Part shown: one piece after another, positions 1-64,000 of the stretch
Position numbering within the stretch: the first letter of the stretch is position 1
Layout of the letters: each line of letters starts with the position of its first letter
Source of the DNA: a virus
Virus record (IMG/VR): IMGVR_UViG_3300034071_001414
Coordinates: 34,518-98,517 of that record
DNA length: 64,000 nucleotides
Strand: one strand, 5' to 3'
Made by a program: the position numbers and the translations under genes
The notes under the pieces: generated by a model
Database searches by the model: none
The model's input: the letters and a program-made list of their open reading frames with translations, nothing else
Told to the model about the DNA's origin: nothing

Positions 1-1611
1 CCAAAACTATCTTCTCTTACATTAAAAAAAGGACCTATTGCAACATCATTTGGATCTTTTGGTAATCAATCATTTATTTTTTCAATATTAGATGATATTA
101 CAGTCCCAGTTTTTAACGGAATTGCTTCATTTGACAACATAATAGTTTACGAAGGAATTCTTTTATCAAATAATTTTACGTATTCTTCAAGGAATCCGAA
201 TCAAAGATTTATTTTACCAAATTCTGGTGTAGACACAGATTTGATATCAGTAAATGTTAAGAATAATGAACAATCATCAATAGTTCAAAAATATACGTCT
301 CAAGATAGTCTTTTCGATATTGATAAAGAGTCTAGAGTTTATTTTTTACAAGAAATAGAAGATGAGAGATATGAAATTATTTTTGGTGATGGAGTGTTTG
401 GAAAAAAACTTGATGAGGGAAATTACATAACTATCAATTATATTACTTCAAACGGTGATAGTGCAAATGGAGTTTCTCAGTTCACTTTTTCTGGGAGATT
501 AACATATACAAGAAATTCTATAGAATATACTGTATCGACAGGAATTTCTCTAGTAACCACCATTTTATCATCTTCTGGTGGCGAAAATATAGAATCAGTA
601 GAATCAATAAAAAAATATGCACCTAGAATATATTCCTCTCAGAATAGAGCTGTCACGGTAAATGATTTTGAAACTCTAATACCTTCCAAAATTTACAAAG
701 AAACAGAATCCATATCAGTTTTTGGTGGAGAAGATTTAGTACCACCACAATATGGAAAGGTTTTTATAAGCATTAAACCAAGATTTGGAGATTTTATTCC
801 AAATTTAATAAAAGAGGATATTAAGTTAAAATTAAAAAAATATGCAATATCTGGTATAGTTCCAGAAATACTCGATCTTAAGTATCTTTATCTTGAGGTA
901 AACTCTAAAGTATACTATAACACAAACTTATCACCATCCTCAGAATATGTGTCAAGCATTGTTCAACAAAATGCATTGAAATATTCAGAGTCTACTGAGT
1001 TAAATCAATATGGAGCAAGATTTAAATATAGTAAATTTTTGAAAATAATAGATGATAGTCATGAATCAGTCACCTCAAATATAACAACACTTCAAATGAG
1101 AAGAGATTTGAGAGTAACTTTAAATACTTATGCAGAATATCAAATTGGATTTGGAAATGAATTTCATATAAAAAATACAAATGGTTATAACATTAAAACA
1201 TCTGGATTTAGAATTGATGGATCAACTCAGACAGTTTACATAGGAGATGTTCCTAATGCAGACGGAATAACGGGTTCTTTATTTTTGTTCACCCTAGATT
1301 CAATAAATTCAACTTCTCCAACAATTTTAAGAAGAAATATTGGAAATATTGATTATATAAAAGGTGTACTTACAATAAATCCGATTAATATTTTATCTGG
1401 AAAGGTAAAAGATGGTCAAACTATCATTGAAATATCTGCTATCCCAAAATCAAATGATGTTGTCGGAAAACAAGATCTTTATTTGCAACTAGATATTAAT
1501 AACAGTATTTTTGATATGGTTATTGATAACATTTCAACTGGATTAGACCCTTCAGCATCAAATTATATTGTATCATCAAGTTATAACAACGGAAATTTAG
1601 TAAGATCATAA
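1..1611 (+). CDS. gp6: Baseplate wedge subunit gp6, 5' end missing
   Basis: The frame is open from the first base, so the gene begins upstream of the window; 536 C-terminal codons are present. gp6 is the T4-type baseplate wedge protein that dimerises to link adjacent wedges and belongs to the baseplate J-like family. Support comes from the segment around nt 590-760, where KYAPRIYSSQNRAVTVNDFE and the following residues match the J-like core in which a conserved block precedes an inter-wedge dimer region, and from its position directly before the other wedge genes. A TTG at 241 inside the frame is not needed as a start. The next gene begins 4 bp after its stop. Identification rests on recalled family features, not on an alignment. 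Confidence 0.85.
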   Translation, partial: PKLSSLTLKKGPIATSFGSFGNQSFIFSILDDITVPVFNGIASFDNIIVYEGILLSNNFTYSSRNPNQRFILPNSGVDTDLISVNVKNNEQSSIVQKYTSQDSLFDIDKESRVYFLQEIEDERYEIIFGDGVFGKKLDEGNYITINYITSNGDSANGVSQFTFSGRLTYTRNSIEYTVSTGISLVTTILSSSGGENIESVESIKKYAPRIYSSQNRAVTVNDFETLIPSKIYKETESISVFGGEDLVPPQYGKVFISIKPRFGDFIPNLIKEDIKLKLKKYAISGIVPEILDLKYLYLEVNSKVYYNTNLSPSSEYVSSIVQQNALKYSESTELNQYGARFKYSKFLKIIDDSHESVTSNITTLQMRRDLRVTLNTYAEYQIGFGNEFHIKNTNGYNIKTSGFRIDGSTQTVYIGDVPNADGITGSLFLFTLDSINSTSPTILRRNIGNIDYIKGVLTINPINILSGKVKDGQTIIEISAIPKSNDVVGKQDLYLQLDINNSIFDMVIDNISTGLDPSASNYIVSSSYNNGNLVRS

Positions 1612-1615
1612 TAAA

Positions 1616-4600
1616 ATGACAGAAAAAAGAATTCAAATTAAAGACATTGTAAATAACCAACTTCCACAATATGTGAAGGAAGATTATCCTCTTGTTGCTG
1701 AATTTCTTAAACAGTACTATTTGTCTCAGGAATTTCCAGGTGGTCCTGCTGATTTAATACAAAATATTGATAGGTATGTAAAAGTAGATAGCACAACAGA
1801 ACTGGTAGATTTTGTTCTTTTACAATCTGATATTTCTAGTATAGATGAAAACATATCAGTAGATTTTTTAAATTTTGAGCAAAATCAAATTGATTTTCCA
1901 GATAATTACGGTTTAATATCAATAGATGATGAATTAATTTTATATGAAAATAAAACTACATTTGGATTTGAAAATTGTCACAGAGGATTTAGTGGCATAA
2001 TATCTCACAAAAATATAAACGTTGGAATAGCTTCTACTTATATTCTTCGTCCTTCCGATGAATTAATTTTTAAAAAATCAGACTCTTCTTCACATAAATC
2101 TGGTACAAAAATTTATAATTTAAGTTCTTTATTTTTAAAAGAATTTTTACTTAAATTAAAATATCAATTAACACCAGGATTTGAGGGTAGAAGTTTTGTC
2201 GAAAAAGCGAACGAAGCAACTATCATTAAACAAATAAAAGATTTTTATAAAAGTAAAGGTACAGATCAATCGTTTGAAATTTTATTTAGATCTTTATATG
2301 GCGAAGACGTAGAAGTATTACGCCCAAAAAATTTCCTTTTTAGACCATCAGACGCTCAGTATAAAATAACAAATGATTTTATTGTAGAAAAAATATCTGG
2401 TCCAATAGAAAAAATTAGAAATCTGACATTATTTCAGAATGAATATTTAAATATTACAAAAGCTTATGGTACAATAACTGAACCTCTTGAAGAGATAGTT
2501 ACAAGCGATGGTAAAATATTTTATAAGTTAAAAATTGATGGTGGATATAATAGGGATATTATATCTGATGGTGCCATTTATGGAGGTTTTTCCGTACATC
2601 CAAAAACTAGAGTTATTGGAGATTATAATACGCAATCTACTACAATAGATGTTGATTCCACTGTAGGGTTCCCAAATAAAGGTGAATTTTTAGTAAATTA
2701 TGAGGATGGTACACAGGGCGTAGTTTCATACAATTCCAAAAGTTTAACCCAGTTTATTGAATGCTCTGGCATTACAAAAAATATTTTAGATAATTCTATA
2801 ATTGGGGTTAACACTTACGCATATGCTAATACAGAAGATGGTGAAGAAATTAGAGTAAGAATTGTTTCTACTTTAAATGATTTGGATATTCCGGATGATA
2901 ATATTTTGTTTACTGAAGGTGATACTATAAAAATAAAAACACTTGGTTTTGAAGATGGTGATACAAGATTAAACGAGTGGTTATTTAACTTACCTATTGT
3001 TTATGATGTAGAGTCTTATGGTATAGTTGACAATTTTGATAATACTTATTCATTATCTTTAAAAGATACCCACAATTTAAAAGTTGGTGATGTATTGCAA
3101 ATTATTGATAATTTGGGTAATAGGAAGCAATCTACTATAATTGACGTAATTTCAAATAAAACAATTATTATTTCTGGACAGGGATTTTTGCCCGAAAGTT
3201 TATACAAAGTAAAGAGAAATATTTTAAAAGGAAATTCATCAAAATATTCATATATTGGAGAAATTTCAACAGATATTCAAAATGTTTATACAAACAAAAA
3301 TAATGATATATTAATATCTTCCCCATCTATTCCATATTATCCAAATGCCCAATTAAATTTAAATAATAGAACTATTTCTTTTTCTGGATCTTACAGTGCA
3401 GGATCTACAATATTTAAATTAACATCTACCATCGATCACGGATTTTATACGGGAGATTGCGTTTATTATACACCAGAAAAGGAAACAATTCAATCTAGAG
3501 ACATTGATGGAAATATAAACAATCTTGAAATAATATCAACTTCTTTATTTGATGAAGGAATTTATTTCATTAAAAGAATTGATAAAAACAATGTTAAATT
3601 ATCAAAAAGTAAATCTGATATTCTATATGAAAAGTATGTATCTCCGGAAGATGACGTTGTAATTAATAATAATAAGATAGAACCTATAGAATTTAGAGGT
3701 AAAGCGATAAAATCGCAAAAATTACTAAGAGAAATTTCTACACCAATTATATCAGAAAAATTAGAAAAAACATCTCCTGGATTTACTGGTATTTTAATCA
3801 ATGGCACAGAAATTTTAAATTATAAATCAAAGGACAAAATTATCTTTGGTCCTTTAGAACAAATTGATGTAGTTTCGGGTGGATCTGATTATGATGTAAT
3901 AAATCCACCTAGAGTAATAATTTCAGATTCGGTAGGGAGTGGAGCCACTGGACATTGTTCAGTTTCTGGTTCTTTAAAAGAAATTCGCATACTAGATCCT
4001 GGTTTTGACTATTTGGAAGATCCAATTGTACAAATTACCGGAGGTAATGGAATTGGTGCTATAGCCAAATGTAACACTAAATTGATTACACACAAATCCA
4101 CATTTAATTCAGAAAAAGGTTCTGGATTGGTTGGGATTGGCAGCACTATCTCTACTATTGGATTCTCTACTTATCATAAATTTAGAAATGGAGAAGAGGT
4201 AATATATAAAACCAACTCTCATATCTCAGTTGGTGGATTGTCTACAGATTCAAAGTATTACGTTTCTACAGTTTCTGCAACAAAAATAAAATTACACAAA
4301 ACACTAGGTGATTCTATTTCAGGAATAAACACAGTAACATTAACTGATTATGGAGTAGGAAATCACGATTTTGAATCTGTAAATCTGAAAAGAATCCTAT
4401 CATCTATAAATGTAGAAAATTCCGGAAGTGGATATCAAAATAAAAAAAGAACGGTTTCATATTCAGGTATTAATATTGCTTCAGATATAATAACAATAGA
4501 AAATCATGGTTTTCTTTCTAAAGAAATTGTAAAATATAGCACAATAGGGACTGTTATTGGTGGATTGGTAGAAGATAAAAATTATTATGTATTAAAAATA

Positions 4601-7600
4601 GATGATAATCAATTTAAACTCTGCGAAATTGGAACTGGTATCTATACCCAAGATTATTTTTATAATACAGGACAGTTTATAAATTTAACATCAAGAAATT
4701 CTGACATTCATGCATTCAATTATCCAGATATTGAAGTTGAAATAATTGGAACTGTTGGATTATCGTCATATTACAAAGCAAAAATTGATCCTATTTTTAG
4801 AGGAGAAATAACTTCATTTCATTTAGAATCAAAAGGTTCTTCGTATGGTGTTGAAGAAGTATTTAATATAGAAAGACAACCTTCACTCAGCATTTTATCT
4901 GGATCTGGGTCAGAATTTGATGTAATAGTTTCAAATGGACGTATACAAAAAGTTCTCATAAATTCTGTTGGTGAAAATTATACATGCTCTCCAGATTTAA
5001 TCGTAGTCGGAGATGGAAATGGTGCAGTATTAACTCCAGTAGTTTTAAATAATCAAATTGTTGACGTTAAAGTTATTGAACCAGGTGCCGGATATTCTTC
5101 TAATAATACGCAAATAATTGTTTCTCATCCAGGAAGTGGAGTTAAATTTACTTCCAAAATTAAAACTTGGACCGTAAATTTATTTGCAAAATATTTAAAT
5201 ATATTTGCAGAAGATGATGGATGTTTAAGTCCAGGACTAAATGAACAGTATGAAATTCAATATTGCCATATATACGCACCAAGAAAATTAAGACAAATCT
5301 TATATTCTAGAGATCAATCAGGAAAAATTTTATTTTCAAATCCAGATTTAAAATTTTCTAGAAACAAAGAAATAAAATCAACGGATCATTCTCCAATAAT
5401 TGGATGGTCTTACGATGGACATCCAATTTATGGACCATATGGATATTCCAAAAAATCTGGTGGAGGTGTTTCTCAAATAAAAAGTGGATATAATTTAATT
5501 ATTGAACAAAATAGACCATCTACAAATTATTTTCCACTTGGATTTTTTGTTGAAGATTACAAATATCAAAAATCAAACGACGAATCTATATTAGATGAAA
5601 ATAATGGAAGATTTTGTATAACTCCAGAATTTCCAAATGGAACTTATGCATATTTTGCAACATTTAATGAATCTTCAGTAGATTCTTCAGGACCATTTAA
5701 AGGATACTATAGACCAAAATTCCCATACTTAATAGGAAATTTTTTCAATTCAAAACCAAATGATTTTAATTTTAAGAAAAAATCTAATCAAGATGACATA
5801 GATCTTAATGAAACTGATTGGATTAGAAATACTTATGCTTATAATATAACAAAAACTAATTCTAGATATGAATATATAACTTTACCAAATAATTTAAATC
5901 AATCTATAGATGTTAGTGGAGTTTCTCCAGGTTCAATTGATAATATTGGAATATCTACTGGAGGAAATGATTATAAAGTAAATGATAAATTGATATTTAA
6001 TAATGTAGATTTTGAGGGCAATTCTAGAACTTTAGGAAGTTCTGCATCAGCAGTTGTTTCTGAATTGGTTGGAAAATCAATTTCTACAGTGAGCACCGCA
6101 AGTACTTATTTTTATGATGTTTCAATATATCCATCAAGTAATAAAGGAGAATATGTTTTATATAACAGTTCCCCACATAATATTACTGCTTATGATTTGA
6201 TTAAAATATCCGGATTAAATACAACTTCAAATATAATTAATGGAAATTATGTAGCTGGAGTTACAACAACCAGATTAGTTTTAGTTGGTTTGGGATCTAC
6301 AGCGGTAGGAATTCCATCTGCAAATATAACCGGAATAGTTACTTACATATCGGTTAGAGGAAATTTAGATTTTCCAAATATAAGAGAAAATGATATTTTT
6401 CAGATTGATAGCGAAAAAATAAAAATTCTAAACGTTGATAAAAAATCTTCAAGATTAAGAATTTTAAGGCAAATTGAGGGAACACTTGGATTGTCCCATA
6501 GTGTTACAACATTTTTATATGAAGACCCTAGAAAGTTATTTGTAAATATTTCTAAAGAAAATGATATAACAAATTACAGTTCATATTTAGAAAATAAGCA
6601 AATTTATTTCAATCCAAAAGAATCATTGGGAATAGGAACTAATATTAATGTTGGAATAGGGACAACAATTTATTTTTCTAATCCGGGGGCGGGGGAGACA
6701 CAGGTATTCATACCTCTTAGAACAATTTATTTACCAGATCATGGACTAAGCACCGGAGATTTATTGACTTATGAAGTTAACAATGGAAGCCCTATTGTCA
6801 TTTCTTCCACTGGAATAGGAACTACAACTTTATCAAATAATTCATCGGTATATGTTGCAAAAATAAACGAGAATTTGATAGGCATTTCCACAATACAAGT
6901 TGGTTTAGGAAGTACTGGATTTTTCTCTGGTATAACACCATCCACACAAAATATTGGATTGCTATTTTTTGCAGGAATAGGCACAGGAACCTATCATAGT
7001 TTCAAAACAAATTATCCAGAAGTTAAAGGTGATTTATCAAAACATGTTGTCACAGTTTCTACCGCACAAACTCATGGATTGATAACTGATGATATTGTTA
7101 ATGTAATGGTAAGTGTATCATCTACAACTATTGTCATAAAATATAATGATTCTAATAGAAGGATTATAGTAAATCCTAGAGATTTTATCGGGGCAAATAT
7201 AAGTACATCAAACAGTACGATTACTATTCCAAATCATGGGTATGTCAATGGTCAAAAAGTGATTTATACTTCAGATTCTCCTTCTGGAGGATTAGTCAAT
7301 AATCAAATCTATTATGTTGTTCCAATCAATAAAGATATTATTAAACTTTCAAATTCTTATTATGATTCTACTATAGAAAGACCCAATACTATTGATATTA
7401 CAAGTGCGTCAAACGGAATTATATCACCAATAAATCCACCAATAGATCTTTATAGAAACTCAACAGTAACATTTGATTTATCTGATTCATCTCTTTCATA
7501 TGTTAACGCTTTTAAAACATATCCATCCTTTAAATTTGAATTATATGTAGATGAACAATTTAGAAAAGTTTTTGATTCTGATCAAAGAGATAATAGTTTT

Positions 7601-10600
7601 AATGTGCAAAGAGTAGGAGTAGTTGGAACTCCTGGTGCTATTTTGACTTTAAAAATTAATGAATTTATACCAAATACTTTGTATTACGATTTAATTCCAT
7701 TAGATTCTAATGGTCTTTTCTTACCTGAAGTGCAGAAAGAAATTATAAAAGATAATATTGTAAATTCTTATAATCAACTTAGGATAAAAAATAGCATTTA
7801 TAATGGCACTTATAAAATAAGAGTTTCCAATCCAAACTCTTTCGAATATTTTCTTCCAACAATTCCAGAAGTCCAATCATATACATCTGAAATTTCTACC
7901 ACATCTACCTTATCATCATATTTGAAATATACTACAAAATCTTTAACTGCATCTGGTGCAATTTCTAACATAAGAGTAACAAATAAAGGTACTAATTATT
8001 ATTCTTTACCAGGAATAACTTCGGTAAGTTCTTTAAATGGTAGGGGGTGTATATTAAATGCAGAAAGTAATACAATAGGAAAAATTAAAAAAATAAAAAT
8101 AGTAGATGGTGGTTTTGATTTTACGTCAGATAAAACTTTAAGACCATATGCAGAATTTCCAAAAAATATAAAAATTGATAATTTATATTCCATTGATAAC
8201 ATTGGAATATCTTCTCAAGGAAGAGGATATACAACCACACCAAAACTTGTAGTTTTGGATGGGAAAACTAAAAAAGCAATACCATCCGATTTGAGTTATA
8301 AACTTGGAGATAGTAAAGTAACAATCAAAACCAATGCCAAAGGTTTAACTGACTCTATTCCAACGATAATTCCCACACAAAATTCAAATGGTATAGGAAT
8401 AACAGATATAACATATAATCCAACTACTAAAGAAGTAAAAGTTTATCTACCATTTTCTTTCAGTGATATTGGAAACTTTGACGCTAATACATACCCAATT
8501 AGAGTCAATGATAGAGTTTTAATTGAAAATATCAGCGTGGGTGTAAATTCTACATATAAAGGATTTAATTCTTCAAACTACGGGTATTCTTTATTCGCAA
8601 TAACAAATGTAGACTTGAACATAGGTGGTGTTAGTGCTGTAACTTATAGTTTAGATGGATACCTCTTAGATTCCGAATTGCCAGGTACATATGACCCAGT
8701 TAATTCTTCAGGAAGAGTAGTTCCAGAAAGAAATTTCCCCACGTTTGAAACAACAATTAAACAGGATGGATATAAAAAGGGAGAAACTGTAATATCTAAT
8801 GGCTCTTTTGGAGTTGTCGAAAATTGGGATGCTATTACCAAATATTTAAAAATATCATCAAAAAGTGACTTTGAAATTGGTAACATTGTAGAGGGATTAT
8901 CTTCAAAAACAGTAGGAACTGCATCATCAATAATTGATTTAAATTCTTATGCAAAAACTGATTTTTCGATCAAAGTACTAGGTGGGTGGGAGTCTAATGC
9001 CGGATTTTTAAATGACAATGCACAAAGAATTCAAGATAGTTTATACTATCAAAATTTTTCATATTCATTGAAATCAAGAGTTGACTATGATACTTGGAAT
9101 GATGCTGTCAGTGCTTTAAATCACACTGTTGGATTTAAAAAATACTCAGATTTCCAAATGGAGTCCAAATTAGACAATGACTTCAGTAATTTGTTTGTAG
9201 GTCTTTCTACAGATACAACTGCCACTAATGTTAAAGTAGAAATGACCAGTTATGGTGATTTAAATTGCGTTTCTGATTTTGATTTGGGAAAAGAAAATTA
9301 TTTGAATTTGAATTCAAGAATTGTAAGTAATAAAATATATTTTGATAATATACCTCTTACCGATTATTATGAGGCAAGAGGAAATAGAGTTTTACTAATA
9401 GATGATATTAGCTCTAATTTTAATAGTGGAGAAAGACCAGAAAAATATTCAGATGTTTACAAGTTTAATATTAACACAAATAGATCTCTAAAGTTTCTTT
9501 CATATATCAGAGATAAAAAATTTACTGGACAAAGACAGGTAATGTTGACATCTATGATTCATAATGATTCATATGGTGTCGTAAACCAATATGGAAGAAT
9601 TGAAACTGCATATGATTTGGGTTCTTTTGATTTTGTAGTCGATCAACCATTTGGAATTATTCGTTTTTATCCAACAAGATATACTATTAATAATTATGAC
9701 GTTGCTTTATTATCATATAATTTAGACGATGCTTTTACTGGAGTCGGAACAACAACAATTGGTTCAATTGCTAAAGTAGATACAAAAAATATATCTTCAT
9801 CCGCTTCTACAATAAATGTTGTTAGTTTGGCAACTACATACACCTCAGCTAAAATTTTAGTACAGATATACAGAGATAGTTTAAATTATCAATTTAATGA
9901 ATTAAATGTAGTTCATAATGGAACAAATATTGATTTTATTGAATATGGTGAATTGTCAACAAAAACAAGGACTGTAGAGTCATCTGGATATGGAACATAT
10001 TATCCATATATTTCTGGTGGAAATCTAAAAATAGATTTTATACCAAATGTTTCTGTTGGAAATACTTTTTATATAAACACTGCCAATGTCGCTCTTGGTG
10101 ATACAAATTCATCCGGAATTGGAACTATTGAATTAGAATATGGTGAAATAAGAGCAAATAGCGTTTCTATACCTAGTTCGCCAACACCATCTGCATCAGC
10201 AATTTTAAGTTTTACGGGAGAGCATGATTGTGCATATTGTTTAGTTCAAGTTTCCGATATTACAAATAATCGTTGTGCTTTTTCAGAGGTTATTTTGATA
10301 GTTGACGATGTAACTTCAGAACCTCTAATAACAGAATATGGTAATGTTAATACTTTTGCTGGTCTGGGTACAATTGGTGCATCAGTAACTGGAATTGGAT
10401 CGACAACTCAACTAGTATTTACTCCATTACCAAATATTCAAGTCCAGGTAAAAGTATATGCCAATTTACTTGGACTTGAAGGTAATGATATAAAATCATA
10501 CCAATTAAGTAACCTAAATATTAATTCTCAGTACGGATCTTACAGTGGTACTGAAGTTGACCAAGTAAGAACATTCAATTTAACACACAAAGGATATCCA

Positions 10601-13600
10601 CTTTTCGAAAGATATTTTTCAGGATCCGATTCTTCCGTTGTAGATTTATCAAGAAACACTATAAAAATTCCATCTCATTTTTATTCAACAGGGGAAAAAA
10701 TAACATATGATTCTAACTTTGGAAATCCGATAGGAATAGCAACAACAACTATTACGGGAATAGGTTCTACAGATATACTCCCAAGCACGTTATATGTTGT
10801 AAGTTTGAACAACAACAAAATTAGAGTTGCGGCTTCTGCTTCCGAAGCATTGAGACCAATCCCCAACGTATTAAACCTAACTTCACTTGGCAGTGGAACA
10901 CAACATAAATTTTTAGCTCAAAATAAAAATTCTAGAGTGGTAATTGCTATTGATAATATTATTCAATCACCAATAGTAGCAACCGGATTAACTGCAGCAT
11001 TGACATCTTCGGTATTTTTAACTGACGAAAGTATTGTATTAGATAATTCAACCTCTTTCTATGGTGGAGATTTGATAAAAATTGATGATGAGGTCATGCG
11101 AATCACTTCTATTCAAAAAAACAATGTAGTTAATGTTAGAAGATCATGGATGGGAACGGATATTGCAAATCATTCTGGTGGTTCGTTAGTCAACACGGTG
11201 GTTGGTTCTTATAATATTGTTGACAATAATCTTAGTTTTGCGGAATCACCTTACGGCAATGTTCCACAGACATATTCGACAAGTCCTCCCGATGAACAAG
11301 ATTGGGTTGGAATATCTACAGGTTCTAGTTTTTCTGGTAGATGTTTTATGAGGTCTGGAATACAAGGTTCCTCAAATGATACTTATTCTAAAAACTACAT
11401 TTTTGATGACATATCAACAGGATTTAATGGAATAACTTCTACTTTTACACTAAAATCTTCACAATCAAATATTACAGGAATTTCTGAAGAGGGAGCCTTG
11501 ATATTGATTAATGATATAGTTCAAGCAAGAGGTTTATCTGGTGATTTGGAAAATGTGAGAAAAGGTATAAATTTCATTCTTTCAGAATCAAGTGGAATAA
11601 CATCCACTACTTTCATTGGTTCAGCAACCTCAGTTTCGTATGATATAAATTCATCTGGATTGCCTAAGGGTGGAATCATAGTTTCTGTTGGGTCTACTGA
11701 AGGTCTTGGATATCAACCTTTAATTTCTGCCGGTGGTACTGCTATTGTTTCTTTAGCAGGAACAATCCAATCAATTTCTATAGGAAATACTGGTTCTGGA
11801 TATAGAGCAAGTGCTTATTATGATATTCCTACAAATATTTCATCAGTGGTTGGAGTAGGTTCAACTTCAATTTTTATTGAAAATAAAAATAGCGTTTTTG
11901 GATTGCTAAATCTACTTAACACCGGTTCAAATTGTTCTATTGGAGTTGGCACATTTATTTTAACAACAAATATAGTATCTATCGGTTCATCTTTTGTGAG
12001 AATTGGTATCGCAAGTACGAGTTCTAAGCAAATCCCAGTTGGAACTCCTGTAAATATTAAGATTTCAAATCCACAAATTGGAATAGTAAATGTTGGCATT
12101 TCTAGCACTTCTGCAGAAAATTCTACAGAAACTCATATTGGATTTACCACAATTATAAAAGGAAAAATCTCAGAATCTGTTACAATAACAAAAGTTGCTT
12201 CTGGATACACTTCAACAAATCCACCACAAGTTATAATTGACGATCCTTTATCATACTCGGATATTCCTTTAGTATACAGTTCATCCTCTATTTCTGGAGT
12301 GGGAACAGCAGCTACTATTGATATAGTTGTTGGTCAAGGATCTAGTGTTATTGATTTTGAGATAAAAAATACAGGTTATAATTATAGAGCAGGTCAAACA
12401 CTAACTGTTCCTATCGGAGGACTAACTGGTATTCCAACAACATCTTTATTCAAAGAGTTTCAAATATCAATTCAAGAAGTTTTTAACGATAAATTTACAG
12501 GATGGGCTTTTGGTGAATTACAAATACTTGATGACATTTCAAATTTATTTGATGGCGAAAGAGTTGCATTTCCACTCAAATATTTTGGTGAATTTGTTTC
12601 AATTAGATCTGCAAGAGGATCTAATATCAATCCACAGGAATTATTGCTGGTCTTTATAAACGATGTTTTACAGGAACCAGGAAAAGGTTATACTTTTAGG
12701 GGTGGTAGTAACATTTTCTTCACAGAACCACCAAAACCACCAGTTTTAGAAATTCCTAATACTGGAGATTCTTGCAAAATACTATTCTATAAAGGTACTG
12801 CGTCAGTTGACGTTGTTTATAAGAACATAATAGAAACTGTTAAACCAGGAGATGGACTAACACTCGGATTCGATTCAACATTAAACCAATCATATGGTCT
12901 TCAAGAAGATGAAAGAATTGTTGATGCAATTTTATCCTCAGATTCAGTATCTACAAATCCATATTATGGACCAGGAAACACTAAAGATGAAACATTAACA
13001 AGACCAATTACTTGGTGCAGACAAACTGAAGATAAAATTATTGATGAGCAAGAAGTTTCAAAAGATAGAATGTTATATGAACCAGTTATTAATCCATCAT
13101 CATACCTTATAAAATCTGTTGGGATAGGTTCCACCGTAGTTTTCGTTGACAATTTAAAGCCAATCTTTAATCAGGTTAATGAAAATAAATCACAAATTCC
13201 AGCATTCCAAGATGAATTTTTGAGTTTCCAAAAACAAATTACATTTATTCCACAAGAAACAAAAAGAAATGCATTTGCTACTGCTATTGTTTCTGTAGCA
13301 GGTACAATAAATTCTATAGCAATTTCTACAGGAGGATTTGGATATCTCTCGGTTCCCGATGTAGTCATTCAAAACCCAATTGGATTTGGAACTACGTATA
13401 GAGCAGAAGCAACTGCTTCTATTTCGTCCGGAATTGTAACATCAATAACAATAACGGGTCCTGGAACAGAATATTCACAAGATAACCCCCCTATTGTTTT
13501 AATTTCTCCACCATCATTTGAATCTGAAACTAATACTGTTATTCAGTATGAAGGAGATTTTGGAATTATTTCTGGTATTTCAACAACTTCTGTTGGAATT

Positions 13601-14098
13601 GCTTCAACTGGCATTGTTTTTGATTTTGCTATAGAAAAAGATTCCATTCTTAGGGTTGTTGGTATTGCATCAACTTCAATAACTGGGGTAACTACAATTA
13701 GTGGCATACAAACTGGATATTATTTTACAGTATATAATTCTAGAGTTGGTAATGGTGTTACTTCTTTAGATGAAAATCGACAAATTATTGGTATAGGAAC
13801 TACGGGGTTAGATAACATTTATAGAGTTGCAAGTGTTTCCTTGGCACAAACTGCAGTTCCGGGATTAGGTGTAACTTATGTTGCTAGAGTTACTGTTAGT
13901 GTTTCCGGGTATAATGGCCTGAGTGGCATTGGATACAGTTCTTTATTTGCAGAATATAGTTGGGGTAAAATTATATTAAAAACCAGAACAAAAGATAACG
14001 AATATAATTCATATACAAGGTCTGGTTTTTCTGGAATATCAACTGGAACTATGATAATGAGAACTAACCCACTCAAATATTATAACTATGGTATATGA
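1616..14098 (+). CDS. Giant virion structural protein with YHYH domain, in the gp7 position
   Basis: 4,160 residues encoded by 12.5 kb, a fifth of the window. It sits between gp6 and gp8, where T4 has gp7 (about 1,030 residues), so a role in the baseplate wedge or a fibre attached to it is likely but inferred. Residues about 1,182-1,382 resemble the YHYH domain, with DGHPIYGPYGY near residue 1,265; the name-giving YHYH residues read YAYF. At least six copies of an HGF..G..V.Y ... YYV ... I.L module lie near residues 605, 852, 960, 1705, 1870 and 3017. Gly-Tyr (GSGY-type) segments occur near 755-825, 1,041-1,178, 3,375 and 3,885-3,965. Long runs rich in Gly, Ser, Thr and Ile (GIGSTT-type) suggest beta-structured fibrous sections. 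No signal peptide or membrane segment is evident. The N-terminal 60 residues (start MTEKRIQIKDIVNNQLPQYV) are probably the conserved baseplate-anchoring part. Confidence 0.8.
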   Translation: MTEKRIQIKDIVNNQLPQYVKEDYPLVAEFLKQYYLSQEFPGGPADLIQNIDRYVKVDSTTELVDFVLLQSDISSIDENISVDFLNFEQNQIDFPDNYGLISIDDELILYENKTTFGFENCHRGFSGIISHKNINVGIASTYILRPSDELIFKKSDSSSHKSGTKIYNLSSLFLKEFLLKLKYQLTPGFEGRSFVEKANEATIIKQIKDFYKSKGTDQSFEILFRSLYGEDVEVLRPKNFLFRPSDAQYKITNDFIVEKISGPIEKIRNLTLFQNEYLNITKAYGTITEPLEEIVTSDGKIFYKLKIDGGYNRDIISDGAIYGGFSVHPKTRVIGDYNTQSTTIDVDSTVGFPNKGEFLVNYEDGTQGVVSYNSKSLTQFIECSGITKNILDNSIIGVNTYAYANTEDGEEIRVRIVSTLNDLDIPDDNILFTEGDTIKIKTLGFEDGDTRLNEWLFNLPIVYDVESYGIVDNFDNTYSLSLKDTHNLKVGDVLQIIDNLGNRKQSTIIDVISNKTIIISGQGFLPESLYKVKRNILKGNSSKYSYIGEISTDIQNVYTNKNNDILISSPSIPYYPNAQLNLNNRTISFSGSYSAGSTIFKLTSTIDHGFYTGDCVYYTPEKETIQSRDIDGNINNLEIISTSLFDEGIYFIKRIDKNNVKLSKSKSDILYEKYVSPEDDVVINNNKIEPIEFRGKAIKSQKLLREISTPIISEKLEKTSPGFTGILINGTEILNYKSKDKIIFGPLEQIDVVSGGSDYDVINPPRVIISDSVGSGATGHCSVSGSLKEIRILDPGFDYLEDPIVQITGGNGIGAIAKCNTKLITHKSTFNSEKGSGLVGIGSTISTIGFSTYHKFRNGEEVIYKTNSHISVGGLSTDSKYYVSTVSATKIKLHKTLGDSISGINTVTLTDYGVGNHDFESVNLKRILSSINVENSGSGYQNKKRTVSYSGINIASDIITIENHGFLSKEIVKYSTIGTVIGGLVEDKNYYVLKIDDNQFKLCEIGTGIYTQDYFYNTGQFINLTSRNSDIHAFNYPDIEVEIIGTVGLSSYYKAKIDPIFRGEITSFHLESKGSSYGVEEVFNIERQPSLSILSGSGSEFDVIVSNGRIQKVLINSVGENYTCSPDLIVVGDGNGAVLTPVVLNNQIVDVKVIEPGAGYSSNNTQIIVSHPGSGVKFTSKIKTWTVNLFAKYLNIFAEDDGCLSPGLNEQYEIQYCHIYAPRKLRQILYSRDQSGKILFSNPDLKFSRNKEIKSTDHSPIIGWSYDGHPIYGPYGYSKKSGGGVSQIKSGYNLIIEQNRPSTNYFPLGFFVEDYKYQKSNDESILDENNGRFCITPEFPNGTYAYFATFNESSVDSSGPFKGYYRPKFPYLIGNFFNSKPNDFNFKKKSNQDDIDLNETDWIRNTYAYNITKTNSRYEYITLPNNLNQSIDVSGVSPGSIDNIGISTGGNDYKVNDKLIFNNVDFEGNSRTLGSSASAVVSELVGKSISTVSTASTYFYDVSIYPSSNKGEYVLYNSSPHNITAYDLIKISGLNTTSNIINGNYVAGVTTTRLVLVGLGSTAVGIPSANITGIVTYISVRGNLDFPNIRENDIFQIDSEKIKILNVDKKSSRLRILRQIEGTLGLSHSVTTFLYEDPRKLFVNISKENDITNYSSYLENKQIYFNPKESLGIGTNINVGIGTTIYFSNPGAGETQVFIPLRTIYLPDHGLSTGDLLTYEVNNGSPIVISSTGIGTTTLSNNSSVYVAKINENLIGISTIQVGLGSTGFFSGITPSTQNIGLLFFAGIGTGTYHSFKTNYPEVKGDLSKHVVTVSTAQTHGLITDDIVNVMVSVSSTTIVIKYNDSNRRIIVNPRDFIGANISTSNSTITIPNHGYVNGQKVIYTSDSPSGGLVNNQIYYVVPINKDIIKLSNSYYDSTIERPNTIDITSASNGIISPINPPIDLYRNSTVTFDLSDSSLSYVNAFKTYPSFKFELYVDEQFRKVFDSDQRDNSFNVQRVGVVGTPGAILTLKINEFIPNTLYYDLIPLDSNGLFLPEVQKEIIKDNIVNSYNQLRIKNSIYNGTYKIRVSNPNSFEYFLPTIPEVQSYTSEISTTSTLSSYLKYTTKSLTASGAISNIRVTNKGTNYYSLPGITSVSSLNGRGCILNAESNTIGKIKKIKIVDGGFDFTSDKTLRPYAEFPKNIKIDNLYSIDNIGISSQGRGYTTTPKLVVLDGKTKKAIPSDLSYKLGDSKVTIKTNAKGLTDSIPTIIPTQNSNGIGITDITYNPTTKEVKVYLPFSFSDIGNFDANTYPIRVNDRVLIENISVGVNSTYKGFNSSNYGYSLFAITNVDLNIGGVSAVTYSLDGYLLDSELPGTYDPVNSSGRVVPERNFPTFETTIKQDGYKKGETVISNGSFGVVENWDAITKYLKISSKSDFEIGNIVEGLSSKTVGTASSIIDLNSYAKTDFSIKVLGGWESNAGFLNDNAQRIQDSLYYQNFSYSLKSRVDYDTWNDAVSALNHTVGFKKYSDFQMESKLDNDFSNLFVGLSTDTTATNVKVEMTSYGDLNCVSDFDLGKENYLNLNSRIVSNKIYFDNIPLTDYYEARGNRVLLIDDISSNFNSGERPEKYSDVYKFNINTNRSLKFLSYIRDKKFTGQRQVMLTSMIHNDSYGVVNQYGRIETAYDLGSFDFVVDQPFGIIRFYPTRYTINNYDVALLSYNLDDAFTGVGTTTIGSIAKVDTKNISSSASTINVVSLATTYTSAKILVQIYRDSLNYQFNELNVVHNGTNIDFIEYGELSTKTRTVESSGYGTYYPYISGGNLKIDFIPNVSVGNTFYINTANVALGDTNSSGIGTIELEYGEIRANSVSIPSSPTPSASAILSFTGEHDCAYCLVQVSDITNNRCAFSEVILIVDDVTSEPLITEYGNVNTFAGLGTIGASVTGIGSTTQLVFTPLPNIQVQVKVYANLLGLEGNDIKSYQLSNLNINSQYGSYSGTEVDQVRTFNLTHKGYPLFERYFSGSDSSVVDLSRNTIKIPSHFYSTGEKITYDSNFGNPIGIATTTITGIGSTDILPSTLYVVSLNNNKIRVAASASEALRPIPNVLNLTSLGSGTQHKFLAQNKNSRVVIAIDNIIQSPIVATGLTAALTSSVFLTDESIVLDNSTSFYGGDLIKIDDEVMRITSIQKNNVVNVRRSWMGTDIANHSGGSLVNTVVGSYNIVDNNLSFAESPYGNVPQTYSTSPPDEQDWVGISTGSSFSGRCFMRSGIQGSSNDTYSKNYIFDDISTGFNGITSTFTLKSSQSNITGISEEGALILINDIVQARGLSGDLENVRKGINFILSESSGITSTTFIGSATSVSYDINSSGLPKGGIIVSVGSTEGLGYQPLISAGGTAIVSLAGTIQSISIGNTGSGYRASAYYDIPTNISSVVGVGSTSIFIENKNSVFGLLNLLNTGSNCSIGVGTFILTTNIVSIGSSFVRIGIASTSSKQIPVGTPVNIKISNPQIGIVNVGISSTSAENSTETHIGFTTIIKGKISESVTITKVASGYTSTNPPQVIIDDPLSYSDIPLVYSSSSISGVGTAATIDIVVGQGSSVIDFEIKNTGYNYRAGQTLTVPIGGLTGIPTTSLFKEFQISIQEVFNDKFTGWAFGELQILDDISNLFDGERVAFPLKYFGEFVSIRSARGSNINPQELLLVFINDVLQEPGKGYTFRGGSNIFFTEPPKPPVLEIPNTGDSCKILFYKGTASVDVVYKNIIETVKPGDGLTLGFDSTLNQSYGLQEDERIVDAILSSDSVSTNPYYGPGNTKDETLTRPITWCRQTEDKIIDEQEVSKDRMLYEPVINPSSYLIKSVGIGSTVVFVDNLKPIFNQVNENKSQIPAFQDEFLSFQKQITFIPQETKRNAFATAIVSVAGTINSIAISTGGFGYLSVPDVVIQNPIGFGTTYRAEATASISSGIVTSITITGPGTEYSQDNPPIVLISPPSFESETNTVIQYEGDFGIISGISTTSVGIASTGIVFDFAIEKDSILRVVGIASTSITGVTTISGIQTGYYFTVYNSRVGNGVTSLDENRQIIGIGTTGLDNIYRVASVSLAQTAVPGLGVTYVARVTVSVSGYNGLSGIGYSSLFAEYSWGKIILKTRTKDNEYNSYTRSGFSGISTGTMIMRTNPLKYYNYGI

Positions 14099-14100
14099 CT

Positions 14101-14108
14101 AATAAATA
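14101..14108 (+). promoter_or_regulatory. Late promoter box upstream of gp8
   Basis: AATAAATA matches the T4-type late promoter element recognised by the gp55 sigma factor. It lies just after the giant gene's stop and 18 bp before the gp8 start codon; a second, overlapping AATAAATA follows 4 bp later. Activity is inferred from motif and position. Confidence 0.6.
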
Positions 14109-14125
14109 AATAAAAAACCAAAAAA

Positions 14126-15673
14126 ATGGCTGCAATTGTAACTGATCAACTTAGAATATTAAATGCTAAAAATTTTGTAGAGAAAGTTTCATCTGAGGAT
14201 AATTCATATTATTCATTTATTGGGTTACCCAATCCTTACGATTATCAAACTGACTGGGACGAGTCTCCACCTGTACCTAAAGATAACTTTACGCAAGAAG
14301 ATGATTATTGGGATACAATGATCGCTTTGAAGAAAATAAACTCCGATGATATTCGTCAAGTTGTTCCAAAAAGAGTTTGGACTTCTGGATTAATCTATGA
14401 CATGTATAGGCATGATTATAGTAGAACAAACGTATCTCCAGTTGCTGGTGCAACAAATTTATATTCATCATCGTATTTTGTTATCAATAGTGAGTATAGA
14501 GTTTATATTTGTTTGCAAAACAATTCAAATCCAGATACTCCGGGAGGTGGTCCTTCATTAGACGAACCCCTTTTTACTGATTTGGAACCAAGAGCAGCTG
14601 GAGATAGTGGAGATGGATATATCTGGAAATATCTTTATACTATAAAACCGGCAGATGTTATAAAATTTGAAACAACTGATTTTATTCCCGTACCTAAAAA
14701 TTGGGCAACATCTGCAGATTCTTCATTGATAAGAAATAATGCAGTAGATGGTTCAATAAAAACTATAGTAATTAAAAATAGAGGGAGTGGACTAGGCGAA
14801 GCAAATACATATGTTAATGTTCCAATAAGAGGAAATGGGTTCGGTTCCACATGCACTATTGTAGTAGATGAGAATGGTGAAGTAAGTACAGTAACAGTTT
14901 CAAATCAAGGTTCTGGATATACTTTTGGTAGTGTCGATTTATCTGGGGGAAATTTTCCGACAGGCGATACTATACCAACTTTTGATGTAATTATTTCACC
15001 AAAAGGTGGACATGGATATGACATTTATAGAGAACTTGGTGCGTTTAATGTTTTAATGTATTCTAGAATTGAAAATGATAATGAAAATCCAGATTTTATT
15101 ACAGGAAACCAAATTGCCAGAATTGGAATAGTAGAAAATCCAGAAGTAAGTACCGGTACTATTTTAACATCAGACAAATCTAGTTCCGTTTATGCTATAA
15201 GATTGACTGGAACTGGGTATAGTAGTTCAAATTTTGACTACGATTCTTATATAACACAGACTATATCTACTGGAACAACTGCTGTTGGTAGAGTTATTAG
15301 TTATAATTCAACGACTGGTGTTTTAAAATATTGGCAAGATAGAAATTTATCTGGATTTAATACAGTAGGAACTGCACAAACTAATCCAACTTATGGATTT
15401 AATCTCAATAGATTTACAAGTTCTCCATCTACCGGAGGAAATTTAGTTATATCTGGAAATATCGGTGGAACTTTATCTATAGATACAACCTTTACAGGCA
15501 TATCTACTACAATAAATAATAGAACATATTATCTAGGACAAACTTTTACAAATGGAATTTCCTCTCCAGAAGTAAAAAAATATTCCGGAAATATTATTTA
15601 CATCGATAATAGACCGGCAATAACTAGATCATCGAACCAAAAAGAAGATATTAAAGTCATTTTGCAGTTTTAA
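14126..15673 (+). CDS. gp8: Baseplate wedge subunit gp8
   Basis: 515 residues; T4 gp8 is about 334. gp8 is a dimeric wedge component that joins gp7 and gp10 in the baseplate. The first 200 residues carry gp8-like features: the DDYWDTMIALKKI block, VVPKRVWTSG, and PRAAGDSGDGYIWKYLYTIKPADV, comparable with the T4 segment ending in GDGYVWEYLFEIPP. Residues about 208-271 contain a Gly-Tyr repeat insertion (NRGSGLGEANTY, NQGSGYTFGS) that is shared with other virion proteins in this window and accounts for part of the extra length. A late promoter box lies 18 bp upstream and the next gene starts 6 bp downstream. Confidence 0.85.
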   Translation: MAAIVTDQLRILNAKNFVEKVSSEDNSYYSFIGLPNPYDYQTDWDESPPVPKDNFTQEDDYWDTMIALKKINSDDIRQVVPKRVWTSGLIYDMYRHDYSRTNVSPVAGATNLYSSSYFVINSEYRVYICLQNNSNPDTPGGGPSLDEPLFTDLEPRAAGDSGDGYIWKYLYTIKPADVIKFETTDFIPVPKNWATSADSSLIRNNAVDGSIKTIVIKNRGSGLGEANTYVNVPIRGNGFGSTCTIVVDENGEVSTVTVSNQGSGYTFGSVDLSGGNFPTGDTIPTFDVIISPKGGHGYDIYRELGAFNVLMYSRIENDNENPDFITGNQIARIGIVENPEVSTGTILTSDKSSSVYAIRLTGTGYSSSNFDYDSYITQTISTGTTAVGRVISYNSTTGVLKYWQDRNLSGFNTVGTAQTNPTYGFNLNRFTSSPSTGGNLVISGNIGGTLSIDTTFTGISTTINNRTYYLGQTFTNGISSPEVKKYSGNIIYIDNRPAITRSSNQKEDIKVILQF

Positions 15674-15679
15674 CGAATT

Positions 15680-18600
15680 ATGTCTCAGAAAACTAATCTA
15701 AACGTAGCACCATATTTTGACGACTTTAATCCAAATAATGATTACCATAGGGTTCTTTTTAAACCAGGATATCCCGTTCAGGCTAGGGAATTAACCACTC
15801 TTCAATCGATACTGCAAAATCAAATTGAAAAATTTGGTCAACATTTTTTCAAAGAAGGTGCAAAAGTAATACCGGGAAATACTGGGTACAGTAGATTATA
15901 TTATTGTGTTCAATTAGAAAATAATTATCTAGGAGTTCCGATTGCAGCGTATATTGATCAACTTGTTGGTGCAAAAATAACCGGTCAAACATCTGGTGTT
16001 ACTGCGGTAGTCGATAAGGTATTATTGCCACAGGACTCGGAAAGAGGAAATCTTACTTTATACATAAATTATTTGAGTTCTAGTACTCAAAATAACTCCA
16101 CTCAACAATTTTCAGATGGAGAGGTATTAACTTCAAATATTATAATCACATCAGGTCTCCTAGGAAATACTTCTATTGCAGTAGGAGAACCTTTTGCATC
16201 AACAATTTCAACCAATAGCACTACTATTGCATCATGTTTTAATATTTCTGAAGGTGTTTATTTTATAAGAGGGCAATTTGTTAATGTAAAGACTGAGACT
16301 TTGATACTTGATCAATATACAAATAATCCCAACTATAGAGTTGGACTTTATATTGATGAACAAATAGTAAATTCAAATACAGACGAAACATTAAACGATA
16401 ATTCTCAAGGATTTAATAATTATGCTGCTCCTGGAGCAGATAGATTAAAAATATCAGCATATTTATTTAAAAAATCATTAACGGATTTTGATGATGGCAA
16501 CTTCGTAGAACTTGCCACTATTGTTGATGGAATAATTCGTTCAAAAACGGAAGATGATAAATATTCGTTCATAAAAGATGAGTTTGCAAGAAGAACTTAT
16601 GCAGAATCGGGAAACTATTTGGTTTCTCCATTTGACATTTCAGTAGAAGAATCTCTGAACAATCAAAAGGGAAATAATGGCACATTTACTAAAACTCAAA
16701 TTACTTACGGTGGAAATACTCCAAGTGAAAGTAAAGCAGTTTATAAAATATCTCCAGGAAAAGCATTTATCAGGGGATATGAAGTAGAAACAATTTCCAG
16801 TACATTTTTGGATGTAGATAAACCAAGAACTACACAGATTTTAGAAAATCAATCAATTAACTATAGCACAGGACCAACTTTAAAACTAAACAGAGTTTAT
16901 GGTTCCTCTCCAGTTGGTTTAGGAAATACATTTATTTTGAGTTTAAGAAATGAAAGAGTAGGTTCTTCGGGCACATTAAGTGCAGGAAAAGAAATAGGTC
17001 TTGCTAGAGTTTATGATTTTTCATTAGACTCTGGTTCATATAGCACATCAAATTCTAATTTAAATGAGTGGAATATTTCATTATTTGATATTCAAACTTT
17101 TACGAATATCACTTTAAATAATTCTGTCACTCTTTCGACTCCAACTTTCGTTAAAGGAAATAATAGTGGAGCAACAGCATTTTTAAAAGATAATATTGTT
17201 GGAACAGATTTAACTCTATATGATGTAAAAGGTTCTTTTATTCCATTTGAATCATTTTCATTTGACGGAATTGATTCCGGAATCATAGGCATTGCGGTTA
17301 CATCATATGGAATTTCTGATATAAAATCTGTTTATGGTAATGTAAGTTCTGCATCAACATTTTCTGCAGATGTAATACAATCAACTGCTTTTAATGTGGG
17401 AATTGCAACAATAAGTGCGGTGTCTAGTGGAGTAAGCACTGTAAGAAGTTCTAACATTCTTTTCCCCGGAAATATTGTTAAAGTTGGGAATTTAGTTAAG
17501 TATTCAGACTCAACAAAAACTACTCCAGTTGTAGCAAAAGTAATTGGAGTGGGAGCATCGACTATTTCTATAACTGGAGTAACTACGGTAAGTGGAATAG
17601 TGGATGGTTCTTTGCCGACATCTTCTTTAAATGTGACTGATTTTGCTGTTCTTAAAACAGATTTGGAAAAATCAACAGATAATACACTTTACTCAAGACT
17701 TCCAAAAACTAATATATCTAATGTCGATCTCTCAAATTCTACTCTTAATGTAAGAAAAACATTTACTGTTAATATTTCCAATAATAAACTATCTACTGCA
17801 GTAACTTCTGGTACAAATGAAACTTTCTTACCATTTACAGAAAAAAGATATTCTTTAGTTAGATCTAATGGAACTACTGAGGTTTTAACTCCAGACAAAT
17901 TTGAATTTACTTCTGGCGGGACAGAATTGCAAATTTATAATCTTGGTTCAAATGATACAAACGCTACTTTGGTAGCAACTTTACAAAAAATAAAACCAAA
18001 AGCAAAAGTCAAGAGAAAAAATAGAGTAAATTCTATAATTATTGAAAATTCAAAATACGAAGGATCGGGAATTGGGGGAACTACTTTAAATGATGGATTA
18101 GTATATGGAGAATATCCATATGGAACCAGAGTTCAGGATGAAAATATATGCTTAAATGTTGCAGATATTATAGAAATTCATGGAATTTATGAGTCAGAGG
18201 ACACATCAAACCCTTCTGCACCCAAAGCAGTTCTTGCATCAATTACAAGTCAATCTTCTACAACTTCAGAACTAATAGTTGGAGAAGAAATTTTAGGGAC
18301 AACTAGTGGTGCTGTAGCTATTGTTGCAGAAAAACTAACTTCATCACAAATATCATTATTGTACAAAAATCAAAATATATTTAATGAGGGAGAAGTAATT
18401 ACTTTCTCCGAGTCAAATATTCAAGCACAAATAGTAACCTTAGATACTCCTAGTTTTGAAATCTCATTTAATTACACCTTTAACCGAGGTCAAAATGGAA
18501 GTTTTTATGATTATGGATATTTAACAAGAAAGGTGAATGTAAGTGAACCAACCAAAAAATTAAAAATATATTTTTCAAATGGATATTACGAATCAACTGA

Positions 18601-21600
18601 TGATGGAGATATTACCACAGTAAATTCATACAATTCTTTTGATTATATTTCTGATATTGGTAGTGTAAATGGAATTAGAAATACTGATATTATTGATATT
18701 AGACCTGTAGTAAATAATTATTCTGTTTCAGTAGGTTCTCGTTCTCCTTTAGAATTTTATGGAAGAACTTTTAATTCTGTTTCAAATTCATCAAATACTA
18801 TACTATCTTCCGACGAAAGTTTAATTACATCATTCTCATTTTATTTGGGAAGAATTGATTCAATTTATTTATCAAAAGATGGAAAGTTTCAAGTAAAATA
18901 TGGAACTCCTTCGGAGAGACCAGAAAGACCAGTATCGGTAGATGATTCTTTAGAAATAGCAACAATTTCTTTACCCCCATATCTGTATTCTAATCGTCAA
19001 GCATCTATAAGATTTTTAGAATATAAAAGATATAGAATGAGTGATATAAAAAATCTTGAGAATAGAATTAAAAATCTAGAATATTATACTTCTCTTTCAT
19101 TATTAGAAACAAATACTTCTAATTTATTCATTTCCGATTCTGAAGGATTTAATAGATTTAAATCTGGATTTTTTGTGGATAATTTTACCTCATATTTACC
19201 ACAAGAATCTAGTACAGATATCAACAATTCTATCGATATTGAATTTAAAGAACTAAGACCAAAAGCTTATACGTCTTCAATAGATTTAAAACCTGGATAT
19301 TCTTCAGTAAACGCATCTACTGCAGATTTGGCATTTGAATCTCCAGATGGAATTAATATTAGAAAATCTGGTGATATCATAACTTTGGATTATGCCGAAG
19401 TTGAATGGTTAAAACAATCTTTTGCAACAAGATCAGAAAGTGTAACACCATTCCTTATTAGTTTTTGGCAAGGAACTGTAGAACTTACTCCAGCTTCAGA
19501 TACCTGGATGGATACTGTTAGAATTGAAGCAAAAATCATTGATGTTGAAGGAAATTATTCAACAACTTTAGCAGATGCAACAAGAAGATTAAATGTTGAC
19601 CCACAAACTGGTTTTGCACCAACTGTTTGGAATGCATGGACAACAAATTGGACAGGAAGATCAGTGTCCACAAGCACTAGAAATGTAACTTCTTCTTCAA
19701 TTAGTTCCTTTTGGTCAGGCGCTCAACTAATTGAACAGGTAGATAATGTTGTAATTCAGCAAACACTACAAAACATAACAGAGACTGGAGTTGAATCAAG
19801 AACTGGAACTAGAACAGTAATCACTGAGCAATTTGATAGGACTTCTGTTGGTGATAGAGTTGTAAGTAGAGATATTATTCCGTACATGAGGTCTAGAAAC
19901 GTTCAATTTGTTTCCAAAAAACTTAAACCACTTACTCAAATTTATACATTTTTCGACGGAAAAGACGTAACAAAATACTGTGTTCCCAAACTTCTTGAAA
20001 TTACTATGTCATCCGGAGTATTTCAAGTTGGAGAAACGATAACAGGATATATTCAACAAACTGGAACAGGTGTAAATGCAAATAATATGTTAGCAAAGAT
20101 TACTTTTAGAGTCGCACAAACTAATCATAGAGAAGGAGCATATAACTCACCCACAGTAACATATCCAAGAAATCCATACAATTCCCAAATTCTTCCTCCA
20201 ACATATTCATCGACTTCAACGATATTGAACGTTGACACATTTTCTCTTTCAAATTCAACTCAAGGAGAATTTGGTGGATGGGTAGAAACCGGTATGATTT
20301 TAATAGGTAATACTAGCAAAGCACAAGCAACTATTACAAATTTAAGACTAATATCAGATTTATCTGCCACACTAATAGGAAGTTTTTATATTCCAAACCC
20401 AAATGCAAATATTCATCCAAGATTTGAGTCTGGAACAAAAACTTTCACTTTAGTCAATAGTGCAACTAATGATCAAAATGCAGCAACTACTATTGCAGAG
20501 GAGGCATTTACTTCCAGCGGAACTATTGAGACTGTTCAAGAAAATATTGTTTCAGTAAGAAACGCTAGAATTGAAAATAAGCAAGAATTTGATTCCAGAG
20601 CAGTTTCTAGGACAACTGGCACTCAAGTAGTAAATAGCAGAGTCATAGCATCATCATCCTCTAGCAGAGTTATAGGGTGGTATGACCCATTAGCACAATC
20701 ATTCTTAGTTGATAATGAAGATGGTGTTTTCTTGACTAGTTGTGATGTATTCTTCAAAACAAAGGATGATACAGATATTCCAGTTACTTTTCAATTGAGA
20801 ACTATGAAGGGTGGATTTCCCACTCAATATGTTCTTCCACTATCAGAAATTATACTCAGTCCAGAACAGGTTAATGTTTCTGGCGATGGATCTGTATCAA
20901 CTAGGGTAACATTTAAAGCACCAGTTTATTTACAGGGAGGAGGTGAATATTGCATTTGTCTTGCATCAAATTCTACAAAATATAGTGTTTATATATCTAG
21001 AATAGGCGAAAATGATTTGTTGACGCAGACATTCATATCCAATCAACCATATCTAGGTTCATTATTTAAGTCGCAAAATGCTTCTACATGGGAAGCAAGT
21101 CAGTGGGAAGACCTCAAATTTACTTTATACAGAGCGGATTTTATTGAAAATGGTTCTATAGATTTTTACAATCCAGATTTAACTGAAGGTAATGCGCAAA
21201 TTGCAAAGTTAATGCCAAATTCTCTGCAATTCAATTCTAAAAAAATTAGAGTAAGTCTTTCATCTACTATTTCAGACTCTGACATAAGACTTGGAAATAC
21301 AATAATCCAAGCAAATACTAGTGGAAGAGGAAATTATGTAGGAAGTGCTGGAAGTGCAACTGGGACTCTTTCAGTAAGCAATTCTGGTATTGGATACACT
21401 CCAGGCCCAGGTTCTGGTGGATATACATTCAATAATGTAAGTTTAACTACAATTACAGGTAAAGGTGCGGGAGCTACAGCAAATATAACTATTTCAAATG
21501 GAGTTGCTGCAGCTGCCACGATTGTTAGTGGTGGAAGTGGATATCAATCTGGCGATGTTTTGGGGATTAGTAGTATTGGAAATACTCCAGTGGGAACAAA

Positions 21601-23140
21601 TGCAAGATTAACTATAGTTTCCATAGGCAATACGAACCAAATTATTATAGATAATGTCCAAGGAGAATTTGAAACTGGTGTAGGAAAGACTATTAGATAT
21701 ATTAATAGTTCTGGAATTTCCACCAATTTAAATGCATCTTTTGGTGGAAATATTCTTGCAAATGAAATTATTACTGAAAGTGACGGTTTGCATGTGAGAA
21801 TAAATCATAAAAATCATGGAATGTATTTTGATAACAATTTTGTTAATATATTTGGAGTTGAATCTGATGTAAAGCCAACTAAATTATCCGTACCATACTC
21901 ATCAGACTCTACTGGAGAAATAACTGTTGAAGATGCATCACAATTTACAAATTTTGAAGGTGTGGGAGTTGGAACAACAAATCCAGGATATCTTCTAATA
22001 GGAAATGAATTAATAGAATATACTTCAGTTGTTGGTAATACTATTGGTGGAGATATAGTTAGAGGTTTACCATATGGACCAAATACAGTCGCAGTAACTC
22101 ATCCAACAAGTTCTGCAGTTTATAAGTATGAAATTAATAATGTTTCTCTCAGAAGAATTAATAAAACTCATGATTTAAATGATGTAACATCAGAAAATCC
22201 TATTGGATTTGACTATTATAATATTAAATTGGATATGTCTTCGGATGGTGTTGACAGATCTGCTGGTATAGGTTTTAGCAACTTATATCAAAATTTAACT
22301 AAATCAGATGGTGGTTTTAATATAAGAGCATCTCAAAATATTCCATATGAAATTATTTTACCAAATGTTCATAATGTTACAGTAAATGGAACTTCATTGA
22401 GTGCAGAATTAAGAACTGTTACAGGAAAGAGTATAAGTGGAAATGAAATACCATTTATTGATAATGGATTTGAACCTGTCGCAATAAGACAAAATAATTA
22501 TCTTTCTTCACCAAGAATTGTTTGCTCTAAGGTTAATGAGAGAAATCTATTATCAACTTTACCGGAAAACAAATCTTTAACTCTAAGACTTACTTTAGGA
22601 ACAACAAATCCATATCTTTCTCCGGTGATAGATACCCAAAGAATAAGTGCTCAGTTTGTTTCAAATAGGGTTAACAACGTTATAACAAATTATGCAACCG
22701 ACAATAGAGTCAATTCTATTTCAGATGATCCAACATCTTTCCAATACATTTCAAAAGAAATAAACTTAGAAAATTCAGCAACTTCACTTAAAATAATTTT
22801 AGAAGCTTATATTAATTCATATTCTGATATAAGATCTTTCTATTCTATTGGAGAAAATCCTGGATTTTCTCCAATATTCACGCCATTCCCCGGATATGAT
22901 AATCTAAACGAAAAATCTCAAATTATTTCTTTGGAAGACAATAATGGAAGATCAGATTCATTTGTAACTCCAACAAGTTCTCTGGAATATATTTTAAATG
23001 ATAGTGACTTTAAGGAATATGTTTTTACAGTTGACAACTTACCATCATTTAAGAATTTTAGAATTAAATTGTTGGGAACATCGACAAATCAAGTTTTTGT
23101 TCCTAGAATAAGAAATTTAAGAGTTATTTCTCTTGCATAA
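15680..23140 (+). CDS. DUF4815-type giant virion protein (tail/baseplate)
   Basis: 2,486 residues. The N-terminus, with YFDDFNPNNDYHRVLFKPGY followed by PVQARELTTLQSIL, is the signature of the DUF4815 family found in cyanophage and other marine phage virion proteins. The position after gp8 corresponds to the T4 gp9/gp10 fibre-connector region, so attachment to the baseplate periphery or fibre base is plausible. A Gly-Tyr repeat segment sits at about residues 1,894-1,977 (SNSGIGYTPGPGSGGY, SGGSGYQSGD), interrupting otherwise unique sequence. A low-complexity helix-prone stretch near residues 1,110-1,160 (KNLENRIKNLEYY) may trimerise as a short coiled coil. No enzymatic motif is visible. It is contiguous with gp8, with no promoter of its own seen. 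Confidence 0.75.
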   Translation: MSQKTNLNVAPYFDDFNPNNDYHRVLFKPGYPVQARELTTLQSILQNQIEKFGQHFFKEGAKVIPGNTGYSRLYYCVQLENNYLGVPIAAYIDQLVGAKITGQTSGVTAVVDKVLLPQDSERGNLTLYINYLSSSTQNNSTQQFSDGEVLTSNIIITSGLLGNTSIAVGEPFASTISTNSTTIASCFNISEGVYFIRGQFVNVKTETLILDQYTNNPNYRVGLYIDEQIVNSNTDETLNDNSQGFNNYAAPGADRLKISAYLFKKSLTDFDDGNFVELATIVDGIIRSKTEDDKYSFIKDEFARRTYAESGNYLVSPFDISVEESLNNQKGNNGTFTKTQITYGGNTPSESKAVYKISPGKAFIRGYEVETISSTFLDVDKPRTTQILENQSINYSTGPTLKLNRVYGSSPVGLGNTFILSLRNERVGSSGTLSAGKEIGLARVYDFSLDSGSYSTSNSNLNEWNISLFDIQTFTNITLNNSVTLSTPTFVKGNNSGATAFLKDNIVGTDLTLYDVKGSFIPFESFSFDGIDSGIIGIAVTSYGISDIKSVYGNVSSASTFSADVIQSTAFNVGIATISAVSSGVSTVRSSNILFPGNIVKVGNLVKYSDSTKTTPVVAKVIGVGASTISITGVTTVSGIVDGSLPTSSLNVTDFAVLKTDLEKSTDNTLYSRLPKTNISNVDLSNSTLNVRKTFTVNISNNKLSTAVTSGTNETFLPFTEKRYSLVRSNGTTEVLTPDKFEFTSGGTELQIYNLGSNDTNATLVATLQKIKPKAKVKRKNRVNSIIIENSKYEGSGIGGTTLNDGLVYGEYPYGTRVQDENICLNVADIIEIHGIYESEDTSNPSAPKAVLASITSQSSTTSELIVGEEILGTTSGAVAIVAEKLTSSQISLLYKNQNIFNEGEVITFSESNIQAQIVTLDTPSFEISFNYTFNRGQNGSFYDYGYLTRKVNVSEPTKKLKIYFSNGYYESTDDGDITTVNSYNSFDYISDIGSVNGIRNTDIIDIRPVVNNYSVSVGSRSPLEFYGRTFNSVSNSSNTILSSDESLITSFSFYLGRIDSIYLSKDGKFQVKYGTPSERPERPVSVDDSLEIATISLPPYLYSNRQASIRFLEYKRYRMSDIKNLENRIKNLEYYTSLSLLETNTSNLFISDSEGFNRFKSGFFVDNFTSYLPQESSTDINNSIDIEFKELRPKAYTSSIDLKPGYSSVNASTADLAFESPDGINIRKSGDIITLDYAEVEWLKQSFATRSESVTPFLISFWQGTVELTPASDTWMDTVRIEAKIIDVEGNYSTTLADATRRLNVDPQTGFAPTVWNAWTTNWTGRSVSTSTRNVTSSSISSFWSGAQLIEQVDNVVIQQTLQNITETGVESRTGTRTVITEQFDRTSVGDRVVSRDIIPYMRSRNVQFVSKKLKPLTQIYTFFDGKDVTKYCVPKLLEITMSSGVFQVGETITGYIQQTGTGVNANNMLAKITFRVAQTNHREGAYNSPTVTYPRNPYNSQILPPTYSSTSTILNVDTFSLSNSTQGEFGGWVETGMILIGNTSKAQATITNLRLISDLSATLIGSFYIPNPNANIHPRFESGTKTFTLVNSATNDQNAATTIAEEAFTSSGTIETVQENIVSVRNARIENKQEFDSRAVSRTTGTQVVNSRVIASSSSSRVIGWYDPLAQSFLVDNEDGVFLTSCDVFFKTKDDTDIPVTFQLRTMKGGFPTQYVLPLSEIILSPEQVNVSGDGSVSTRVTFKAPVYLQGGGEYCICLASNSTKYSVYISRIGENDLLTQTFISNQPYLGSLFKSQNASTWEASQWEDLKFTLYRADFIENGSIDFYNPDLTEGNAQIAKLMPNSLQFNSKKIRVSLSSTISDSDIRLGNTIIQANTSGRGNYVGSAGSATGTLSVSNSGIGYTPGPGSGGYTFNNVSLTTITGKGAGATANITISNGVAAAATIVSGGSGYQSGDVLGISSIGNTPVGTNARLTIVSIGNTNQIIIDNVQGEFETGVGKTIRYINSSGISTNLNASFGGNILANEIITESDGLHVRINHKNHGMYFDNNFVNIFGVESDVKPTKLSVPYSSDSTGEITVEDASQFTNFEGVGVGTTNPGYLLIGNELIEYTSVVGNTIGGDIVRGLPYGPNTVAVTHPTSSAVYKYEINNVSLRRINKTHDLNDVTSENPIGFDYYNIKLDMSSDGVDRSAGIGFSNLYQNLTKSDGGFNIRASQNIPYEIILPNVHNVTVNGTSLSAELRTVTGKSISGNEIPFIDNGFEPVAIRQNNYLSSPRIVCSKVNERNLLSTLPENKSLTLRLTLGTTNPYLSPVIDTQRISAQFVSNRVNNVITNYATDNRVNSISDDPTSFQYISKEINLENSATSLKIILEAYINSYSDIRSFYSIGENPGFSPIFTPFPGYDNLNEKSQIISLEDNNGRSDSFVTPTSSLEYILNDSDFKEYVFTVDNLPSFKNFRIKLLGTSTNQVFVPRIRNLRVISLA

Positions 23141-23141
23141 T

Positions 23142-23369
23142 ATGGATTATATAAAAGTGAGGGGTCATGAAGGTCTATTTCGTGACCCAAATACAAATTC
23201 AATTATTAATACAAACATGGCAGATTATCAAGAATACATCTCCAGAAAAAAATTGAAAGGCGAAGAAAATGATAAAATGAAAATATTGGAATCTGAAGTT
23301 TCCAATATAAAAAATGATCTCGATGAGATTAAATCCATGTTAAGGAGTTTTATAAATGAACCCAAATGA
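23142..23369 (+). CDS. Conserved small cyanophage-type protein, function unknown
   Basis: 75 residues starting at ATG 23142, one base after the stop of the DUF4815 gene; an in-frame TTG at 23133 would overlap it and is less likely. The N-terminus (MDYIKVRGHEGLFRDPNTNS) looks like a short folded cap with INTNMADYQEYISRKK next, followed by a charged helix (residues about 38-70) rich in Lys, Glu, Asp and Leu that could form a coiled coil. It overlaps the next gene by 14 bp, indicating coupled translation. From the context it may be a minor virion or assembly factor, but nothing in the sequence proves a function. Confidence 0.65.
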   Translation: MDYIKVRGHEGLFRDPNTNSIINTNMADYQEYISRKKLKGEENDKMKILESEVSNIKNDLDEIKSMLRSFINEPK

Positions 23370-23538
23370 TATAGAATTAGAAAATTTGACAAAAAACTTT
23401 GAGTATGCAAAGGCATGTTTAGAAATAGATTCAATAGAAGATATTGAATCTCTGAAACAAATTTCAAAAGCATATATGAAATTATATATGAAACAGCAAG
23501 AAGTTTTAATTCAGATGGGCACATCTGGTGTGCTATAA
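23356..23538 (+). CDS. Small helical hypothetical protein
   Basis: 60 residues, overlapping the previous gene by 14 bp and ending inside the late promoter box that serves gp13. The sequence is almost entirely helix-forming (LENLTKNFEYAKACLEI, then LKQISKAYMKLYMKQQEVLI) with one cysteine and no recognisable catalytic motif. The tight overlap on both sides, and its location between the baseplate and neck genes, argue that it is a real gene of the late region. I do not recognise its family. Confidence 0.55.
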   Translation: MNPNDIELENLTKNFEYAKACLEIDSIEDIESLKQISKAYMKLYMKQQEVLIQMGTSGVL

Positions 23539-23541
23539 ATA
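23534..23541 (+). promoter_or_regulatory. Late promoter box upstream of gp13
   Basis: TATAAATA, an exact T4 late promoter element, 22 bp before the gp13 start codon. The predicted leader contains AGGA at 23547-23550 as a ribosome binding site. Confidence 0.7.
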
Positions 23542-23562
23542 TTTTTAGGAATAAAACTAGAT

Positions 23563-24408
23563 ATGGCGCAACCTACTACTAGACAAGAACTAATAAATTA
23601 TTGCAAAAGAAAACTGGGGGCGCCAGTTTTAGAAATTAATGTTGCAGATGAACAAATAGAAGACTTAGTTGATGATGCAATCCAATTCTTCCAAGAAAGA
23701 CATTTTGATGGGGTATATCCAACATTTTACAAATACAAAATAACCCAAAATGATATTGATAGAGGAAGATCTAGGGGTAATAATGTAGCAGTAGGAATAG
23801 CAACAACAACTGCAACTGCAAATATTGTGGGAGATAGTACCACTTTTACATATGAAGAAAATAGCAATTACTTACAAGTACCACCTTCAGTAATTGGTGT
23901 AACTAAAATATTTCACTTTGATGGTTCAAATGCCATCACTCATAATATGTTTAGTGTAAAATATCAATTATTTTTAAATGATATTTATTACTGGGGAACT
24001 ACAGAATTGTTGAGTTATGCTATGGTTAAAACTTATTTGGAAGATATTAATTTTTTATTAACAACACAAAAACAAATACGATTTAATAAGAGGCAAGATA
24101 GATTATACTTAGATATAGATTGGAGTTCCATTTCAGTTAACGATTATATAATCATCGATTGCTATTCTACTTTAGATCCAAATGACTATTCTAGAGTTTG
24201 GAATGATTCATTTTTAAAACCATATCTAACCTCTCTAATTAAACGTCAATGGGGTCAAAATCTCATAAAATTTCAGGGTGTTAAACTTCCAGGTGGCGTT
24301 GAATTAAATGGCAGACAAATATATGATGATGCCCAAAGGGAGATAGACATTTTAATGGAAAAAATGTCAAGTAATTATGAACTACCCCCTTACGACATGA
24401 TAGGTTAA
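23563..24408 (+). CDS. gp13: Neck protein gp13
   Basis: 281 residues, close to T4 gp13 (309). gp13 with gp14 forms the neck that seals the filled head and accepts the tail. The N-terminal block RQELINYCKRKLGAPVLEIN followed by VADEQIEDLVDDAIQFFQERHFDG is the typical cyanophage gp13 start. A second recognisable block around residues 130-200 (MFSVKYQLFLNDIYYWG ... SYAMVKTYLEDINFLL) fits the family. gp14 follows after 5 bp, and an exact late promoter box and AGGA ribosome binding site precede the gene, consistent with late expression of the pair. Confidence 0.88.
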   Translation: MAQPTTRQELINYCKRKLGAPVLEINVADEQIEDLVDDAIQFFQERHFDGVYPTFYKYKITQNDIDRGRSRGNNVAVGIATTTATANIVGDSTTFTYEENSNYLQVPPSVIGVTKIFHFDGSNAITHNMFSVKYQLFLNDIYYWGTTELLSYAMVKTYLEDINFLLTTQKQIRFNKRQDRLYLDIDWSSISVNDYIIIDCYSTLDPNDYSRVWNDSFLKPYLTSLIKRQWGQNLIKFQGVKLPGGVELNGRQIYDDAQREIDILMEKMSSNYELPPYDMIG

Positions 24409-24413
24409 ATCAC

Positions 24414-25829
24414 ATGCTAAATCCTTTTTTTCAACAAGGAACTCCACTGGAGCAAGGATTAATACAAGATTTAATTAATGAACAATTGAGGATGTATGGC
24501 GTAGAAGTACATTACTTACCAAGAAGATTCATAACTGAAAAAAAAGTCATAAAAGAAGTCATAGAATCTGCCTTTGATTCAGCATATCCAATAGAAGCAT
24601 ATGTGAATAGTTATGAAGGTTATGCAGATAATTCAACTATTTTGTCAAAATTTGGAATACAAGCATTGAATGAAATAGTTTTAACTATTTCTAGAGAAAG
24701 ATTTTCAAATTATATTTCCCCACTTATAAAAAATAAAAGTAATATAAAATTATCATCAAGACCAAAGGAGGGAGATCTAATTTATTTTCCTCTTGGAGAT
24801 AGGTTATTTGAAATAAAGTACGTGGAGCATGAAAAACCTTTTTATCAATTGCAAGGAAATTACACTTATGAATTAAGATGCGAACTATTCAGATATGAAG
24901 ATGAAGTTATCGACACTGGTATTGAAGAAATAGATGATGTCCTTTCCGGAATAGGAACAGACTTGGATTCTGGATTTGTTGCAGTGGGTCCAATACAAAC
25001 ACTTACTATGATTGGTATTGGTATAACCGCAACAGCTAGTACTACTTTAGTAAATGGTGGAATAAGATTTATTACGGTGTCAAATAGAGGAGGTGGATAT
25101 ACCAGTACTCCCAGGGTTGGAATATCATCTGCACCATCTGGCGGATTTGCGGGAATTGCAACAGCAATTATGATTGGTGGGGTTGTTGCATGTAACTCCA
25201 ATGTAAATCCATCGGCAAAATCAGTTCAAGCAGTTGGTTTAATAAATCCGGGATATGGATATACGGTGGCACCAGGAATTAGATTTATTGGTGGAGGCGG
25301 CGCTGGCGCTGGTGCGACAGCAACCATAGGAAATGGTATTATAGGCAGTATAACAATTTCAAATGCAGGTTCTGGTTACACATCTTCTCCCACAATAACT
25401 TTTATAGGAGTATCTTCTGTCTCTGCTGCAGCGACTGCAATAATAAATGATGCAGGATCAATTACATCTATACAGATAACAAATTCTGGACTAGGTTATA
25501 CTCAGGCACCGTCAATAACTATTTCTTCACCTTTTATGTCGGGAATTGGAACATATCAATTTAACGAAGTGATAACTGGTTCCGCAAGTGGAACTACCGC
25601 AAGGGTTCGTTCTTGGAATTCAGTAACTAAAAAGTTGGAGGTTGCCACAATAGATGGAGAATTTATTGTTGGTGAAAACATAGTAGGAACTGCATCATCA
25701 GCTTCCTATAAGTTGAGAATAGTAAATAGTAACGTTGTTGATGATGGATATTCTGATAACACTAATATTGAGATAGAATCTGATAAAATTATTGATTTTT
25801 CGGAAATTAATCCATTCGGTATGCCATAA
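24414..25829 (+). CDS. gp14: Neck protein gp14 with Gly-Tyr repeat insertion
   Basis: 471 residues, almost twice T4 gp14 (256). The first 190 residues look like a normal gp14, with MLNPFFQQGTPLEQGLIQDL and YLPRRFITEKKVIKEVIESA. The extra length is residues about 212-372, four or more imperfect Gly-Tyr repeats (NRGGGYTSTPRVGI, NPGYGYTVAPGIRF, NAGSGYTSSPTITF, NSGLGYTQAPSITI), followed by a tail with SGTTARVRSWN. The repeats resemble those in gp8, the DUF4815 protein and the giant YHYH protein. If displayed on the neck they may decorate it like whiskers or collar fibres; this is inference. It forms a pair with gp13. Confidence 0.85.
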   Translation: MLNPFFQQGTPLEQGLIQDLINEQLRMYGVEVHYLPRRFITEKKVIKEVIESAFDSAYPIEAYVNSYEGYADNSTILSKFGIQALNEIVLTISRERFSNYISPLIKNKSNIKLSSRPKEGDLIYFPLGDRLFEIKYVEHEKPFYQLQGNYTYELRCELFRYEDEVIDTGIEEIDDVLSGIGTDLDSGFVAVGPIQTLTMIGIGITATASTTLVNGGIRFITVSNRGGGYTSTPRVGISSAPSGGFAGIATAIMIGGVVACNSNVNPSAKSVQAVGLINPGYGYTVAPGIRFIGGGGAGAGATATIGNGIIGSITISNAGSGYTSSPTITFIGVSSVSAAATAIINDAGSITSIQITNSGLGYTQAPSITISSPFMSGIGTYQFNEVITGSASGTTARVRSWNSVTKKLEVATIDGEFIVGENIVGTASSASYKLRIVNSNVVDDGYSDNTNIEIESDKIIDFSEINPFGMP

Positions 25830-25832
25830 ATA
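25825..25832 (+). promoter_or_regulatory. Late promoter box upstream of gp15
   Basis: CATAAATA, a one-base variant of the T4 late element, overlapping the end of gp14 and 49 bp upstream of the gp15 start. The leader between them is very AT-rich and can form a weak 6-bp hairpin (25835-25857). Confidence 0.55.
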
Positions 25833-25880
25833 TATTTTATTATACATATACATAAAAAACTAACATTAGATATTAGAAAG

Positions 25881-26882
25881 ATGTTTGAATATTTTTATCA
25901 CGAAATATTAAGAAAAACTGTTATAGCTTTTGGTTCTTTATTCAATAACATTACAATCAAACATTTTGATTCCAATGGAAATGTATCTAGTGTTATTAAA
26001 GTTCCTCTCGCTTACGGACCATCACAAAAATTCTTGGCAAGATTAGAACAATCTCCAGATTTAAGTAAACCAGTTCAAATGACCTTACCAAGAATGTCAT
26101 TTGAACTTACGGGATTGACCTATGACACTTCCAGAAAAGTTTCAACAACTCAGTCATTTACAGTAAAAGATTCCAATGATGGTTCAATAATAAGAAAGTC
26201 ATACATGCCTGTTCCATATAATTTACAGTTTGAACTTTCAATTATGGCAAAATTGAATGATGATGCTCTCCAAATAACCGAACAAATATTACCATATTTT
26301 CAACCATCATACAATATAACAGTAGAATTGGTAGATTCAATCAACGAAAAGAAAGATATACCAATAGTTTTAGAAAACATTACAATGCAGGATGATTATG
26401 AAGGCAATTTCACAACCAGACGTGTTTTAGTTTATACATTAAGATTTACTGCAAAAACATATCTATTTGGTCCAATATCGACTGCAACCAAAGATATCAT
26501 CAAAAAAACTACTATCAGTTATATCACCGGAGAATCTACGGATACTCCAACCAGAAATGTTGTTTACTCTTCAACTCCAAGAGCTATCAAAAATTATACA
26601 GGGACAGTTCTCACAAACTTGACAAAAGATATTACAACAGAAGATATTTTAGTAACTGTAAATGATGCAAGTTCAATTTCAATTAATACTTATCTAGATA
26701 TTGAAGGAGAAGAACTATATGTTCGAGCAAAAAATGGAAATATATTAACTGTCGATAGAGGAAGAGATGATACTACGATAACTTCTCATTTATCTGGCGC
26801 TGAGGTCAAATCTATAACTACAGCAGATAATCTTTTGGTTGAGGAAGGTGATGATTTTGGATTTAGTGGTACAACCTTATAA
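25881..26882 (+). CDS. gp15: Tail terminator / proximal sheath stabiliser gp15
   Basis: 333 residues; T4 gp15 is 272. gp15 forms the hexameric ring that caps the tail tube and sheath and docks onto the neck. The start MFEYFYHEILRKTVIAFGSL followed by FNNITIKHFD, and the central block VPYNLQFELSIMAKLNDDAL with QITEQILPYFQPSYN, are characteristic of this family. The last 80 residues (from about TGTVLTNLTKDITTEDIL) form an added domain with an LDIEGEELYVRAKNGNI motif like those in baseplate proteins of this phage. The gene is followed 2 bp later by the small terminase. Confidence 0.87.
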   Translation: MFEYFYHEILRKTVIAFGSLFNNITIKHFDSNGNVSSVIKVPLAYGPSQKFLARLEQSPDLSKPVQMTLPRMSFELTGLTYDTSRKVSTTQSFTVKDSNDGSIIRKSYMPVPYNLQFELSIMAKLNDDALQITEQILPYFQPSYNITVELVDSINEKKDIPIVLENITMQDDYEGNFTTRRVLVYTLRFTAKTYLFGPISTATKDIIKKTTISYITGESTDTPTRNVVYSSTPRAIKNYTGTVLTNLTKDITTEDILVTVNDASSISINTYLDIEGEELYVRAKNGNILTVDRGRDDTTITSHLSGAEVKSITTADNLLVEEGDDFGFSGTTL

Positions 26883-26884
26883 TT

Positions 26885-27322
26885 ATGAAAATGACAAAAA
26901 AATTCGATGAATTGAATAATACATTTAACGTCAATGGAGATATAGTTTCAACTACAGAGTCTGTAGAGATAGTAGAAAAAATTGAAAAAATATCGTCATC
27001 ATTTGACGATGTTAAAAAGGATTATGATTATACAAGAGGAAATTTATACTCTCTTATAGAGAAAGGTCAAGAAGCAATCAATGGCATTCTTGAACTTGCA
27101 CAAGAGAGTGAAATGCCAAGAGCATATGAAGTAGCGGGTCAACTTATAAAAAATGTTGCAGATGCTACAGATAAATTAATGGACCTCCAAAAGAAACTCA
27201 AAGAAATTGAAGAAGAAAAAGTTGGTAAAGGTCCTACCACAGTTAACAATGCATTATTTGTTGGTTCCACTGCAGAATTAGCAAAACTTTTAAAGCAACA
27301 AAATCAGGATAGTTTAGAATAA
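26885..27322 (+). CDS. gp16: Small terminase subunit gp16
   Basis: 145 residues; T4 gp16 is 164. The small terminase forms a ring that recognises viral DNA and stimulates the gp17 ATPase during packaging. The central helical hairpin with EMPRAYEVAGQLIKNVADAT and DKLMDLQKKLKEIEE is the recognisable T4-type gp16 core, and the C-terminus VGSTAELAKLLKQ is also typical. It has no zinc or nuclease motif, as expected. Start chosen at ATG 26885, 2 bp after gp15. The large subunit gp17 is separated from it by the 575-codon gene at 27351, an insertion relative to T4. Confidence 0.85.
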   Translation: MKMTKKFDELNNTFNVNGDIVSTTESVEIVEKIEKISSSFDDVKKDYDYTRGNLYSLIEKGQEAINGILELAQESEMPRAYEVAGQLIKNVADATDKLMDLQKKLKEIEEEKVGKGPTTVNNALFVGSTAELAKLLKQQNQDSLE

Positions 27323-27328
27323 TAAATA
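27321..27328 (+). promoter_or_regulatory. Late promoter box upstream of the 27351 gene
   Basis: AATAAATA overlapping the gp16 stop codon, 22 bp before the next start codon. Position and spacing match the other late boxes in the window. Confidence 0.6.
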
Positions 27329-27350
27329 TAAAAAGGTATTCCACAATTAA

Positions 27351-29078
27351 ATGCCAAGATTGAAGTCACATAAAACAGTTGAGCAGATTGCTAAGAAGCA
27401 TCGTCTTGATGTGTCTTTTATACAAAAGCAGCTTGATATTGGAGAACCTATTGAACATGAACATACAAAGGATCATGAACTTGCAATGGATATTGCTCTT
27501 CAACATTTAGATGAAATTCCAGATTATTACACTCGTTTGAAGAAGATGGAATCAGATGCTAAAAAACATCATAAAAAATTTAAGGATGTAACGGAAGAAA
27601 CTAAATCCGGAGATGAAGGTTTACATGATTGGTTTGGCAAATCAAAATCATCCGATGGTAAAAGTGGATGGGTCCAACTAGGAGGAAAATGGGCAGGTAA
27701 ACCATGTGCTCGTCAACCTGGTCAAACTTCAACTCCAAAATGTGGAAGTTCTAAAATGAAGAGAGCACTTTCTAAAGACGAAGAAGAAGCAGCGAGACGT
27801 AGAAAAAATATTCAAGATCCTAATCAACCACAAAAAACTGGTGGATCAAAACCAACTAACGTAAGAACTGAAGAAATGGATTTACAAGAAGTCAAAGACA
27901 AACCAGGAAAAGGTAGTGGTAAAAAAGATGCCTGCTACCACAAAGTGAAATCTCGTTATGACGTTTGGCCAAGTGCATATGCATCTGGCGCACTTGTTAA
28001 ATGTCGTAAAGTTGGTGCTGACAATTGGGGTACTAAATCTGAGGCAACTATGCATGAAGAAGAAAGATATTGTCCCCTATGTGATAAAAGAGAAACTAGA
28101 TCTCAGTGTTCTTATGGAGAAAAAGCGTGGGATAAAGTTTCTGTTAAAGATCAAGAGTATTCTATGGCAAGATCTGAACTAAAAAATATTATTGATGCAG
28201 CCAAAAGACTTGAAAAAAAGGTAGGAAAGGGAGAAGGATCATTAGAAGCGTGGGTGCAGTCAAAAATTACAAAAGCTGCCGATTATATTGATACTGCAGC
28301 AGATTATGTTGCAAGCGGAGAAATGCAAGAACAAAAATTGGTAGATAAAATAATTGGAGAAATGAAGTGTTGGCCAGGATATGAAAAAAGGGGGACTCAA
28401 AAACTTTTTGGTAAAAAGTATAATAGATGCATAAAGGCAGAAGATGTAACCATTGAGGATGCTGATGGCAATACTTTTGCTGAAGTTGTTGATTTGATTA
28501 AACCAGAACCAATAAAAGGATTTAAGTCTCAAGTTCAAGAAGCAATAAGACTCCAAGCACAAACTGGAAATGTCATTGCAGTAACTCTTTCCTGGAGAGG
28601 AAAGTATTATTCTCTTAAAATGTTCTTTCCTCAAATTAAAACACCAACAAAAAAAGAAATAAATGATGAACTCCAAAAAGTTTATCCAGGTTCAATGGTT
28701 TTATATCATTCAATCTCAGAAATTCAACCAGGACAGCCTCTTATTCAGATGATTGGACCACAAGGTGGTTCAATGGCATCTCCCGGTCCATCTAAAAGAT
28801 ATATTAAGCCAATGGGAGAAGAAACTGAAACTGAAATTGATGAAGATTGGCAAAAAGTAAATCGCCAAGATAAAACTGATGGATTAAGTCCAGCAGCAGT
28901 AAAGGCATATCGCAGAGAGAATCCAGGTTCAAAACTCAAATCCGCTGTTACCACACCACCTTCAGAATTAAAACCAGGTTCGGCAGATTGGAAAAGAAGA
29001 AAAAATTTCTGTAGTCGTTCTAGAAGTTGGACTGGAGAAAGAGGTAAAGCAGCACGTAAACGTTGGAATTGTAATTAA
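27351..29078 (+). CDS. Mosaic virion-associated protein with DUF5661/DUF5872-like domains
   Basis: 575 residues built of several short domains, inserted between gp16 and gp17. Residues 1-65 resemble DUF5661 (KTVEQIAKKHRLDVSFIQKQ, EHEHTKDHELAMDIALQHLD). Residues about 88-135 (LHDWFGKSKSSDGKSGWVQL, CARQPGQTSTPKCGSSK) and 190-225 (KDACYHKVKSRYDVWPSAYA) resemble the DUF5872-type basic Cys-containing motifs. There is a CPLC...C zinc-ligand-like site near 242, and a C-terminal RRKNFCSRSRSWTGERGKAA basic tail. Residues about 420-465 share a fold-like segment with the protein encoded at 35801 (YPGSMVL versus YPGAVVH). Several LQE, AEE and TEE sites could be cut by the gp21 protease. Basic and late-expressed, so an internal or DNA-contacting virion protein is plausible; no enzymatic role is shown. 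Confidence 0.6.
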   Translation: MPRLKSHKTVEQIAKKHRLDVSFIQKQLDIGEPIEHEHTKDHELAMDIALQHLDEIPDYYTRLKKMESDAKKHHKKFKDVTEETKSGDEGLHDWFGKSKSSDGKSGWVQLGGKWAGKPCARQPGQTSTPKCGSSKMKRALSKDEEEAARRRKNIQDPNQPQKTGGSKPTNVRTEEMDLQEVKDKPGKGSGKKDACYHKVKSRYDVWPSAYASGALVKCRKVGADNWGTKSEATMHEEERYCPLCDKRETRSQCSYGEKAWDKVSVKDQEYSMARSELKNIIDAAKRLEKKVGKGEGSLEAWVQSKITKAADYIDTAADYVASGEMQEQKLVDKIIGEMKCWPGYEKRGTQKLFGKKYNRCIKAEDVTIEDADGNTFAEVVDLIKPEPIKGFKSQVQEAIRLQAQTGNVIAVTLSWRGKYYSLKMFFPQIKTPTKKEINDELQKVYPGSMVLYHSISEIQPGQPLIQMIGPQGGSMASPGPSKRYIKPMGEETETEIDEDWQKVNRQDKTDGLSPAAVKAYRRENPGSKLKSAVTTPPSELKPGSADWKRRKNFCSRSRSWTGERGKAARKRWNCN

Positions 29079-29094
29079 TTAATAGGTCTTTGTT

Positions 29095-30744
29095 ATGCCA
29101 AATAATGATGTATATCTTGGTAATCCTTTATTAAAAAAGGCGAACACCCCTATTGAATTCACACAAGAACAAATTCTTGAATTTGTTAAGTGTAAAGACG
29201 ATCCGGTTTACTTCGCAAATAATTACGTAAAGATTGTAACTCTAGATCATGGATTACAAACTTTTAAACCATATCATTTTCAAGAAAAGTTAATTAATAA
29301 CTTCCACAATCACAGATTCAATATTTGCAAGATGCCACGGCAAACTGGTAAGTCTACTACTGTGGTATCTTTTTTGCTGCATTATGCTGTATTTAATGAT
29401 AATGTAAATATTGGTATCCTAGCAAACAAAGCAGCGACAGCCAGGGAACTCCTAGATAGGTTACAGACCGCATATGAGAATCTTCCCAAGTGGATGCAAC
29501 AAGGCATTATCTCTTGGAACAAAGGTTCTTTAGAATTGGAAAATGGAAGTAAAATCTTGGCTGCTTCCACTTCTGCCTCTGCAGTCCGAGGGATGTCATT
29601 TAACATTCTATTTTTGGATGAATTTGCGTTCGTTCCAAATCATATTGCAGATTCATTCTTTGCATCGGTTTATCCTACGATTACTTCAGGTAAACAAACT
29701 AAAGTTATTATAGTTTCTACTCCTCACGGTATGAATCATTTCTACCGAATGTGGCATGATGCTGAAAAAGGAAAGAATGAATATGTTTTTACAGATGTTC
29801 ATTGGAGTGAAGTTCCGGGTCGTGATGAAGAGTGGAAGAAACAAACCATAGCAAACACTTCCGATCAGCAGTTTAAAGTTGAGTTTGAATGCGAATTTTT
29901 AGGTTCAGTAGATACTCTTATTGCACCATCTAAACTTAGAACGCTCGTCTACGATGCCCCGAAGACCCGTAGTGCTGGTTTAGATGTTTATGTGGACCCA
30001 GAGGAGAATCATGATTACCTCATCACTGTAGACGTTGCTAGAGGCGTTGGAAATGATTACTCAGCATTTACAATTATTGACATAACACAATTTCCACACA
30101 ACGTTGTAGCAAAATATAGAAATAATGAAATTAAACCAATGCTGTTTCCAAGTATAATTCACGAAGCAGCTACAGCATACAATAGTGCATATATTTTATG
30201 TGAAGTAAATGATGTTGGGGACCAAGTGGCAAGTATTCTGCAATATGACTTAGAATATAACAATCTCCTTATGTGCTCCATGAGAGGTAGGGCAGGGCAA
30301 ATCGTTGGACAAGGATTTTCTGGTAAGAAAACTCAACTTGGAGTTAAGATGTCCAAAACTGTTAAAAAAGTAGGATGCTTAAATCTCAAAACAATGATTG
30401 AAGAAAGCAAACTATTTCTCAATGACTATGAAATTATATCAGAACTTACAACTTTCATTCAAAAACATAACTCTTTTGAAGCAGAAGAGGGGTGTAATGA
30501 TGACCTTGCAATGTGCTTAGTAATATATGCTTGGTTAGTTGCTCAAGATTATTTCAAAGAACTCACAGACCAGGACGTAAGAAAGCGTTTATATGAGGAA
30601 CAAAAAAACCAAATAGAACAAGATATGTCACCTTTTGGGTTTGTTTCTGACGGTTTAGATAATAGTAGTTTTGTCGATCAGGATGGAGATAGATGGTTTG
30701 TCGATGAATATGGAGATCGTGCTTATATGTGGGAATATATGTAA
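29095..30744 (+). CDS. gp17: Large terminase subunit gp17
   Basis: 549 residues, the packaging motor ATPase and headful nuclease. The Walker A-type loop MPRQTGKSTT is at residues about 79-88 and Walker B ILFLDEFAF at 170-178, followed by the coupling motif VSTPHGMNHFYR. The RNase H-like nuclease domain has its acidic residues in TVDVARGVGNDYS (about 312), CEVNDVGDQV (about 369) and CNDDLAMCLVIYAW (about 468). The length is slightly shorter than T4 gp17 (610). The start at 29095 has AGG ten bases upstream. Its stop codon overlaps the start of the next small gene (TAATG). Confidence 0.95.
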   Translation: MPNNDVYLGNPLLKKANTPIEFTQEQILEFVKCKDDPVYFANNYVKIVTLDHGLQTFKPYHFQEKLINNFHNHRFNICKMPRQTGKSTTVVSFLLHYAVFNDNVNIGILANKAATARELLDRLQTAYENLPKWMQQGIISWNKGSLELENGSKILAASTSASAVRGMSFNILFLDEFAFVPNHIADSFFASVYPTITSGKQTKVIIVSTPHGMNHFYRMWHDAEKGKNEYVFTDVHWSEVPGRDEEWKKQTIANTSDQQFKVEFECEFLGSVDTLIAPSKLRTLVYDAPKTRSAGLDVYVDPEENHDYLITVDVARGVGNDYSAFTIIDITQFPHNVVAKYRNNEIKPMLFPSIIHEAATAYNSAYILCEVNDVGDQVASILQYDLEYNNLLMCSMRGRAGQIVGQGFSGKKTQLGVKMSKTVKKVGCLNLKTMIEESKLFLNDYEIISELTTFIQKHNSFEAEEGCNDDLAMCLVIYAWLVAQDYFKELTDQDVRKRLYEEQKNQIEQDMSPFGFVSDGLDNSSFVDQDGDRWFVDEYGDRAYMWEYM

Positions 30745-30974
30745 TGGAATTAGATAAGCAAATAAATTTGGGACATTTATTATTGACAGATAGAAAATGT
30801 AGAAGTTGTGGCGAATTAAAAAATTTGATAGATGGATTTTATAGGACACGTAAGAATAGGGGCCCAGTTGCATCATCATATTCATATGAATGTAAAGAAT
30901 GTACAATAAAAAGGGTAGTTTCTAGTAGGATGGTAACTAGAGTTCTTGATAAATGGGAATATCCTGACTGGTAA
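30744..30974 (+). CDS. Small zinc-finger protein, possibly a remnant of an HNH/endonuclease VII-like gene
   Basis: 76 residues from the ATG that overlaps the gp17 stop (TAATG); a GTG at 30729 in the same frame is less likely. It has two CxxC knuckles, CRSCGELKNL and CKECTIKR, 32 residues apart, the pattern of a treble-clef zinc-binding site that precedes the catalytic part of many phage HNH and endonuclease VII-like enzymes. The N-terminal part of the protein encoded at 55334 has the same arrangement (CSKC ... CRKC). No HNH or HDH catalytic motif follows, so this may be a truncated gene or an independent nucleic-acid-binding finger. It lies at the end of the packaging unit. Confidence 0.6.
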   Translation: MELDKQINLGHLLLTDRKCRSCGELKNLIDGFYRTRKNRGPVASSYSYECKECTIKRVVSSRMVTRVLDKWEYPDW

Positions 30975-31013
30975 ATGTTCACCTCACGTTTCCCCTACGT
31001 AAAGTAAATTTTT

Positions 31014-31021
31014 AATAAATA
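31014..31021 (+). promoter_or_regulatory. Late promoter box upstream of gp18
   Basis: AATAAATA, 34 bp before the tail sheath gene. The leader carries CGGAG at 31045-31049 as ribosome binding site. Confidence 0.65.
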
Positions 31022-31055
31022 ATTTTTAGATAAACTGAGATTTACGGAGAAAAAC

Positions 31056-33242
31056 ATGGCGACTCCTCAATTATCTCCCGGCGTATTGGTTAGGGAGGTT
31101 GACTTAACGGTAGGAAGAGCTGATAATGTTTTAGATAATATTGGTGCAATTGCTGGACCTTTTCCAATTGGACCAGTTGACTACCCCATTGATATTACTA
31201 CTGAACAAGATCTTATCAACGTTTTTGGTAAGCCATCTTCAACAGACGCACAGTATGAGTATTGGATGAGTGCATCATCTTACCTGTCATATGGTGGAGT
31301 TCTCAAAGTTGTTAGAACTGGTGGATCTACACTCAATAATGCTAATGCTGGCGTAGGTCTTGCATCAGACACAAGTTTAAAAATTGACAACTATGATGAT
31401 TATATCAATAATCATTCGGACGATAATAGTTTTATTTTTGCTGCGAAGAACCCAGGTTCTTGGGCAAATGGTCTGAAAGTATGTTTCATCGATGATCTTG
31501 CAGATCAAATCATCGGAATCAATACAACCAATCTCGCTGGTGTTGGTGCTACGATTGGATATGGAGTCACTTCTTCAGTAACGACTCTAATCGCAAACTC
31601 AAGCGGAACATCAACTACCTTTACAGGATATGTAAAGGGTATTATTACTGGTGTTTCGACCGATGCTATAAATGGCAATAGCACTATTAGTGTAAAAATA
31701 GTTTCTCGTGTTTCGACTGCAGGAACTGAAACAAATGTTGATTACGCTGAAGGATCTGTAGGTGCTGCATTTACTGCTACTGCAAGTCTCAAGTTCATTA
31801 CCAGTGCTGGTACTCAAGCAGAATCTGAAGTAACTGCAGTTTCAGTTTCTGATTGGTATAATGAGCAAACTTTAGGTCTTACAAACTCAACGATCTACTG
31901 GAAGTCTATTGCACCAAAACCAGTTTCCAATAGATATGCCATTGATAGACAGAGCAAAAATGATGCTCTGCACGTAGTTGTTGTAGATGACTTGGGAACG
32001 ATCAGTGGAAATCAGGCAACTCTCCTGGAGAAGCATCTAAATCTCTCAAAAGCACTTGATGCGGTTTCTGCAGTAAATTCTCCACAAAAAATCTGGTACG
32101 AACAATATCTTGCAGATTTTTCATCTCAAGTTTATGCGGGTGGAAATCCATCTTCTGCTGCTGATACGTATTGGGGAACTTCGCCAAGAGCAACAGGATT
32201 CTCAACTGGATTTACTCCAGTCACTGTTGCTAACGGTTTATGGGGTCTAAATGCACAGGGAGTAACTTTCAGTGCTGTTGGAAATAAAACGTACACTCTA
32301 GGTGGTGGTGTTGATTACTCAGCATCTGGTGGAATGAAACCAACTCTAGGTAATCTAATCACTTCATATAACCTCTTCTCAAACAAAGACGAGATTCAAG
32401 TTGATTATTTGATCATGGGTCCTGGTTTTGATTCTGAGTCAGATACGCAAGCAAAAGCACAATATCTGATTTCTATTGCTGAACAAAGAAAGGATTGTGT
32501 TGCAACAGTCGGACCTCACAGAGCAAACTTGATTGGTATTACCAATACCACTACACAAACCACAAATCTTATCAAGTACTTCAGTTCGCTATCATCCTCA
32601 TCATATGCAGTGTTCGATAGTGGATATAAGTACACTTATGATAGATTTAATAATAAGTTTGTATATATCCCATGTAATGCCGATGTGGCAGGTCTAATGT
32701 GCCGCACAAACATCGTTGCCTATCCCTGGTTCTCACCAGCAGGACAACAGCGTGGAATTCTGAACAATGCAATCAAACTTGCATACAATCCAAATAAAGC
32801 ACAAAGAGATCAACTCTATCCCCAAAGAATTAACGCAATCGTTACTCAACCTGGAATAGGAACACTTCTCTTTGCCGATAAGACCGCTCTCGGATATGCT
32901 TCCGCTTTCGATAGAATCAACGTTCGTCGCTTGTTCCTAACCATTGAACAGTTGCTTCAGAGAGCAGCACAAGCACAACTCTTCGAGTTGAATGATGAAC
33001 TGACAAGAGCAAACTTTAGAAATATTGTTGAACCATATCTTCGTGATGTTCAAGCAAAGAGAGGTCTCTACGGATTCCTGGTTGTTTGCGATACCACAAA
33101 CAACACTCCTGATGTTATTGATAACAATGAGTTTAGAGCAGATATCTTCTTGAAGCCTGCAAAGTCTATCAACTACGTAACCCTAACCTTCGTTGCAACC
33201 AGAACTGGTGTGAGCTTTGAAGAAGTCGTAGGTAGAGTTTAA
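31056..33242 (+). CDS. gp18: Tail sheath protein gp18
   Basis: 728 residues; T4 gp18 is 659. It polymerises into the contractile sheath. The start, with LSPGVLVREVDLTVGRADNV, is the conserved sheath N-terminus that forms part of the handshake linking neighbouring subunits, and the C-terminal region (FLTIEQLLQRAAQAQLFELN and the segment with FLVVCDTTNNTPDVIDNNEF) is the conserved sheath core. The middle section carries the variable protrusion domains, rich in Ser, Thr and Val. Base composition is visibly less AT-rich, with more C-ending codons than the baseplate genes, as expected for a highly expressed protein. The tail tube gene follows after 37 bp. Confidence 0.95.
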   Translation: MATPQLSPGVLVREVDLTVGRADNVLDNIGAIAGPFPIGPVDYPIDITTEQDLINVFGKPSSTDAQYEYWMSASSYLSYGGVLKVVRTGGSTLNNANAGVGLASDTSLKIDNYDDYINNHSDDNSFIFAAKNPGSWANGLKVCFIDDLADQIIGINTTNLAGVGATIGYGVTSSVTTLIANSSGTSTTFTGYVKGIITGVSTDAINGNSTISVKIVSRVSTAGTETNVDYAEGSVGAAFTATASLKFITSAGTQAESEVTAVSVSDWYNEQTLGLTNSTIYWKSIAPKPVSNRYAIDRQSKNDALHVVVVDDLGTISGNQATLLEKHLNLSKALDAVSAVNSPQKIWYEQYLADFSSQVYAGGNPSSAADTYWGTSPRATGFSTGFTPVTVANGLWGLNAQGVTFSAVGNKTYTLGGGVDYSASGGMKPTLGNLITSYNLFSNKDEIQVDYLIMGPGFDSESDTQAKAQYLISIAEQRKDCVATVGPHRANLIGITNTTTQTTNLIKYFSSLSSSSYAVFDSGYKYTYDRFNNKFVYIPCNADVAGLMCRTNIVAYPWFSPAGQQRGILNNAIKLAYNPNKAQRDQLYPQRINAIVTQPGIGTLLFADKTALGYASAFDRINVRRLFLTIEQLLQRAAQAQLFELNDELTRANFRNIVEPYLRDVQAKRGLYGFLVVCDTTNNTPDVIDNNEFRADIFLKPAKSINYVTLTFVATRTGVSFEEVVGRV

Positions 33243-33262
33243 TTAACTTTTATAACGCCAAC

Positions 33263-33270
33263 AAAGGAGG
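33263..33270 (+). promoter_or_regulatory. Strong ribosome binding site for gp19
   Basis: AAAGGAGG nine bases before the gp19 ATG is close to a full anti-Shine-Dalgarno match, much stronger than most leaders in this window, and fits the high copy number of the tube protein. Confidence 0.75.
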
Positions 33271-33279
33271 AAACTAATC

Positions 33280-33873
33280 ATGGCAACATCCAGAGAAAAT
33301 AAGACAATCTCACAGTTTAAGTCTGCTCTTATTGGGGGCGGCGCCCGCCCCAACCTTTTTGAGGTTGAACTAGCAAAACTACCAGATGGAATCACTGGTT
33401 GGGATGCGGATAACTTCAGATACATGTGTAAGGCAGCTGCTCTTCCAGCATCCAACATCGCATCAATTGATGTTCCTTTCAGAGGAAGAATCTTCAAGGT
33501 TGCTGGCGACAGAACCTTTGATGTTTGGACTGTTACTATCATCAATGATGAAGGATTCCGTCTAAGAACTGCGTTTGAGGATTGGATGGAAAAGATTTCC
33601 AAGTTAAGCAACAACTTGGGTGCGACCGATCCATCGGCATATATGGTAGACGCAACTGTTTATCAACTTGGAAGAGGATCTGTTGCTAGCAGCAAGGACA
33701 ACACTGGTACTTCAAATGCGGTTCTTTCAACCTACACATTTGAAAGTATTTTCCCAACTAACGTTTCTGCCATTGATTTATCATACGACTCTTCAGATAC
33801 CATTGAAGAGTTTACAGTTGAGTTCCAAGTTCAGTCCTTCAGAAAAGAAGCAAACACGACTCCAAACGGTTAA
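33280..33873 (+). CDS. gp19: Tail tube protein gp19
   Basis: 197 residues; T4 gp19 is 163. It forms the stacked hexameric rings of the inner tail tube. The N-terminal block ISQFKSALIGGGARPNLFEV followed by the KAAALPASNIASIDVPFRGR segment is the family signature, and the C-terminal strands (STYTFESIFPTNVSAIDLSY, EEFTVEFQVQSF) match the tube fold. It is preceded by the strongest Shine-Dalgarno sequence seen here. Codon usage is GC-richer than neighbours upstream, as for gp18. No promoter box precedes it, so it is co-transcribed with gp18. Confidence 0.95.
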   Translation: MATSRENKTISQFKSALIGGGARPNLFEVELAKLPDGITGWDADNFRYMCKAAALPASNIASIDVPFRGRIFKVAGDRTFDVWTVTIINDEGFRLRTAFEDWMEKISKLSNNLGATDPSAYMVDATVYQLGRGSVASSKDNTGTSNAVLSTYTFESIFPTNVSAIDLSYDSSDTIEEFTVEFQVQSFRKEANTTPNG

Positions 33874-33879
33874 TAAATA
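33872..33879 (+). promoter_or_regulatory. Late promoter box upstream of gp20
   Basis: AATAAATA overlapping the gp19 stop codon, 20 bp before the gp20 start. Confidence 0.6.
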
Positions 33880-33899
33880 GATAAAATCAACAATAAATT

Positions 33900-35612
33900 A
33901 TGGCAAAGTTATTTGGATTCTCAATAGAGGATACTGAACCATTATCTCCTAGTGCTGTCTCCCCCGTTCCCCCCAATAATGAGGACGGGGTAGATCACTA
34001 CATGAGTAGTGGTTTTTTTGGTTCATATGTTGATATTGAAGGTGTTTATAGAACAGAATATGAGTTAATCAAAAGATATCGTGAGATGGCACTTCATCCA
34101 GAGTGTGACAGTGCCATTGAAGATATTGTAAATGAGGCTATTGTTTCCGATAGTAATGATAGTCCTCTTCAAATTGACTTAGATAATCTTAATGCTAGTG
34201 ATGGTATCAAGAAGAAAATAAGACAAGAATTTAAACATATTTTAAATTTATTAGATTTTGATAAAAAATGTCATGAAATTTATAGAAATTGGTATATTGA
34301 TGGAAGAATTTATTACCACAAAGTAATTGATTTGAAAAATCCCCAAGAAGGGATTAAAGAGTTGAGATATATCGACGCCATGAAAATGAGATATGTGAGG
34401 AAAGAAAAGAAAAAGGATAATGACACTTACAGAAGACCACCTTCAATGGGCAGAATTGAAAATCCTATGGATTTTGACTTCCCAGAAATAGAAGAGTATT
34501 TTATCTACAATTCTAAGGTTGGATATCCAACAGGTTCATCAACTTCTACCGGAGCAAGTCAAGGTATTAAAATTGCAAAAGATGCGATTACCTATTGCAC
34601 CTCCGGACTAGTTGATAGAAATAAAGGATCAACACTTTCATATCTTCACAAGGCAATCAAGTCTCTCAATCAACTTCGCATGATTGAAGATAGTTTGGTT
34701 ATCTACAGATTATCCCGTGCTCCAGAGCGTAGAATTTTCTACATTGATGTAGGTAATCTTCCAAAGGTAAAAGCAGAACAATATCTTCGTGATGTAATGA
34801 TGCGTTATCGTAATAAGCAAGTTTATGATGCAAGCACTGGAGAAATACGTGATGATAAAAAGTTTATGGCAATGTTGGAAGATTTTTGGTTGCCAAGAAG
34901 AGAAGGTGGCAGAGGAACAGAAATATCTACACTTCCCGGTGGACAAAATCTTGGAGAAATTACAGATATTGAGTATTTTAAAAAGAAATTATATCGTTCT
35001 TTAAATGTTCCACCATCAAGAATGGATGGAGAAGGTGGATTTAATTTGGGGAGATCATCAGAAATCTTAAGAGATGAATTGAAATTTACAAAATTTGTCG
35101 GCAGATTGAGAAAAAGATTTTCTAATATGTTTTTAGATATGCTAAAAACTCAATTGATTTTGAAAAATATTGTTACCCCAGAAGACTGGGAAACTATGAG
35201 TGAGCATATTCAATTTGATTATCTCTATGATAACCATTTCTCCGAATTAAAAGATGCAGAACTACTTAATGAAAGACTTGGTATGGTACAAATCGCTGAA
35301 CCATATGTTGGCAAATATTTTTCTCAAGATTATATAAGACGCAAAATTCTTCGCCAAACTGATGAAGAAATCCTTGAACAAGATGTGTTGATTGAAAAAG
35401 AAATTAAAGACGGTGTTATTCCTGACCCAAGTGTTCAAATTGATCCAAATACAGGAATGCCAATGCAATCTCAGCAAGGAATGGATTTGGGTCAACCAGT
35501 TATGGAACCAACTTTAGATGGCACATCTGATGGTGGAATGACTGAAGTTGGTAGTAGACAAGCACAAATGGACACTGGTGCTATGAAAATGCCTAAGGGT
35601 GGCGAAATTTGA
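33900..35612 (+). CDS. gp20: Portal protein gp20
   Basis: 570 residues; T4 gp20 is 524. The portal forms the dodecameric vertex through which DNA enters and leaves and to which terminase docks. Conserved segments include YRTEYELIKRYREMALHPEC with DSAIEDIVNEAIV, the WYIDGRIYYHKVID strand, and YFKKKLYRSLNVPPSRMDGE, widely used as the g20 marker region for cyanophages. The C-terminal 60 residues are Met/Gly/Gln-rich and acidic (MPMQSQQGMDLG) and are probably flexible. The stop overlaps the late box for the prohead core genes. Confidence 0.95.
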   Translation: MAKLFGFSIEDTEPLSPSAVSPVPPNNEDGVDHYMSSGFFGSYVDIEGVYRTEYELIKRYREMALHPECDSAIEDIVNEAIVSDSNDSPLQIDLDNLNASDGIKKKIRQEFKHILNLLDFDKKCHEIYRNWYIDGRIYYHKVIDLKNPQEGIKELRYIDAMKMRYVRKEKKKDNDTYRRPPSMGRIENPMDFDFPEIEEYFIYNSKVGYPTGSSTSTGASQGIKIAKDAITYCTSGLVDRNKGSTLSYLHKAIKSLNQLRMIEDSLVIYRLSRAPERRIFYIDVGNLPKVKAEQYLRDVMMRYRNKQVYDASTGEIRDDKKFMAMLEDFWLPRREGGRGTEISTLPGGQNLGEITDIEYFKKKLYRSLNVPPSRMDGEGGFNLGRSSEILRDELKFTKFVGRLRKRFSNMFLDMLKTQLILKNIVTPEDWETMSEHIQFDYLYDNHFSELKDAELLNERLGMVQIAEPYVGKYFSQDYIRRKILRQTDEEILEQDVLIEKEIKDGVIPDPSVQIDPNTGMPMQSQQGMDLGQPVMEPTLDGTSDGGMTEVGSRQAQMDTGAMKMPKGGEI

Positions 35613-35618
35613 TAAATA
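35611..35618 (+). promoter_or_regulatory. Late promoter box upstream of gp67
   Basis: GATAAATA overlapping the gp20 stop, 24 bp before gp67. A short AACAA/TTGTT hairpin with a 3-base loop lies just after it (35617-35629). Confidence 0.55.
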
Positions 35619-35642
35619 ACAACGATTGTTTAATTTAAAACT

Positions 35643-35804
35643 ATGGATGAATTAATGGATATGATTGCTACTGATGAGTCACCGTCACAAGTCAGTGATA
35701 AAATTAAAGACCTTTTGTTTGCAAAAGCAGCAGAAAAAGTTGATGATTTCCGTCCTTCTGTAGCAAATGCAATGTTCAATAGCGAAACAGAAGAGGAAGA
35801 ATGA
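35643..35804 (+). CDS. gp67: Prohead core protein gp67
   Basis: 53 residues, small but well supported by position and composition. In T4 the order is 20-67-68-21-22-23, and this ORF lies exactly between the portal and the gp68-like gene, overlapping the latter by 4 bp (ATGA). The sequence begins MDELMDMIATDESP, continues with the helical SDKIKDLLFAKAAEKVDDF and ends in an acidic tail (NSETEEEE), like other gp67 proteins. gp67 is a minor scaffold core component that helps to fix head length and is degraded by the gp21 protease. It is preceded by a GATAAATA late box. Confidence 0.75.
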   Translation: MDELMDMIATDESPSQVSDKIKDLLFAKAAEKVDDFRPSVANAMFNSETEEEE

Positions 35805-36121
35805 AATCTTTCAAGCAATTTATCTCAGAATCAGTTAATATTGCTGGCGATTTCACAGGAAATCTTTACATTAATTCTGAACCAGAACAACCACAACAAG
35901 TCGGCGAGGAATATGTCGCTGATGTAATGTGGCAGGGAAGTTTGCATCGTTTAGAATTAGTTACTAAAACAGGAATTCCTTCTACAAGAGAACTTGGTGA
36001 GCAACTTCAGAATGATTATCCCGGTGCAGTTGTTCATCAGATTTATCCCGTTATAGAAAAGAATTTAAATATCAAAAACGCAAAAAGATACCACCCATCA
36101 AAATTAGAATGGATTGATTGA
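35801..36121 (+). CDS. gp68: gp68-like prohead core protein with capsid-targeting-like N-terminus
   Basis: 106 residues; T4 gp68 is 141. Its place, overlapping gp67 and upstream of gp21/gp22/gp23, matches gp68. The N-terminus MKSFKQFISES closely resembles the MKTYQEFIAE capsid-targeting sequence of T4 internal proteins, which directs proteins into the prohead and is cut by gp21. The body has WQGSLHRLELVTKTGIPSTR and LGEQLQNDYPGAVVHQIYPV, a segment related to residues about 420-465 of the protein encoded at 27351. Either a core scaffold protein or an injected internal protein is compatible with the sequence; the gp68 name is from synteny. Confidence 0.6.
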   Translation: MKSFKQFISESVNIAGDFTGNLYINSEPEQPQQVGEEYVADVMWQGSLHRLELVTKTGIPSTRELGEQLQNDYPGAVVHQIYPVIEKNLNIKNAKRYHPSKLEWID

Positions 36122-36124
36122 TAA

Positions 36125-38059
36125 ATGGCTCAGTGGAATATACAAACTCAAGATTATTTAAACCAAGAAAGATCATTATTTGAAGTTGTAGGTGTCGCAT
36201 CAAGTGACGGCCGTGTAATAAGTTATCAAAACCCGTTTCCAGTATCTCTTGGAAGTTCAAGTATTACGATTAATGGAAGCATTACAATCCCAACAACTGT
36301 AAGTGTTGCAAGTTCGGAAGCAAATCCAGTTCATAATCACATCACAGAAGTTGGAACAACTGATATTTTAACTGTTCCTTATCTTCCAGTTGGTGTTGGA
36401 ACAGTAAATCTAAATCTTACCTATCTTCCAGTTGGCATTTCTTCATTACTGAATACCGTAGCAATATCTAATACAAGTTTTTATATTTCTGGTTTTGGTT
36501 CATCGGTTTCAATTTCCAATACTTCATTCTATGTAACTGGAATTGGTGGTTCAGTATCAATTGCAAATACTGGTTTTTATGTCTTAAATCCAGTCACCTC
36601 TGTAACTGTTGGAGGAACTGTTTCTATTGCAAATACAGTATCAATATCCAATACTTCCTTCTATGTAACCAATCCAGTCACAACAGTCGCAGTATCAGGT
36701 ATTGGTTCAACAGTCACAGTTCAGGGAACAGTAGGAATTGGAACAACTGGGCAAGTATCACTCAACCTTAATAGTGCTCCTGTAAGTTCTAGTAATCCCC
36801 TACCAGTTACGGGAACAGTATCAATTTCTACAACATCATCAGCATCTGTTACATTTCCACCAATAGCAACTGATGCATTTGGTCGTTTAAGAACTTCAAC
36901 ACCACTTACACTCTTTGATAGTTCTCACAGATATAAAGATAATAATCTTTGGAGTGGTTTAGTTGTCGGTACTGGTTCAACAGTTGGATTTGTAACAGCA
37001 CAAGGTTTGATTAATATGACTGTTGGTGTTGGAAGCACCGCATCAATCATCAGAGAAACTACAAAAGTATTTTCATATCAACCAGGAAAATCATTACAGG
37101 TATTGAATACATTTGTAATGAACCCAGCAAAAGCAAATCTTCGTCAAAGAGTAGGATACTTTGGTGCAGATAATGGGATGTATCTAGAACTTAATGGAGA
37201 TACTTTATATTTTGTAGAAAGAACTTATGTTCCAGGATTTTTAACAGAAACTAGAAAATCTCAACACGAATGGAATGTTGATACGATGCTTGGTCCTGGG
37301 CATCTCAATCCATCTGGTGTCACATTAGATATTTCCAAAGCACAAATTTTGTGGATGGATATTGAATGGTTGGGAGTTGGAACAGTTAGGTTGGGTTTTG
37401 TAGTTGATGGGAAGTTTATTCACTGCCATTCATTCCATCACGCAAACTTAATCACTTCAACTTATATTACAACGGCATCATTACCTTTGAGATATGAGAT
37501 TGCAAATACTGGAATTACAACAAGTTCAAGCACACTGAAACAAGTTTGTTCTAGTGTAATTTCAGAGGGTGGTTATGAACTTCGTGGATTGCAACAAGCA
37601 GTAGGAACACCTATTACTGCACCAAGAACTCTTACAACTGCTGGAACTTATTATCCTATAATTAGTTTGAGATTAAAAACTACTACTTTGGATGCAATTG
37701 TAATTATGACTGCACTTTCTCTTATGGGAATTGGTAATGGAATTAATTATAATTGGCAAGTTATAGCATCTGGAACTACTACTGGTGGAAGTTGGGTGAG
37801 TGCTGGTGTGGATAGTGCTATTGAATATAATATTACTGGCACTTCTTTTAGTGGTGGAAGAATACTTGCAAGTGGATTTTTAAACTCATCAAATCAAGGT
37901 TCTCCATCAATTGATATTCTCAAAGAAGCATTATTCAAGTTTCAAATGGAGAGAAATGGATTGACTTCAACACCTTTTGAACTCACACTTGTTGTTACTG
38001 CCGCAACTGGTAGTGAAAAGATTTTTGCTTCTATGGACTGGGAAGAGATTAGTAGGTAA
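36125..38059 (+). CDS. Repeat-containing virion protein inserted in the prohead cluster
   Basis: 644 residues with no counterpart in the T4 20-67-68-21 block. Residues about 110-220 contain five or more imperfect copies of a VSISNTSFYVTG-type unit alternating with short Gly/Val linkers, which would form a regular beta structure. After a linker, DAFGRLRTSTPLTLFDSSHR (about residue 255) starts a globular domain that I associate with virion proteins of many marine phages, followed by a mainly beta C-terminal domain (EWNVDTMLGPGHLNPSGVTL). Best guess is a head fibre, decoration or adhesin protein. No late box of its own is seen; the gene starts 3 bp after the gp68-like gene. Confidence 0.6.
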   Translation: MAQWNIQTQDYLNQERSLFEVVGVASSDGRVISYQNPFPVSLGSSSITINGSITIPTTVSVASSEANPVHNHITEVGTTDILTVPYLPVGVGTVNLNLTYLPVGISSLLNTVAISNTSFYISGFGSSVSISNTSFYVTGIGGSVSIANTGFYVLNPVTSVTVGGTVSIANTVSISNTSFYVTNPVTTVAVSGIGSTVTVQGTVGIGTTGQVSLNLNSAPVSSSNPLPVTGTVSISTTSSASVTFPPIATDAFGRLRTSTPLTLFDSSHRYKDNNLWSGLVVGTGSTVGFVTAQGLINMTVGVGSTASIIRETTKVFSYQPGKSLQVLNTFVMNPAKANLRQRVGYFGADNGMYLELNGDTLYFVERTYVPGFLTETRKSQHEWNVDTMLGPGHLNPSGVTLDISKAQILWMDIEWLGVGTVRLGFVVDGKFIHCHSFHHANLITSTYITTASLPLRYEIANTGITTSSSTLKQVCSSVISEGGYELRGLQQAVGTPITAPRTLTTAGTYYPIISLRLKTTTLDAIVIMTALSLMGIGNGINYNWQVIASGTTTGGSWVSAGVDSAIEYNITGTSFSGGRILASGFLNSSNQGSPSIDILKEALFKFQMERNGLTSTPFELTLVVTAATGSEKIFASMDWEEISR

Positions 38060-38067
38060 TAGAGATT

Positions 38068-38075
38068 TATAAATA
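38068..38075 (+). promoter_or_regulatory. Late promoter box upstream of the 38100 gene and gp21
   Basis: TATAAATA, exact late element, 24 bp before the next start codon. Confidence 0.7.
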
Positions 38076-38099
38076 ACTAAAAGTGTTGTATTTAAAATA

Positions 38100-38651
38100 A
38101 TGGCTCATAGACCAGTTGGGGCGGGTTCCTCATTTAATTTTAGTGCAGGTGCTGCATCCACATCAACTGCTTTTTCAGTACAATCTAGTGTTTTGAGAGT
38201 GGTTGCAGTTGGTGGTTCCGCACACGTTGCAATTGGAGTTACTCCTGCAGCAACTAATACTGATTATTATGTTCCAGCAGGCGACACAGTAACTTTGGGA
38301 TTAACTAAAGCATCAAATAGAGTTGTTGGAGTAACAACTGGAGCAACAACTATTGTTACTGTTCCAGAAGGAACTCAAGTTCCATTTGGAGTTGGTGATT
38401 ATGTAACTCTCACTGCTGCAGGACAGTCATACTATAACTTTACTCATCAACGAGTTTTATCAGTTGATGTTTCTACAGATTTTGATGGATATTATCAAAC
38501 AAGAATGACTGTAAATTATAACTCAAGTGGAATTGTGACTGCATTCTCTTCCACAGATGCGTCAGTGGTTATTTCTAATAAAATTTCTGCTTATGGAGTT
38601 GGTTCTGGAGCACTTTATTTCCAACAAGTACAAATTACGGGACAGGCATAA
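38100..38651 (+). CDS. Putative capsid-associated structural protein
   Basis: 183 residues, rich in Ala, Gly, Ser, Thr and Val, predicted to be mostly beta strand. It starts MAHRPVGAGSSFNFSAGAAS and includes a VRVVAVGGSAHVAIGVTPA-like strand pair around residues 36-50 and YYVPAGDTVTLGLTKASNR, the kind of sequence seen in small capsid decoration or trimerisation domains. It sits between the inserted 644-residue protein and the prohead protease, with its own exact late box, and overlaps gp21 by one base (TAATG). No family name is certain; its location argues for a head protein. Confidence 0.55.
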   Translation: MAHRPVGAGSSFNFSAGAASTSTAFSVQSSVLRVVAVGGSAHVAIGVTPAATNTDYYVPAGDTVTLGLTKASNRVVGVTTGATTIVTVPEGTQVPFGVGDYVTLTAAGQSYYNFTHQRVLSVDVSTDFDGYYQTRMTVNYNSSGIVTAFSSTDASVVISNKISAYGVGSGALYFQQVQITGQA

Positions 38652-39301
38652 TGAAACTCATCAGAGAAGAAATAGAAAAAGTTGAAGTCATTATCGAAGG
38701 AAAAGGTAGTGAACAAAAACTTTATATTCAAGGACCATTCTTACAAGCAGAATGTGTCAATCGCAATGGGAGAATGTATCCCATACAGATTATGGAGCGT
38801 GAAGTAAATCGTTATATTGAGCAGTATGTCCAAAAAGGTCGTGCTCTTGGGGAACTTGGTCATCCAGATGGTCCTACTGTAAATCTTGATAGAGTTTCTC
38901 ATAAAATTACAGAGCTTTATCGTCAAGGTAATAACTTTATCGGTAAGGCACAAATCTTATCCACTCCAATGGGTAAGATTGCAGAATCTCTTCTTAAGGA
39001 TGGAGTAACACTTGGTGTTTCTTCTCGTGGCATTGGTTCATTGAGAGAGAATACAAAGGGTTATAAAGAAGTTGGTGAAGATTTCATGTTAGCAACTGCT
39101 GCTGATATTGTAGCAGATCCTTCTGCACCTGATGCTTTTGTTCAGGGAATTATGGAAGGCAAAGAATGGATATGGGATGGAGGAATGCTAAGAGAAAAAG
39201 TTGCAGAGAATACAAAACGTAGAATAAATACTCTAGTTGATGAGGGTATTCTTGAGGAATACAAGTTGTCATTATTTAATGAGTTTTTAAATTCATTGTA
39301 A
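38651..39301 (+). CDS. gp21: Prohead core protease gp21
   Basis: 216 residues, matching T4 gp21 (212). This serine protease (U9/S78-like, herpes assemblin fold) digests the scaffold and trims the capsid proteins after sites of the form (L/I)xE. Likely catalytic residues are the His in GELGHPDGPTVNLDRVSHKI (about residue 71) and the Ser in LGVSSRGIGSL (about 123-125). The block DFMLATAADIVADPSAPDAF is highly typical of T4-like gp21. The start codon overlaps the previous stop, and a late box with a stem-loop separates it from gp22. Confidence 0.93.
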   Translation: MKLIREEIEKVEVIIEGKGSEQKLYIQGPFLQAECVNRNGRMYPIQIMEREVNRYIEQYVQKGRALGELGHPDGPTVNLDRVSHKITELYRQGNNFIGKAQILSTPMGKIAESLLKDGVTLGVSSRGIGSLRENTKGYKEVGEDFMLATAADIVADPSAPDAFVQGIMEGKEWIWDGGMLREKVAENTKRRINTLVDEGILEEYKLSLFNEFLNSL

Positions 39302-39311
39302 ATTATTAAAT

Positions 39312-39319
39312 TATAAATA
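39312..39319 (+). promoter_or_regulatory. Late promoter box upstream of gp22-gp23
   Basis: TATAAATA, exact late element, 39 bp before gp22. The transcript predicted from it would start with a 6-bp stem (GATTAA 39326-39331 with TTAATC 39342-39347) followed by the CGGAGAG ribosome binding site, which might protect the 5' end of this abundant mRNA. Confidence 0.72.
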
Positions 39320-39358
39320 AATATAGATTAAATTACTAAGGTTAATCGGAGAGTTCAA

Positions 39359-40519
39359 ATGTCTCGTGGAGATTTACAAGAAATGGAAGTAGGCACAAAG
39401 CAATCCAAAACTGCTGTTAATGCAAATGCTAAAGCAGCGGAAGCAATGCCAAAACTATCGGGAAATATTCCTGATGGACAAACTGCTGGTTGGGAAGATC
39501 TAGGTGGTCCCGATCCCTCTAATTATCGTCCAGATGACGATTCAGCAAAGCTCAAGACCCCCGGAGCAACTCTTAAGCAAGTTAAGGATGTTGTAAATAA
39601 GGGTGCTAAGCCAGCTGAAGCAATGAAGGGCGTAAAGGAGGAAGAAGAACTCGAAGATGAAGACCTCATCGAAGAAGAAACTGAAGAAGAAATCGTAGAG
39701 GCTAAAGAAGAGGAAGAAGAGGAAGAAGAAGAGGAGGAAGAAGGCGGTAAAAAGAAAGATAAAAAAGAAGAAGAGGGAGAGGAAATGGAAGAGGAGTTTA
39801 GCATCGAAGAAGATGTTAATGCTCTCCTCGAAGGTGAGGATCTTTCTGAGGAATTCCAAGAGAAAGCGCGTATCATCTTCGAAGCGGCTCTTCGCTCAAA
39901 AATTGCTGATATTCAAGAATCACTTGAAGAGCAATATGCCGTCGCTCTTGCAGAAGAAGTTGAAGAAATTAAGACTGAACTTGCAGAGCGTGTTGACGCA
40001 TATTTAGAGTATGTTGCAAGCGAGTGGATTGAAGAAAATGCACTCGTAGTTGAAAAAGGTCTTAAGACTGAAATGACCGAATCATTCCTCCAAGGAATGA
40101 AAGGTCTTTTTGAAGAACATTATGTATCAATCCCTGAAGATAAATATGATGTGCTTGAGAGCATGGTAAATAAACTTGATGAAATGGAGACAAAACTCAA
40201 CGAGCAAATAGAGAAAAACGTTTCCCTTCACAAGCGTCTCGCAGAGTCGGTTGCTGATGGAATCTTTGAACAGGTCGCTGATGGTCTTGCAGACACTCAG
40301 AAAGACAAGCTCGCTTCACTTGCCGAAAGTGTTGAGTTTGAAAGTGAAGAAGAATATCGTGAAAAACTGGAGACATTGAAGGAATCATATTTCCCTTCAA
40401 GAGTAGTTTCTCCATCTGCTAAGACTGAAACATTGTCTGAAGGTGTAGATTCATCTACAGAATCTATTTCTGGACCGATGGCTGCATATCTGAAGACTCT
40501 TTCAGCATTCAGCAAATAA
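39359..40519 (+). CDS. gp22: Prohead scaffold core protein gp22
   Basis: 386 residues; T4 gp22 is 269. gp22 is the major internal scaffold around which gp23 assembles, later degraded by gp21. The C-terminal 200 residues are long amphipathic helices (KARIIFEAALRSKIADIQES, ELAERVDAYLEYVASEWIEE), as in T4. Residues about 96-155 form an extreme acidic low-complexity region including a run of twelve Glu, encoded by a GAA/GAG repeat at about 39707-39750, next to a Lys-rich patch. FPSRVVSPSA and the C-terminal ISGPMAAYLKTLSAF are typical of cyanophage gp22. LQE near the N-terminus is a potential gp21 site. Confidence 0.9.
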   Translation: MSRGDLQEMEVGTKQSKTAVNANAKAAEAMPKLSGNIPDGQTAGWEDLGGPDPSNYRPDDDSAKLKTPGATLKQVKDVVNKGAKPAEAMKGVKEEEELEDEDLIEEETEEEIVEAKEEEEEEEEEEEEGGKKKDKKEEEGEEMEEEFSIEEDVNALLEGEDLSEEFQEKARIIFEAALRSKIADIQESLEEQYAVALAEEVEEIKTELAERVDAYLEYVASEWIEENALVVEKGLKTEMTESFLQGMKGLFEEHYVSIPEDKYDVLESMVNKLDEMETKLNEQIEKNVSLHKRLAESVADGIFEQVADGLADTQKDKLASLAESVEFESEEEYREKLETLKESYFPSRVVSPSAKTETLSEGVDSSTESISGPMAAYLKTLSAFSK

Positions 40520-40539
40520 TTGAATTTAATATAATTCAA
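40520..40539 (+). repeat. Palindrome between gp22 and gp23
   Basis: TTGAATT (40520-40526) and AATTCAA (40533-40539) form a perfect 7-bp inverted repeat with a 6-base loop, starting one base after the gp22 stop codon. It lacks a T tract and is not a terminator. It may be an RNA processing or stability element in front of the major capsid gene. Confidence 0.5.
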
Positions 40540-40575
40540 ACAAAAAAACGCACTTTAGTAAAAAGGTAAAAGCAA

Positions 40576-41997
40576 ATGTTCCATTCCGAGCATCTGCAGG
40601 AAAAGTGGGCACCTCTACTAGACTATCAGGGTCTTGACCCTATCAAAGATTCTCATCGTAGATCTGTCACCGCTGTCCTGCTCGAAAACCAAGAAAGATT
40701 TTTAAGAGAAGAGTCTGCTTTCCAAGCAGGCGGAATTACAAACCTAATGGAGTCACCAACCAATAGCGGCAATGCTAGTGGTGTTGGTGGTGGATTTGGT
40801 GGCGGCGCTGCTTCCGCTGGTCCTACCGCTGGTTTCGATCCCGTTCTGATTTCACTCATCCGTCGTTCAATGCCCAACCTGGTCGCTTATGACCTCGCTG
40901 GCGTTCAACCAATGAGTGGTCCTACAGGACTCATCTTTGCAATGCGTTCCCGCTACAATACCCAAAGCGGAAATGAAACCTTCTATAACGAGGTTGATTC
41001 AGCATTCTCTGGACAAGATTCCGGATTTAATATTGCTGGATTTGGTAGCACTGCCGCTGGTATTGGTACTACCAATCAGCAAGGTTCAAACCCATCTGTT
41101 CTGAATGCTGCTTCAGTTGCTCCTACCGATTATAACGTCGGTCAGGGTATGCCAACAGGTGATGCAGAAAACCTTGATAGTGGTAATGATGCCTTCAACC
41201 AGATGGCATTCTCGATCGAGAAAGTCACTGTTACCGCTAAGTCAAGAGCTCTGAAAGCTGAGTACTCATTAGAACTCGCCCAAGACCTTAAGGCAATCCA
41301 TGGTCTGAATGCAGAAGCTGAGTTGGCAAATATTCTGTCAACTGAGATTCTTGCTGAAATCAACCGTGAAGTTATCAGAACCATCTATATGGTTGCTGAA
41401 AAAGGTGCTTCTCAGAACGTTGCTACCGCTGGTATCTTTGACCTTGACGTTGACTCTAACGGTCGTTGGTCGGTTGAGAAGTTCAAAGGTCTTCTATTCC
41501 AAATGGAAAGAGACGCTAATGCAATCGCTCAGAGAACTCGTCGCGGAAAGGGCAACATCATCATGTGCTCTGCTGACGTTGCTTCAGCACTGACCATGGC
41601 TGGTGTTCTAGACTACACCCCCGCACTCAATGCTAATCTGTCCGTCGATGACACTGGCAATACTTTTGCCGGTACTCTGATGGGCAAATTCCGCGTCTAC
41701 ATTGACCCATATGCTGCCAACCTGACTTCAGGTAACACAACTCCAGGTAACCAATACTATGTTGTTGGTTATAAGGGTTCTTCACCTTATGACGCAGGAC
41801 TATTCTATTGTCCTTATGTTCCTCTCCAAATGGTTCGTGCCGTTGGTGAGAACAGCTTCCAGCCTAAAATCGGCTTTAAGACCCGTTACGGTCTCGTTGC
41901 AAACCCATTTGCAGAGGGAACTACTCAGGGTCTTGGAAGACTACAAACCAACTCCAACCGTTACTACAGAAGAGTTGCTGTTAAGAACCTTATGTGA
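40576..41997 (+). CDS. gp23: Major capsid protein gp23
   Basis: 473 residues; T4 gp23 is 521 with an HK97-type fold. The conserved N-terminus EKWAPLLDYQGLDPIKDSHR followed by VLLENQERFLREE, the FDPVLISLIRRSMPNLVAYD segment and QPMSGPTGLIFAMRSRYNTQ are the regions normally used as g23 markers. The N-terminal propeptide is expected to be cut by gp21. Codons are strongly C- and T-ending, and the gene is the most GC-rich part of this block, consistent with very high expression. Read-through from the gp22 late promoter is the likely source of mRNA; a strong terminator follows. Confidence 0.97.
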   Translation: MFHSEHLQEKWAPLLDYQGLDPIKDSHRRSVTAVLLENQERFLREESAFQAGGITNLMESPTNSGNASGVGGGFGGGAASAGPTAGFDPVLISLIRRSMPNLVAYDLAGVQPMSGPTGLIFAMRSRYNTQSGNETFYNEVDSAFSGQDSGFNIAGFGSTAAGIGTTNQQGSNPSVLNAASVAPTDYNVGQGMPTGDAENLDSGNDAFNQMAFSIEKVTVTAKSRALKAEYSLELAQDLKAIHGLNAEAELANILSTEILAEINREVIRTIYMVAEKGASQNVATAGIFDLDVDSNGRWSVEKFKGLLFQMERDANAIAQRTRRGKGNIIMCSADVASALTMAGVLDYTPALNANLSVDDTGNTFAGTLMGKFRVYIDPYAANLTSGNTTPGNQYYVVGYKGSSPYDAGLFYCPYVPLQMVRAVGENSFQPKIGFKTRYGLVANPFAEGTTQGLGRLQTNSNRYYRRVAVKNLM

Positions 41998-42015
41998 TTC
42001 CTTCACAACTTTTTC

Positions 42016-42044
42016 AAAGGGACCCATAAAGGGTCCCTTTTTTT
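42016..42044 (+). terminator. Intrinsic terminator after gp23
   Basis: AAAGGGACCC and GGGTCCCTTT form a perfect 10-bp stem with a 5-base loop (ATAAA), followed by further T residues. It ends the capsid operon. Confidence 0.9.
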
Positions 42045-42045
42045 A

Positions 42046-42053
42046 TCTAAATA
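42046..42053 (+). promoter_or_regulatory. Possible late promoter box upstream of the gp3-like gene
   Basis: TCTAAATA is a weaker variant of the late element, placed just after the gp23 terminator and 11 bp before the next start codon, so the spacing is short. Confidence 0.4.
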
Positions 42054-42064
42054 TTTAAAAAAAG

Positions 42065-42619
42065 ATGGCAAGAGGAACTGACGTAGAAAACAGAAATTTT
42101 CTATCACCCACTGGATTTAAATTTGTACTTAAAAGATCTCCGAAAGTTGCATTTTTTTGCAACGAAATTAATATTCCTGATTTAACTCTCGGAATTTCAA
42201 ATCAACCAACAAGACTTGGCAGAAACATTCCACAACCAGGAAATACTGTTGATTTTGGAGATTTGAATCTGAGATTTATTGTCGATGAAGACTTGGGAAA
42301 TTATATGGAAATTCAGAGGTGGATAAGGGGTCTTGGTTATCCGGAGAGTTTAAAAGAATTTCATGACCTGGAGGATGGTCGTATTATTAATACAAATTAC
42401 GTCAATGACAATCAAGATATTTACTCAGACGGAACTCTGCAGGTTTTAAATAGCAGTATGATATCAAACTTCCAAGTATTTTTCCGTGATTTATTTCCAT
42501 ATTCCCTAGGCACATTGACATTTGACGCAACAGCATCAGACATTCAATACTTTACAGCAGACGTTAGTTTCAAGTATACTATCTATAATATAACTGACTT
42601 AAGTGGAAATCCTTTATGA
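42065..42619 (+). CDS. gp3: Tail completion protein gp3-like
   Basis: 184 residues, close to T4 gp3 (176). In cyanophages the gene after gp23 and before uvsY is annotated as gp3, which caps the end of the tail tube and contacts gp15. The sequence looks like a tail-tube-fold protein: FKFVLKRSPKVAFFCNEINI, the GNTVDFGDLNLRFIVDEDLG segment and MEIQRWIRGLGYPESLKEF are consistent with that fold. Direct similarity to T4 gp3 is weak by eye, so the name rests mainly on gene order. It overlaps uvsY by 4 bp. Confidence 0.65.
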   Translation: MARGTDVENRNFLSPTGFKFVLKRSPKVAFFCNEINIPDLTLGISNQPTRLGRNIPQPGNTVDFGDLNLRFIVDEDLGNYMEIQRWIRGLGYPESLKEFHDLEDGRIINTNYVNDNQDIYSDGTLQVLNSSMISNFQVFFRDLFPYSLGTLTFDATASDIQYFTADVSFKYTIYNITDLSGNPL

Positions 42620-43053
42620 GTTTAGACCTTGACACAATTCAGAGGATGTGGGAGCAAGATTCCAAAATTGATATGGATAATCTTCACACAGAGTCTACAA
42701 ACATCCCAACTATTCATGCAAAATACTTTGAGTTATACAACACAATATTTCTTCTAAGAAAAAAAGCTGAGCAACAAAAAAGAAATATACGCCACGAACG
42801 ATATGAATATTACTCCGGAAAATCAGATCCAGAGGTCTACGTAGAAAATCCCTTTCCCAAAAAGATTCGCGATAAAGACACTATGCAAAAGTATCTTGAT
42901 GCGGATGAAAAACTTTCCACAATATGTTTGAAGATTGATTATTATGACACAATGTTGACATATATTGAAAGTATTTTAAAAATGATTCAAAATAGAACTT
43001 ATCAAATCAAAAATGCAATCGAGTTCATTCGTTTTCAGTCTGGATTGGGGTAA
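42616..43053 (+). CDS. uvsY: Recombination mediator UvsY
   Basis: 145 residues; T4 UvsY is 137. UvsY loads UvsX recombinase onto gp32-coated single-stranded DNA. The sequence is helical and charged, with RNIRHERYEYYSGKSDPEVY, which matches the T4 segment ending in RLDYYSGRGDGDEF, and the C-terminal helix IQNRTYQIKNAIEFIRFQSG, comparable with T4 IKSRGFAIKHIQDMRAFEAG. It overlaps the upstream gene by 4 bp. Its stop codon overlaps the late box that serves uvsW. Confidence 0.92.
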   Translation: MSLDLDTIQRMWEQDSKIDMDNLHTESTNIPTIHAKYFELYNTIFLLRKKAEQQKRNIRHERYEYYSGKSDPEVYVENPFPKKIRDKDTMQKYLDADEKLSTICLKIDYYDTMLTYIESILKMIQNRTYQIKNAIEFIRFQSGLG

Positions 43054-43060
43054 ATAAATA
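43053..43060 (+). promoter_or_regulatory. Late promoter box upstream of uvsW
   Basis: AATAAATA, 20 bp before the uvsW ATG. With T4 spacing the transcript would start near 43066, inside the left arm of the hairpin that covers the start codon. Confidence 0.6.
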
Positions 43061-43085
43061 CTCATAGCAATATTAATGTTATGAG
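43061..43085 (+). promoter_or_regulatory. RNA hairpin sequestering the uvsW start codon
   Basis: CTCATAGCA (43061-43069) pairs with TGTTATGAG (43077-43085): nine pairs including one G-U, with a 7-base loop (ATATTAA). The uvsW ATG (43081-43083) lies inside the right arm. RNA reading through from upstream can form the whole stem; RNA from the late promoter would lack about five bases of the left arm. This is the logic known for T4 genes e, soc and 49. Confidence 0.6.
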
Positions 43086-44547
43086 TGATGTAATCATCGA
43101 AAAGAAAAATGAAGTTTATATCAAACTTCATTGCGAATCTCATATTTTATATGAACTCCAACCATATTTCACTTTTGAAGTAGAATCTGCAAAATTTATG
43201 TCCCAGTATAGAAGCAGACACTGGGACGGCAAGATTCGACTGTTAAGTACTCATACTGGAGAAATTTATGCCGGTTTGTTAGATAAGATTATCGACAAAC
43301 TAACCCTCCACAACTATACATATGAGTTTAAAGAAAATAAATTCTATGGATTACCTTTTGAGGTTAATGAAGGTATTTCGTATGAAGGTGTCAAAGATTA
43401 TATGAAATCTATTTGCGCCCATTCTCCACGGGAATATCAAGTAGATGGAGTATACGATGCTCTAAGACATAATAGAAAATTATTGATATCACCCACAGCC
43501 TCAGGTAAATCCTTAATGATTTATTCCCTTGTAAGGTATTATGTAGATAAAGGACAAAAAATTCTTTTAGTTGTTCCAACGACATCTTTGGTAGAGCAGA
43601 TGTACAAGGATTTTGAAGATTATGGTTGGGATGCTGAGTCATATTGTCACAAGATTTATTCTGGAAGAGAAAAAACAAACGAACATCCAGTAACTATTAC
43701 TACTTGGCAATCTATCTATAAATTAGAACGTTCTTTCTTTGAAGATTATAGTGTGATTATAGGTGATGAAGCACATCTCTTCAAGAGTAAATCTCTAATT
43801 GAGATTATGACTAAACTTCATCATGCAAAATATCGTTTTGGATTTACAGGAACTTTAGATGGAACTCAAACCCACAAATGGGTTCTTGAAGGATTGTTTG
43901 GTCCATCGTATAAAGTTACAAGAACTTATGAGTTAATGCAACAAGGTCATATTTCCCAATTAGATATCCGTTGCCTTGTTCTCAAGCATTCTCCACAAAA
44001 GTTTGAAACTTATGAAGATGAGATTCAATATCTAATTACCCATGAACAAAGAAATAAGTTTATTACAAATCTTTCTTTAGATTTAAAGGGAAATACTCTT
44101 GTTTTATTTTCTAGGGTTGAAGCACATGGAGCAGTTCTTTATGAAAAGATAAATAATATTAAGCACGGTGATCGTAAAGTATTTTTTATTCACGGTGGTG
44201 TAGATACTGAAGAAAGAGAATTAGTTAGAGAAATCACAGAGAGAGAAAATAATGCAATCATCGTTGCTTCTTACGGCACTTTTTCTACTGGTATCAACAT
44301 TAGAAATTTACATAATGTTATCTTTGCTTCCCCTAGCAAATCAAGAATCAGAAACCTTCAATCAATCGGAAGAGTTCTCAGAAAGGGAAAAAATAAAACC
44401 AAAGCAGTCCTGTACGACATCTCCGACGATTGCACATACAACTCAAGAAAAAACTATACTTTAAATCATCTCATAGAACGTATTAAAATTTACAACGAAG
44501 AAAACTTTAATTATGAAATTATTACAATAAAACTTAAAAGAAAATGA
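43081..44547 (+). CDS. uvsW: RNA-DNA helicase UvsW
   Basis: 488 residues, like T4 UvsW (503). This SF2 helicase unwinds R-loops at origins and branched recombination intermediates, and drives the switch from origin-dependent to recombination-dependent replication. Motif I ISPTASGKSLM is at residues about 136-145, motif II GDEAH at about 227-231, motif III FTGTLDG near 255 and motif VI QSIGRVLRKGKN near 426-437. The N-terminal domain (YRSRHWDGKIRLLSTHTGEI) fits the UvsW-specific substrate-binding region. It is preceded by a late box and a start-codon hairpin, and overlaps the next gene by 4 bp. Confidence 0.95.
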   Translation: MSDVIIEKKNEVYIKLHCESHILYELQPYFTFEVESAKFMSQYRSRHWDGKIRLLSTHTGEIYAGLLDKIIDKLTLHNYTYEFKENKFYGLPFEVNEGISYEGVKDYMKSICAHSPREYQVDGVYDALRHNRKLLISPTASGKSLMIYSLVRYYVDKGQKILLVVPTTSLVEQMYKDFEDYGWDAESYCHKIYSGREKTNEHPVTITTWQSIYKLERSFFEDYSVIIGDEAHLFKSKSLIEIMTKLHHAKYRFGFTGTLDGTQTHKWVLEGLFGPSYKVTRTYELMQQGHISQLDIRCLVLKHSPQKFETYEDEIQYLITHEQRNKFITNLSLDLKGNTLVLFSRVEAHGAVLYEKINNIKHGDRKVFFIHGGVDTEERELVREITERENNAIIVASYGTFSTGINIRNLHNVIFASPSKSRIRNLQSIGRVLRKGKNKTKAVLYDISDDCTYNSRKNYTLNHLIERIKIYNEENFNYEIITIKLKRK

Positions 44548-44936
44548 TAGAGGAAGATTTTTACTGTACGCTTAAATTAAAAACTGGCGAAGAAATCTTT
44601 GCTAAAGTAGCAGCGTCTGAAGAAGAAGATAAAACAATATTAATTGTTTCTAATCCAATCACAATTAATGAAATTAAAGGTAGGGCAGGAATGATTGGAT
44701 ATAAAATAGAACCGTGGTTAAAAACCACCAAAGAAGATATGTTCATTATAAATTTAGATGATGTCATTACAATGTCAGAATCTTCAGATATTGAAATGAT
44801 TATGATATACCAATCTTTTGTCAGACAATCCAATAAAGAAGGCACAAATGAATCAAAACTTAATCGTAAAATGGGATATATTGCTAACGTTAATGATGCT
44901 AAAGAAATATTAGAGAAGCTTTATAAAAATAGCTAA
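44544..44936 (+). CDS. Sm-like (Lsm-fold) cyanophage protein, copy 1
   Basis: 130 residues. The first 90 look like a small Sm-type beta barrel: FYCTLKLKTGEEIFAKVAAS, a middle ILIVSNPITINEI strand, PWLKTTKEDMFIINLDDVIT, then a helix-like EMIMIYQSFV. Two other genes in this window (59582 and 59928) follow the same plan. I recall a crystal structure of an Sm-like protein of putative cyanophage origin from marine metagenome sequence, which is the probable family. Such proteins usually bind RNA as rings, but no target is known. The C-terminal 35 residues (KMGYIANVNDAKEILEKLYK) form an added helix. It is coupled to uvsW by a 4-bp overlap. Confidence 0.6.
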   Translation: MIEEDFYCTLKLKTGEEIFAKVAASEEEDKTILIVSNPITINEIKGRAGMIGYKIEPWLKTTKEDMFIINLDDVITMSESSDIEMIMIYQSFVRQSNKEGTNESKLNRKMGYIANVNDAKEILEKLYKNS

Positions 44937-44987
44937 ATCTAATCTTATCAACCCCGACAAAGGTTATTGTACAAGGTTTCGAATATC

Positions 44988-45016
44988 TTGTCAACTATTG
45001 GTTAAAATGTTATAAT
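44988..45016 (+). promoter_or_regulatory. Host-type sigma-70 promoter upstream of gp55
   Basis: TTGTCA (44988-44993), a 17-base spacer and TATAAT (45011-45016) make a near-consensus housekeeping promoter. It is the best of its kind in the window and lies in the 105-bp gap between the Sm-like gene and gp55; expected use is early or middle in infection by host polymerase. Confidence 0.8.
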
Positions 45017-45059
45017 CTCTACATAATAATGACAAAAACTAATGATAACCACAGCAGTT

Positions 45060-45539
45060 ATGACCAAGAGAAAGAGGTCAGAGCATTACGTCAACAACAA
45101 AGAGTTTCTTGCAGCTCTTATTAAGTATCGCGAAGATAAAGAGATTGCAGTCTTACAGAACAAACCAAAACCTCCCATCCCTCGCTACATTGGAGAGTGT
45201 TTCTTGAAGATTGCTAATCACCTTTCCTTCAAACCAAACTTCGTGAACTATATGTTCAAGGAGGATATGATTTCTGACGGTATTGAGAATTGTGTTCAGT
45301 ATATTCACAATTTCAATCCAGAGAAGTCACAGAATCCTTTCGCATACTTCACACAAATCATTCACTATGCTTTCCTCCGTAGAATTCAAAGAGAAAAGCG
45401 TCAGTTAGAAATTAAAAACAAAATCCTTGAGCGTTCTGGGTATTCTGAAGTATTTGCTGACGACAATACGGTTGACGGTGGGAATTATTCCGATTATAAT
45501 TCCATCAAGGACGGGATTCACAGCAAACTGCGGTATTGA
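45060..45539 (+). CDS. gp55: Late-transcription sigma factor gp55
   Basis: 159 residues from ATG 45060 (MTKRKRSEHYVNNKEFLAAL), the usual beginning of cyanophage gp55; an in-frame ATG at 45042 would add six residues and cannot be excluded. gp55 is a minimal sigma factor that replaces host sigma-70 and reads the TATAAATA late boxes, with the gp45 clamp as coactivator. The region FVNYMFKEDMISDGIENCVQ followed by NPFAYFTQIIHYAFLRRIQR resembles sigma region 2, which contacts core polymerase and the promoter. It is driven by a strong host-type promoter and the stop abuts the gp47 start codon. Confidence 0.93.
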   Translation: MTKRKRSEHYVNNKEFLAALIKYREDKEIAVLQNKPKPPIPRYIGECFLKIANHLSFKPNFVNYMFKEDMISDGIENCVQYIHNFNPEKSQNPFAYFTQIIHYAFLRRIQREKRQLEIKNKILERSGYSEVFADDNTVDGGNYSDYNSIKDGIHSKLRY

Positions 45540-46574
45540 ATGAAAGTAGCAATTATTACAGATACTCATTATGGGGCTAGAAAAGGTTCAAAACTTTTTC
45601 ATGATTATTTTGAACTTTTCTACAAGAATGTATTTTTCCCAACACTGGAACAGTATGGGATTAATACAGTAATTCATATGGGTGATGCCTTTGATAGTCG
45701 TAAATCAATTGATTACCAGAGTTTGGAGTGGGCGAAGAGAGTTGTATTTGAACCTCTTAAGAACTATAAGGTTCATATGATTGTTGGAAATCATGATAGC
45801 TATTATAAGAACACTAATAATACAAATTCTCCCCAACTTCTTTTAAAGGATTATCCAAATATTAAAACATATTCTTCTCCTACTGAAATTAAAATTGAAA
45901 ATCTTGATATTCTTCTTCTTCCGTGGATTTGTATGGAAAACGAGGAGAAATCTCTTAAGATTATTAAAAAAACCAAAGCAAAAGTTGCAATGGGACATCT
46001 TGAACTTCAGGGGTTTCGTGTAAATAGTCAAATTATTATGGAACATGGATTGGAAGCGAATATTTTTAAAGACTTCTCTAGGGTATTTTCTGGTCATTAC
46101 CACACTCGTTCTAATAATGGAAATGTATTCTATCTCGGCAATCCTTACCAGATGTTTTGGACGGATGTAAATGACACTCGTGGATTTGTAATTTTTGATA
46201 CTGAAACATTGGAACATACTTATATTGACAATCCTTATAAGATGTTTCATAACATTTATTATGAAGATACAAATTATCAAACGTTTGATGTCCGTGAGTA
46301 TGAGAATAAAATAGTTAAAGTTATTGTTCGTAAAAAATCGAATACCAAACAATTTGAAAAATTTATTGATAAACTTTATACGTCAAACATTGCAGAACTC
46401 AAAATTATTGAAAATTTTAATATTCGGGAATCTGATGAATTTGAAGCATTTGAAAGTGAAGATACCATATCTATTTTGAATAGATATATTGAGGAGGCGG
46501 AAATTAGTCTTGATAAATCTATTATTCAAAAGATGATGCAAGAAATATATCAAGAAGCATGTGAATTAATTTAA
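45540..46574 (+). CDS. gp47: Recombination nuclease subunit gp47 (Mre11/SbcD-like)
   Basis: 344 residues, as T4 gp47 (339). With gp46 it forms the nuclease complex that resects DNA ends for recombination-dependent replication. Metallophosphoesterase motifs are in order: IITDTHYG (residues 5-12), MGDAFDSRK (about 45), VGNHDSY (about 82), GHLELQG (about 152) and SGHYHTRS (about 184). The start codon follows gp55 directly, and the stop overlaps the next start (TAATG). It is split from gp46 by the 90-codon gene at 46574, as in other cyanophages. Confidence 0.95.
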   Translation: MKVAIITDTHYGARKGSKLFHDYFELFYKNVFFPTLEQYGINTVIHMGDAFDSRKSIDYQSLEWAKRVVFEPLKNYKVHMIVGNHDSYYKNTNNTNSPQLLLKDYPNIKTYSSPTEIKIENLDILLLPWICMENEEKSLKIIKKTKAKVAMGHLELQGFRVNSQIIMEHGLEANIFKDFSRVFSGHYHTRSNNGNVFYLGNPYQMFWTDVNDTRGFVIFDTETLEHTYIDNPYKMFHNIYYEDTNYQTFDVREYENKIVKVIVRKKSNTKQFEKFIDKLYTSNIAELKIIENFNIRESDEFEAFESEDTISILNRYIEEAEISLDKSIIQKMMQEIYQEACELI

Positions 46575-46846
46575 TGTTTATTCTAACAATCAGCGGTAGA
46601 GAAACTGAAGGTGCATATTCTGTAATTGATGATGAAGGAGAACATATTTTATATCTCTTTCAGGAAGAAGATGATGCTGTCAGATATGCTATGATGTTAG
46701 AAGAAGAAGGTTCTCCAGAAATGCATGTAATTGAAATTGATGACGATGTAATGATACAAACATGCGAAATGCACGGGTATCAATATACTATTATTACTCC
46801 AGATGACATTGTAATTCCTCCAAACTCAGATCATGATTTTATTTAA
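46574..46846 (+). CDS. DUF3110-like small protein between gp47 and gp46
   Basis: 90 residues, starting inside the gp47 stop and overlapping gp46 by 14 bp, so it is translationally linked to both recombination genes. The sequence MFILTISGRETEGAYSVIDD followed by LYLFQEEDDAVRYAMMLEEE resembles the DUF3110 family common in cyanobacteria and cyanophages, which has a ferredoxin-like look (FEKEDDAERYALMLEA-type motif). It is very acidic. A regulatory or structural role in the gp46/gp47 complex is possible but not shown. Confidence 0.65.
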   Translation: MFILTISGRETEGAYSVIDDEGEHILYLFQEEDDAVRYAMMLEEEGSPEMHVIEIDDDVMIQTCEMHGYQYTIITPDDIVIPPNSDHDFI

Positions 46847-48545
46847 AACAATTCGTTGGAAAAACTTCTTAAGTACCGGAAATCAATATACGGAAGTTGA
46901 CTTTACAAAAAACAAAACCAATTTGATCATCGGAACAAATGGAGCAGGTAAGAGTACCGTTCTAGATGCTTTGACTTTTTCTTTATTTGGAAAACCGTTT
47001 CGTAAAATTAATAAACCACAACTTATTAATTCTGTGAATGAGAAGGATTGTAGAGTTGAGGTTGAGTTTAGTATTGGAAATATTGAATGGAAAGTTGTAA
47101 GAGGAATTAAACCAGCACTTTTTGAAATTTGGAGAAATGATGTTGCACTAGACCAATCATCTGCTGCTTTGGATCAGCAAAAATGGTTAGAGCAAAATGT
47201 TCTTAAAATGAACTATAAATCTTTCACTCAAATTGTTATCTTGGGTTCAAGTACTTTTGTTCCTTTTATGCAACTTTCTGTAGCACATCGTCGAGAAGTA
47301 ATTGAGGACTTGCTTGATATTAAAATTTTCTCTTCTATGAATGTTGTCATTAAAGAGAAAATTCGTCAGGCAAAAGAAGAAATTAAAATTCTAGATCTCA
47401 AGAAACAATCTCTTGCCGAAAAACTTAAGATGCAAGAAGAGTTTATTGGGGAGTTGGAAAATCGAGGAAAGGAAAATATAAACAATAATAATCGGAAAAT
47501 TTCCGATTTAGATAGCGAAATAGAACAATATTTGCGGGAAAATGAGTCTGTAGAAGAACCTCTTCGGGAACTTATTCGTGAGCAAGATTCTATCATTGGA
47601 TATTCGGAAAAACTTCGTAAACTGGGAAATCTTAAAGGAAAAATTTCTCAAAAAGTATCTGCTATTACTAAAGAGCACAAGTTTTTCACTGAGAATATGG
47701 TATGCCCCACCTGCACACAACCGATTGATGAAGAGTTTAGAATAAATAGAGTTACAGACGCTCAAAATAAAGCAAAGGAGTTGCAATCTGGTTATAAAGA
47801 ACTAGAGGAGGCAATTAAAGAGGAAGAGGAGCGAGAGCGTCAATTCAATACTCTAACGAAGGAGATTTCAAAACTAACGAATGGCATTTCTCAAAACAAT
47901 ATCAAGATTAATGGGTGTCGCAGACAGGTCAGAAATCTTGAATCTGAAATTCAAACTCTTACCGAGAACCTTGCAAACAGAAATTCTGAACATGAAAAGT
48001 TAGAATCCTTCAAAGACAACTTAAAAACTACATACGACGACCTCGCTTCTAAAAAAGACTCAATTAACTATTACGATTTTTCGTATAGTTTACTTAAAGA
48101 CGGTGGAGTAAAATCCAAAATCATTAAGAAGTACTTACCGCTGATAAATCAGCAAGTAAACCGTTATCTTCAGATGATGGATTTCTACATTAACTTCACA
48201 CTTGATGAGGAATTTAACGAAACCGTCCAGTCACCTATTCATGAAGATTTTTCTTATGCTTCTTTTAGTGAAGGTGAAAAAATGAGAATTGATTTAGCAC
48301 TTCTTTTCACCTGGAGAGAAGTTGCTAGAATGAAGAACTCAGTCAACACAAATCTCTTGATTATGGATGAGGTGTTTGATAGTTCGCTTGATGGATTTGG
48401 AACCGAAGAATTCCTTAAGATTATTCGTTATGTGATTAAGGATGCAAATATTTTTGTTATCTCTCACAAAACTGGACTAGAGGACAGATTTGAAAGCGTT
48501 ATAAAATTCTCTAAGGTAAAGGGATTTAGTAGAATAGAGCAATAG
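46833..48545 (+). CDS. gp46: Recombination nuclease subunit gp46 (Rad50/SbcC-like)
   Basis: 570 residues; T4 gp46 is 560. This is an ABC-type ATPase with a split head and a long coiled coil. Walker A IGTNGAGKST is at residues 33-42, the zinc-hook VCPTCTQPI near 290, the signature SFSEGEKMRIDLALLF near 477 and Walker B LLIMDEVFDSSLD near 508-520, followed by the FVISHKTG switch. Coiled-coil regions flank the hook (about 180-270 and 310-410). It overlaps the DUF3110-like gene and is followed by the GIY-YIG endonuclease module. Confidence 0.96.
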   Translation: MILFKTIRWKNFLSTGNQYTEVDFTKNKTNLIIGTNGAGKSTVLDALTFSLFGKPFRKINKPQLINSVNEKDCRVEVEFSIGNIEWKVVRGIKPALFEIWRNDVALDQSSAALDQQKWLEQNVLKMNYKSFTQIVILGSSTFVPFMQLSVAHRREVIEDLLDIKIFSSMNVVIKEKIRQAKEEIKILDLKKQSLAEKLKMQEEFIGELENRGKENINNNNRKISDLDSEIEQYLRENESVEEPLRELIREQDSIIGYSEKLRKLGNLKGKISQKVSAITKEHKFFTENMVCPTCTQPIDEEFRINRVTDAQNKAKELQSGYKELEEAIKEEEERERQFNTLTKEISKLTNGISQNNIKINGCRRQVRNLESEIQTLTENLANRNSEHEKLESFKDNLKTTYDDLASKKDSINYYDFSYSLLKDGGVKSKIIKKYLPLINQQVNRYLQMMDFYINFTLDEEFNETVQSPIHEDFSYASFSEGEKMRIDLALLFTWREVARMKNSVNTNLLIMDEVFDSSLDGFGTEEFLKIIRYVIKDANIFVISHKTGLEDRFESVIKFSKVKGFSRIEQ

Positions 48546-48553
48546 TAATATTG

Positions 48554-48561
48554 TATAAATA
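48554..48561 (+). promoter_or_regulatory. Late promoter box upstream of the GIY-YIG endonuclease
   Basis: TATAAATA, exact late element, 25 bp before the start codon. With T4 spacing the RNA would begin near 48567, in the middle of the left arm of the 16-bp inverted repeat. Confidence 0.68.
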
Positions 48562-48607
48562 AGTATAGTAATTTGAAAGTGTAATAATGGAAAATTACTA
48601 TACTTAT
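48559..48607 (+). promoter_or_regulatory. 16-bp perfect inverted repeat around the GIY-YIG start codon
   Basis: ATAAGTATAGTAATTT (48559-48574) and AAATTACTATACTTAT (48592-48607) are exact reverse complements separated by 17 bases. The start codon (48587-48589) and any ribosome binding site lie in the loop, and the right arm encodes residues 2-7. The repeat begins inside the late promoter box, so only longer read-through RNA can form the full stem. Confidence 0.75.
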
Positions 48608-49150
48608 GCTTACTTGAGAGAGGATAAAACTCCATATTATATTGGAAAGGGTAAATGCAAAACTCAAAGACATTTGCATCCTGGACATTATGTTCCTATT
48701 CCACCGGAAGAAAGAATACTTATATTGAAAAATAATATTAGTGAAGATGAAGCAATCAAACACGAAATATATTTAATTTCAATATTTGGAAGAAAGGATA
48801 ATAATACTGGTATTTTGAGAAATCTTACTGATGGCGGTGATGGAAAAAGTGGATGGAAAGCATCTAAAGAAACTTGTGATAAGATAAGTAAATCTCTAAT
48901 GGGAAGAAAAAGAACTCCTGAGCAGATAGAAAAACACAGAATGTCTATGCTTGGTAGAAAACTTTCTGAGGAACATAAAAGAAAAATAGGAGAGGGTGGT
49001 AAAGGTAAAAAAATGAGCCCTGAAACAATAGAAAAAATGAAAGTTGCTGCGAAAAAAAGAGGAAATAATAGAGCAGGGACAAAACATTCTCAAGAAACAA
49101 AAGAAAAGATGAGACAATCTCATCTAAAAAGAAACAAAGGGACACTTTAA
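48587..49150 (+). CDS. GIY-YIG homing endonuclease with NUMOD3 repeats (Seg-like)
   Basis: 187 residues. The nuclease domain begins YYTYAYLREDKTPYYIGKGK, the GIY-YIG signature in its YLR-type variant, and has the conserved Glu in KHEIYLISIFGRKD (about residue 60). Residues about 100-185 contain three or four NUMOD3-type DNA-binding repeats (LSEEHKRKIGEG, MSPETIEKMKVAAKK, HSQETKEKMRQSHLK), very rich in Lys. This is the architecture of free-standing phage endonucleases that cleave an allele lacking the gene and spread by repair. Its neighbour gp46 or the intergenic region after it is the likely homing site. Expression appears restricted to late infection by a start-codon hairpin. Confidence 0.88.
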   Translation: MENYYTYAYLREDKTPYYIGKGKCKTQRHLHPGHYVPIPPEERILILKNNISEDEAIKHEIYLISIFGRKDNNTGILRNLTDGGDGKSGWKASKETCDKISKSLMGRKRTPEQIEKHRMSMLGRKLSEEHKRKIGEGGKGKKMSPETIEKMKVAAKKRGNNRAGTKHSQETKEKMRQSHLKRNKGTL

Positions 49151-49212
49151 AAACTGGACTACTTGTTTAATAAATTAATAGATAGTAGAGTTGCTTGAAC
49201 CACCAAAGAACC

Positions 49213-49350
49213 ATGCAAGTTCCAAACCGATACCATCATTCCAAGAAAGAACAGAAACGAAAACTTAAACCGCAAGCACTGAGGCAAGCAAAAGCACGAA
49301 GACAAGCACTCAAGAAGCGTCTCAATCAACGAGACGCTTCTTTTTTATAA
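49213..49350 (+). CDS. Small very basic ORF whose end encodes a terminator
   Basis: 45 residues, starting MQVPNRYHHSKKEQKRKLKP and continuing with Ala/Arg/Lys/Gln-rich helical sequence (QALRQAKARRQALKKRLNQR). Over one third of residues are Lys or Arg. It fills most of the 223-bp space between the GIY-YIG gene and the next late promoter. The last codons form the intrinsic terminator hairpin. No clear ribosome binding site or promoter is visible, so it could be a chance ORF; the compositional bias and the use of the available space favour a real nucleic-acid-binding peptide. Confidence 0.35.
   Translation: MQVPNRYHHSKKEQKRKLKPQALRQAKARRQALKKRLNQRDASFL
49314..49346 (+). terminator. Intrinsic terminator
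   Basis: GAAGCGTCTC (49314-49323) and GAGACGCTTC (49331-49340) form a perfect 10-bp stem with a 7-base loop followed by six T. It closes the gp46/GIY-YIG unit and is directly followed by a late promoter box. Confidence 0.9.
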
Positions 49351-49353
49351 ATA
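49346..49353 (+). promoter_or_regulatory. Late promoter box upstream of the 49374 gene
   Basis: TATAAATA, exact late element, starting on the last T of the preceding terminator and 20 bp before the start codon. Confidence 0.7.
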
Positions 49354-49373
49354 ACTAAAAAGTATTTGTAAAA

Positions 49374-49979
49374 ATGGACGCTAAAGACATTCGCAATCTT
49401 CAAGAAGCATATATGGAAGTTGTTGAAAACCAGCAACTTGATGAAGCAAGAGAAGACGAAGGTTTAACACCTCTCCAAAAAATTAGAAAAAGAAATAAAA
49501 AATATGCTCTTCCTGGAGAACCAGCAGGACAACAAACTTCAAATCGTAGAGCAGAAAGAAGTTCTACAAGAGGAGTTAAAAAGGTAAAAGGTGCTAAAAG
49601 TGCTTTTGGAACTATGAGACATGTTGGTGGTCCATATACAGAAGAAGTAGATATTTACGACATCATCCTCTCACATTTACTTGATGAAGGATATGCTGAT
49701 ACTCAAGAAGCAGCAGAAGCAATTATGGTGAATATGAGTGAAGAGTGGAGAGAAGATATTGTAGAAATCTCACAGAAGACTGCTACAAAAGCATATGCTA
49801 CAAGTTATACTGGTGAGTTTGAAGGTCAAGATTCTCCAAAAAATGTAAAACAAACTGATAATCTTAGAAGACAAATCAAAAGAAAGTTTGGTGATAAAGC
49901 AGCACAACACGCTGATAGAGCAGGACACGCAATGACCTTTGGACGTAAAGGTGCTGGTGGTATGCCCCCAAAACCATAA
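49374..49979 (+). CDS. Late-expressed, possibly capsid-associated protein of unknown function
   Basis: 201 residues. The N-terminus MDAKDIRNLQEAYMEVVENQ, with LQE-type sites suited to the gp21 protease, is typical of several cyanophage late proteins. The middle is basic and Arg/Lys-rich (RKRNKKYALPG, RAERSSTRGVKKVKGAKSAF). A compact helical block DIYDIILSHLLDEGYADTQE followed by AAEAIMVNMSEEWREDIVE forms a recognisable conserved cyanophage module. The C-terminus is basic and Gly/Pro-rich. A perfect late box and a strong downstream terminator make it a single-gene late unit, so a virion or packaging role is reasonable; the function is unknown. Confidence 0.6.
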   Translation: MDAKDIRNLQEAYMEVVENQQLDEAREDEGLTPLQKIRKRNKKYALPGEPAGQQTSNRRAERSSTRGVKKVKGAKSAFGTMRHVGGPYTEEVDIYDIILSHLLDEGYADTQEAAEAIMVNMSEEWREDIVEISQKTATKAYATSYTGEFEGQDSPKNVKQTDNLRRQIKRKFGDKAAQHADRAGHAMTFGRKGAGGMPPKP

Positions 49980-50003
49980 CAAACCACTTTCCAAACTGGC
50001 ACA

Positions 50004-50031
50004 AAAGAGGGTTTTACCACCCTCTTTTTTT
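50004..50031 (+). terminator. Intrinsic terminator
   Basis: AAAGAGGGT (50004-50012) and ACCCTCTTT (50019-50027) form a 9-bp stem with a 6-base loop, followed by more T. It ends the 49374 unit and directly precedes the TATAAT box of the CobT-like gene. Confidence 0.88.
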
Positions 50032-50032
50032 G

Positions 50033-50038
50033 TATAAT
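50033..50038 (+). promoter_or_regulatory. Host-type -10 box and shared leader for the CobT-like gene
   Basis: TATAAT follows the terminator at once; no good -35 is seen. The 18 bases after the box align in register with those after the TATAAT at 52460 (pattern TATAATG..TTCA....AAACAAA), which precedes cobS. The box overlaps an in-frame ATG at 50037, so translation more likely begins at 50061. Confidence 0.55.
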
Positions 50039-50060
50039 GGTTTCATACGAAACAAATCAG

Positions 50061-52244
50061 ATGCCTGTCTCACACGAAATTAAGTCTCAACTTGCGAAAC
50101 TGCTTGCTACTGAAGACCTTGTGGTGGAGCACAAGAAGGTTTCTACTGCTTGCTTTAATGTTCACACTCGCGTTCTGACTCTGCCTCTGTGGGAGAAAGC
50201 AAGTGGTCTTGTGTATGATTTGCTTGTCGCTCACGAATGCGGGCATAGCATCTTCACTCCTGATGAGGATTGGAGCAAGACTTGTAAAGTTCCCCAACAG
50301 TTTATTAATGTTGTGGAAGATGCTCGCGTTGAGAAACTGATGAAACGCAAGTATGCTGGACTTGCTAAAACTTTCTTTAATGGTTATAAAGAACTGAATG
50401 AGCAAGATTTCTTTCAGTTGGAAGATGAAGATATTTCTTCCTTCAATCTTGCTGATCGCGTAAATCTATATTTTAAAGTTGGTAACTTTGTAACTCTGGA
50501 CTTTACTCCTGAAGAGAAAGAAATTGTTGATTTGATTGCCGCAACAGAAACTTTTGCTGATGCTTTGATTGCTGCAGAGGAACTTTATAAGTATTGTAAA
50601 AAGGAAAAGGAACAGCAGCAAAAGGTTGCAGATTGGGACTCTCACGAAACTCAAGGTAATTCCCAATCTCAAGCAAGTGATATTACTGAAGAAAAGCAAT
50701 CGGAAAGTGAAGAGGAAGGCAAATCTGATTCTTCGCAACCAGAACAAACTAATGAAACTGGATCTGCTCAGGGTGAACAAACTCTCAACACTTCTTCAGG
50801 TGATGAAGAAGAACCTGAAGTTCGCACTGCCGAATCTTTGGAAGATAAGATTCGTGATTTGGTGAACGATAGTGGTTCCGAAAATGTTTATATTGAAGTT
50901 CCTCAAGTAAATCTTGATACTGTCATCGGCAAAAACTTTGATATTCATAAAGAAATTGATTCTTCCTTTAAGCATCAGCAAGAGCAGCATGATAATTATG
51001 GCAAAGAGAATGGTCGGTTGGAATCTGTTAATATCTTTAAATCTGCAGATGAAGAGTTTAAGAAGTTCAAACTTTCTGCCCAAAAGGAAGTGAATTATCT
51101 TGTAAAGGAATTTGAGTGCCGTAAGGCAGCAGATTCTTATGCCCGTGCTTCTACTTCTCGCACTGGTGTTCTTGATACTGCTCGCCTTCATTCTTACAAA
51201 TATACTGAAGACTTGTTCAAGAAAGTGACTGTAATTCCTGATGGAAAAAATCACGGTCTGATCTTCATTTTGGATTGGAGTGGGTCAATGCAACACGTTC
51301 TTCTTGATACTTGTAAGCAACTCTTCAATCTTGTGTGGTTCTGTAAGAAAGTTTCTATTCCCTTTGAGGTTTATGCTTTCACTAATGAATGGCGCCGTGG
51401 TGAGTATGATTATGCAACTGGAAAGTATCTTTCTTCTGATCGCACTCCTCATTATGAAAAGAAAGAAGGTGCTCTCTGTATTGATGAGACATTTTCTCTG
51501 ATGAATCTTATTACCAGTAAAGTTTCTGGAAATCAACTTGAAAAGCAAATGCTGAACATTTGGCGTCTTGCCATGTGTTTTAGTGATACGTATCGTTGTT
51601 CCTATACTTATCCCAATCGTCTTTGCCTTTCTGGAACTCCTTTGAATGAAGCACTGATTAGTCTTCATCAAATTCTTCCTAAGTTTCAACATGAAAATAA
51701 ACTTCAAAAGGTTCAGTGTATTGTACTTACTGATGGTGAAGCAAATCATCTTGCTTATCACAAAGAAGTGAAGCGTAATTGGGAATCTGATCCATATATG
51801 GGAGTTCGTAGTATCAATCCAAATAAAACTTTCCTGAGGGATCGTAAACTTGGAACTACCTATAAGATTGATTATGGGTATCACCAATTTACTGATGTTC
51901 TTCTTAATAACCTGAAAGATAAGTTTCCTTCTGTGAATTTTATCGGTATTCGTGTTCTGTCCAATGGACATGCTAACCGATTTATTAGTCTCTATTATTC
52001 TCAACTTGATAAACAGTATGAGAAAATTCAAAATGATTGGAAGAAACTGAAGAGTTTCACCATCACAAATTCTGGATATGATGCATACTTTGGACTTTCA
52101 TCCAGTGCTTTGTCTCAGGATGCTGAGTTTGAGGTTGCTGAATGTGCAACTAAAGCACAAATTAAATCTGCTTTTGTGAAGTCTCTTAAAACCAAAAAAC
52201 TAAATAAAAAAGTTCTTGGTGAATTCATTTCTTTGGTAGCATGA
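50061..52244 (+). CDS. CobT-like VWA protein with N-terminal HExxH motif
   Basis: 727 residues from ATG 50061; the frame extends to an ATG at 50037, but that codon overlaps the -10 box. The N-terminal part has VAHECGHSIF (residues about 57-66), a zinc metallopeptidase-type HExxH, with VVEDARVEKLMKRKYAG some 40 residues later supplying a typical third acidic ligand. Residues about 195-275 are a Ser/Glu/Gln-rich linker. The C-terminal VWA domain has the metal-binding FILDWSGSM near residue 405 and VLTDGEANHL further on. This layout matches CobT-like partners of MoxR/CobS ATPases, and the cobS-like gene follows one gene later. A chaperone- or chelatase-type remodelling complex is likely; its substrate is unknown. 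Confidence 0.75.
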   Translation: MPVSHEIKSQLAKLLATEDLVVEHKKVSTACFNVHTRVLTLPLWEKASGLVYDLLVAHECGHSIFTPDEDWSKTCKVPQQFINVVEDARVEKLMKRKYAGLAKTFFNGYKELNEQDFFQLEDEDISSFNLADRVNLYFKVGNFVTLDFTPEEKEIVDLIAATETFADALIAAEELYKYCKKEKEQQQKVADWDSHETQGNSQSQASDITEEKQSESEEEGKSDSSQPEQTNETGSAQGEQTLNTSSGDEEEPEVRTAESLEDKIRDLVNDSGSENVYIEVPQVNLDTVIGKNFDIHKEIDSSFKHQQEQHDNYGKENGRLESVNIFKSADEEFKKFKLSAQKEVNYLVKEFECRKAADSYARASTSRTGVLDTARLHSYKYTEDLFKKVTVIPDGKNHGLIFILDWSGSMQHVLLDTCKQLFNLVWFCKKVSIPFEVYAFTNEWRRGEYDYATGKYLSSDRTPHYEKKEGALCIDETFSLMNLITSKVSGNQLEKQMLNIWRLAMCFSDTYRCSYTYPNRLCLSGTPLNEALISLHQILPKFQHENKLQKVQCIVLTDGEANHLAYHKEVKRNWESDPYMGVRSINPNKTFLRDRKLGTTYKIDYGYHQFTDVLLNNLKDKFPSVNFIGIRVLSNGHANRFISLYYSQLDKQYEKIQNDWKKLKSFTITNSGYDAYFGLSSSALSQDAEFEVAECATKAQIKSAFVKSLKTKKLNKKVLGEFISLVA

Positions 52245-52426
52245 AACAAAAATTTCCTTTTGAACACGTTGTCAAATACGATACTAAAGAAGTGTGGATT
52301 GCTTGTAGCAGTGTAATTACTGCTATTGGCATTCCTGCACTTGTTGAGAAATACTATCCTGGTTATAAAGGTCATATCGGTAGCAAGGAGTATCTGGAGA
52401 CACTTCGCAACCAGTTGGCAAACTGA
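52241..52426 (+). CDS. Small conserved protein between the CobT-like and CobS genes
   Basis: 61 residues, overlapping the upstream gene by 4 bp (ATGA), so translation is coupled. The sequence has an aromatic N-terminus (MKQKFPFEHVVKYDTKEVWI), a short hydrophobic stretch (ACSSVITAIGIPALVEKYYP) that is too polar at its ends for a clear membrane helix, and a basic tail (IGSKEYLETLRNQLAN). I do not recognise it. Its place within the VWA/ATPase pair suggests an accessory role there. Confidence 0.55.
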   Translation: MKQKFPFEHVVKYDTKEVWIACSSVITAIGIPALVEKYYPGYKGHIGSKEYLETLRNQLAN

Positions 52427-52432
52427 CCACAG

Positions 52433-52454
52433 GGGGTCCTTTGGACCCCTTTTT
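52433..52454 (+). terminator. Intrinsic terminator
   Basis: GGGGTCC (52433-52439) and GGACCCC (52443-52449) form a tight 7-bp GC-rich stem with a 3-base loop, followed by five T. It ends the CobT-like unit just before the cobS promoter. Confidence 0.88.
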
Positions 52455-52459
52455 CGTTC

Positions 52460-52465
52460 TATAAT
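52460..52465 (+). promoter_or_regulatory. Host-type -10 box and shared leader for cobS
   Basis: TATAAT, 27 bp before the cobS start, directly after a terminator and without a recognisable -35. The following leader matches the one upstream of the CobT-like gene in register. Confidence 0.55.
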
Positions 52466-52491
52466 GACTTCAGTTCAAACAAACCCACTTC

Positions 52492-53619
52492 ATGACTCGC
52501 ATTCAGATGACCGACGATCAAATTCTGACCGATCTAAAGAATACCTTCGGAAAAGAGTTTACTGCTGCTGACGTTCGTGGTTACTGTGCTTCTAAAAATA
52601 TTTCTTATCCTACTGTCACTAAACGACTGGAAAACTTTAAAGTTGGGCGTGGTCGTTGGAATATGGAAGTGACTCTGGAAAAAGTTCAGGAGATTGAGCG
52701 TAACTTTAATTCTCCTGCCGTTCTTCCCACAGCAACTCAAAATCTTATTCCTGATAAAGATGATACCTTCGTCAAGTTTGGTAACTTTAACGATATTAAA
52801 CGCATTATTCAGTCCCGTCTCTTTTATCCTACGTTCATTACGGGTCTTTCGGGTAATGGTAAAACGTTCAGTGTGGAGCAAGCGTGTGCTCAACTTAAGC
52901 GTGAACTGATTCGCGTTAACATCACGATTGAGACTGATGAAGACGATCTGATCGGTGGTTTCCGCCTTGTGAATGGTGAAACTGCCTGGCACAATGGTCC
53001 TGTGATTGAAGCACTGGAGCGTGGTGCTGTGCTGCTGTTGGATGAGATTGATCTTGCTTCTAATAAGATTCTGTGCCTTCAATCTGTTCTGGAAGGCAAA
53101 GGTGTCTTTCTGAAGAAGATTGGTAAGTTCGTCAAACCTGCCGCTGGATTCAACGTGATTGCCACCGCAAACACCAAGGGCAAGGGTTCTGATGACGGTC
53201 GCTTTATCGGCACCAACGTGCTCAACGAGGCGTTTCTGGAGCGTTTTCCCGTGACCTTTGAGCAGTCCTATCCTGCCCCTTCTGTGGAGCAGAAGATTCT
53301 TGAGGGCATTGCTCTGGATCTTGGAGTGGAGGATCGTGACTTCTGCAAGCGTCTAGTTGATTGGGGCGATATCATCCGCAAGACCTTCTACGATGGTGGT
53401 ATTGAGGAAATCATCAGCACCCGCCGCTTGGTTCACATTATTCGCGCATACAGCATCTTTGGCGATAAAGCAAAGGCAATTCAAGTTTGTGTGAATCGCT
53501 TTGATGATGAAACCAAGCAAGCATTCTTGGAACTGTATGATAAAGTTGATGTTGACTTTGTGATGCCGTCTCAACCTGAACTGACTGTAGAATACGTTGA
53601 CGAACGGCAAGCAAACTGA
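52492..53619 (+). CDS. cobS: CobS-like AAA+ ATPase (MoxR family)
   Basis: 375 residues. The AAA+ core has Walker A GLSGNGKTFS (residues about 117-126), ETDEDDLIGGFRLVNGETAW with the pore-type region, Walker B AVLLLDEIDLASNK (about 178-191), sensor VIATANTKGKG, and a probable arginine finger in NEAFLERFPVTFEQ. The N-terminal 60 residues resemble a small winged or HTH-like domain (DVRGYCASKNISYPTVTKRL). Cyanophages commonly carry this gene annotated as cobS, a subunit of aerobic cobaltochelatase. With a VWA/HExxH protein beside it, a MoxR-VWA remodelling pair is at least as likely as cobalamin synthesis. The second half of the ORF is notably GC-richer than its surroundings. Confidence 0.88.
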   Translation: MTRIQMTDDQILTDLKNTFGKEFTAADVRGYCASKNISYPTVTKRLENFKVGRGRWNMEVTLEKVQEIERNFNSPAVLPTATQNLIPDKDDTFVKFGNFNDIKRIIQSRLFYPTFITGLSGNGKTFSVEQACAQLKRELIRVNITIETDEDDLIGGFRLVNGETAWHNGPVIEALERGAVLLLDEIDLASNKILCLQSVLEGKGVFLKKIGKFVKPAAGFNVIATANTKGKGSDDGRFIGTNVLNEAFLERFPVTFEQSYPAPSVEQKILEGIALDLGVEDRDFCKRLVDWGDIIRKTFYDGGIEEIISTRRLVHIIRAYSIFGDKAKAIQVCVNRFDDETKQAFLELYDKVDVDFVMPSQPELTVEYVDERQAN

Positions 53620-53628
53620 TAGAATATA

Positions 53629-53654
53629 AGGAGGTCAATGTGCCTCCTCTTTTT
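53629..53654 (+). terminator. Intrinsic terminator after cobS
   Basis: AGGAGG (53629-53634) and CCTCCT (53643-53648) form a 6-bp stem with an 8-base loop, followed by CTTTTT. Weaker than the others in the window. Confidence 0.65.
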
Positions 53655-53674
53655 GTCCTTTACTATGAAATAAA

Positions 53675-54163
53675 ATGTCTGAAAACTTTGAGAGCACTTA
53701 TGAAAGTTCCATTCCCAAAACATTTGGAGATACTATGATTACTGGTGAATCTGAAACTGATACTATTTCATTTTCGGGAGCACAGGATTTCTGGAATTAT
53801 GATGGAATCAGTCTGACTGGAAATCCTTATTCTGCACCAGATACTATTACATTTAATTCTAAAATGACTGAAGATACAAACAAAAATGGTTTTTGGAAAT
53901 ATAACGAAGATAAAATTCTAAAGCAACTTGAAGAATATATTGCTAGTACTTATCGACAACATTATGTTGATCGTACTGGAGGTGGTAAAGAGCAAACTCT
54001 TGATAAAATCAAACATAATCGTCGTGAAGGATTCTGTGCTGGTAATATTACCAAGTATACAGATCGTTACGATACGAAAGGCACTCCTCGTGCTGATTTG
54101 TTTAAAGTTCTGCACTATACTATCCTTTTGATTAACCACCTTAACCTTGTTGAAAATAAGTGA
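53675..54163 (+). CDS. DUF3310 domain protein
   Basis: 162 residues. The C-terminal half matches the DUF3310 pattern common in phages: a tyrosine and histidine-rich entry (ASTYRQHYVDRTGGGKEQTL), then REGFCAGNITKYTDRYDTKG and ADLFKVLHYTILLINHL, where the GFC.GN..KY...Y motif is the most typical part. The N-terminal 80 residues are acidic and low-complexity and may be disordered. The molecular function of the family is not established; it is often found with nucleotide metabolism or replication genes. Its stop lies 2 bp before the gp45 start codon. Confidence 0.72.
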   Translation: MSENFESTYESSIPKTFGDTMITGESETDTISFSGAQDFWNYDGISLTGNPYSAPDTITFNSKMTEDTNKNGFWKYNEDKILKQLEEYIASTYRQHYVDRTGGGKEQTLDKIKHNRREGFCAGNITKYTDRYDTKGTPRADLFKVLHYTILLINHLNLVENK

Positions 54164-54165
54164 TT

Positions 54166-54831
54166 ATGAAACTCTCTGATAAAACTCTTTCTGTCCTGAA
54201 GAACTTTTCTTCTATTAATCAATCCATCTTTTTCAAGGAAGGGAATTCTCTTCGTACTATTTCTGTAATGAAGAATATTCTTGCTGAAGCAACAATTACT
54301 GAAGAACTTCCGAAAGATTTTGGCATCTATGACCTAAATCAATTTTTGAATGGTCTGGGTCTTCACCAAAGTCCTGAACTTGATTTTGAGAATGGTGGAT
54401 ATGTGGTTATCCGTGAAGGTAAGATGCGTTCCAAGTATTTCTTTGCAGACCCCAGTGTAATCGTTACGCCACCTGACAAAGAAATTGCTCTTCCTAGCGA
54501 GGATGTCTGCTTTGAATTGAGCACAGAGCAGTTGGACAAACTTCTCAAGGCAGCAGCAGTTTATCAACTGCCTGACCTTTCTGCCGTTGGTGAGGCAGGT
54601 GTGGTAAAATTGGTTGTACGTGATAAGAAGAACGACACTTCTAACGATTTCTCCATCGTTGTTGGTGAAACTGATTCTGTCTTTACCTTCAACTTCAAGG
54701 TTGAAAATATCAAGATTCTGTCTGGAACTTATGAGGTTGTCATTTCACAAAAACTTCTTTCTCGCTTTGAGAGTAAGAATCATGATGTAAAATACTATAT
54801 TGCACTGGAACCTGATTCAACCTTCGGATGA
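54166..54831 (+). CDS. gp45: Sliding clamp gp45
   Basis: 221 residues from ATG 54166; a GTG at 54160 in frame overlaps the previous gene and is less likely. gp45 is the trimeric processivity clamp for gp43 polymerase and the coactivator of late transcription with gp55. T4 gp45 is 228 residues. Typical segments are MKLSDKTLSVLKNFSSINQS, EELPKDFGIYDLNQFLNGLG and the C-terminal VISQKLLSRFESKNHDVKYY followed by IALEPDST. It overlaps the next gene by 4 bp. In T4 gp45 is followed directly by gp44, while here two genes intervene. Confidence 0.94.
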   Translation: MKLSDKTLSVLKNFSSINQSIFFKEGNSLRTISVMKNILAEATITEELPKDFGIYDLNQFLNGLGLHQSPELDFENGGYVVIREGKMRSKYFFADPSVIVTPPDKEIALPSEDVCFELSTEQLDKLLKAAAVYQLPDLSAVGEAGVVKLVVRDKKNDTSNDFSIVVGETDSVFTFNFKVENIKILSGTYEVVISQKLLSRFESKNHDVKYYIALEPDSTFG

Positions 54832-55337
54832 ACATCTTCGTAACAAGTGAATATCCCGCTGAAAGTGCTCTCTGCCTTCCTGACAAGCACGTTGTCAAGA
54901 TGCCCCTAGAGTGCTGTCAGATGCTCTCTATCGTTGCCTCTAAGTGGTATCACAACTATGGACCCCTTCTCAAGGCAGACAATACTCCTTACAGCACTGA
55001 GAAGGGTGCTTTCCGCAATCACCCCTGCACCAAATGGGCAGCAGAGTCTGTTCATAATGCCTACTGGTTGATTAAGCACGGTCTTAACTTATGTGATGAA
55101 TACACTCTACGTTATGGTAAGATTCATTCTTGTTACAAGACACTCGTAGATGCCTTTTATTTGTTCCCTCGTGGTAAAATTAATAAGGTAGAAAACTTTG
55201 TTCGTGCTATGCCAAATGAGTATAAACTTGACACAAGCATTGACACTTTTACTGCTTACAAGATGTATATCGCATCCAAACCTTGGGTTGCATCTAATTA
55301 TCTTCGTATGCCAGAACGAAAACCTGATTGGGTATGA
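54828..55337 (+). CDS. Conserved phage protein with DKHVVKM motif, function unknown
   Basis: 169 residues, starting MNIFVTSEYPAESALCLPDK then HVVKMPLECCQMLSIVA. This begins like a family widespread in marine phages (MNIFxxDxDP...CDKHVVKM...), sometimes annotated as pyrimidine dimer DNA glycosylase-like. Further conserved blocks are FRNHPCTKWAAESVHNAYWL and DEYTLRYGKIHSCYKT, rich in aromatic, His and Cys residues. An enzymatic repair role is possible but I cannot verify it; similarity to T4 DenV is faint. It lies between gp45 and an endonuclease VII-like gene, overlapping both by 4 bp. Confidence 0.6.
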   Translation: MNIFVTSEYPAESALCLPDKHVVKMPLECCQMLSIVASKWYHNYGPLLKADNTPYSTEKGAFRNHPCTKWAAESVHNAYWLIKHGLNLCDEYTLRYGKIHSCYKTLVDAFYLFPRGKINKVENFVRAMPNEYKLDTSIDTFTAYKMYIASKPWVASNYLRMPERKPDWV

Positions 55338-55696
55338 AAGTTTGTAGTAAATGCAATCAACTTTTGGATAACTCTTGTTTTTCTCCTTCCAGTGGTGGAA
55401 AATATTTGAGACCAGAATGTAGGAAATGTGGATACAAATTAAGTAAAGAAAGAAAACTCCTTAGAGAAAAATATGGAAATCCTCCAAGTGGATATTCTTG
55501 TCCAATATGTTTAAAATCTGAAGAACAGTTGAAAGGTACTGGTGGAAATGCTAGTATATGGGTTATAGATCATGATCATCAGAATAAAAAATTTAGAGGG
55601 CACTTATGCCACAATTGTAACAGGGGTCTAGGTGTATTCCAGGATGATATTGAAAGAATTAAACGAGCAATTGAGTATTTAAATTATGACAAGTGA
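55334..55696 (+). CDS. Endonuclease VII-like HNH nuclease
   Basis: 120 residues from ATG 55334, which overlaps the previous stop (ATGA). The C-terminal half has the recombination endonuclease VII signature: YSCPICLK, WVIDHDHQNKKFRGHLCHNC, NRGLGVFQDD and an AIEYLN end, with CPIC and CHNC as zinc ligands and HDH as catalytic residues. A second treble-clef-like finger (CSKC...CRKC) forms the N-terminus, similar to the small gene at 30744. T4 gp49 resolves Holliday junctions and is longer (157). Here the gene sits between clamp and clamp-loader genes, so it is either the gp49 equivalent or a free-standing HNH invader. Confidence 0.8.
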   Translation: MKVCSKCNQLLDNSCFSPSSGGKYLRPECRKCGYKLSKERKLLREKYGNPPSGYSCPICLKSEEQLKGTGGNASIWVIDHDHQNKKFRGHLCHNCNRGLGVFQDDIERIKRAIEYLNYDK

Positions 55697-56630
55697 ATTT
55701 CTTTTTGTGGAGAAGTACCGTCCTCAAGTAATTGATGATTGTATTCTCCCTGATGATACTAAAAAAACTTTTAAGGAGTTTGTTGAGAAAGGTGAAATTC
55801 CAAATCTTCTTCTTGCAGGTCCTCCTGGAATTGGTAAAACTACCATTGCAAAAGCACTTTGTAATGAATTGGGAGCAGATTATTATGTCATCAACGGATC
55901 CGACGAAGGGCGTTTCTTGGATACTGTACGGAACCAAGCAAAGAACTTTGCTTCGACCGTCTCACTTACGGGATCTTCTAAACACAAAGTCATCATCATC
56001 GATGAGGCAGATAACACAGGCAACGACGTACAACTCTTACTACGGGCAAATATTGAGGCATTTTATAACAACTGCCGATTCATCTTTACCTGCAACTACA
56101 AGAACAAAATCATTGAACCCCTGCACTCTCGATGTGCCGTCATTGACTTCACAATCAAGGGAAAACAGAAGCAACAACTTGCATTATCTTTCTTCAATCG
56201 TCTCCAAACAATCTTGGATACGGAAAGGATTGAGTATGACCAAAAAGTCCTTGCGGAACTGGTATCGAAGCACTTCCCAGATTTTCGACGCGTCCTCAAC
56301 GAATGCCAACGATATTCTACGTCAGGAAAAATCGACGCAGCAATTCTTGCATCTTTCTCAGACATTACAGTAAATGAACTCGTCAAGCATCTCAAAGAAA
56401 AAAACTTCTCAGAAGTCCGAAAGTGGGTGGTCTCCAACCTGGACAACGATTCTTCTGTCATTCTTCGCAGGGTTTATGACACCCTTTACGATATTTTACT
56501 TCCCCAGTCTATCCCTGCTGCCGTTCTTGTTATTGCTAAGTATCAATACCAAATTGCGTTCGTTGCTGATCAAGAAATTAACCTCCTAGCAGCACTAACT
56601 GAAATTATGGTGGAGTGTGAGTTCCGTTAA
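55686..56630 (+). CDS. gp44: Clamp loader large subunit gp44
   Basis: 314 residues, as T4 gp44 (319). This AAA+ ATPase, with gp62, loads the gp45 clamp. Walker A AGPPGIGKTTIAKAL is at residues about 43-57, Walker B VIIIDEADNTGND at about 102-114, and the SRC arginine-finger motif LHSRCAVIDF near 145. The start overlaps the endonuclease VII-like gene by 11 bp. The middle (about 55,890-56,450) uses more C/G-ending codons than both ends, a mosaic look. In T4 gp62 follows directly; here two foreign-looking genes separate them. Confidence 0.95.
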   Translation: MTSEFLFVEKYRPQVIDDCILPDDTKKTFKEFVEKGEIPNLLLAGPPGIGKTTIAKALCNELGADYYVINGSDEGRFLDTVRNQAKNFASTVSLTGSSKHKVIIIDEADNTGNDVQLLLRANIEAFYNNCRFIFTCNYKNKIIEPLHSRCAVIDFTIKGKQKQQLALSFFNRLQTILDTERIEYDQKVLAELVSKHFPDFRRVLNECQRYSTSGKIDAAILASFSDITVNELVKHLKEKNFSEVRKWVVSNLDNDSSVILRRVYDTLYDILLPQSIPAAVLVIAKYQYQIAFVADQEINLLAALTEIMVECEFR

Positions 56631-56634
56631 AATA

Positions 56635-56660
56635 ACTCCAATACTAAATAGTAGTGGAGT
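56635..56660 (+). repeat. Hairpin between gp44 and the LAGLIDADG-like gene
   Basis: ACTCCA-A-TACTA (56635-56646) pairs with TAGTA-G-TGGAGT (56649-56660): 11 pairs and one A/G mismatch, with a 2-base loop. ACTAAATA (56643-56650), a weak late-promoter-like sequence, runs through its tip. There is no T tract, so it is not an ordinary terminator. Confidence 0.6.
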
Positions 56661-56672
56661 AGTTTAAAAGTT

Positions 56673-57071
56673 ATGGCTAAAGGTACTATCTACGAACATA
56701 GAGAACCATCAGAAACAGAACTTGCCTGGTTAACTGGTATATGGGAAGGTGAAGGATCTTGGACTTACAAAAAGGGAAGAACAAGAACTTTCTCTAACGG
56801 AAAAACATATACAGAGAAAGATTATGTTTCTATGAGTATGTCTATGACTGACCAGGACATTATGGAGCGAGTTGCTACTATAATGGATGGTAGAAAAACA
56901 ATTTACACCGATGGAGGTCCTGCTCACATAGCAGCAGGACAAAAACCAGTTTATTGTATAAGTCTTCAGGGGGAGGCGGCAAAAAGGTGGACTGAATTAA
57001 TGAAACCTTATCTTGGAAATAGACGCCGAGAAAAGTATGAAATGATTATGGAGAAATTGAATGCCAATTAG
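56673..57071 (+). CDS. Single-motif LAGLIDADG-like homing endonuclease
   Basis: 132 residues. ELAWLTGIWEGEGSW (residues about 16-30) is a good variant of the LAGLIDADG motif, with the catalytic acidic residue in the EGEG part, and the following alternation of strands and helices (DYVSMSMSMTDQDIMERVAT, KPVYCISLQGEAAKRWTELM, YLGNRRREKYEMIMEKL) fits one half-unit of the fold. Single-motif members act as homodimers. The gene splits the normally adjacent gp44 and gp62, a typical place for an invading element. It overlaps the methylase gene by 11 bp. Confidence 0.75.
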   Translation: MAKGTIYEHREPSETELAWLTGIWEGEGSWTYKKGRTRTFSNGKTYTEKDYVSMSMSMTDQDIMERVATIMDGRKTIYTDGGPAHIAAGQKPVYCISLQGEAAKRWTELMKPYLGNRRREKYEMIMEKLNAN

Positions 57072-57915
57072 TCAAAAACAACTAAAAACCTGTTTGAGGT
57101 ATCCTGGCGGCAAAAGCAGAGCAGTCGCTAAGATGGGTCCCTATTTTCCAGACCTTCGAAACTATGATGAGTTTCGTGAACCATTTCTTGGTGGTGGAAG
57201 TGTTGCGATTTATGTCACAAAGAAGTATCCTGGATTAAATATTTGGGTAAATGATTTATATGAACCTCTTGTAAACTTCTGGCAACAACTCCAGATGTTT
57301 GGTACTGATCTTAAAGATAAACTGGTAGATTTAAAGACAGCAAACAATACTCCCGATTTGGCAAGAGAACTTTTTCTTCACTCAAAAGGGCAGATCAACG
57401 ACCAAAGTTTGCCAAGTATTTATCGTGCTGTGGCTTTCTATATTGTCAATAAGTGCAGTTTTAGTGGTCTCACAGAGAGTTCGTCATTTTCACCACAAGC
57501 ATCCAACTCCAACTTTTCAATGCGTGGGATTGAAAAGTTGCCTGAGTATTCTAAACTAATTTCCAAGTGGCGTATAACTAATTATTCCTACGACTATTTG
57601 TTGGATGGAAATATGGGTGCCTTTGTTTATCTCGATCCTCCTTATGATATTAAGGATAATCTCTATGGGAGTAAGGGATCAATGCACAAAGGATTTGATC
57701 ACGATAAGTTTGCTGCTGATTGTGGTGCTTGTTATATGCATCAACTGATAAGTTATAATTCTGATCAACTAGTCAAAGATCGTTTCAAGAACTGGAAGAC
57801 TGGTGAGTTTGATTTGACTTATACCATGCGTTCTGTTGGTGAATATATGCGTGAGCAAAAAGACAGAAAAGAACTTTTACTGTTTAATTATAATAAAGAT
57901 TTGTTATGGAGTTGA
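57061..57915 (+). CDS. dam: DNA adenine methyltransferase (Dam/D12 class)
   Basis: 284 residues. It methylates adenine N6 in DNA, perhaps in GATC. Motif X-like LRYPGGKSRAV (residues about 11-21), motif I EPFLGGGSVAIYV (about 40-52) and catalytic motif IV VYLDPPYDI (about 190-198) are present, with the order of the alpha-class (Dam) enzymes. The N-terminus overlaps the LAGLIDADG-like gene by 11 bp and the stop overlaps gp62 by 10 bp, so it is locked into the clamp-loader operon. Possible roles are protection from host or rival nucleases, or from the neighbouring homing endonucleases; target specificity cannot be read from the sequence. Confidence 0.92.
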   Translation: MPISQKQLKTCLRYPGGKSRAVAKMGPYFPDLRNYDEFREPFLGGGSVAIYVTKKYPGLNIWVNDLYEPLVNFWQQLQMFGTDLKDKLVDLKTANNTPDLARELFLHSKGQINDQSLPSIYRAVAFYIVNKCSFSGLTESSSFSPQASNSNFSMRGIEKLPEYSKLISKWRITNYSYDYLLDGNMGAFVYLDPPYDIKDNLYGSKGSMHKGFDHDKFAADCGACYMHQLISYNSDQLVKDRFKNWKTGEFDLTYTMRSVGEYMREQKDRKELLLFNYNKDLLWS

Positions 57916-58274
57916 AAGATTGGTTGAACTCAATTAATTTTACAAAGGAAAATCTGTCGGAAAATATAAAAGAGTATTCACCATATATTATCAATCGTTG
58001 TTTGTCTGGACACATTGATTGTGTGATGTATGCGAATGAAATGAATATAAATCATCATCTTGATAAAGATATGCAATATTCGTTTTATCTAAATAGTCTA
58101 AGGAAACGGAAGAGATTTTCTCCCTGGATCCGTAAGGATAAAATCAAGGACTTAGAATGTGTTAAACAATACTATGGTTATAGTAATGAAAAAGCATCTC
58201 AAGCACTGAAAATCCTGACAAAAGAACAACTTACTTTCATAAAAAAACGACTTGATATTGGAGGAATAAAATGA
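57906..58274 (+). CDS. gp62: Clamp loader small subunit gp62
   Basis: 122 residues; T4 gp62 is 187 and cyanophage versions are shorter. Characteristic blocks are LKDWLNSINFTKENLSENIK, YSPYIINRCLSGHIDCVMYA, NSLRKRKRFSPWIRKDKI and YYGYSNEKASQALKILT. gp62 is the non-ATPase subunit that bridges four gp44 subunits in the clamp loader. It overlaps dam by 10 bp and regA by 4 bp; the coupling of gp44 and gp62 translation known in T4 must be altered here by the two intervening genes. Confidence 0.92.
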   Translation: MELKDWLNSINFTKENLSENIKEYSPYIINRCLSGHIDCVMYANEMNINHHLDKDMQYSFYLNSLRKRKRFSPWIRKDKIKDLECVKQYYGYSNEKASQALKILTKEQLTFIKKRLDIGGIK

Positions 58275-58708
58275 CTACTACGGTAGAACCTACTGTTGAA
58301 TGGTCTCAAGACCAAATGGTAGAAGTGATTCTTAATGAACCTGATGATTTTCTGAAAGTTCGTGAAACTTTGACTCGTATTGGAGTTGCATCGAGAAAGG
58401 AGAAAAAACTTTATCAATCGTGTCATATTTTGCATAAGCAGGGTAGATATTTCATAGTTCATTTTAAAGAACTGTTTGCCCTTGATGGTAAACATGCAAA
58501 TCTTACGGTAAACGATGTTCAAAGACGCAACCGTATTGTTCGTCTTCTTGCAGATTGGGGACTTATTACAGTTATCAAACCTGATAGTGTAAATGATATT
58601 GCACCATTAAATCAAATTAAAGTTCTTGCTTATAAGGACAAAGGTGATTGGATTTTAGAACAAAAATATAATATTGGTAAAAAAGGAAAAGTAGTAGAAA
58701 CCGAATAA
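58271..58708 (+). CDS. regA: Translational repressor RegA
   Basis: 145 residues; T4 RegA is 122. RegA binds around start codons of early mRNAs, including those of replication genes, and represses their translation. The match is strong: EPDDFLKVRETLTRIGVASR, KKLYQSCHILHKQGRYFIVH, RRNRIVRLLADWGLITVI and the DWILEQKYNIGKK end. An N-terminal extension of about 18 residues (MTTTVEPTVEWSQDQ) is extra relative to T4. It overlaps gp62 by 4 bp and its stop overlaps an AATAAATA sequence. Confidence 0.95.
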   Translation: MTTTVEPTVEWSQDQMVEVILNEPDDFLKVRETLTRIGVASRKEKKLYQSCHILHKQGRYFIVHFKELFALDGKHANLTVNDVQRRNRIVRLLADWGLITVIKPDSVNDIAPLNQIKVLAYKDKGDWILEQKYNIGKKGKVVETE

Positions 58709-58711
58709 ATA
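58704..58711 (+). promoter_or_regulatory. Possible late promoter box after regA
   Basis: AATAAATA overlaps the regA stop. The gene downstream (hsp20) is 155 bp away and beyond a terminator, so use of this box is doubtful. A short GTGCC/GGCAC inverted repeat follows at about 58719-58736. Confidence 0.3.
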
Positions 58712-58756
58712 ATTTTGTGCCATTCGTGCGGCACTCTACAAAAGTCGGAACACCCT

Positions 58757-58792
58757 AAAGAGAAGTACGGTTTTTACCTTGCTTCTCTTTTT
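58757..58792 (+). terminator. Intrinsic terminator after regA
   Basis: AAAGAGAAG (58757-58765) and CTTCTCTTT (58782-58790) form a 9-bp stem around a 16-base loop and run into TT. It ends the gp45-regA operon and separates it from hsp20. Confidence 0.8.
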
Positions 58793-58866
58793 GTTTTATG
58801 GTTAAATACTATTGGATGCCGTAAGGGTCCACAAAATACAAACTCGCTTTTAAAGGAGCTACTATA

Positions 58867-59301
58867 ATGACTAATCTGATGAAATATCAGGCTGCGGATC
58901 TTCCTGCCTTGCTAGAAAGAATCAACCGCAATACAATTGGACTGGATGAATATTTTGATCGCATCTTTAGTCTTCATGAAACGACTTCTAACTATCCACC
59001 ATACAATCTGGTTCAAGTTAGTAATGTAGAGTCACGTTTAGAACTCGCACTTGCTGGGTTTAAAAAGGGAGAAGTCTATGTCTATACTCAAGACGGCAAA
59101 CTCTTTATTGAAGGTCAAAAAGAAGATAAAGAAGTGGAAAGCACTTATCTTCACAAGGGTTTGGCTCAACGGAGTTTTACACGTTCTTGGACACTCTCTG
59201 ATGACACGGAAGTTAGATCCGTCGATTTTGAGAATGGTCTTTTGACTGTTACTCTTGGTAGAATTGTTCCTGATCACCATAAGAGAAAAGACTATCTCTA
59301 A
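58867..59301 (+). CDS. Small heat shock protein Hsp20 (IbpA-like)
   Basis: 144 residues. A short N-terminal arm (LDEYFDRIFSLHETTSNYPP) leads into an alpha-crystallin domain with YNLVQVSNVESRLELALAGF, KKGEVYVYTQDGKLFIEGQK, FTRSWTLSDDTEVRSVDF and the ENGLLTVTLGRIVP end motif. Phage Hsp20 is typical of marine T4-like cyanophages and is presumed to hold phage or host proteins, perhaps scaffold or photosystem parts, in a folded state. The leader has a good ribosome binding site (AAAGGAG about 10 bases before the ATG) and a weak TACTAT -10 at 58807. A late box follows immediately after its stop. Confidence 0.93.
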   Translation: MTNLMKYQAADLPALLERINRNTIGLDEYFDRIFSLHETTSNYPPYNLVQVSNVESRLELALAGFKKGEVYVYTQDGKLFIEGQKEDKEVESTYLHKGLAQRSFTRSWTLSDDTEVRSVDFENGLLTVTLGRIVPDHHKRKDYL

Positions 59302-59308
59302 ATAAATA
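59301..59308 (+). promoter_or_regulatory. Late promoter box upstream of the 59325 small ORF
   Basis: AATAAATA overlapping the hsp20 stop codon, 16 bp before the start of the 52-codon ORF. It makes that ORF a late gene inside an otherwise early replication block. Confidence 0.6.
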
Positions 59309-59324
59309 AAAAAACTTACGATTA

Positions 59325-59483
59325 ATGAAAACCTTCCAAGAGTTTATTTCTCTTATAAAAGAAATGAAAGGTGATTATGGTTCAGGAGTTAAACCACCAA
59401 AAGCAAAATGTGGATGGGGGGGAACGACGACGTATGCTATGCTTCCTGGAAAAAAAGTTTGTAAGTTTAAAAGAAAAAGATAA
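59325..59483 (+). CDS. Small basic protein with capsid-targeting-like N-terminus
   Basis: 52 residues. It starts MKTFQEFISLIKEMKG, nearly the MKTYQEFIAE signal that takes T4 internal proteins into the prohead, with an IKE tripeptide suitable for cutting by the gp21 protease about ten residues in. The remaining peptide is basic with two cysteines (KPPKAKCGWGG and KKVCKFKRKR). It has a late promoter box 16 bp upstream and a strong terminator just after, so it is a single-gene late unit. I infer an internal head protein that is packaged and possibly injected; no function can be assigned. Confidence 0.6.
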   Translation: MKTFQEFISLIKEMKGDYGSGVKPPKAKCGWGGTTTYAMLPGKKVCKFKRKR

Positions 59484-59506
59484 ATAGAATTGAATATCGT
59501 CGTCGC

Positions 59507-59548
59507 GAGGAGCACCTGGCAAAATTCAGGTTGACTCCTCTTTTTTTT
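59507..59548 (+). terminator. Intrinsic terminator
   Basis: GAGGAG (59507-59512) pairs with CTCCTC (59535-59540), and inside it ACCTG (59514-59518) pairs with CAGGT (59527-59531); eight T follow. The right side also contains the -35 hexamer of the next promoter. Confidence 0.88.
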
Positions 59549-59559
59549 CTTGGTAAAAT
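59531..59559 (+). promoter_or_regulatory. Host-type sigma-70 promoter for the Sm-like / gp43 unit
   Basis: TTGACT (59531-59536), a 17-base spacer and TAAAAT (59554-59559) match the consensus at 5 of 6 positions each. The -35 overlaps the stem of the preceding terminator. It would drive the two Sm-like genes and DNA polymerase. Confidence 0.72.
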
Positions 59560-59581
59560 ACATGGAGGTATGAAGTAAAAA

Positions 59582-59959
59582 ATGACTATTAAATTAATGC
59601 TTTTTAAATCTGGAGAAGATTTGATTGCTGATGTTGCAGAAATGGTTGTTGGTGAAGATGAAGAGACCAAAAGAACAGTTGGGTATTTTCTTACTAAACC
59701 TTGTATAGTAAAGATGAGAAATCCAACTCAAGTTGAAGGTAATGAGAATAAAAAAACTGGATTTGAAGTTTCTCTTTTTCCTTGGATTCCTCTTTCTGCC
59801 GATGAAAAAATTCCAGTTCCTGCTGATTGGTTGGTTACTATGGTAGAACCAACTGAAAAATTAAAAGAAATGTACATTCAAGATGTTTTAGACTATGGAA
59901 AAGAAAACAACAAAGATAGTAGCGTTGATGAACAATCTGATTCTAATCAGTCAGATTGA
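59582..59959 (+). CDS. Sm-like (Lsm-fold) cyanophage protein, copy 2
   Basis: 125 residues. It follows the same plan as the gene at 44544: IKLMLFKSGEDLIADVAEMV, a YFLTKPCIVKMRNPT strand, SLFPWIPLSADEKIPVPADW and a LVTMVEPTEKLKEMYIQDVL end, here with a longer loop between strands. The C-terminus is an acidic Ser/Asp/Asn-rich tail (SSVDEQSDSNQSD). It is the first gene after a good host-type promoter and overlaps copy 3 by about 32 bp, so the two are translated together upstream of DNA polymerase. RNA binding is expected from the fold; no target is visible. Confidence 0.6.
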   Translation: MTIKLMLFKSGEDLIADVAEMVVGEDEETKRTVGYFLTKPCIVKMRNPTQVEGNENKKTGFEVSLFPWIPLSADEKIPVPADWLVTMVEPTEKLKEMYIQDVLDYGKENNKDSSVDEQSDSNQSD

Positions 59960-60176
59960 AGAGGTTGGTGCAGATATTGGAGAACCTGATTGTAAGTTAA
60001 TTAAACCATTTGTTTTGAAAGAACTCCAACTTGAAGGACTTTCTAGAACATTAGAACCATTTCTAATGGGAGTTACAAAGCAAGATACATTTATGATGAG
60101 TTCGGATAAGATTCTTACTCTTGCTGACCCGACTCCGACACTTCTTGAAAAATATGAGGATTTGATTAAGGAATGA
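59928..60176 (+). CDS. Sm-like (Lsm-fold) cyanophage protein, copy 3
   Basis: 82 residues from ATG 59928; an ATG at 59895 in frame would add 11 residues and enlarge the overlap to 65 bp. The same family pattern is present in compact form: NNLILISQIEEVGADIGEPD, CKLIKPFVLKELQLEG, LEPFLMGVTKQDTFMMSSDK, ILTLADPTPTLLEKYEDLI. It is the shortest of the three copies and overlaps the gp43 start by 4 bp (ATGA), which suggests a role tied to polymerase expression or replication. The identity as an Sm-like fold is inferred from pattern only. Confidence 0.58.
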   Translation: MNNLILISQIEEVGADIGEPDCKLIKPFVLKELQLEGLSRTLEPFLMGVTKQDTFMMSSDKILTLADPTPTLLEKYEDLIKE

Positions 60177-62668
60177 ATTTCTACACTAATGTTCAGTTGA
60201 TTGGAAATCAGTTTTTGGTTCGTGGAGTACAAAATGGTAAAAGATTTGAGACAAGAGATGAGTTTTTCCCAACTCTTTATGTAAAAACTAAAAAAGATTC
60301 TAAGTATAGAACATTGAGTGGTGAATTAGTTGAACCAATTAATCCTGGAACAGTTAAGGATTGTCGTGAGTTCTACAAGAAATATGATGAGATTGGTGGG
60401 TTTGAGATTTATGGAAATGATAGATATATCTATCAATATATTTCAGAAAAATATCCAGAAGATGAAATTAAGTTTGATATTAGCAAAATCAAACTTGTAA
60501 CTCTGGATATTGAGGTTGCCTCTGAAGCAGGTTTCCCAGATGTTGAATCTTGTTCTGAGGAAATTCTTGCAATTACTATTCAAGATTATACATCCAAGAA
60601 GATTGTTAGTTGGGGAGTTAAACCATTTAATAATACCCGCAGTGACGTAACTTATTACCATTGTCCCTCGGAATATGAACTTCTTAATCATTTTATTAAC
60701 TACTGGATGATTGATGTTCCCGATGTTGTGACTGGATGGAATATTCAGATGTATGATATTCCATATATCTGCAAGCGTCTGAATCGTGTTCTTGGTGAAA
60801 AACTGATGAAGCGTTTTTCCAACTGGGGACTTGTAACAGAAGGAGAAGTCTTTATCAATGGGCGTAAGCACACTACATTTGATGTTGGTGGACTGACTCA
60901 ACTTGACTATCTGGACCTCTATAAGAAATTTACTTATAAGGCACAGGAATCATATCGTTTGGATTATATTGCTGAAGTTGAACTTGGTCAGAAGAAACTG
61001 GATCACTCTGAATTTGATACCTTTAAGGACTTTTATACTAAAGGGTGGCAGAAGTTTATTGAATATAACATCGTTGACGTAGAACTTGTTGACCGCCTGG
61101 AAGACAAGATGAAATTGATTGAACTTGCTTTGACTATGGCATATGATGCTAAAGTCAACTATGCTGATGTATTCTATCAAGTTCGTATGTGGGATAACAT
61201 TATCTACAACTATCTCAAGAAGCGTGATATTGTTATTCCTCCCAGGAACAAGTCTCAAAAGAACGAAAAGTATGCTGGTGCTTATGTAAAAGAACCAAAA
61301 CCAGGTAAGTATGATTGGGTGGTGAACTTTGACTTGAACTCTCTGTATCCACACTTGATTATGCAATATAATATCTCTCCAGAAACTCTTATGGAAGAGA
61401 AGCACCCTACTGCGACTGTAGATAAGATTCTCAATCAATCTATTAGTTTTGAGATGTATAAGGATTATGCCGTCTGTGCGAATGGTGCGATGTTCCGTAA
61501 AGATGTTCGTGGATTTCTTCCTGAACTGATGGAAAAGATGTATCAGGACCGTGTAATCTTCAAGAAGAAGATGATTGAAGCAAAGAAGCAATATGAAAAG
61601 AAAAAGACAAAGGATTTAGAAAAGGAAATTGCTCGCTGTAATAATATTCAGATGGCAAAGAAGATTTCTCTTAACTCTGCTTATGGTGCGATTGGTAATC
61701 AGTATTTTCGTTATTATAAACTTGAAAACGCTGAAGCAATCACTCTGAGTGGTCAAGTCTCCATTCGTTGGATTGAGAGTAAGATGAACTCTTATCTAAA
61801 TAAACTTCTTAAAACTAACGATGTCGATTATGTTATTGCTTCTGACACCGATTCCATTTATCTTAATATGGGTCCTGTGGTTGAAACTGTATTCAAGGGA
61901 AGAGAGAAAACTACTGAAAGCATTGTCTCATTCCTTGATAAGGTCGCTAGTATGGAACTTGAAAAATATATTGAGAGTTCTTACCAAGAATTGGCCGACT
62001 ATGTGAATGCATATGACCAGAAGATGCAGATGAAGCGAGAGAATATTGCTGACCGTGGAATTTGGACTGCGAAGAAGCGTTATATTCTGAATGTCTGGGA
62101 TAGTGAAGGTGTTCGTTATGAAGAACCTAAACTCAAGATGATGGGTATTGAAGCAGTCAAATCTTCTACTCCAGCACCTTGTCGTAAGATGATTAAGGAT
62201 GCTCTTAAGTTGATGATGAGTGGAACAGAAGATGAGGTGATTGAGTTTATTGAGAATGCTCGTAAAAAGTTTAGGGAACTACCACCAGAACAAATTTCAT
62301 TCCCACGCTCTGTATCCGATGTAAACAAATACAAGTCTTCGGCAACTATATATGCAAAAGGAACACCAATTCACGTTCGTGGAGCGTTACTTTTTAATCA
62401 CTATATTAAACAGAATAAATTAACTAATAAGTACTCTCCTATTCAAAATGGTGAAAAAATTAAATTCATCTATCTCAAAAAACCCAATAATATTCATGAG
62501 AATATTATTTCATTTATTCAGGAGTTTCCAAAAGAACTTAACCTTGACAAATACATAGATTATGAACTACAATTTGAAAAAGCATTTCTAGAACCACTCA
62601 AAATTATTCTTGATTCTATTGGGTGGAATGTAGAAAAAACTGCAAACCTTGAATCATTTTTTGAATGA
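60173..62668 (+). CDS. gp43: DNA polymerase gp43
   Basis: 831 residues; T4 gp43 is 898. A family B replicative polymerase with proofreading exonuclease. Exonuclease motif I is VTLDIEVASEAG (DIE at about 113-115), exonuclease II VTGWNIQMYDIPYI near 188, and exonuclease III YNIVDVELV near 298. Polymerase motif A is FDLNSLYPHLIMQYN (about 388-402), motif B KKISLNSAYGAIGN (about 497-510) and motif C IASDTDSIYLNM (about 557-568). The C-terminal end LESFFE is the expected clamp-binding tail for gp45. It is coupled to the Sm-like gene upstream and the unknown gene downstream by 4-bp overlaps. Confidence 0.97.
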   Translation: MNFYTNVQLIGNQFLVRGVQNGKRFETRDEFFPTLYVKTKKDSKYRTLSGELVEPINPGTVKDCREFYKKYDEIGGFEIYGNDRYIYQYISEKYPEDEIKFDISKIKLVTLDIEVASEAGFPDVESCSEEILAITIQDYTSKKIVSWGVKPFNNTRSDVTYYHCPSEYELLNHFINYWMIDVPDVVTGWNIQMYDIPYICKRLNRVLGEKLMKRFSNWGLVTEGEVFINGRKHTTFDVGGLTQLDYLDLYKKFTYKAQESYRLDYIAEVELGQKKLDHSEFDTFKDFYTKGWQKFIEYNIVDVELVDRLEDKMKLIELALTMAYDAKVNYADVFYQVRMWDNIIYNYLKKRDIVIPPRNKSQKNEKYAGAYVKEPKPGKYDWVVNFDLNSLYPHLIMQYNISPETLMEEKHPTATVDKILNQSISFEMYKDYAVCANGAMFRKDVRGFLPELMEKMYQDRVIFKKKMIEAKKQYEKKKTKDLEKEIARCNNIQMAKKISLNSAYGAIGNQYFRYYKLENAEAITLSGQVSIRWIESKMNSYLNKLLKTNDVDYVIASDTDSIYLNMGPVVETVFKGREKTTESIVSFLDKVASMELEKYIESSYQELADYVNAYDQKMQMKRENIADRGIWTAKKRYILNVWDSEGVRYEEPKLKMMGIEAVKSSTPAPCRKMIKDALKLMMSGTEDEVIEFIENARKKFRELPPEQISFPRSVSDVNKYKSSATIYAKGTPIHVRGALLFNHYIKQNKLTNKYSPIQNGEKIKFIYLKKPNNIHENIISFIQEFPKELNLDKYIDYELQFEKAFLEPLKIILDSIGWNVEKTANLESFFE

Positions 62669-63204
62669 CAAATAAAATTATTAGAATTTTTAATAGACTT
62701 ACTGCTTGGATGCGAAAAGATACTGATGTAATGGTCAGGAATGGTGATGGTTGGGGAGATGATGTCTTCTATCAAATTAAGATGGCAACACCTTCGCCCG
62801 AAGTAAAGACAACTGTTTACATCGATAAAAACACGAATATTATGAGTCCATATCCAGAGGTTTCTGGTTCCACAACTGTTGGTGGAATTAGTATGGATAT
62901 TGTTGCCGATATTGTTGATGGCATTAGTAACTGGGTAAATGATATGGACGTTTATGTTCGTATTCAAAGAGTTACGGATAAGGGAGATAATATTGGAAAA
63001 GCACTTCTTCTTTGCTTCATTAATCCTACCGTAGGATGCCCCTGGTTTTCCATTCAAAAAAGCAATGATAACTATTACCAAGAATATTCAGTTTATGAAA
63101 ATAATGGTGTTGGAGTACTAGACGCTTTTGATGATGGAACTTCTCTCAATATCAGTAGAGAAGGTGATACGGATGTAAAAAACTGGAAAATTGACATTGG
63201 TTGA
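62665..63204 (+). CDS. Conserved hypothetical protein between gp43 and uvsX
   Basis: 179 residues, overlapping gp43 by 4 bp and ending 1 bp before uvsX. The sequence starts basic ([20 protein letters not shown]) and becomes a mixed strand/helix domain with [20 protein letters not shown] near the end and a [19 protein letters not shown] segment. No catalytic or nucleic-acid-binding motif stands out. Unknown genes in this position are common in cyanophages, so it is probably a real conserved gene linked to replication or recombination. Confidence 0.6.
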
Positions 63205-63205
63205 T

Positions 63206-64000
63206 ATGGACTTTCTTAAAGATATTATAAAAGAAATTGGTGGTGAGTATACTCAACTTGCTTCCGACATTGATGAGACAGAGACTTATGTTGATGCGGG
63301 TTCATACATTTTTAATGCACTGGTTTCAGGTAGCATATTTGGTGGCGTATCTGGCAATAAGATTACTGCTATTGCTGGAGAGTCTTCTACTGGAAAAACT
63401 TTCTTCTCTCTCGCTGTGGTTAAGAATTTTCTTGATAATAACCCCGATGGTTATTGTCTCTACTTTGATACTGAAGCCGCTATTACTAAATCCCTATTAG
63501 AATCTCGTGGAATTGATACTTCTCGTCTTGTGGTTGTCAATGTTGTTACTGTTGAAGAGTTTCGTGGAACAGCACTCAAAGCAGTAGATATGTATATGAA
63601 AAAACCTGAGGGAGAACGTAATCCTTGTATGTTCGTGTTAGATTCTTTGGGAATGCTTTCTACAAGCAAAGAGATTAATGATGCTCTAAATGATAAAGAA
63701 GTTCGTGATATGACTAAATCCCAACTAATTAAGGGTGCATTCCGTATGCTCACTCTCAAGTTGGGTCAAGCAAATATTCCTATGATTGTTACTAATCACA
63801 CTTATGATGTTATCGGATCTTACGTACCAACTAAGGAAATGGGCGGAGGCAGCGGGCTCAAGTACGCAGCGTCTACGATCATTTATCTCAGCAAAAAGAA
63901 AGAAAAGGATGGAACAGAAGTGGTCGGCAATATTATCAAGGCTAAGACTGCTAAATCGCGTTTGAGTAAGGAGAACAAAGATGTTGAAGTCCGTTTGTAT
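63206..64000 (+). CDS. uvsX: Recombinase UvsX, 3' end missing
   Basis: 265 codons from ATG 63206 to the window end with no stop, so the gene continues beyond. UvsX is the RecA/Rad51-type strand-exchange protein loaded by UvsY. Walker [14 protein letters not shown] is at residues about 57-69 and Walker [11 protein letters not shown] near 142-151, followed by the DNA-binding loop region with [21 protein letters not shown]4 UvsX is 391 residues, so about two thirds is present. The ATG lies one base after the stop of the preceding gene. Confidence 0.95.

Follow-up and report, generated by a model that had tools for sequence, protein, structure and literature searches.

The gp46–endonuclease junction

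The window, meaning the whole 64,000-nt stretch of IMG/VR virus record IMGVR_UViG_3300034071_001414 that was analyzed, carries an endonuclease gene directly behind gp46. The features around this junction, all on the plus strand, are as follows.

46833–48545 (+): gp46, SbcC-like recombination endonuclease subunit and putative source of read-through RNA (ORF; AAA_23/SMC_N; blastn to gp46 of many cyanophages)
48554–48561 (+): T4-type late promoter box TATAAATA, identified by sequence; RNA start predicted near 48567, at the T4 spacing of 6 nt past the box
48559–48574 (+): left hairpin arm, whose 5' half (to 48566) would be missing from the predicted late RNA
48575–48591 (+): hairpin loop, 17 nt, with SD-like GAAAG at 48575–48579 and ATG at 48587–48589
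48592–48607 (+): right hairpin arm, within the coding sequence
48587–49150 (+): free-standing GIY-YIG homing-endonuclease-like gene, 187 aa (Pfam, PHROG, alignment)
49213–49350 (+): small basic ORF (MQVPNRYHHSKKEQK...), located directly after gp46 in S-SRM01
49312–49353 (+): terminator-like inverted repeat, whose T run merges with the following late box (TTTTTTATAAATA), which precedes the gene at 49374

The endonuclease matched PHROG 15526 and 314 (homing endonuclease) and carries a C-terminal NUMOD3 at aa 140–176 (Pfam, 2.6e-8), and its YTY..YIGKG, HE and N79 are invariant among 13 relatives. Pfam PF01541 itself gave no score on this protein. Judged by its sequence, the gene combines a GIY-YIG catalytic motif with a modular DNA-binding tail and is a free-standing GIY-YIG homing-endonuclease-like gene. 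S-SRM01 does not have this endonuclease, and its gp46 directly adjoins the small ORF. This adjacency identifies the endonuclease gene as inserted at the gp46 3' end. GIY-YIG endonuclease-like proteins were also seen under the labels translation initiation factor 2 or UvrC in Synechococcus phages B23 (b23_0045), Sf-CH5 (SfCH5_200) and S-CREM2.

An earlier note on this DNA described an exact 16-bp inverted repeat, and the two 16-nt arms are indeed 100% complementary at a spacing of 17 nt. The note was also right in placing the start codon in the loop and a late box over the left arm, with which TATAAATA shares 3 nt. Among perfect inverted repeats with loops of 3–60 nt, this is the longest in the window, the runner-up being 14 bp, and 30 first-order Markov sequences of matched composition gave at most 13 bp. 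The 49-nt hairpin folded at −15.6 kcal/mol (z −6.5), shuffles averaging −4.1, and the read-through leader of 141 nt had a folding z of −4.2. An equally good promoter-spanning stem arose in 0 of 300 shuffles. Chance did not produce a repeat of this length in these comparisons. The late box alone is no evidence, since TATAAATA occurred 5 times in the window vs 8.2 expected by chance (shuffles).

The right arm is coding, as the note had stated, yet it takes in the last base of the Glu codon, runs on through N-Y-Y-T-Y and excludes the Ala of the proposed ENYYTYA. The amino acids it encodes are nearly all invariant in relatives at other sites, and YTYAY is invariant in 13 of 13 aligned relatives. 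The suggestion that the hairpin puts these amino acids under an extra constraint is therefore unsupported. The protein already fixes them, so any constraint added by the hairpin would fall mainly on synonymous positions.

Predicted folds and same-site relatives

RNA reading through from gp46 would carry both arms, and its predicted fold forms all 16 pairs. The stem would close 2 nt past the start codon and, on the other side, directly ahead of the SD-like GAAAG, blocking 30S binding, with the SD and ATG themselves in the loop, outside the helix. Late RNA from TATAAATA would begin inside the left arm, losing half of the stem. With a maximum of eight weak pairs it would be translatable, and the endonuclease would be made late. 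We infer the RNA start near 48567, the read-through RNA and the translational block from the sequence and from folding models.

Opening the region from −18 to +10 around the start was predicted to cost 9.4 kcal/mol in the read-through RNA and 5.7 kcal/mol in RNA from 48567. For T4 soc, which is listed as a hairpin-controlled gene (PMC3014915), the same measure gave 7.6 (read-through) and 5.8 kcal/mol (late). The window stem is A-U rich, and its early-minus-late difference of 3.7 kcal/mol is below the class median. According to the earlier note, the late RNA keeps at most eight A-U-rich pairs. An 8-bp remnant is possible for RNA from 48567, but an alternative hairpin, AAGUGUA/UAUACUU, competes with it at −6.6 kcal/mol. 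Because this alternative reaches both the start codon and the SD-like GAAAG, the late RNA would not be fully open. The folding comparison that the note had proposed thus yielded the predicted drop in opening cost, but with a late start region that the alternative hairpin may still partly cover.

Compensation in homologues, the other comparison proposed there, was borne out weakly at the same site. In the test on six sequences, 87% of cells were paired and one compensatory change, A-U to G-C, was found, but 78 of 500 shuffles were equally good, so that covariation at the window site was not significant. Leader L001 is identical to the window leader, L002 has one mismatch, and L003–L005 retain part of the stem. 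The compensatory change lies in L146, which has about 11 pairs and a degenerate box, TATACATA. The early-minus-late opening difference was +3.7 kcal/mol for the window and −1.8, +1.1, −0.4 and −3.0 kcal/mol for L002, L003, L004 and L005, respectively. In these models, the predicted early/late switch is weak or lost in L002–L005.

Promoter-spanning stems in cyanophage endonuclease genes

We scanned 87 genes in which TATAAATA precedes an ORF, taken from eight cyanophage records and part of T4. Gene classes were assigned by PHROGs, with a few obvious capsid and tail genes assigned by eye. Three genes of GIY-YIG- or HNH-like appearance with strong stems in front of them, but without an endonuclease match in PHROGs or Pfam, were excluded from the statistics as unclassified. 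Across the eight cyanophage records, 11 of 21 endonuclease late genes had promoter-spanning stems at p<0.01, compared with 2 of the 61 remaining late genes (Fisher 1.5e-6). The median opening difference was 9.1 vs 1.8 kcal/mol (MWU 1.6e-6). In the window's record, the four endonuclease late genes that were found all have the stem (boxes at G000:C1 3949, 20369, 21720 and 83071, the last being the window copy). The positive controls T4 soc, e, 49, segB and I-TevII were all recovered by the stem detector, which found nothing strong at T4 segA, segF, mobB and mobD.

A larger IMG/VR set comprised 240 loci from three endonuclease families. Stems at p<=0.05 were present in 44 of 54 unique GIY-YIG leaders, 40 of 43 HNH leaders and 17 of 27 leaders of the third family, fractions that are biased as estimates for all endonucleases because the loci were fetched by protein similarity to stem-bearing genes. 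Relatives of the window endonuclease at other sites have entirely different leader sequences with the same logic.

To search without regard to gene type, a covariance model built from the HNH leaders was run against 1.53 Mb of cyanophage sequence. Of its 16 matches at E<=0.5, twelve fell below 0.001, and all 16 precede endonuclease or GIY-YIG/HNH-like genes, with L068:16459, L090:1560, L093:3703 and L116:10621 typed by eye or by mutual similarity, without an endonuclease family match. The model misses the window copy, which has a different geometry. The proteins at L068:16459–17139, L090:1560–2642 and L093:3703–4374 form a family (IYVYKITFEEVQYYYYG.HKEK) with a GIY-YIG-like look and the same kind of leader. 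No endonuclease model matched this family in Pfam or, where scanned, PHROGs.

Base pairing was examined in 54 HNH-family leaders aligned with MAFFT, the structure being unused in aligning. The arm pairs contained 176 double-changed cells vs 53.6 expected in shuffles (0/500), counts that relatedness inflates somewhat and that slid controls and unique arms control in part. The covariation score was 0.544 vs 0.167 in shuffles and at most 0.133 in slid controls. Additionally, the stems contained 75 G.T vs 15 A.C mismatches (p 9e-11) under a scoring blind to the difference, and 56 vs 11 when only unique arms were counted. This excess of G.T argues that pairing occurs in the sense RNA. Promoter-spanning, base-pair-conserved stems are a feature of endonuclease genes in the window's phage and related phages. 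In this wider class, the leader pairing very probably represents a conserved RNA structure that acts on the endonuclease gene.

These class-wide stems and their covariation are the main support for reading the window hairpin as a lock, though most of the leaders differ from it in geometry. We consider it probable that the window hairpin is a cis-acting RNA lock for late-only expression, working by the mechanism of T4 soc and segB. The T4-like logic put forward in the earlier note is accordingly kept as the best reading in view of this geometry, but compensation at the site itself is weak.

The 16-bp perfection could instead be incidental, an AT-rich leader and a coding arm having matched by chance or through quasi-palindrome correction, with only the late promoter of any consequence. 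The weakened or lost switch in L002–L005 and the nonsignificant covariation at the locus speak for it. The shuffles and the rank of the repeat in the window speak against it, as do the roughly 11 pairs and one compensatory change of L146 and the occurrence of the same geometry in T4 soc and segB. We regard an incidental match as unlikely, while giving it appreciable weight. A stem of 13–16 bp between genes is compatible with RNase processing, and the hairpin could in principle be a site (e.g., for RNase III) that separates gp46 RNA from endonuclease RNA. Such a site leaves unexplained the position of the late promoter, between or within the arms, and that of the right arm, just before or over the start, and we consider processing very improbable. 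Only slightly less remote is a DNA operator or cruciform, in which the endonuclease would bind the repeat over its own late promoter and repress transcription, as I-TevI does at an operator over its late promoter (PMC2988022). The arm sequences of relatives differ completely while pairing is kept, and the mismatches are G.T rather than A.C, which points to RNA; both arguments come from the class as a whole rather than the window locus alone, and the wobble asymmetry led us to disfavor the DNA reading.

For the cis-acting lock, the T4 precedent cited in the earlier note holds up, with e, soc and 49 recovered by our detector and I-TevI described in the literature (PMC2988022). The closest counterpart is T4 segB, also a free-standing GIY-YIG gene, with late box CATAAATA in the left arm (AGAACATAAATA/TATTTATGTTCT) and a hairpin over the start codon (PMC3014915, PMC2988022). 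The segB ATG lies in the right arm, whereas the window copy holds both ATG and SD in its loop and has a right arm made of coding sequence further downstream. In T4 soc, the late box likewise abuts or overlaps the left arm, and the predicted RNA start inside the arm leaves a short remnant in the late RNA, but soc is a capsid gene and its right arm contains the ATG. T4 e and 49 also have late promoters in the 5' strand of an inhibitory hairpin (PMC3014915), although they are not homing endonucleases. Reviews list I-TevI–III, T4 segB and Aeh1 mobE as endonucleases with such hairpins (PMC2988022, PMC3014915). In the I-Tev genes and mobE, the hairpin blocks translation of early/middle RNA and a nearby late promoter escapes it (PMC2988022), but the former are intron-encoded and the latter is an HNH gene. 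The geometry thus fits late-only control of a free-standing cyanophage endonuclease, as the note had it, but the control type was already known from segB and mobE. We found no paper on hairpin-locked endonucleases in cyanophages in a literature search that had most subscription papers outside its reach.

The base-pair-conserved leader marks cyanophage homing endonuclease genes almost specifically and is common to unrelated endonuclease families, making it a sequence signature for locating such genes. Its distribution suggests that late-only expression is under strong selection in free-standing selfish endonucleases.

Cassette leaders and a predicted small RNA

The commoner leader order among the relatives is an upstream late box, a small hairpin, a terminator, a second late box and a 5' leader complementary to the first hairpin. 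Unlike the T4 examples, these cassette leaders add an upstream late box, hairpin and terminator. The window hairpin joins the already known T4 soc/segB type, and the cassette form is a new version of it.

Of 85 unique leaders, 60 have a second TAAATA immediately before the left arm (1.6 expected), and it often overlaps the stop codon of the preceding gene. In 37 cases it is of the type NATAAATA, a late box known in cyanophages (PMC2984593), and the remainder are mostly NCTAAATA. Both types were enriched upstream of ORFs in S-SRM01, an isolated phage of Synechococcus that carries many cassettes (40 vs 0.4 and 5 vs 0.2, respectively). In 42 of the 60 leaders, the left arm begins 6–7 nt past the upstream TAAATA, at the predicted +1, and the distance from there to the T run is 47–57 nt in most leaders (median 53). 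Folded alone, 54 of 56 predicted small RNAs formed two distinct hairpins, one at the 5' end and one as terminator, with a median z of −3.3. The apical loop falls within the arm that is complementary to the predicted 5' end of the mRNA, with a median of 88% of the loop lying there. Box, hairpin, terminator and complementary loop together predict a late RNA of about 53 nt, antisense to the 5' end of the endonuclease mRNA that would be initiated at the second late box. Unique IMG/VR leaders L150, L160 and L189 are examples of this layout.

We tentatively propose, aware that the proposal is somewhat more apt to be wrong than right, that the cassette leaders encode this RNA as a late same-strand antisense brake on the selfish gene, that the arms would in addition be a cis lock in read-through RNA, and that the whole would be a portable module of GIY-YIG and HNH genes, with the window copy a simple soc/segB-type exception. 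Alternatively, cassettes may insert right behind native late boxes, and the small RNA may be a by-product. Covariation between the left arm and its local partner gave 29 double changes vs 15.3 expected (0/500), but a slide of −3 columns equals it, so the MAFFT alignment is no proof of pairing in the small-RNA hairpin. The existence of a tiny antisense RNA made by the phage is a prediction of the cassette leader that can be tested.

The window copy does not show the five-element layout, having one late box, no loop terminator and no upstream TAAATA at the arm. The cassette form is present at three other endonuclease genes of the window's record (G000:C1 ~3863–3984, 20287–20403 and 21643–21754; L079, L080), and the arm sequences of these three copies are unrelated. 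Near-identical leaders also precede unrelated endonucleases. GIY-YIG leader L182 and HNH leader L272 have a similarity of 0.93, L152 and L243 one of 0.91, and L160/L299 and L197/L270 are GIY-YIG and HNH endonucleases with near-identical 110-nt leaders. These shared leaders indicate that leader and endonuclease have been reshuffled and that the leader is exchanged as a module.

Phage P1/P7 c4 is a comparable small RNA against an mRNA start region for the cassette leaders. They also resemble IS10, in which RNA-OUT pairs through its first 35 nt with the start region of RNA-IN, which it represses (PMC5006887). RNA-OUT comes from the opposite strand, whereas the cassette RNA, predicted only, would come from the same strand, upstream, with its own late box. 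Another antisense RNA, CfrI of cyanophage S-PM2, is also associated with the homing endonuclease gene of a cyanophage (PMC2984593, PMC12197685), but it is about 225 nt long, lies on the opposite strand between psbA and F-CphI, and has no hairpin lock described.

A search of four stretches (119 kb) against Rfam brought no family to gathering score. When two cassette leaders were searched as DNA in named phages, one matched S-SRM01 only and the other none. A second leader type (L184, L187, L198, L201, L207 and L276) has the order GTGGGCAGCAAC, arm, GTTGC..GTCCCAC TTTTAT, and its terminator stem seems to enclose the left arm.
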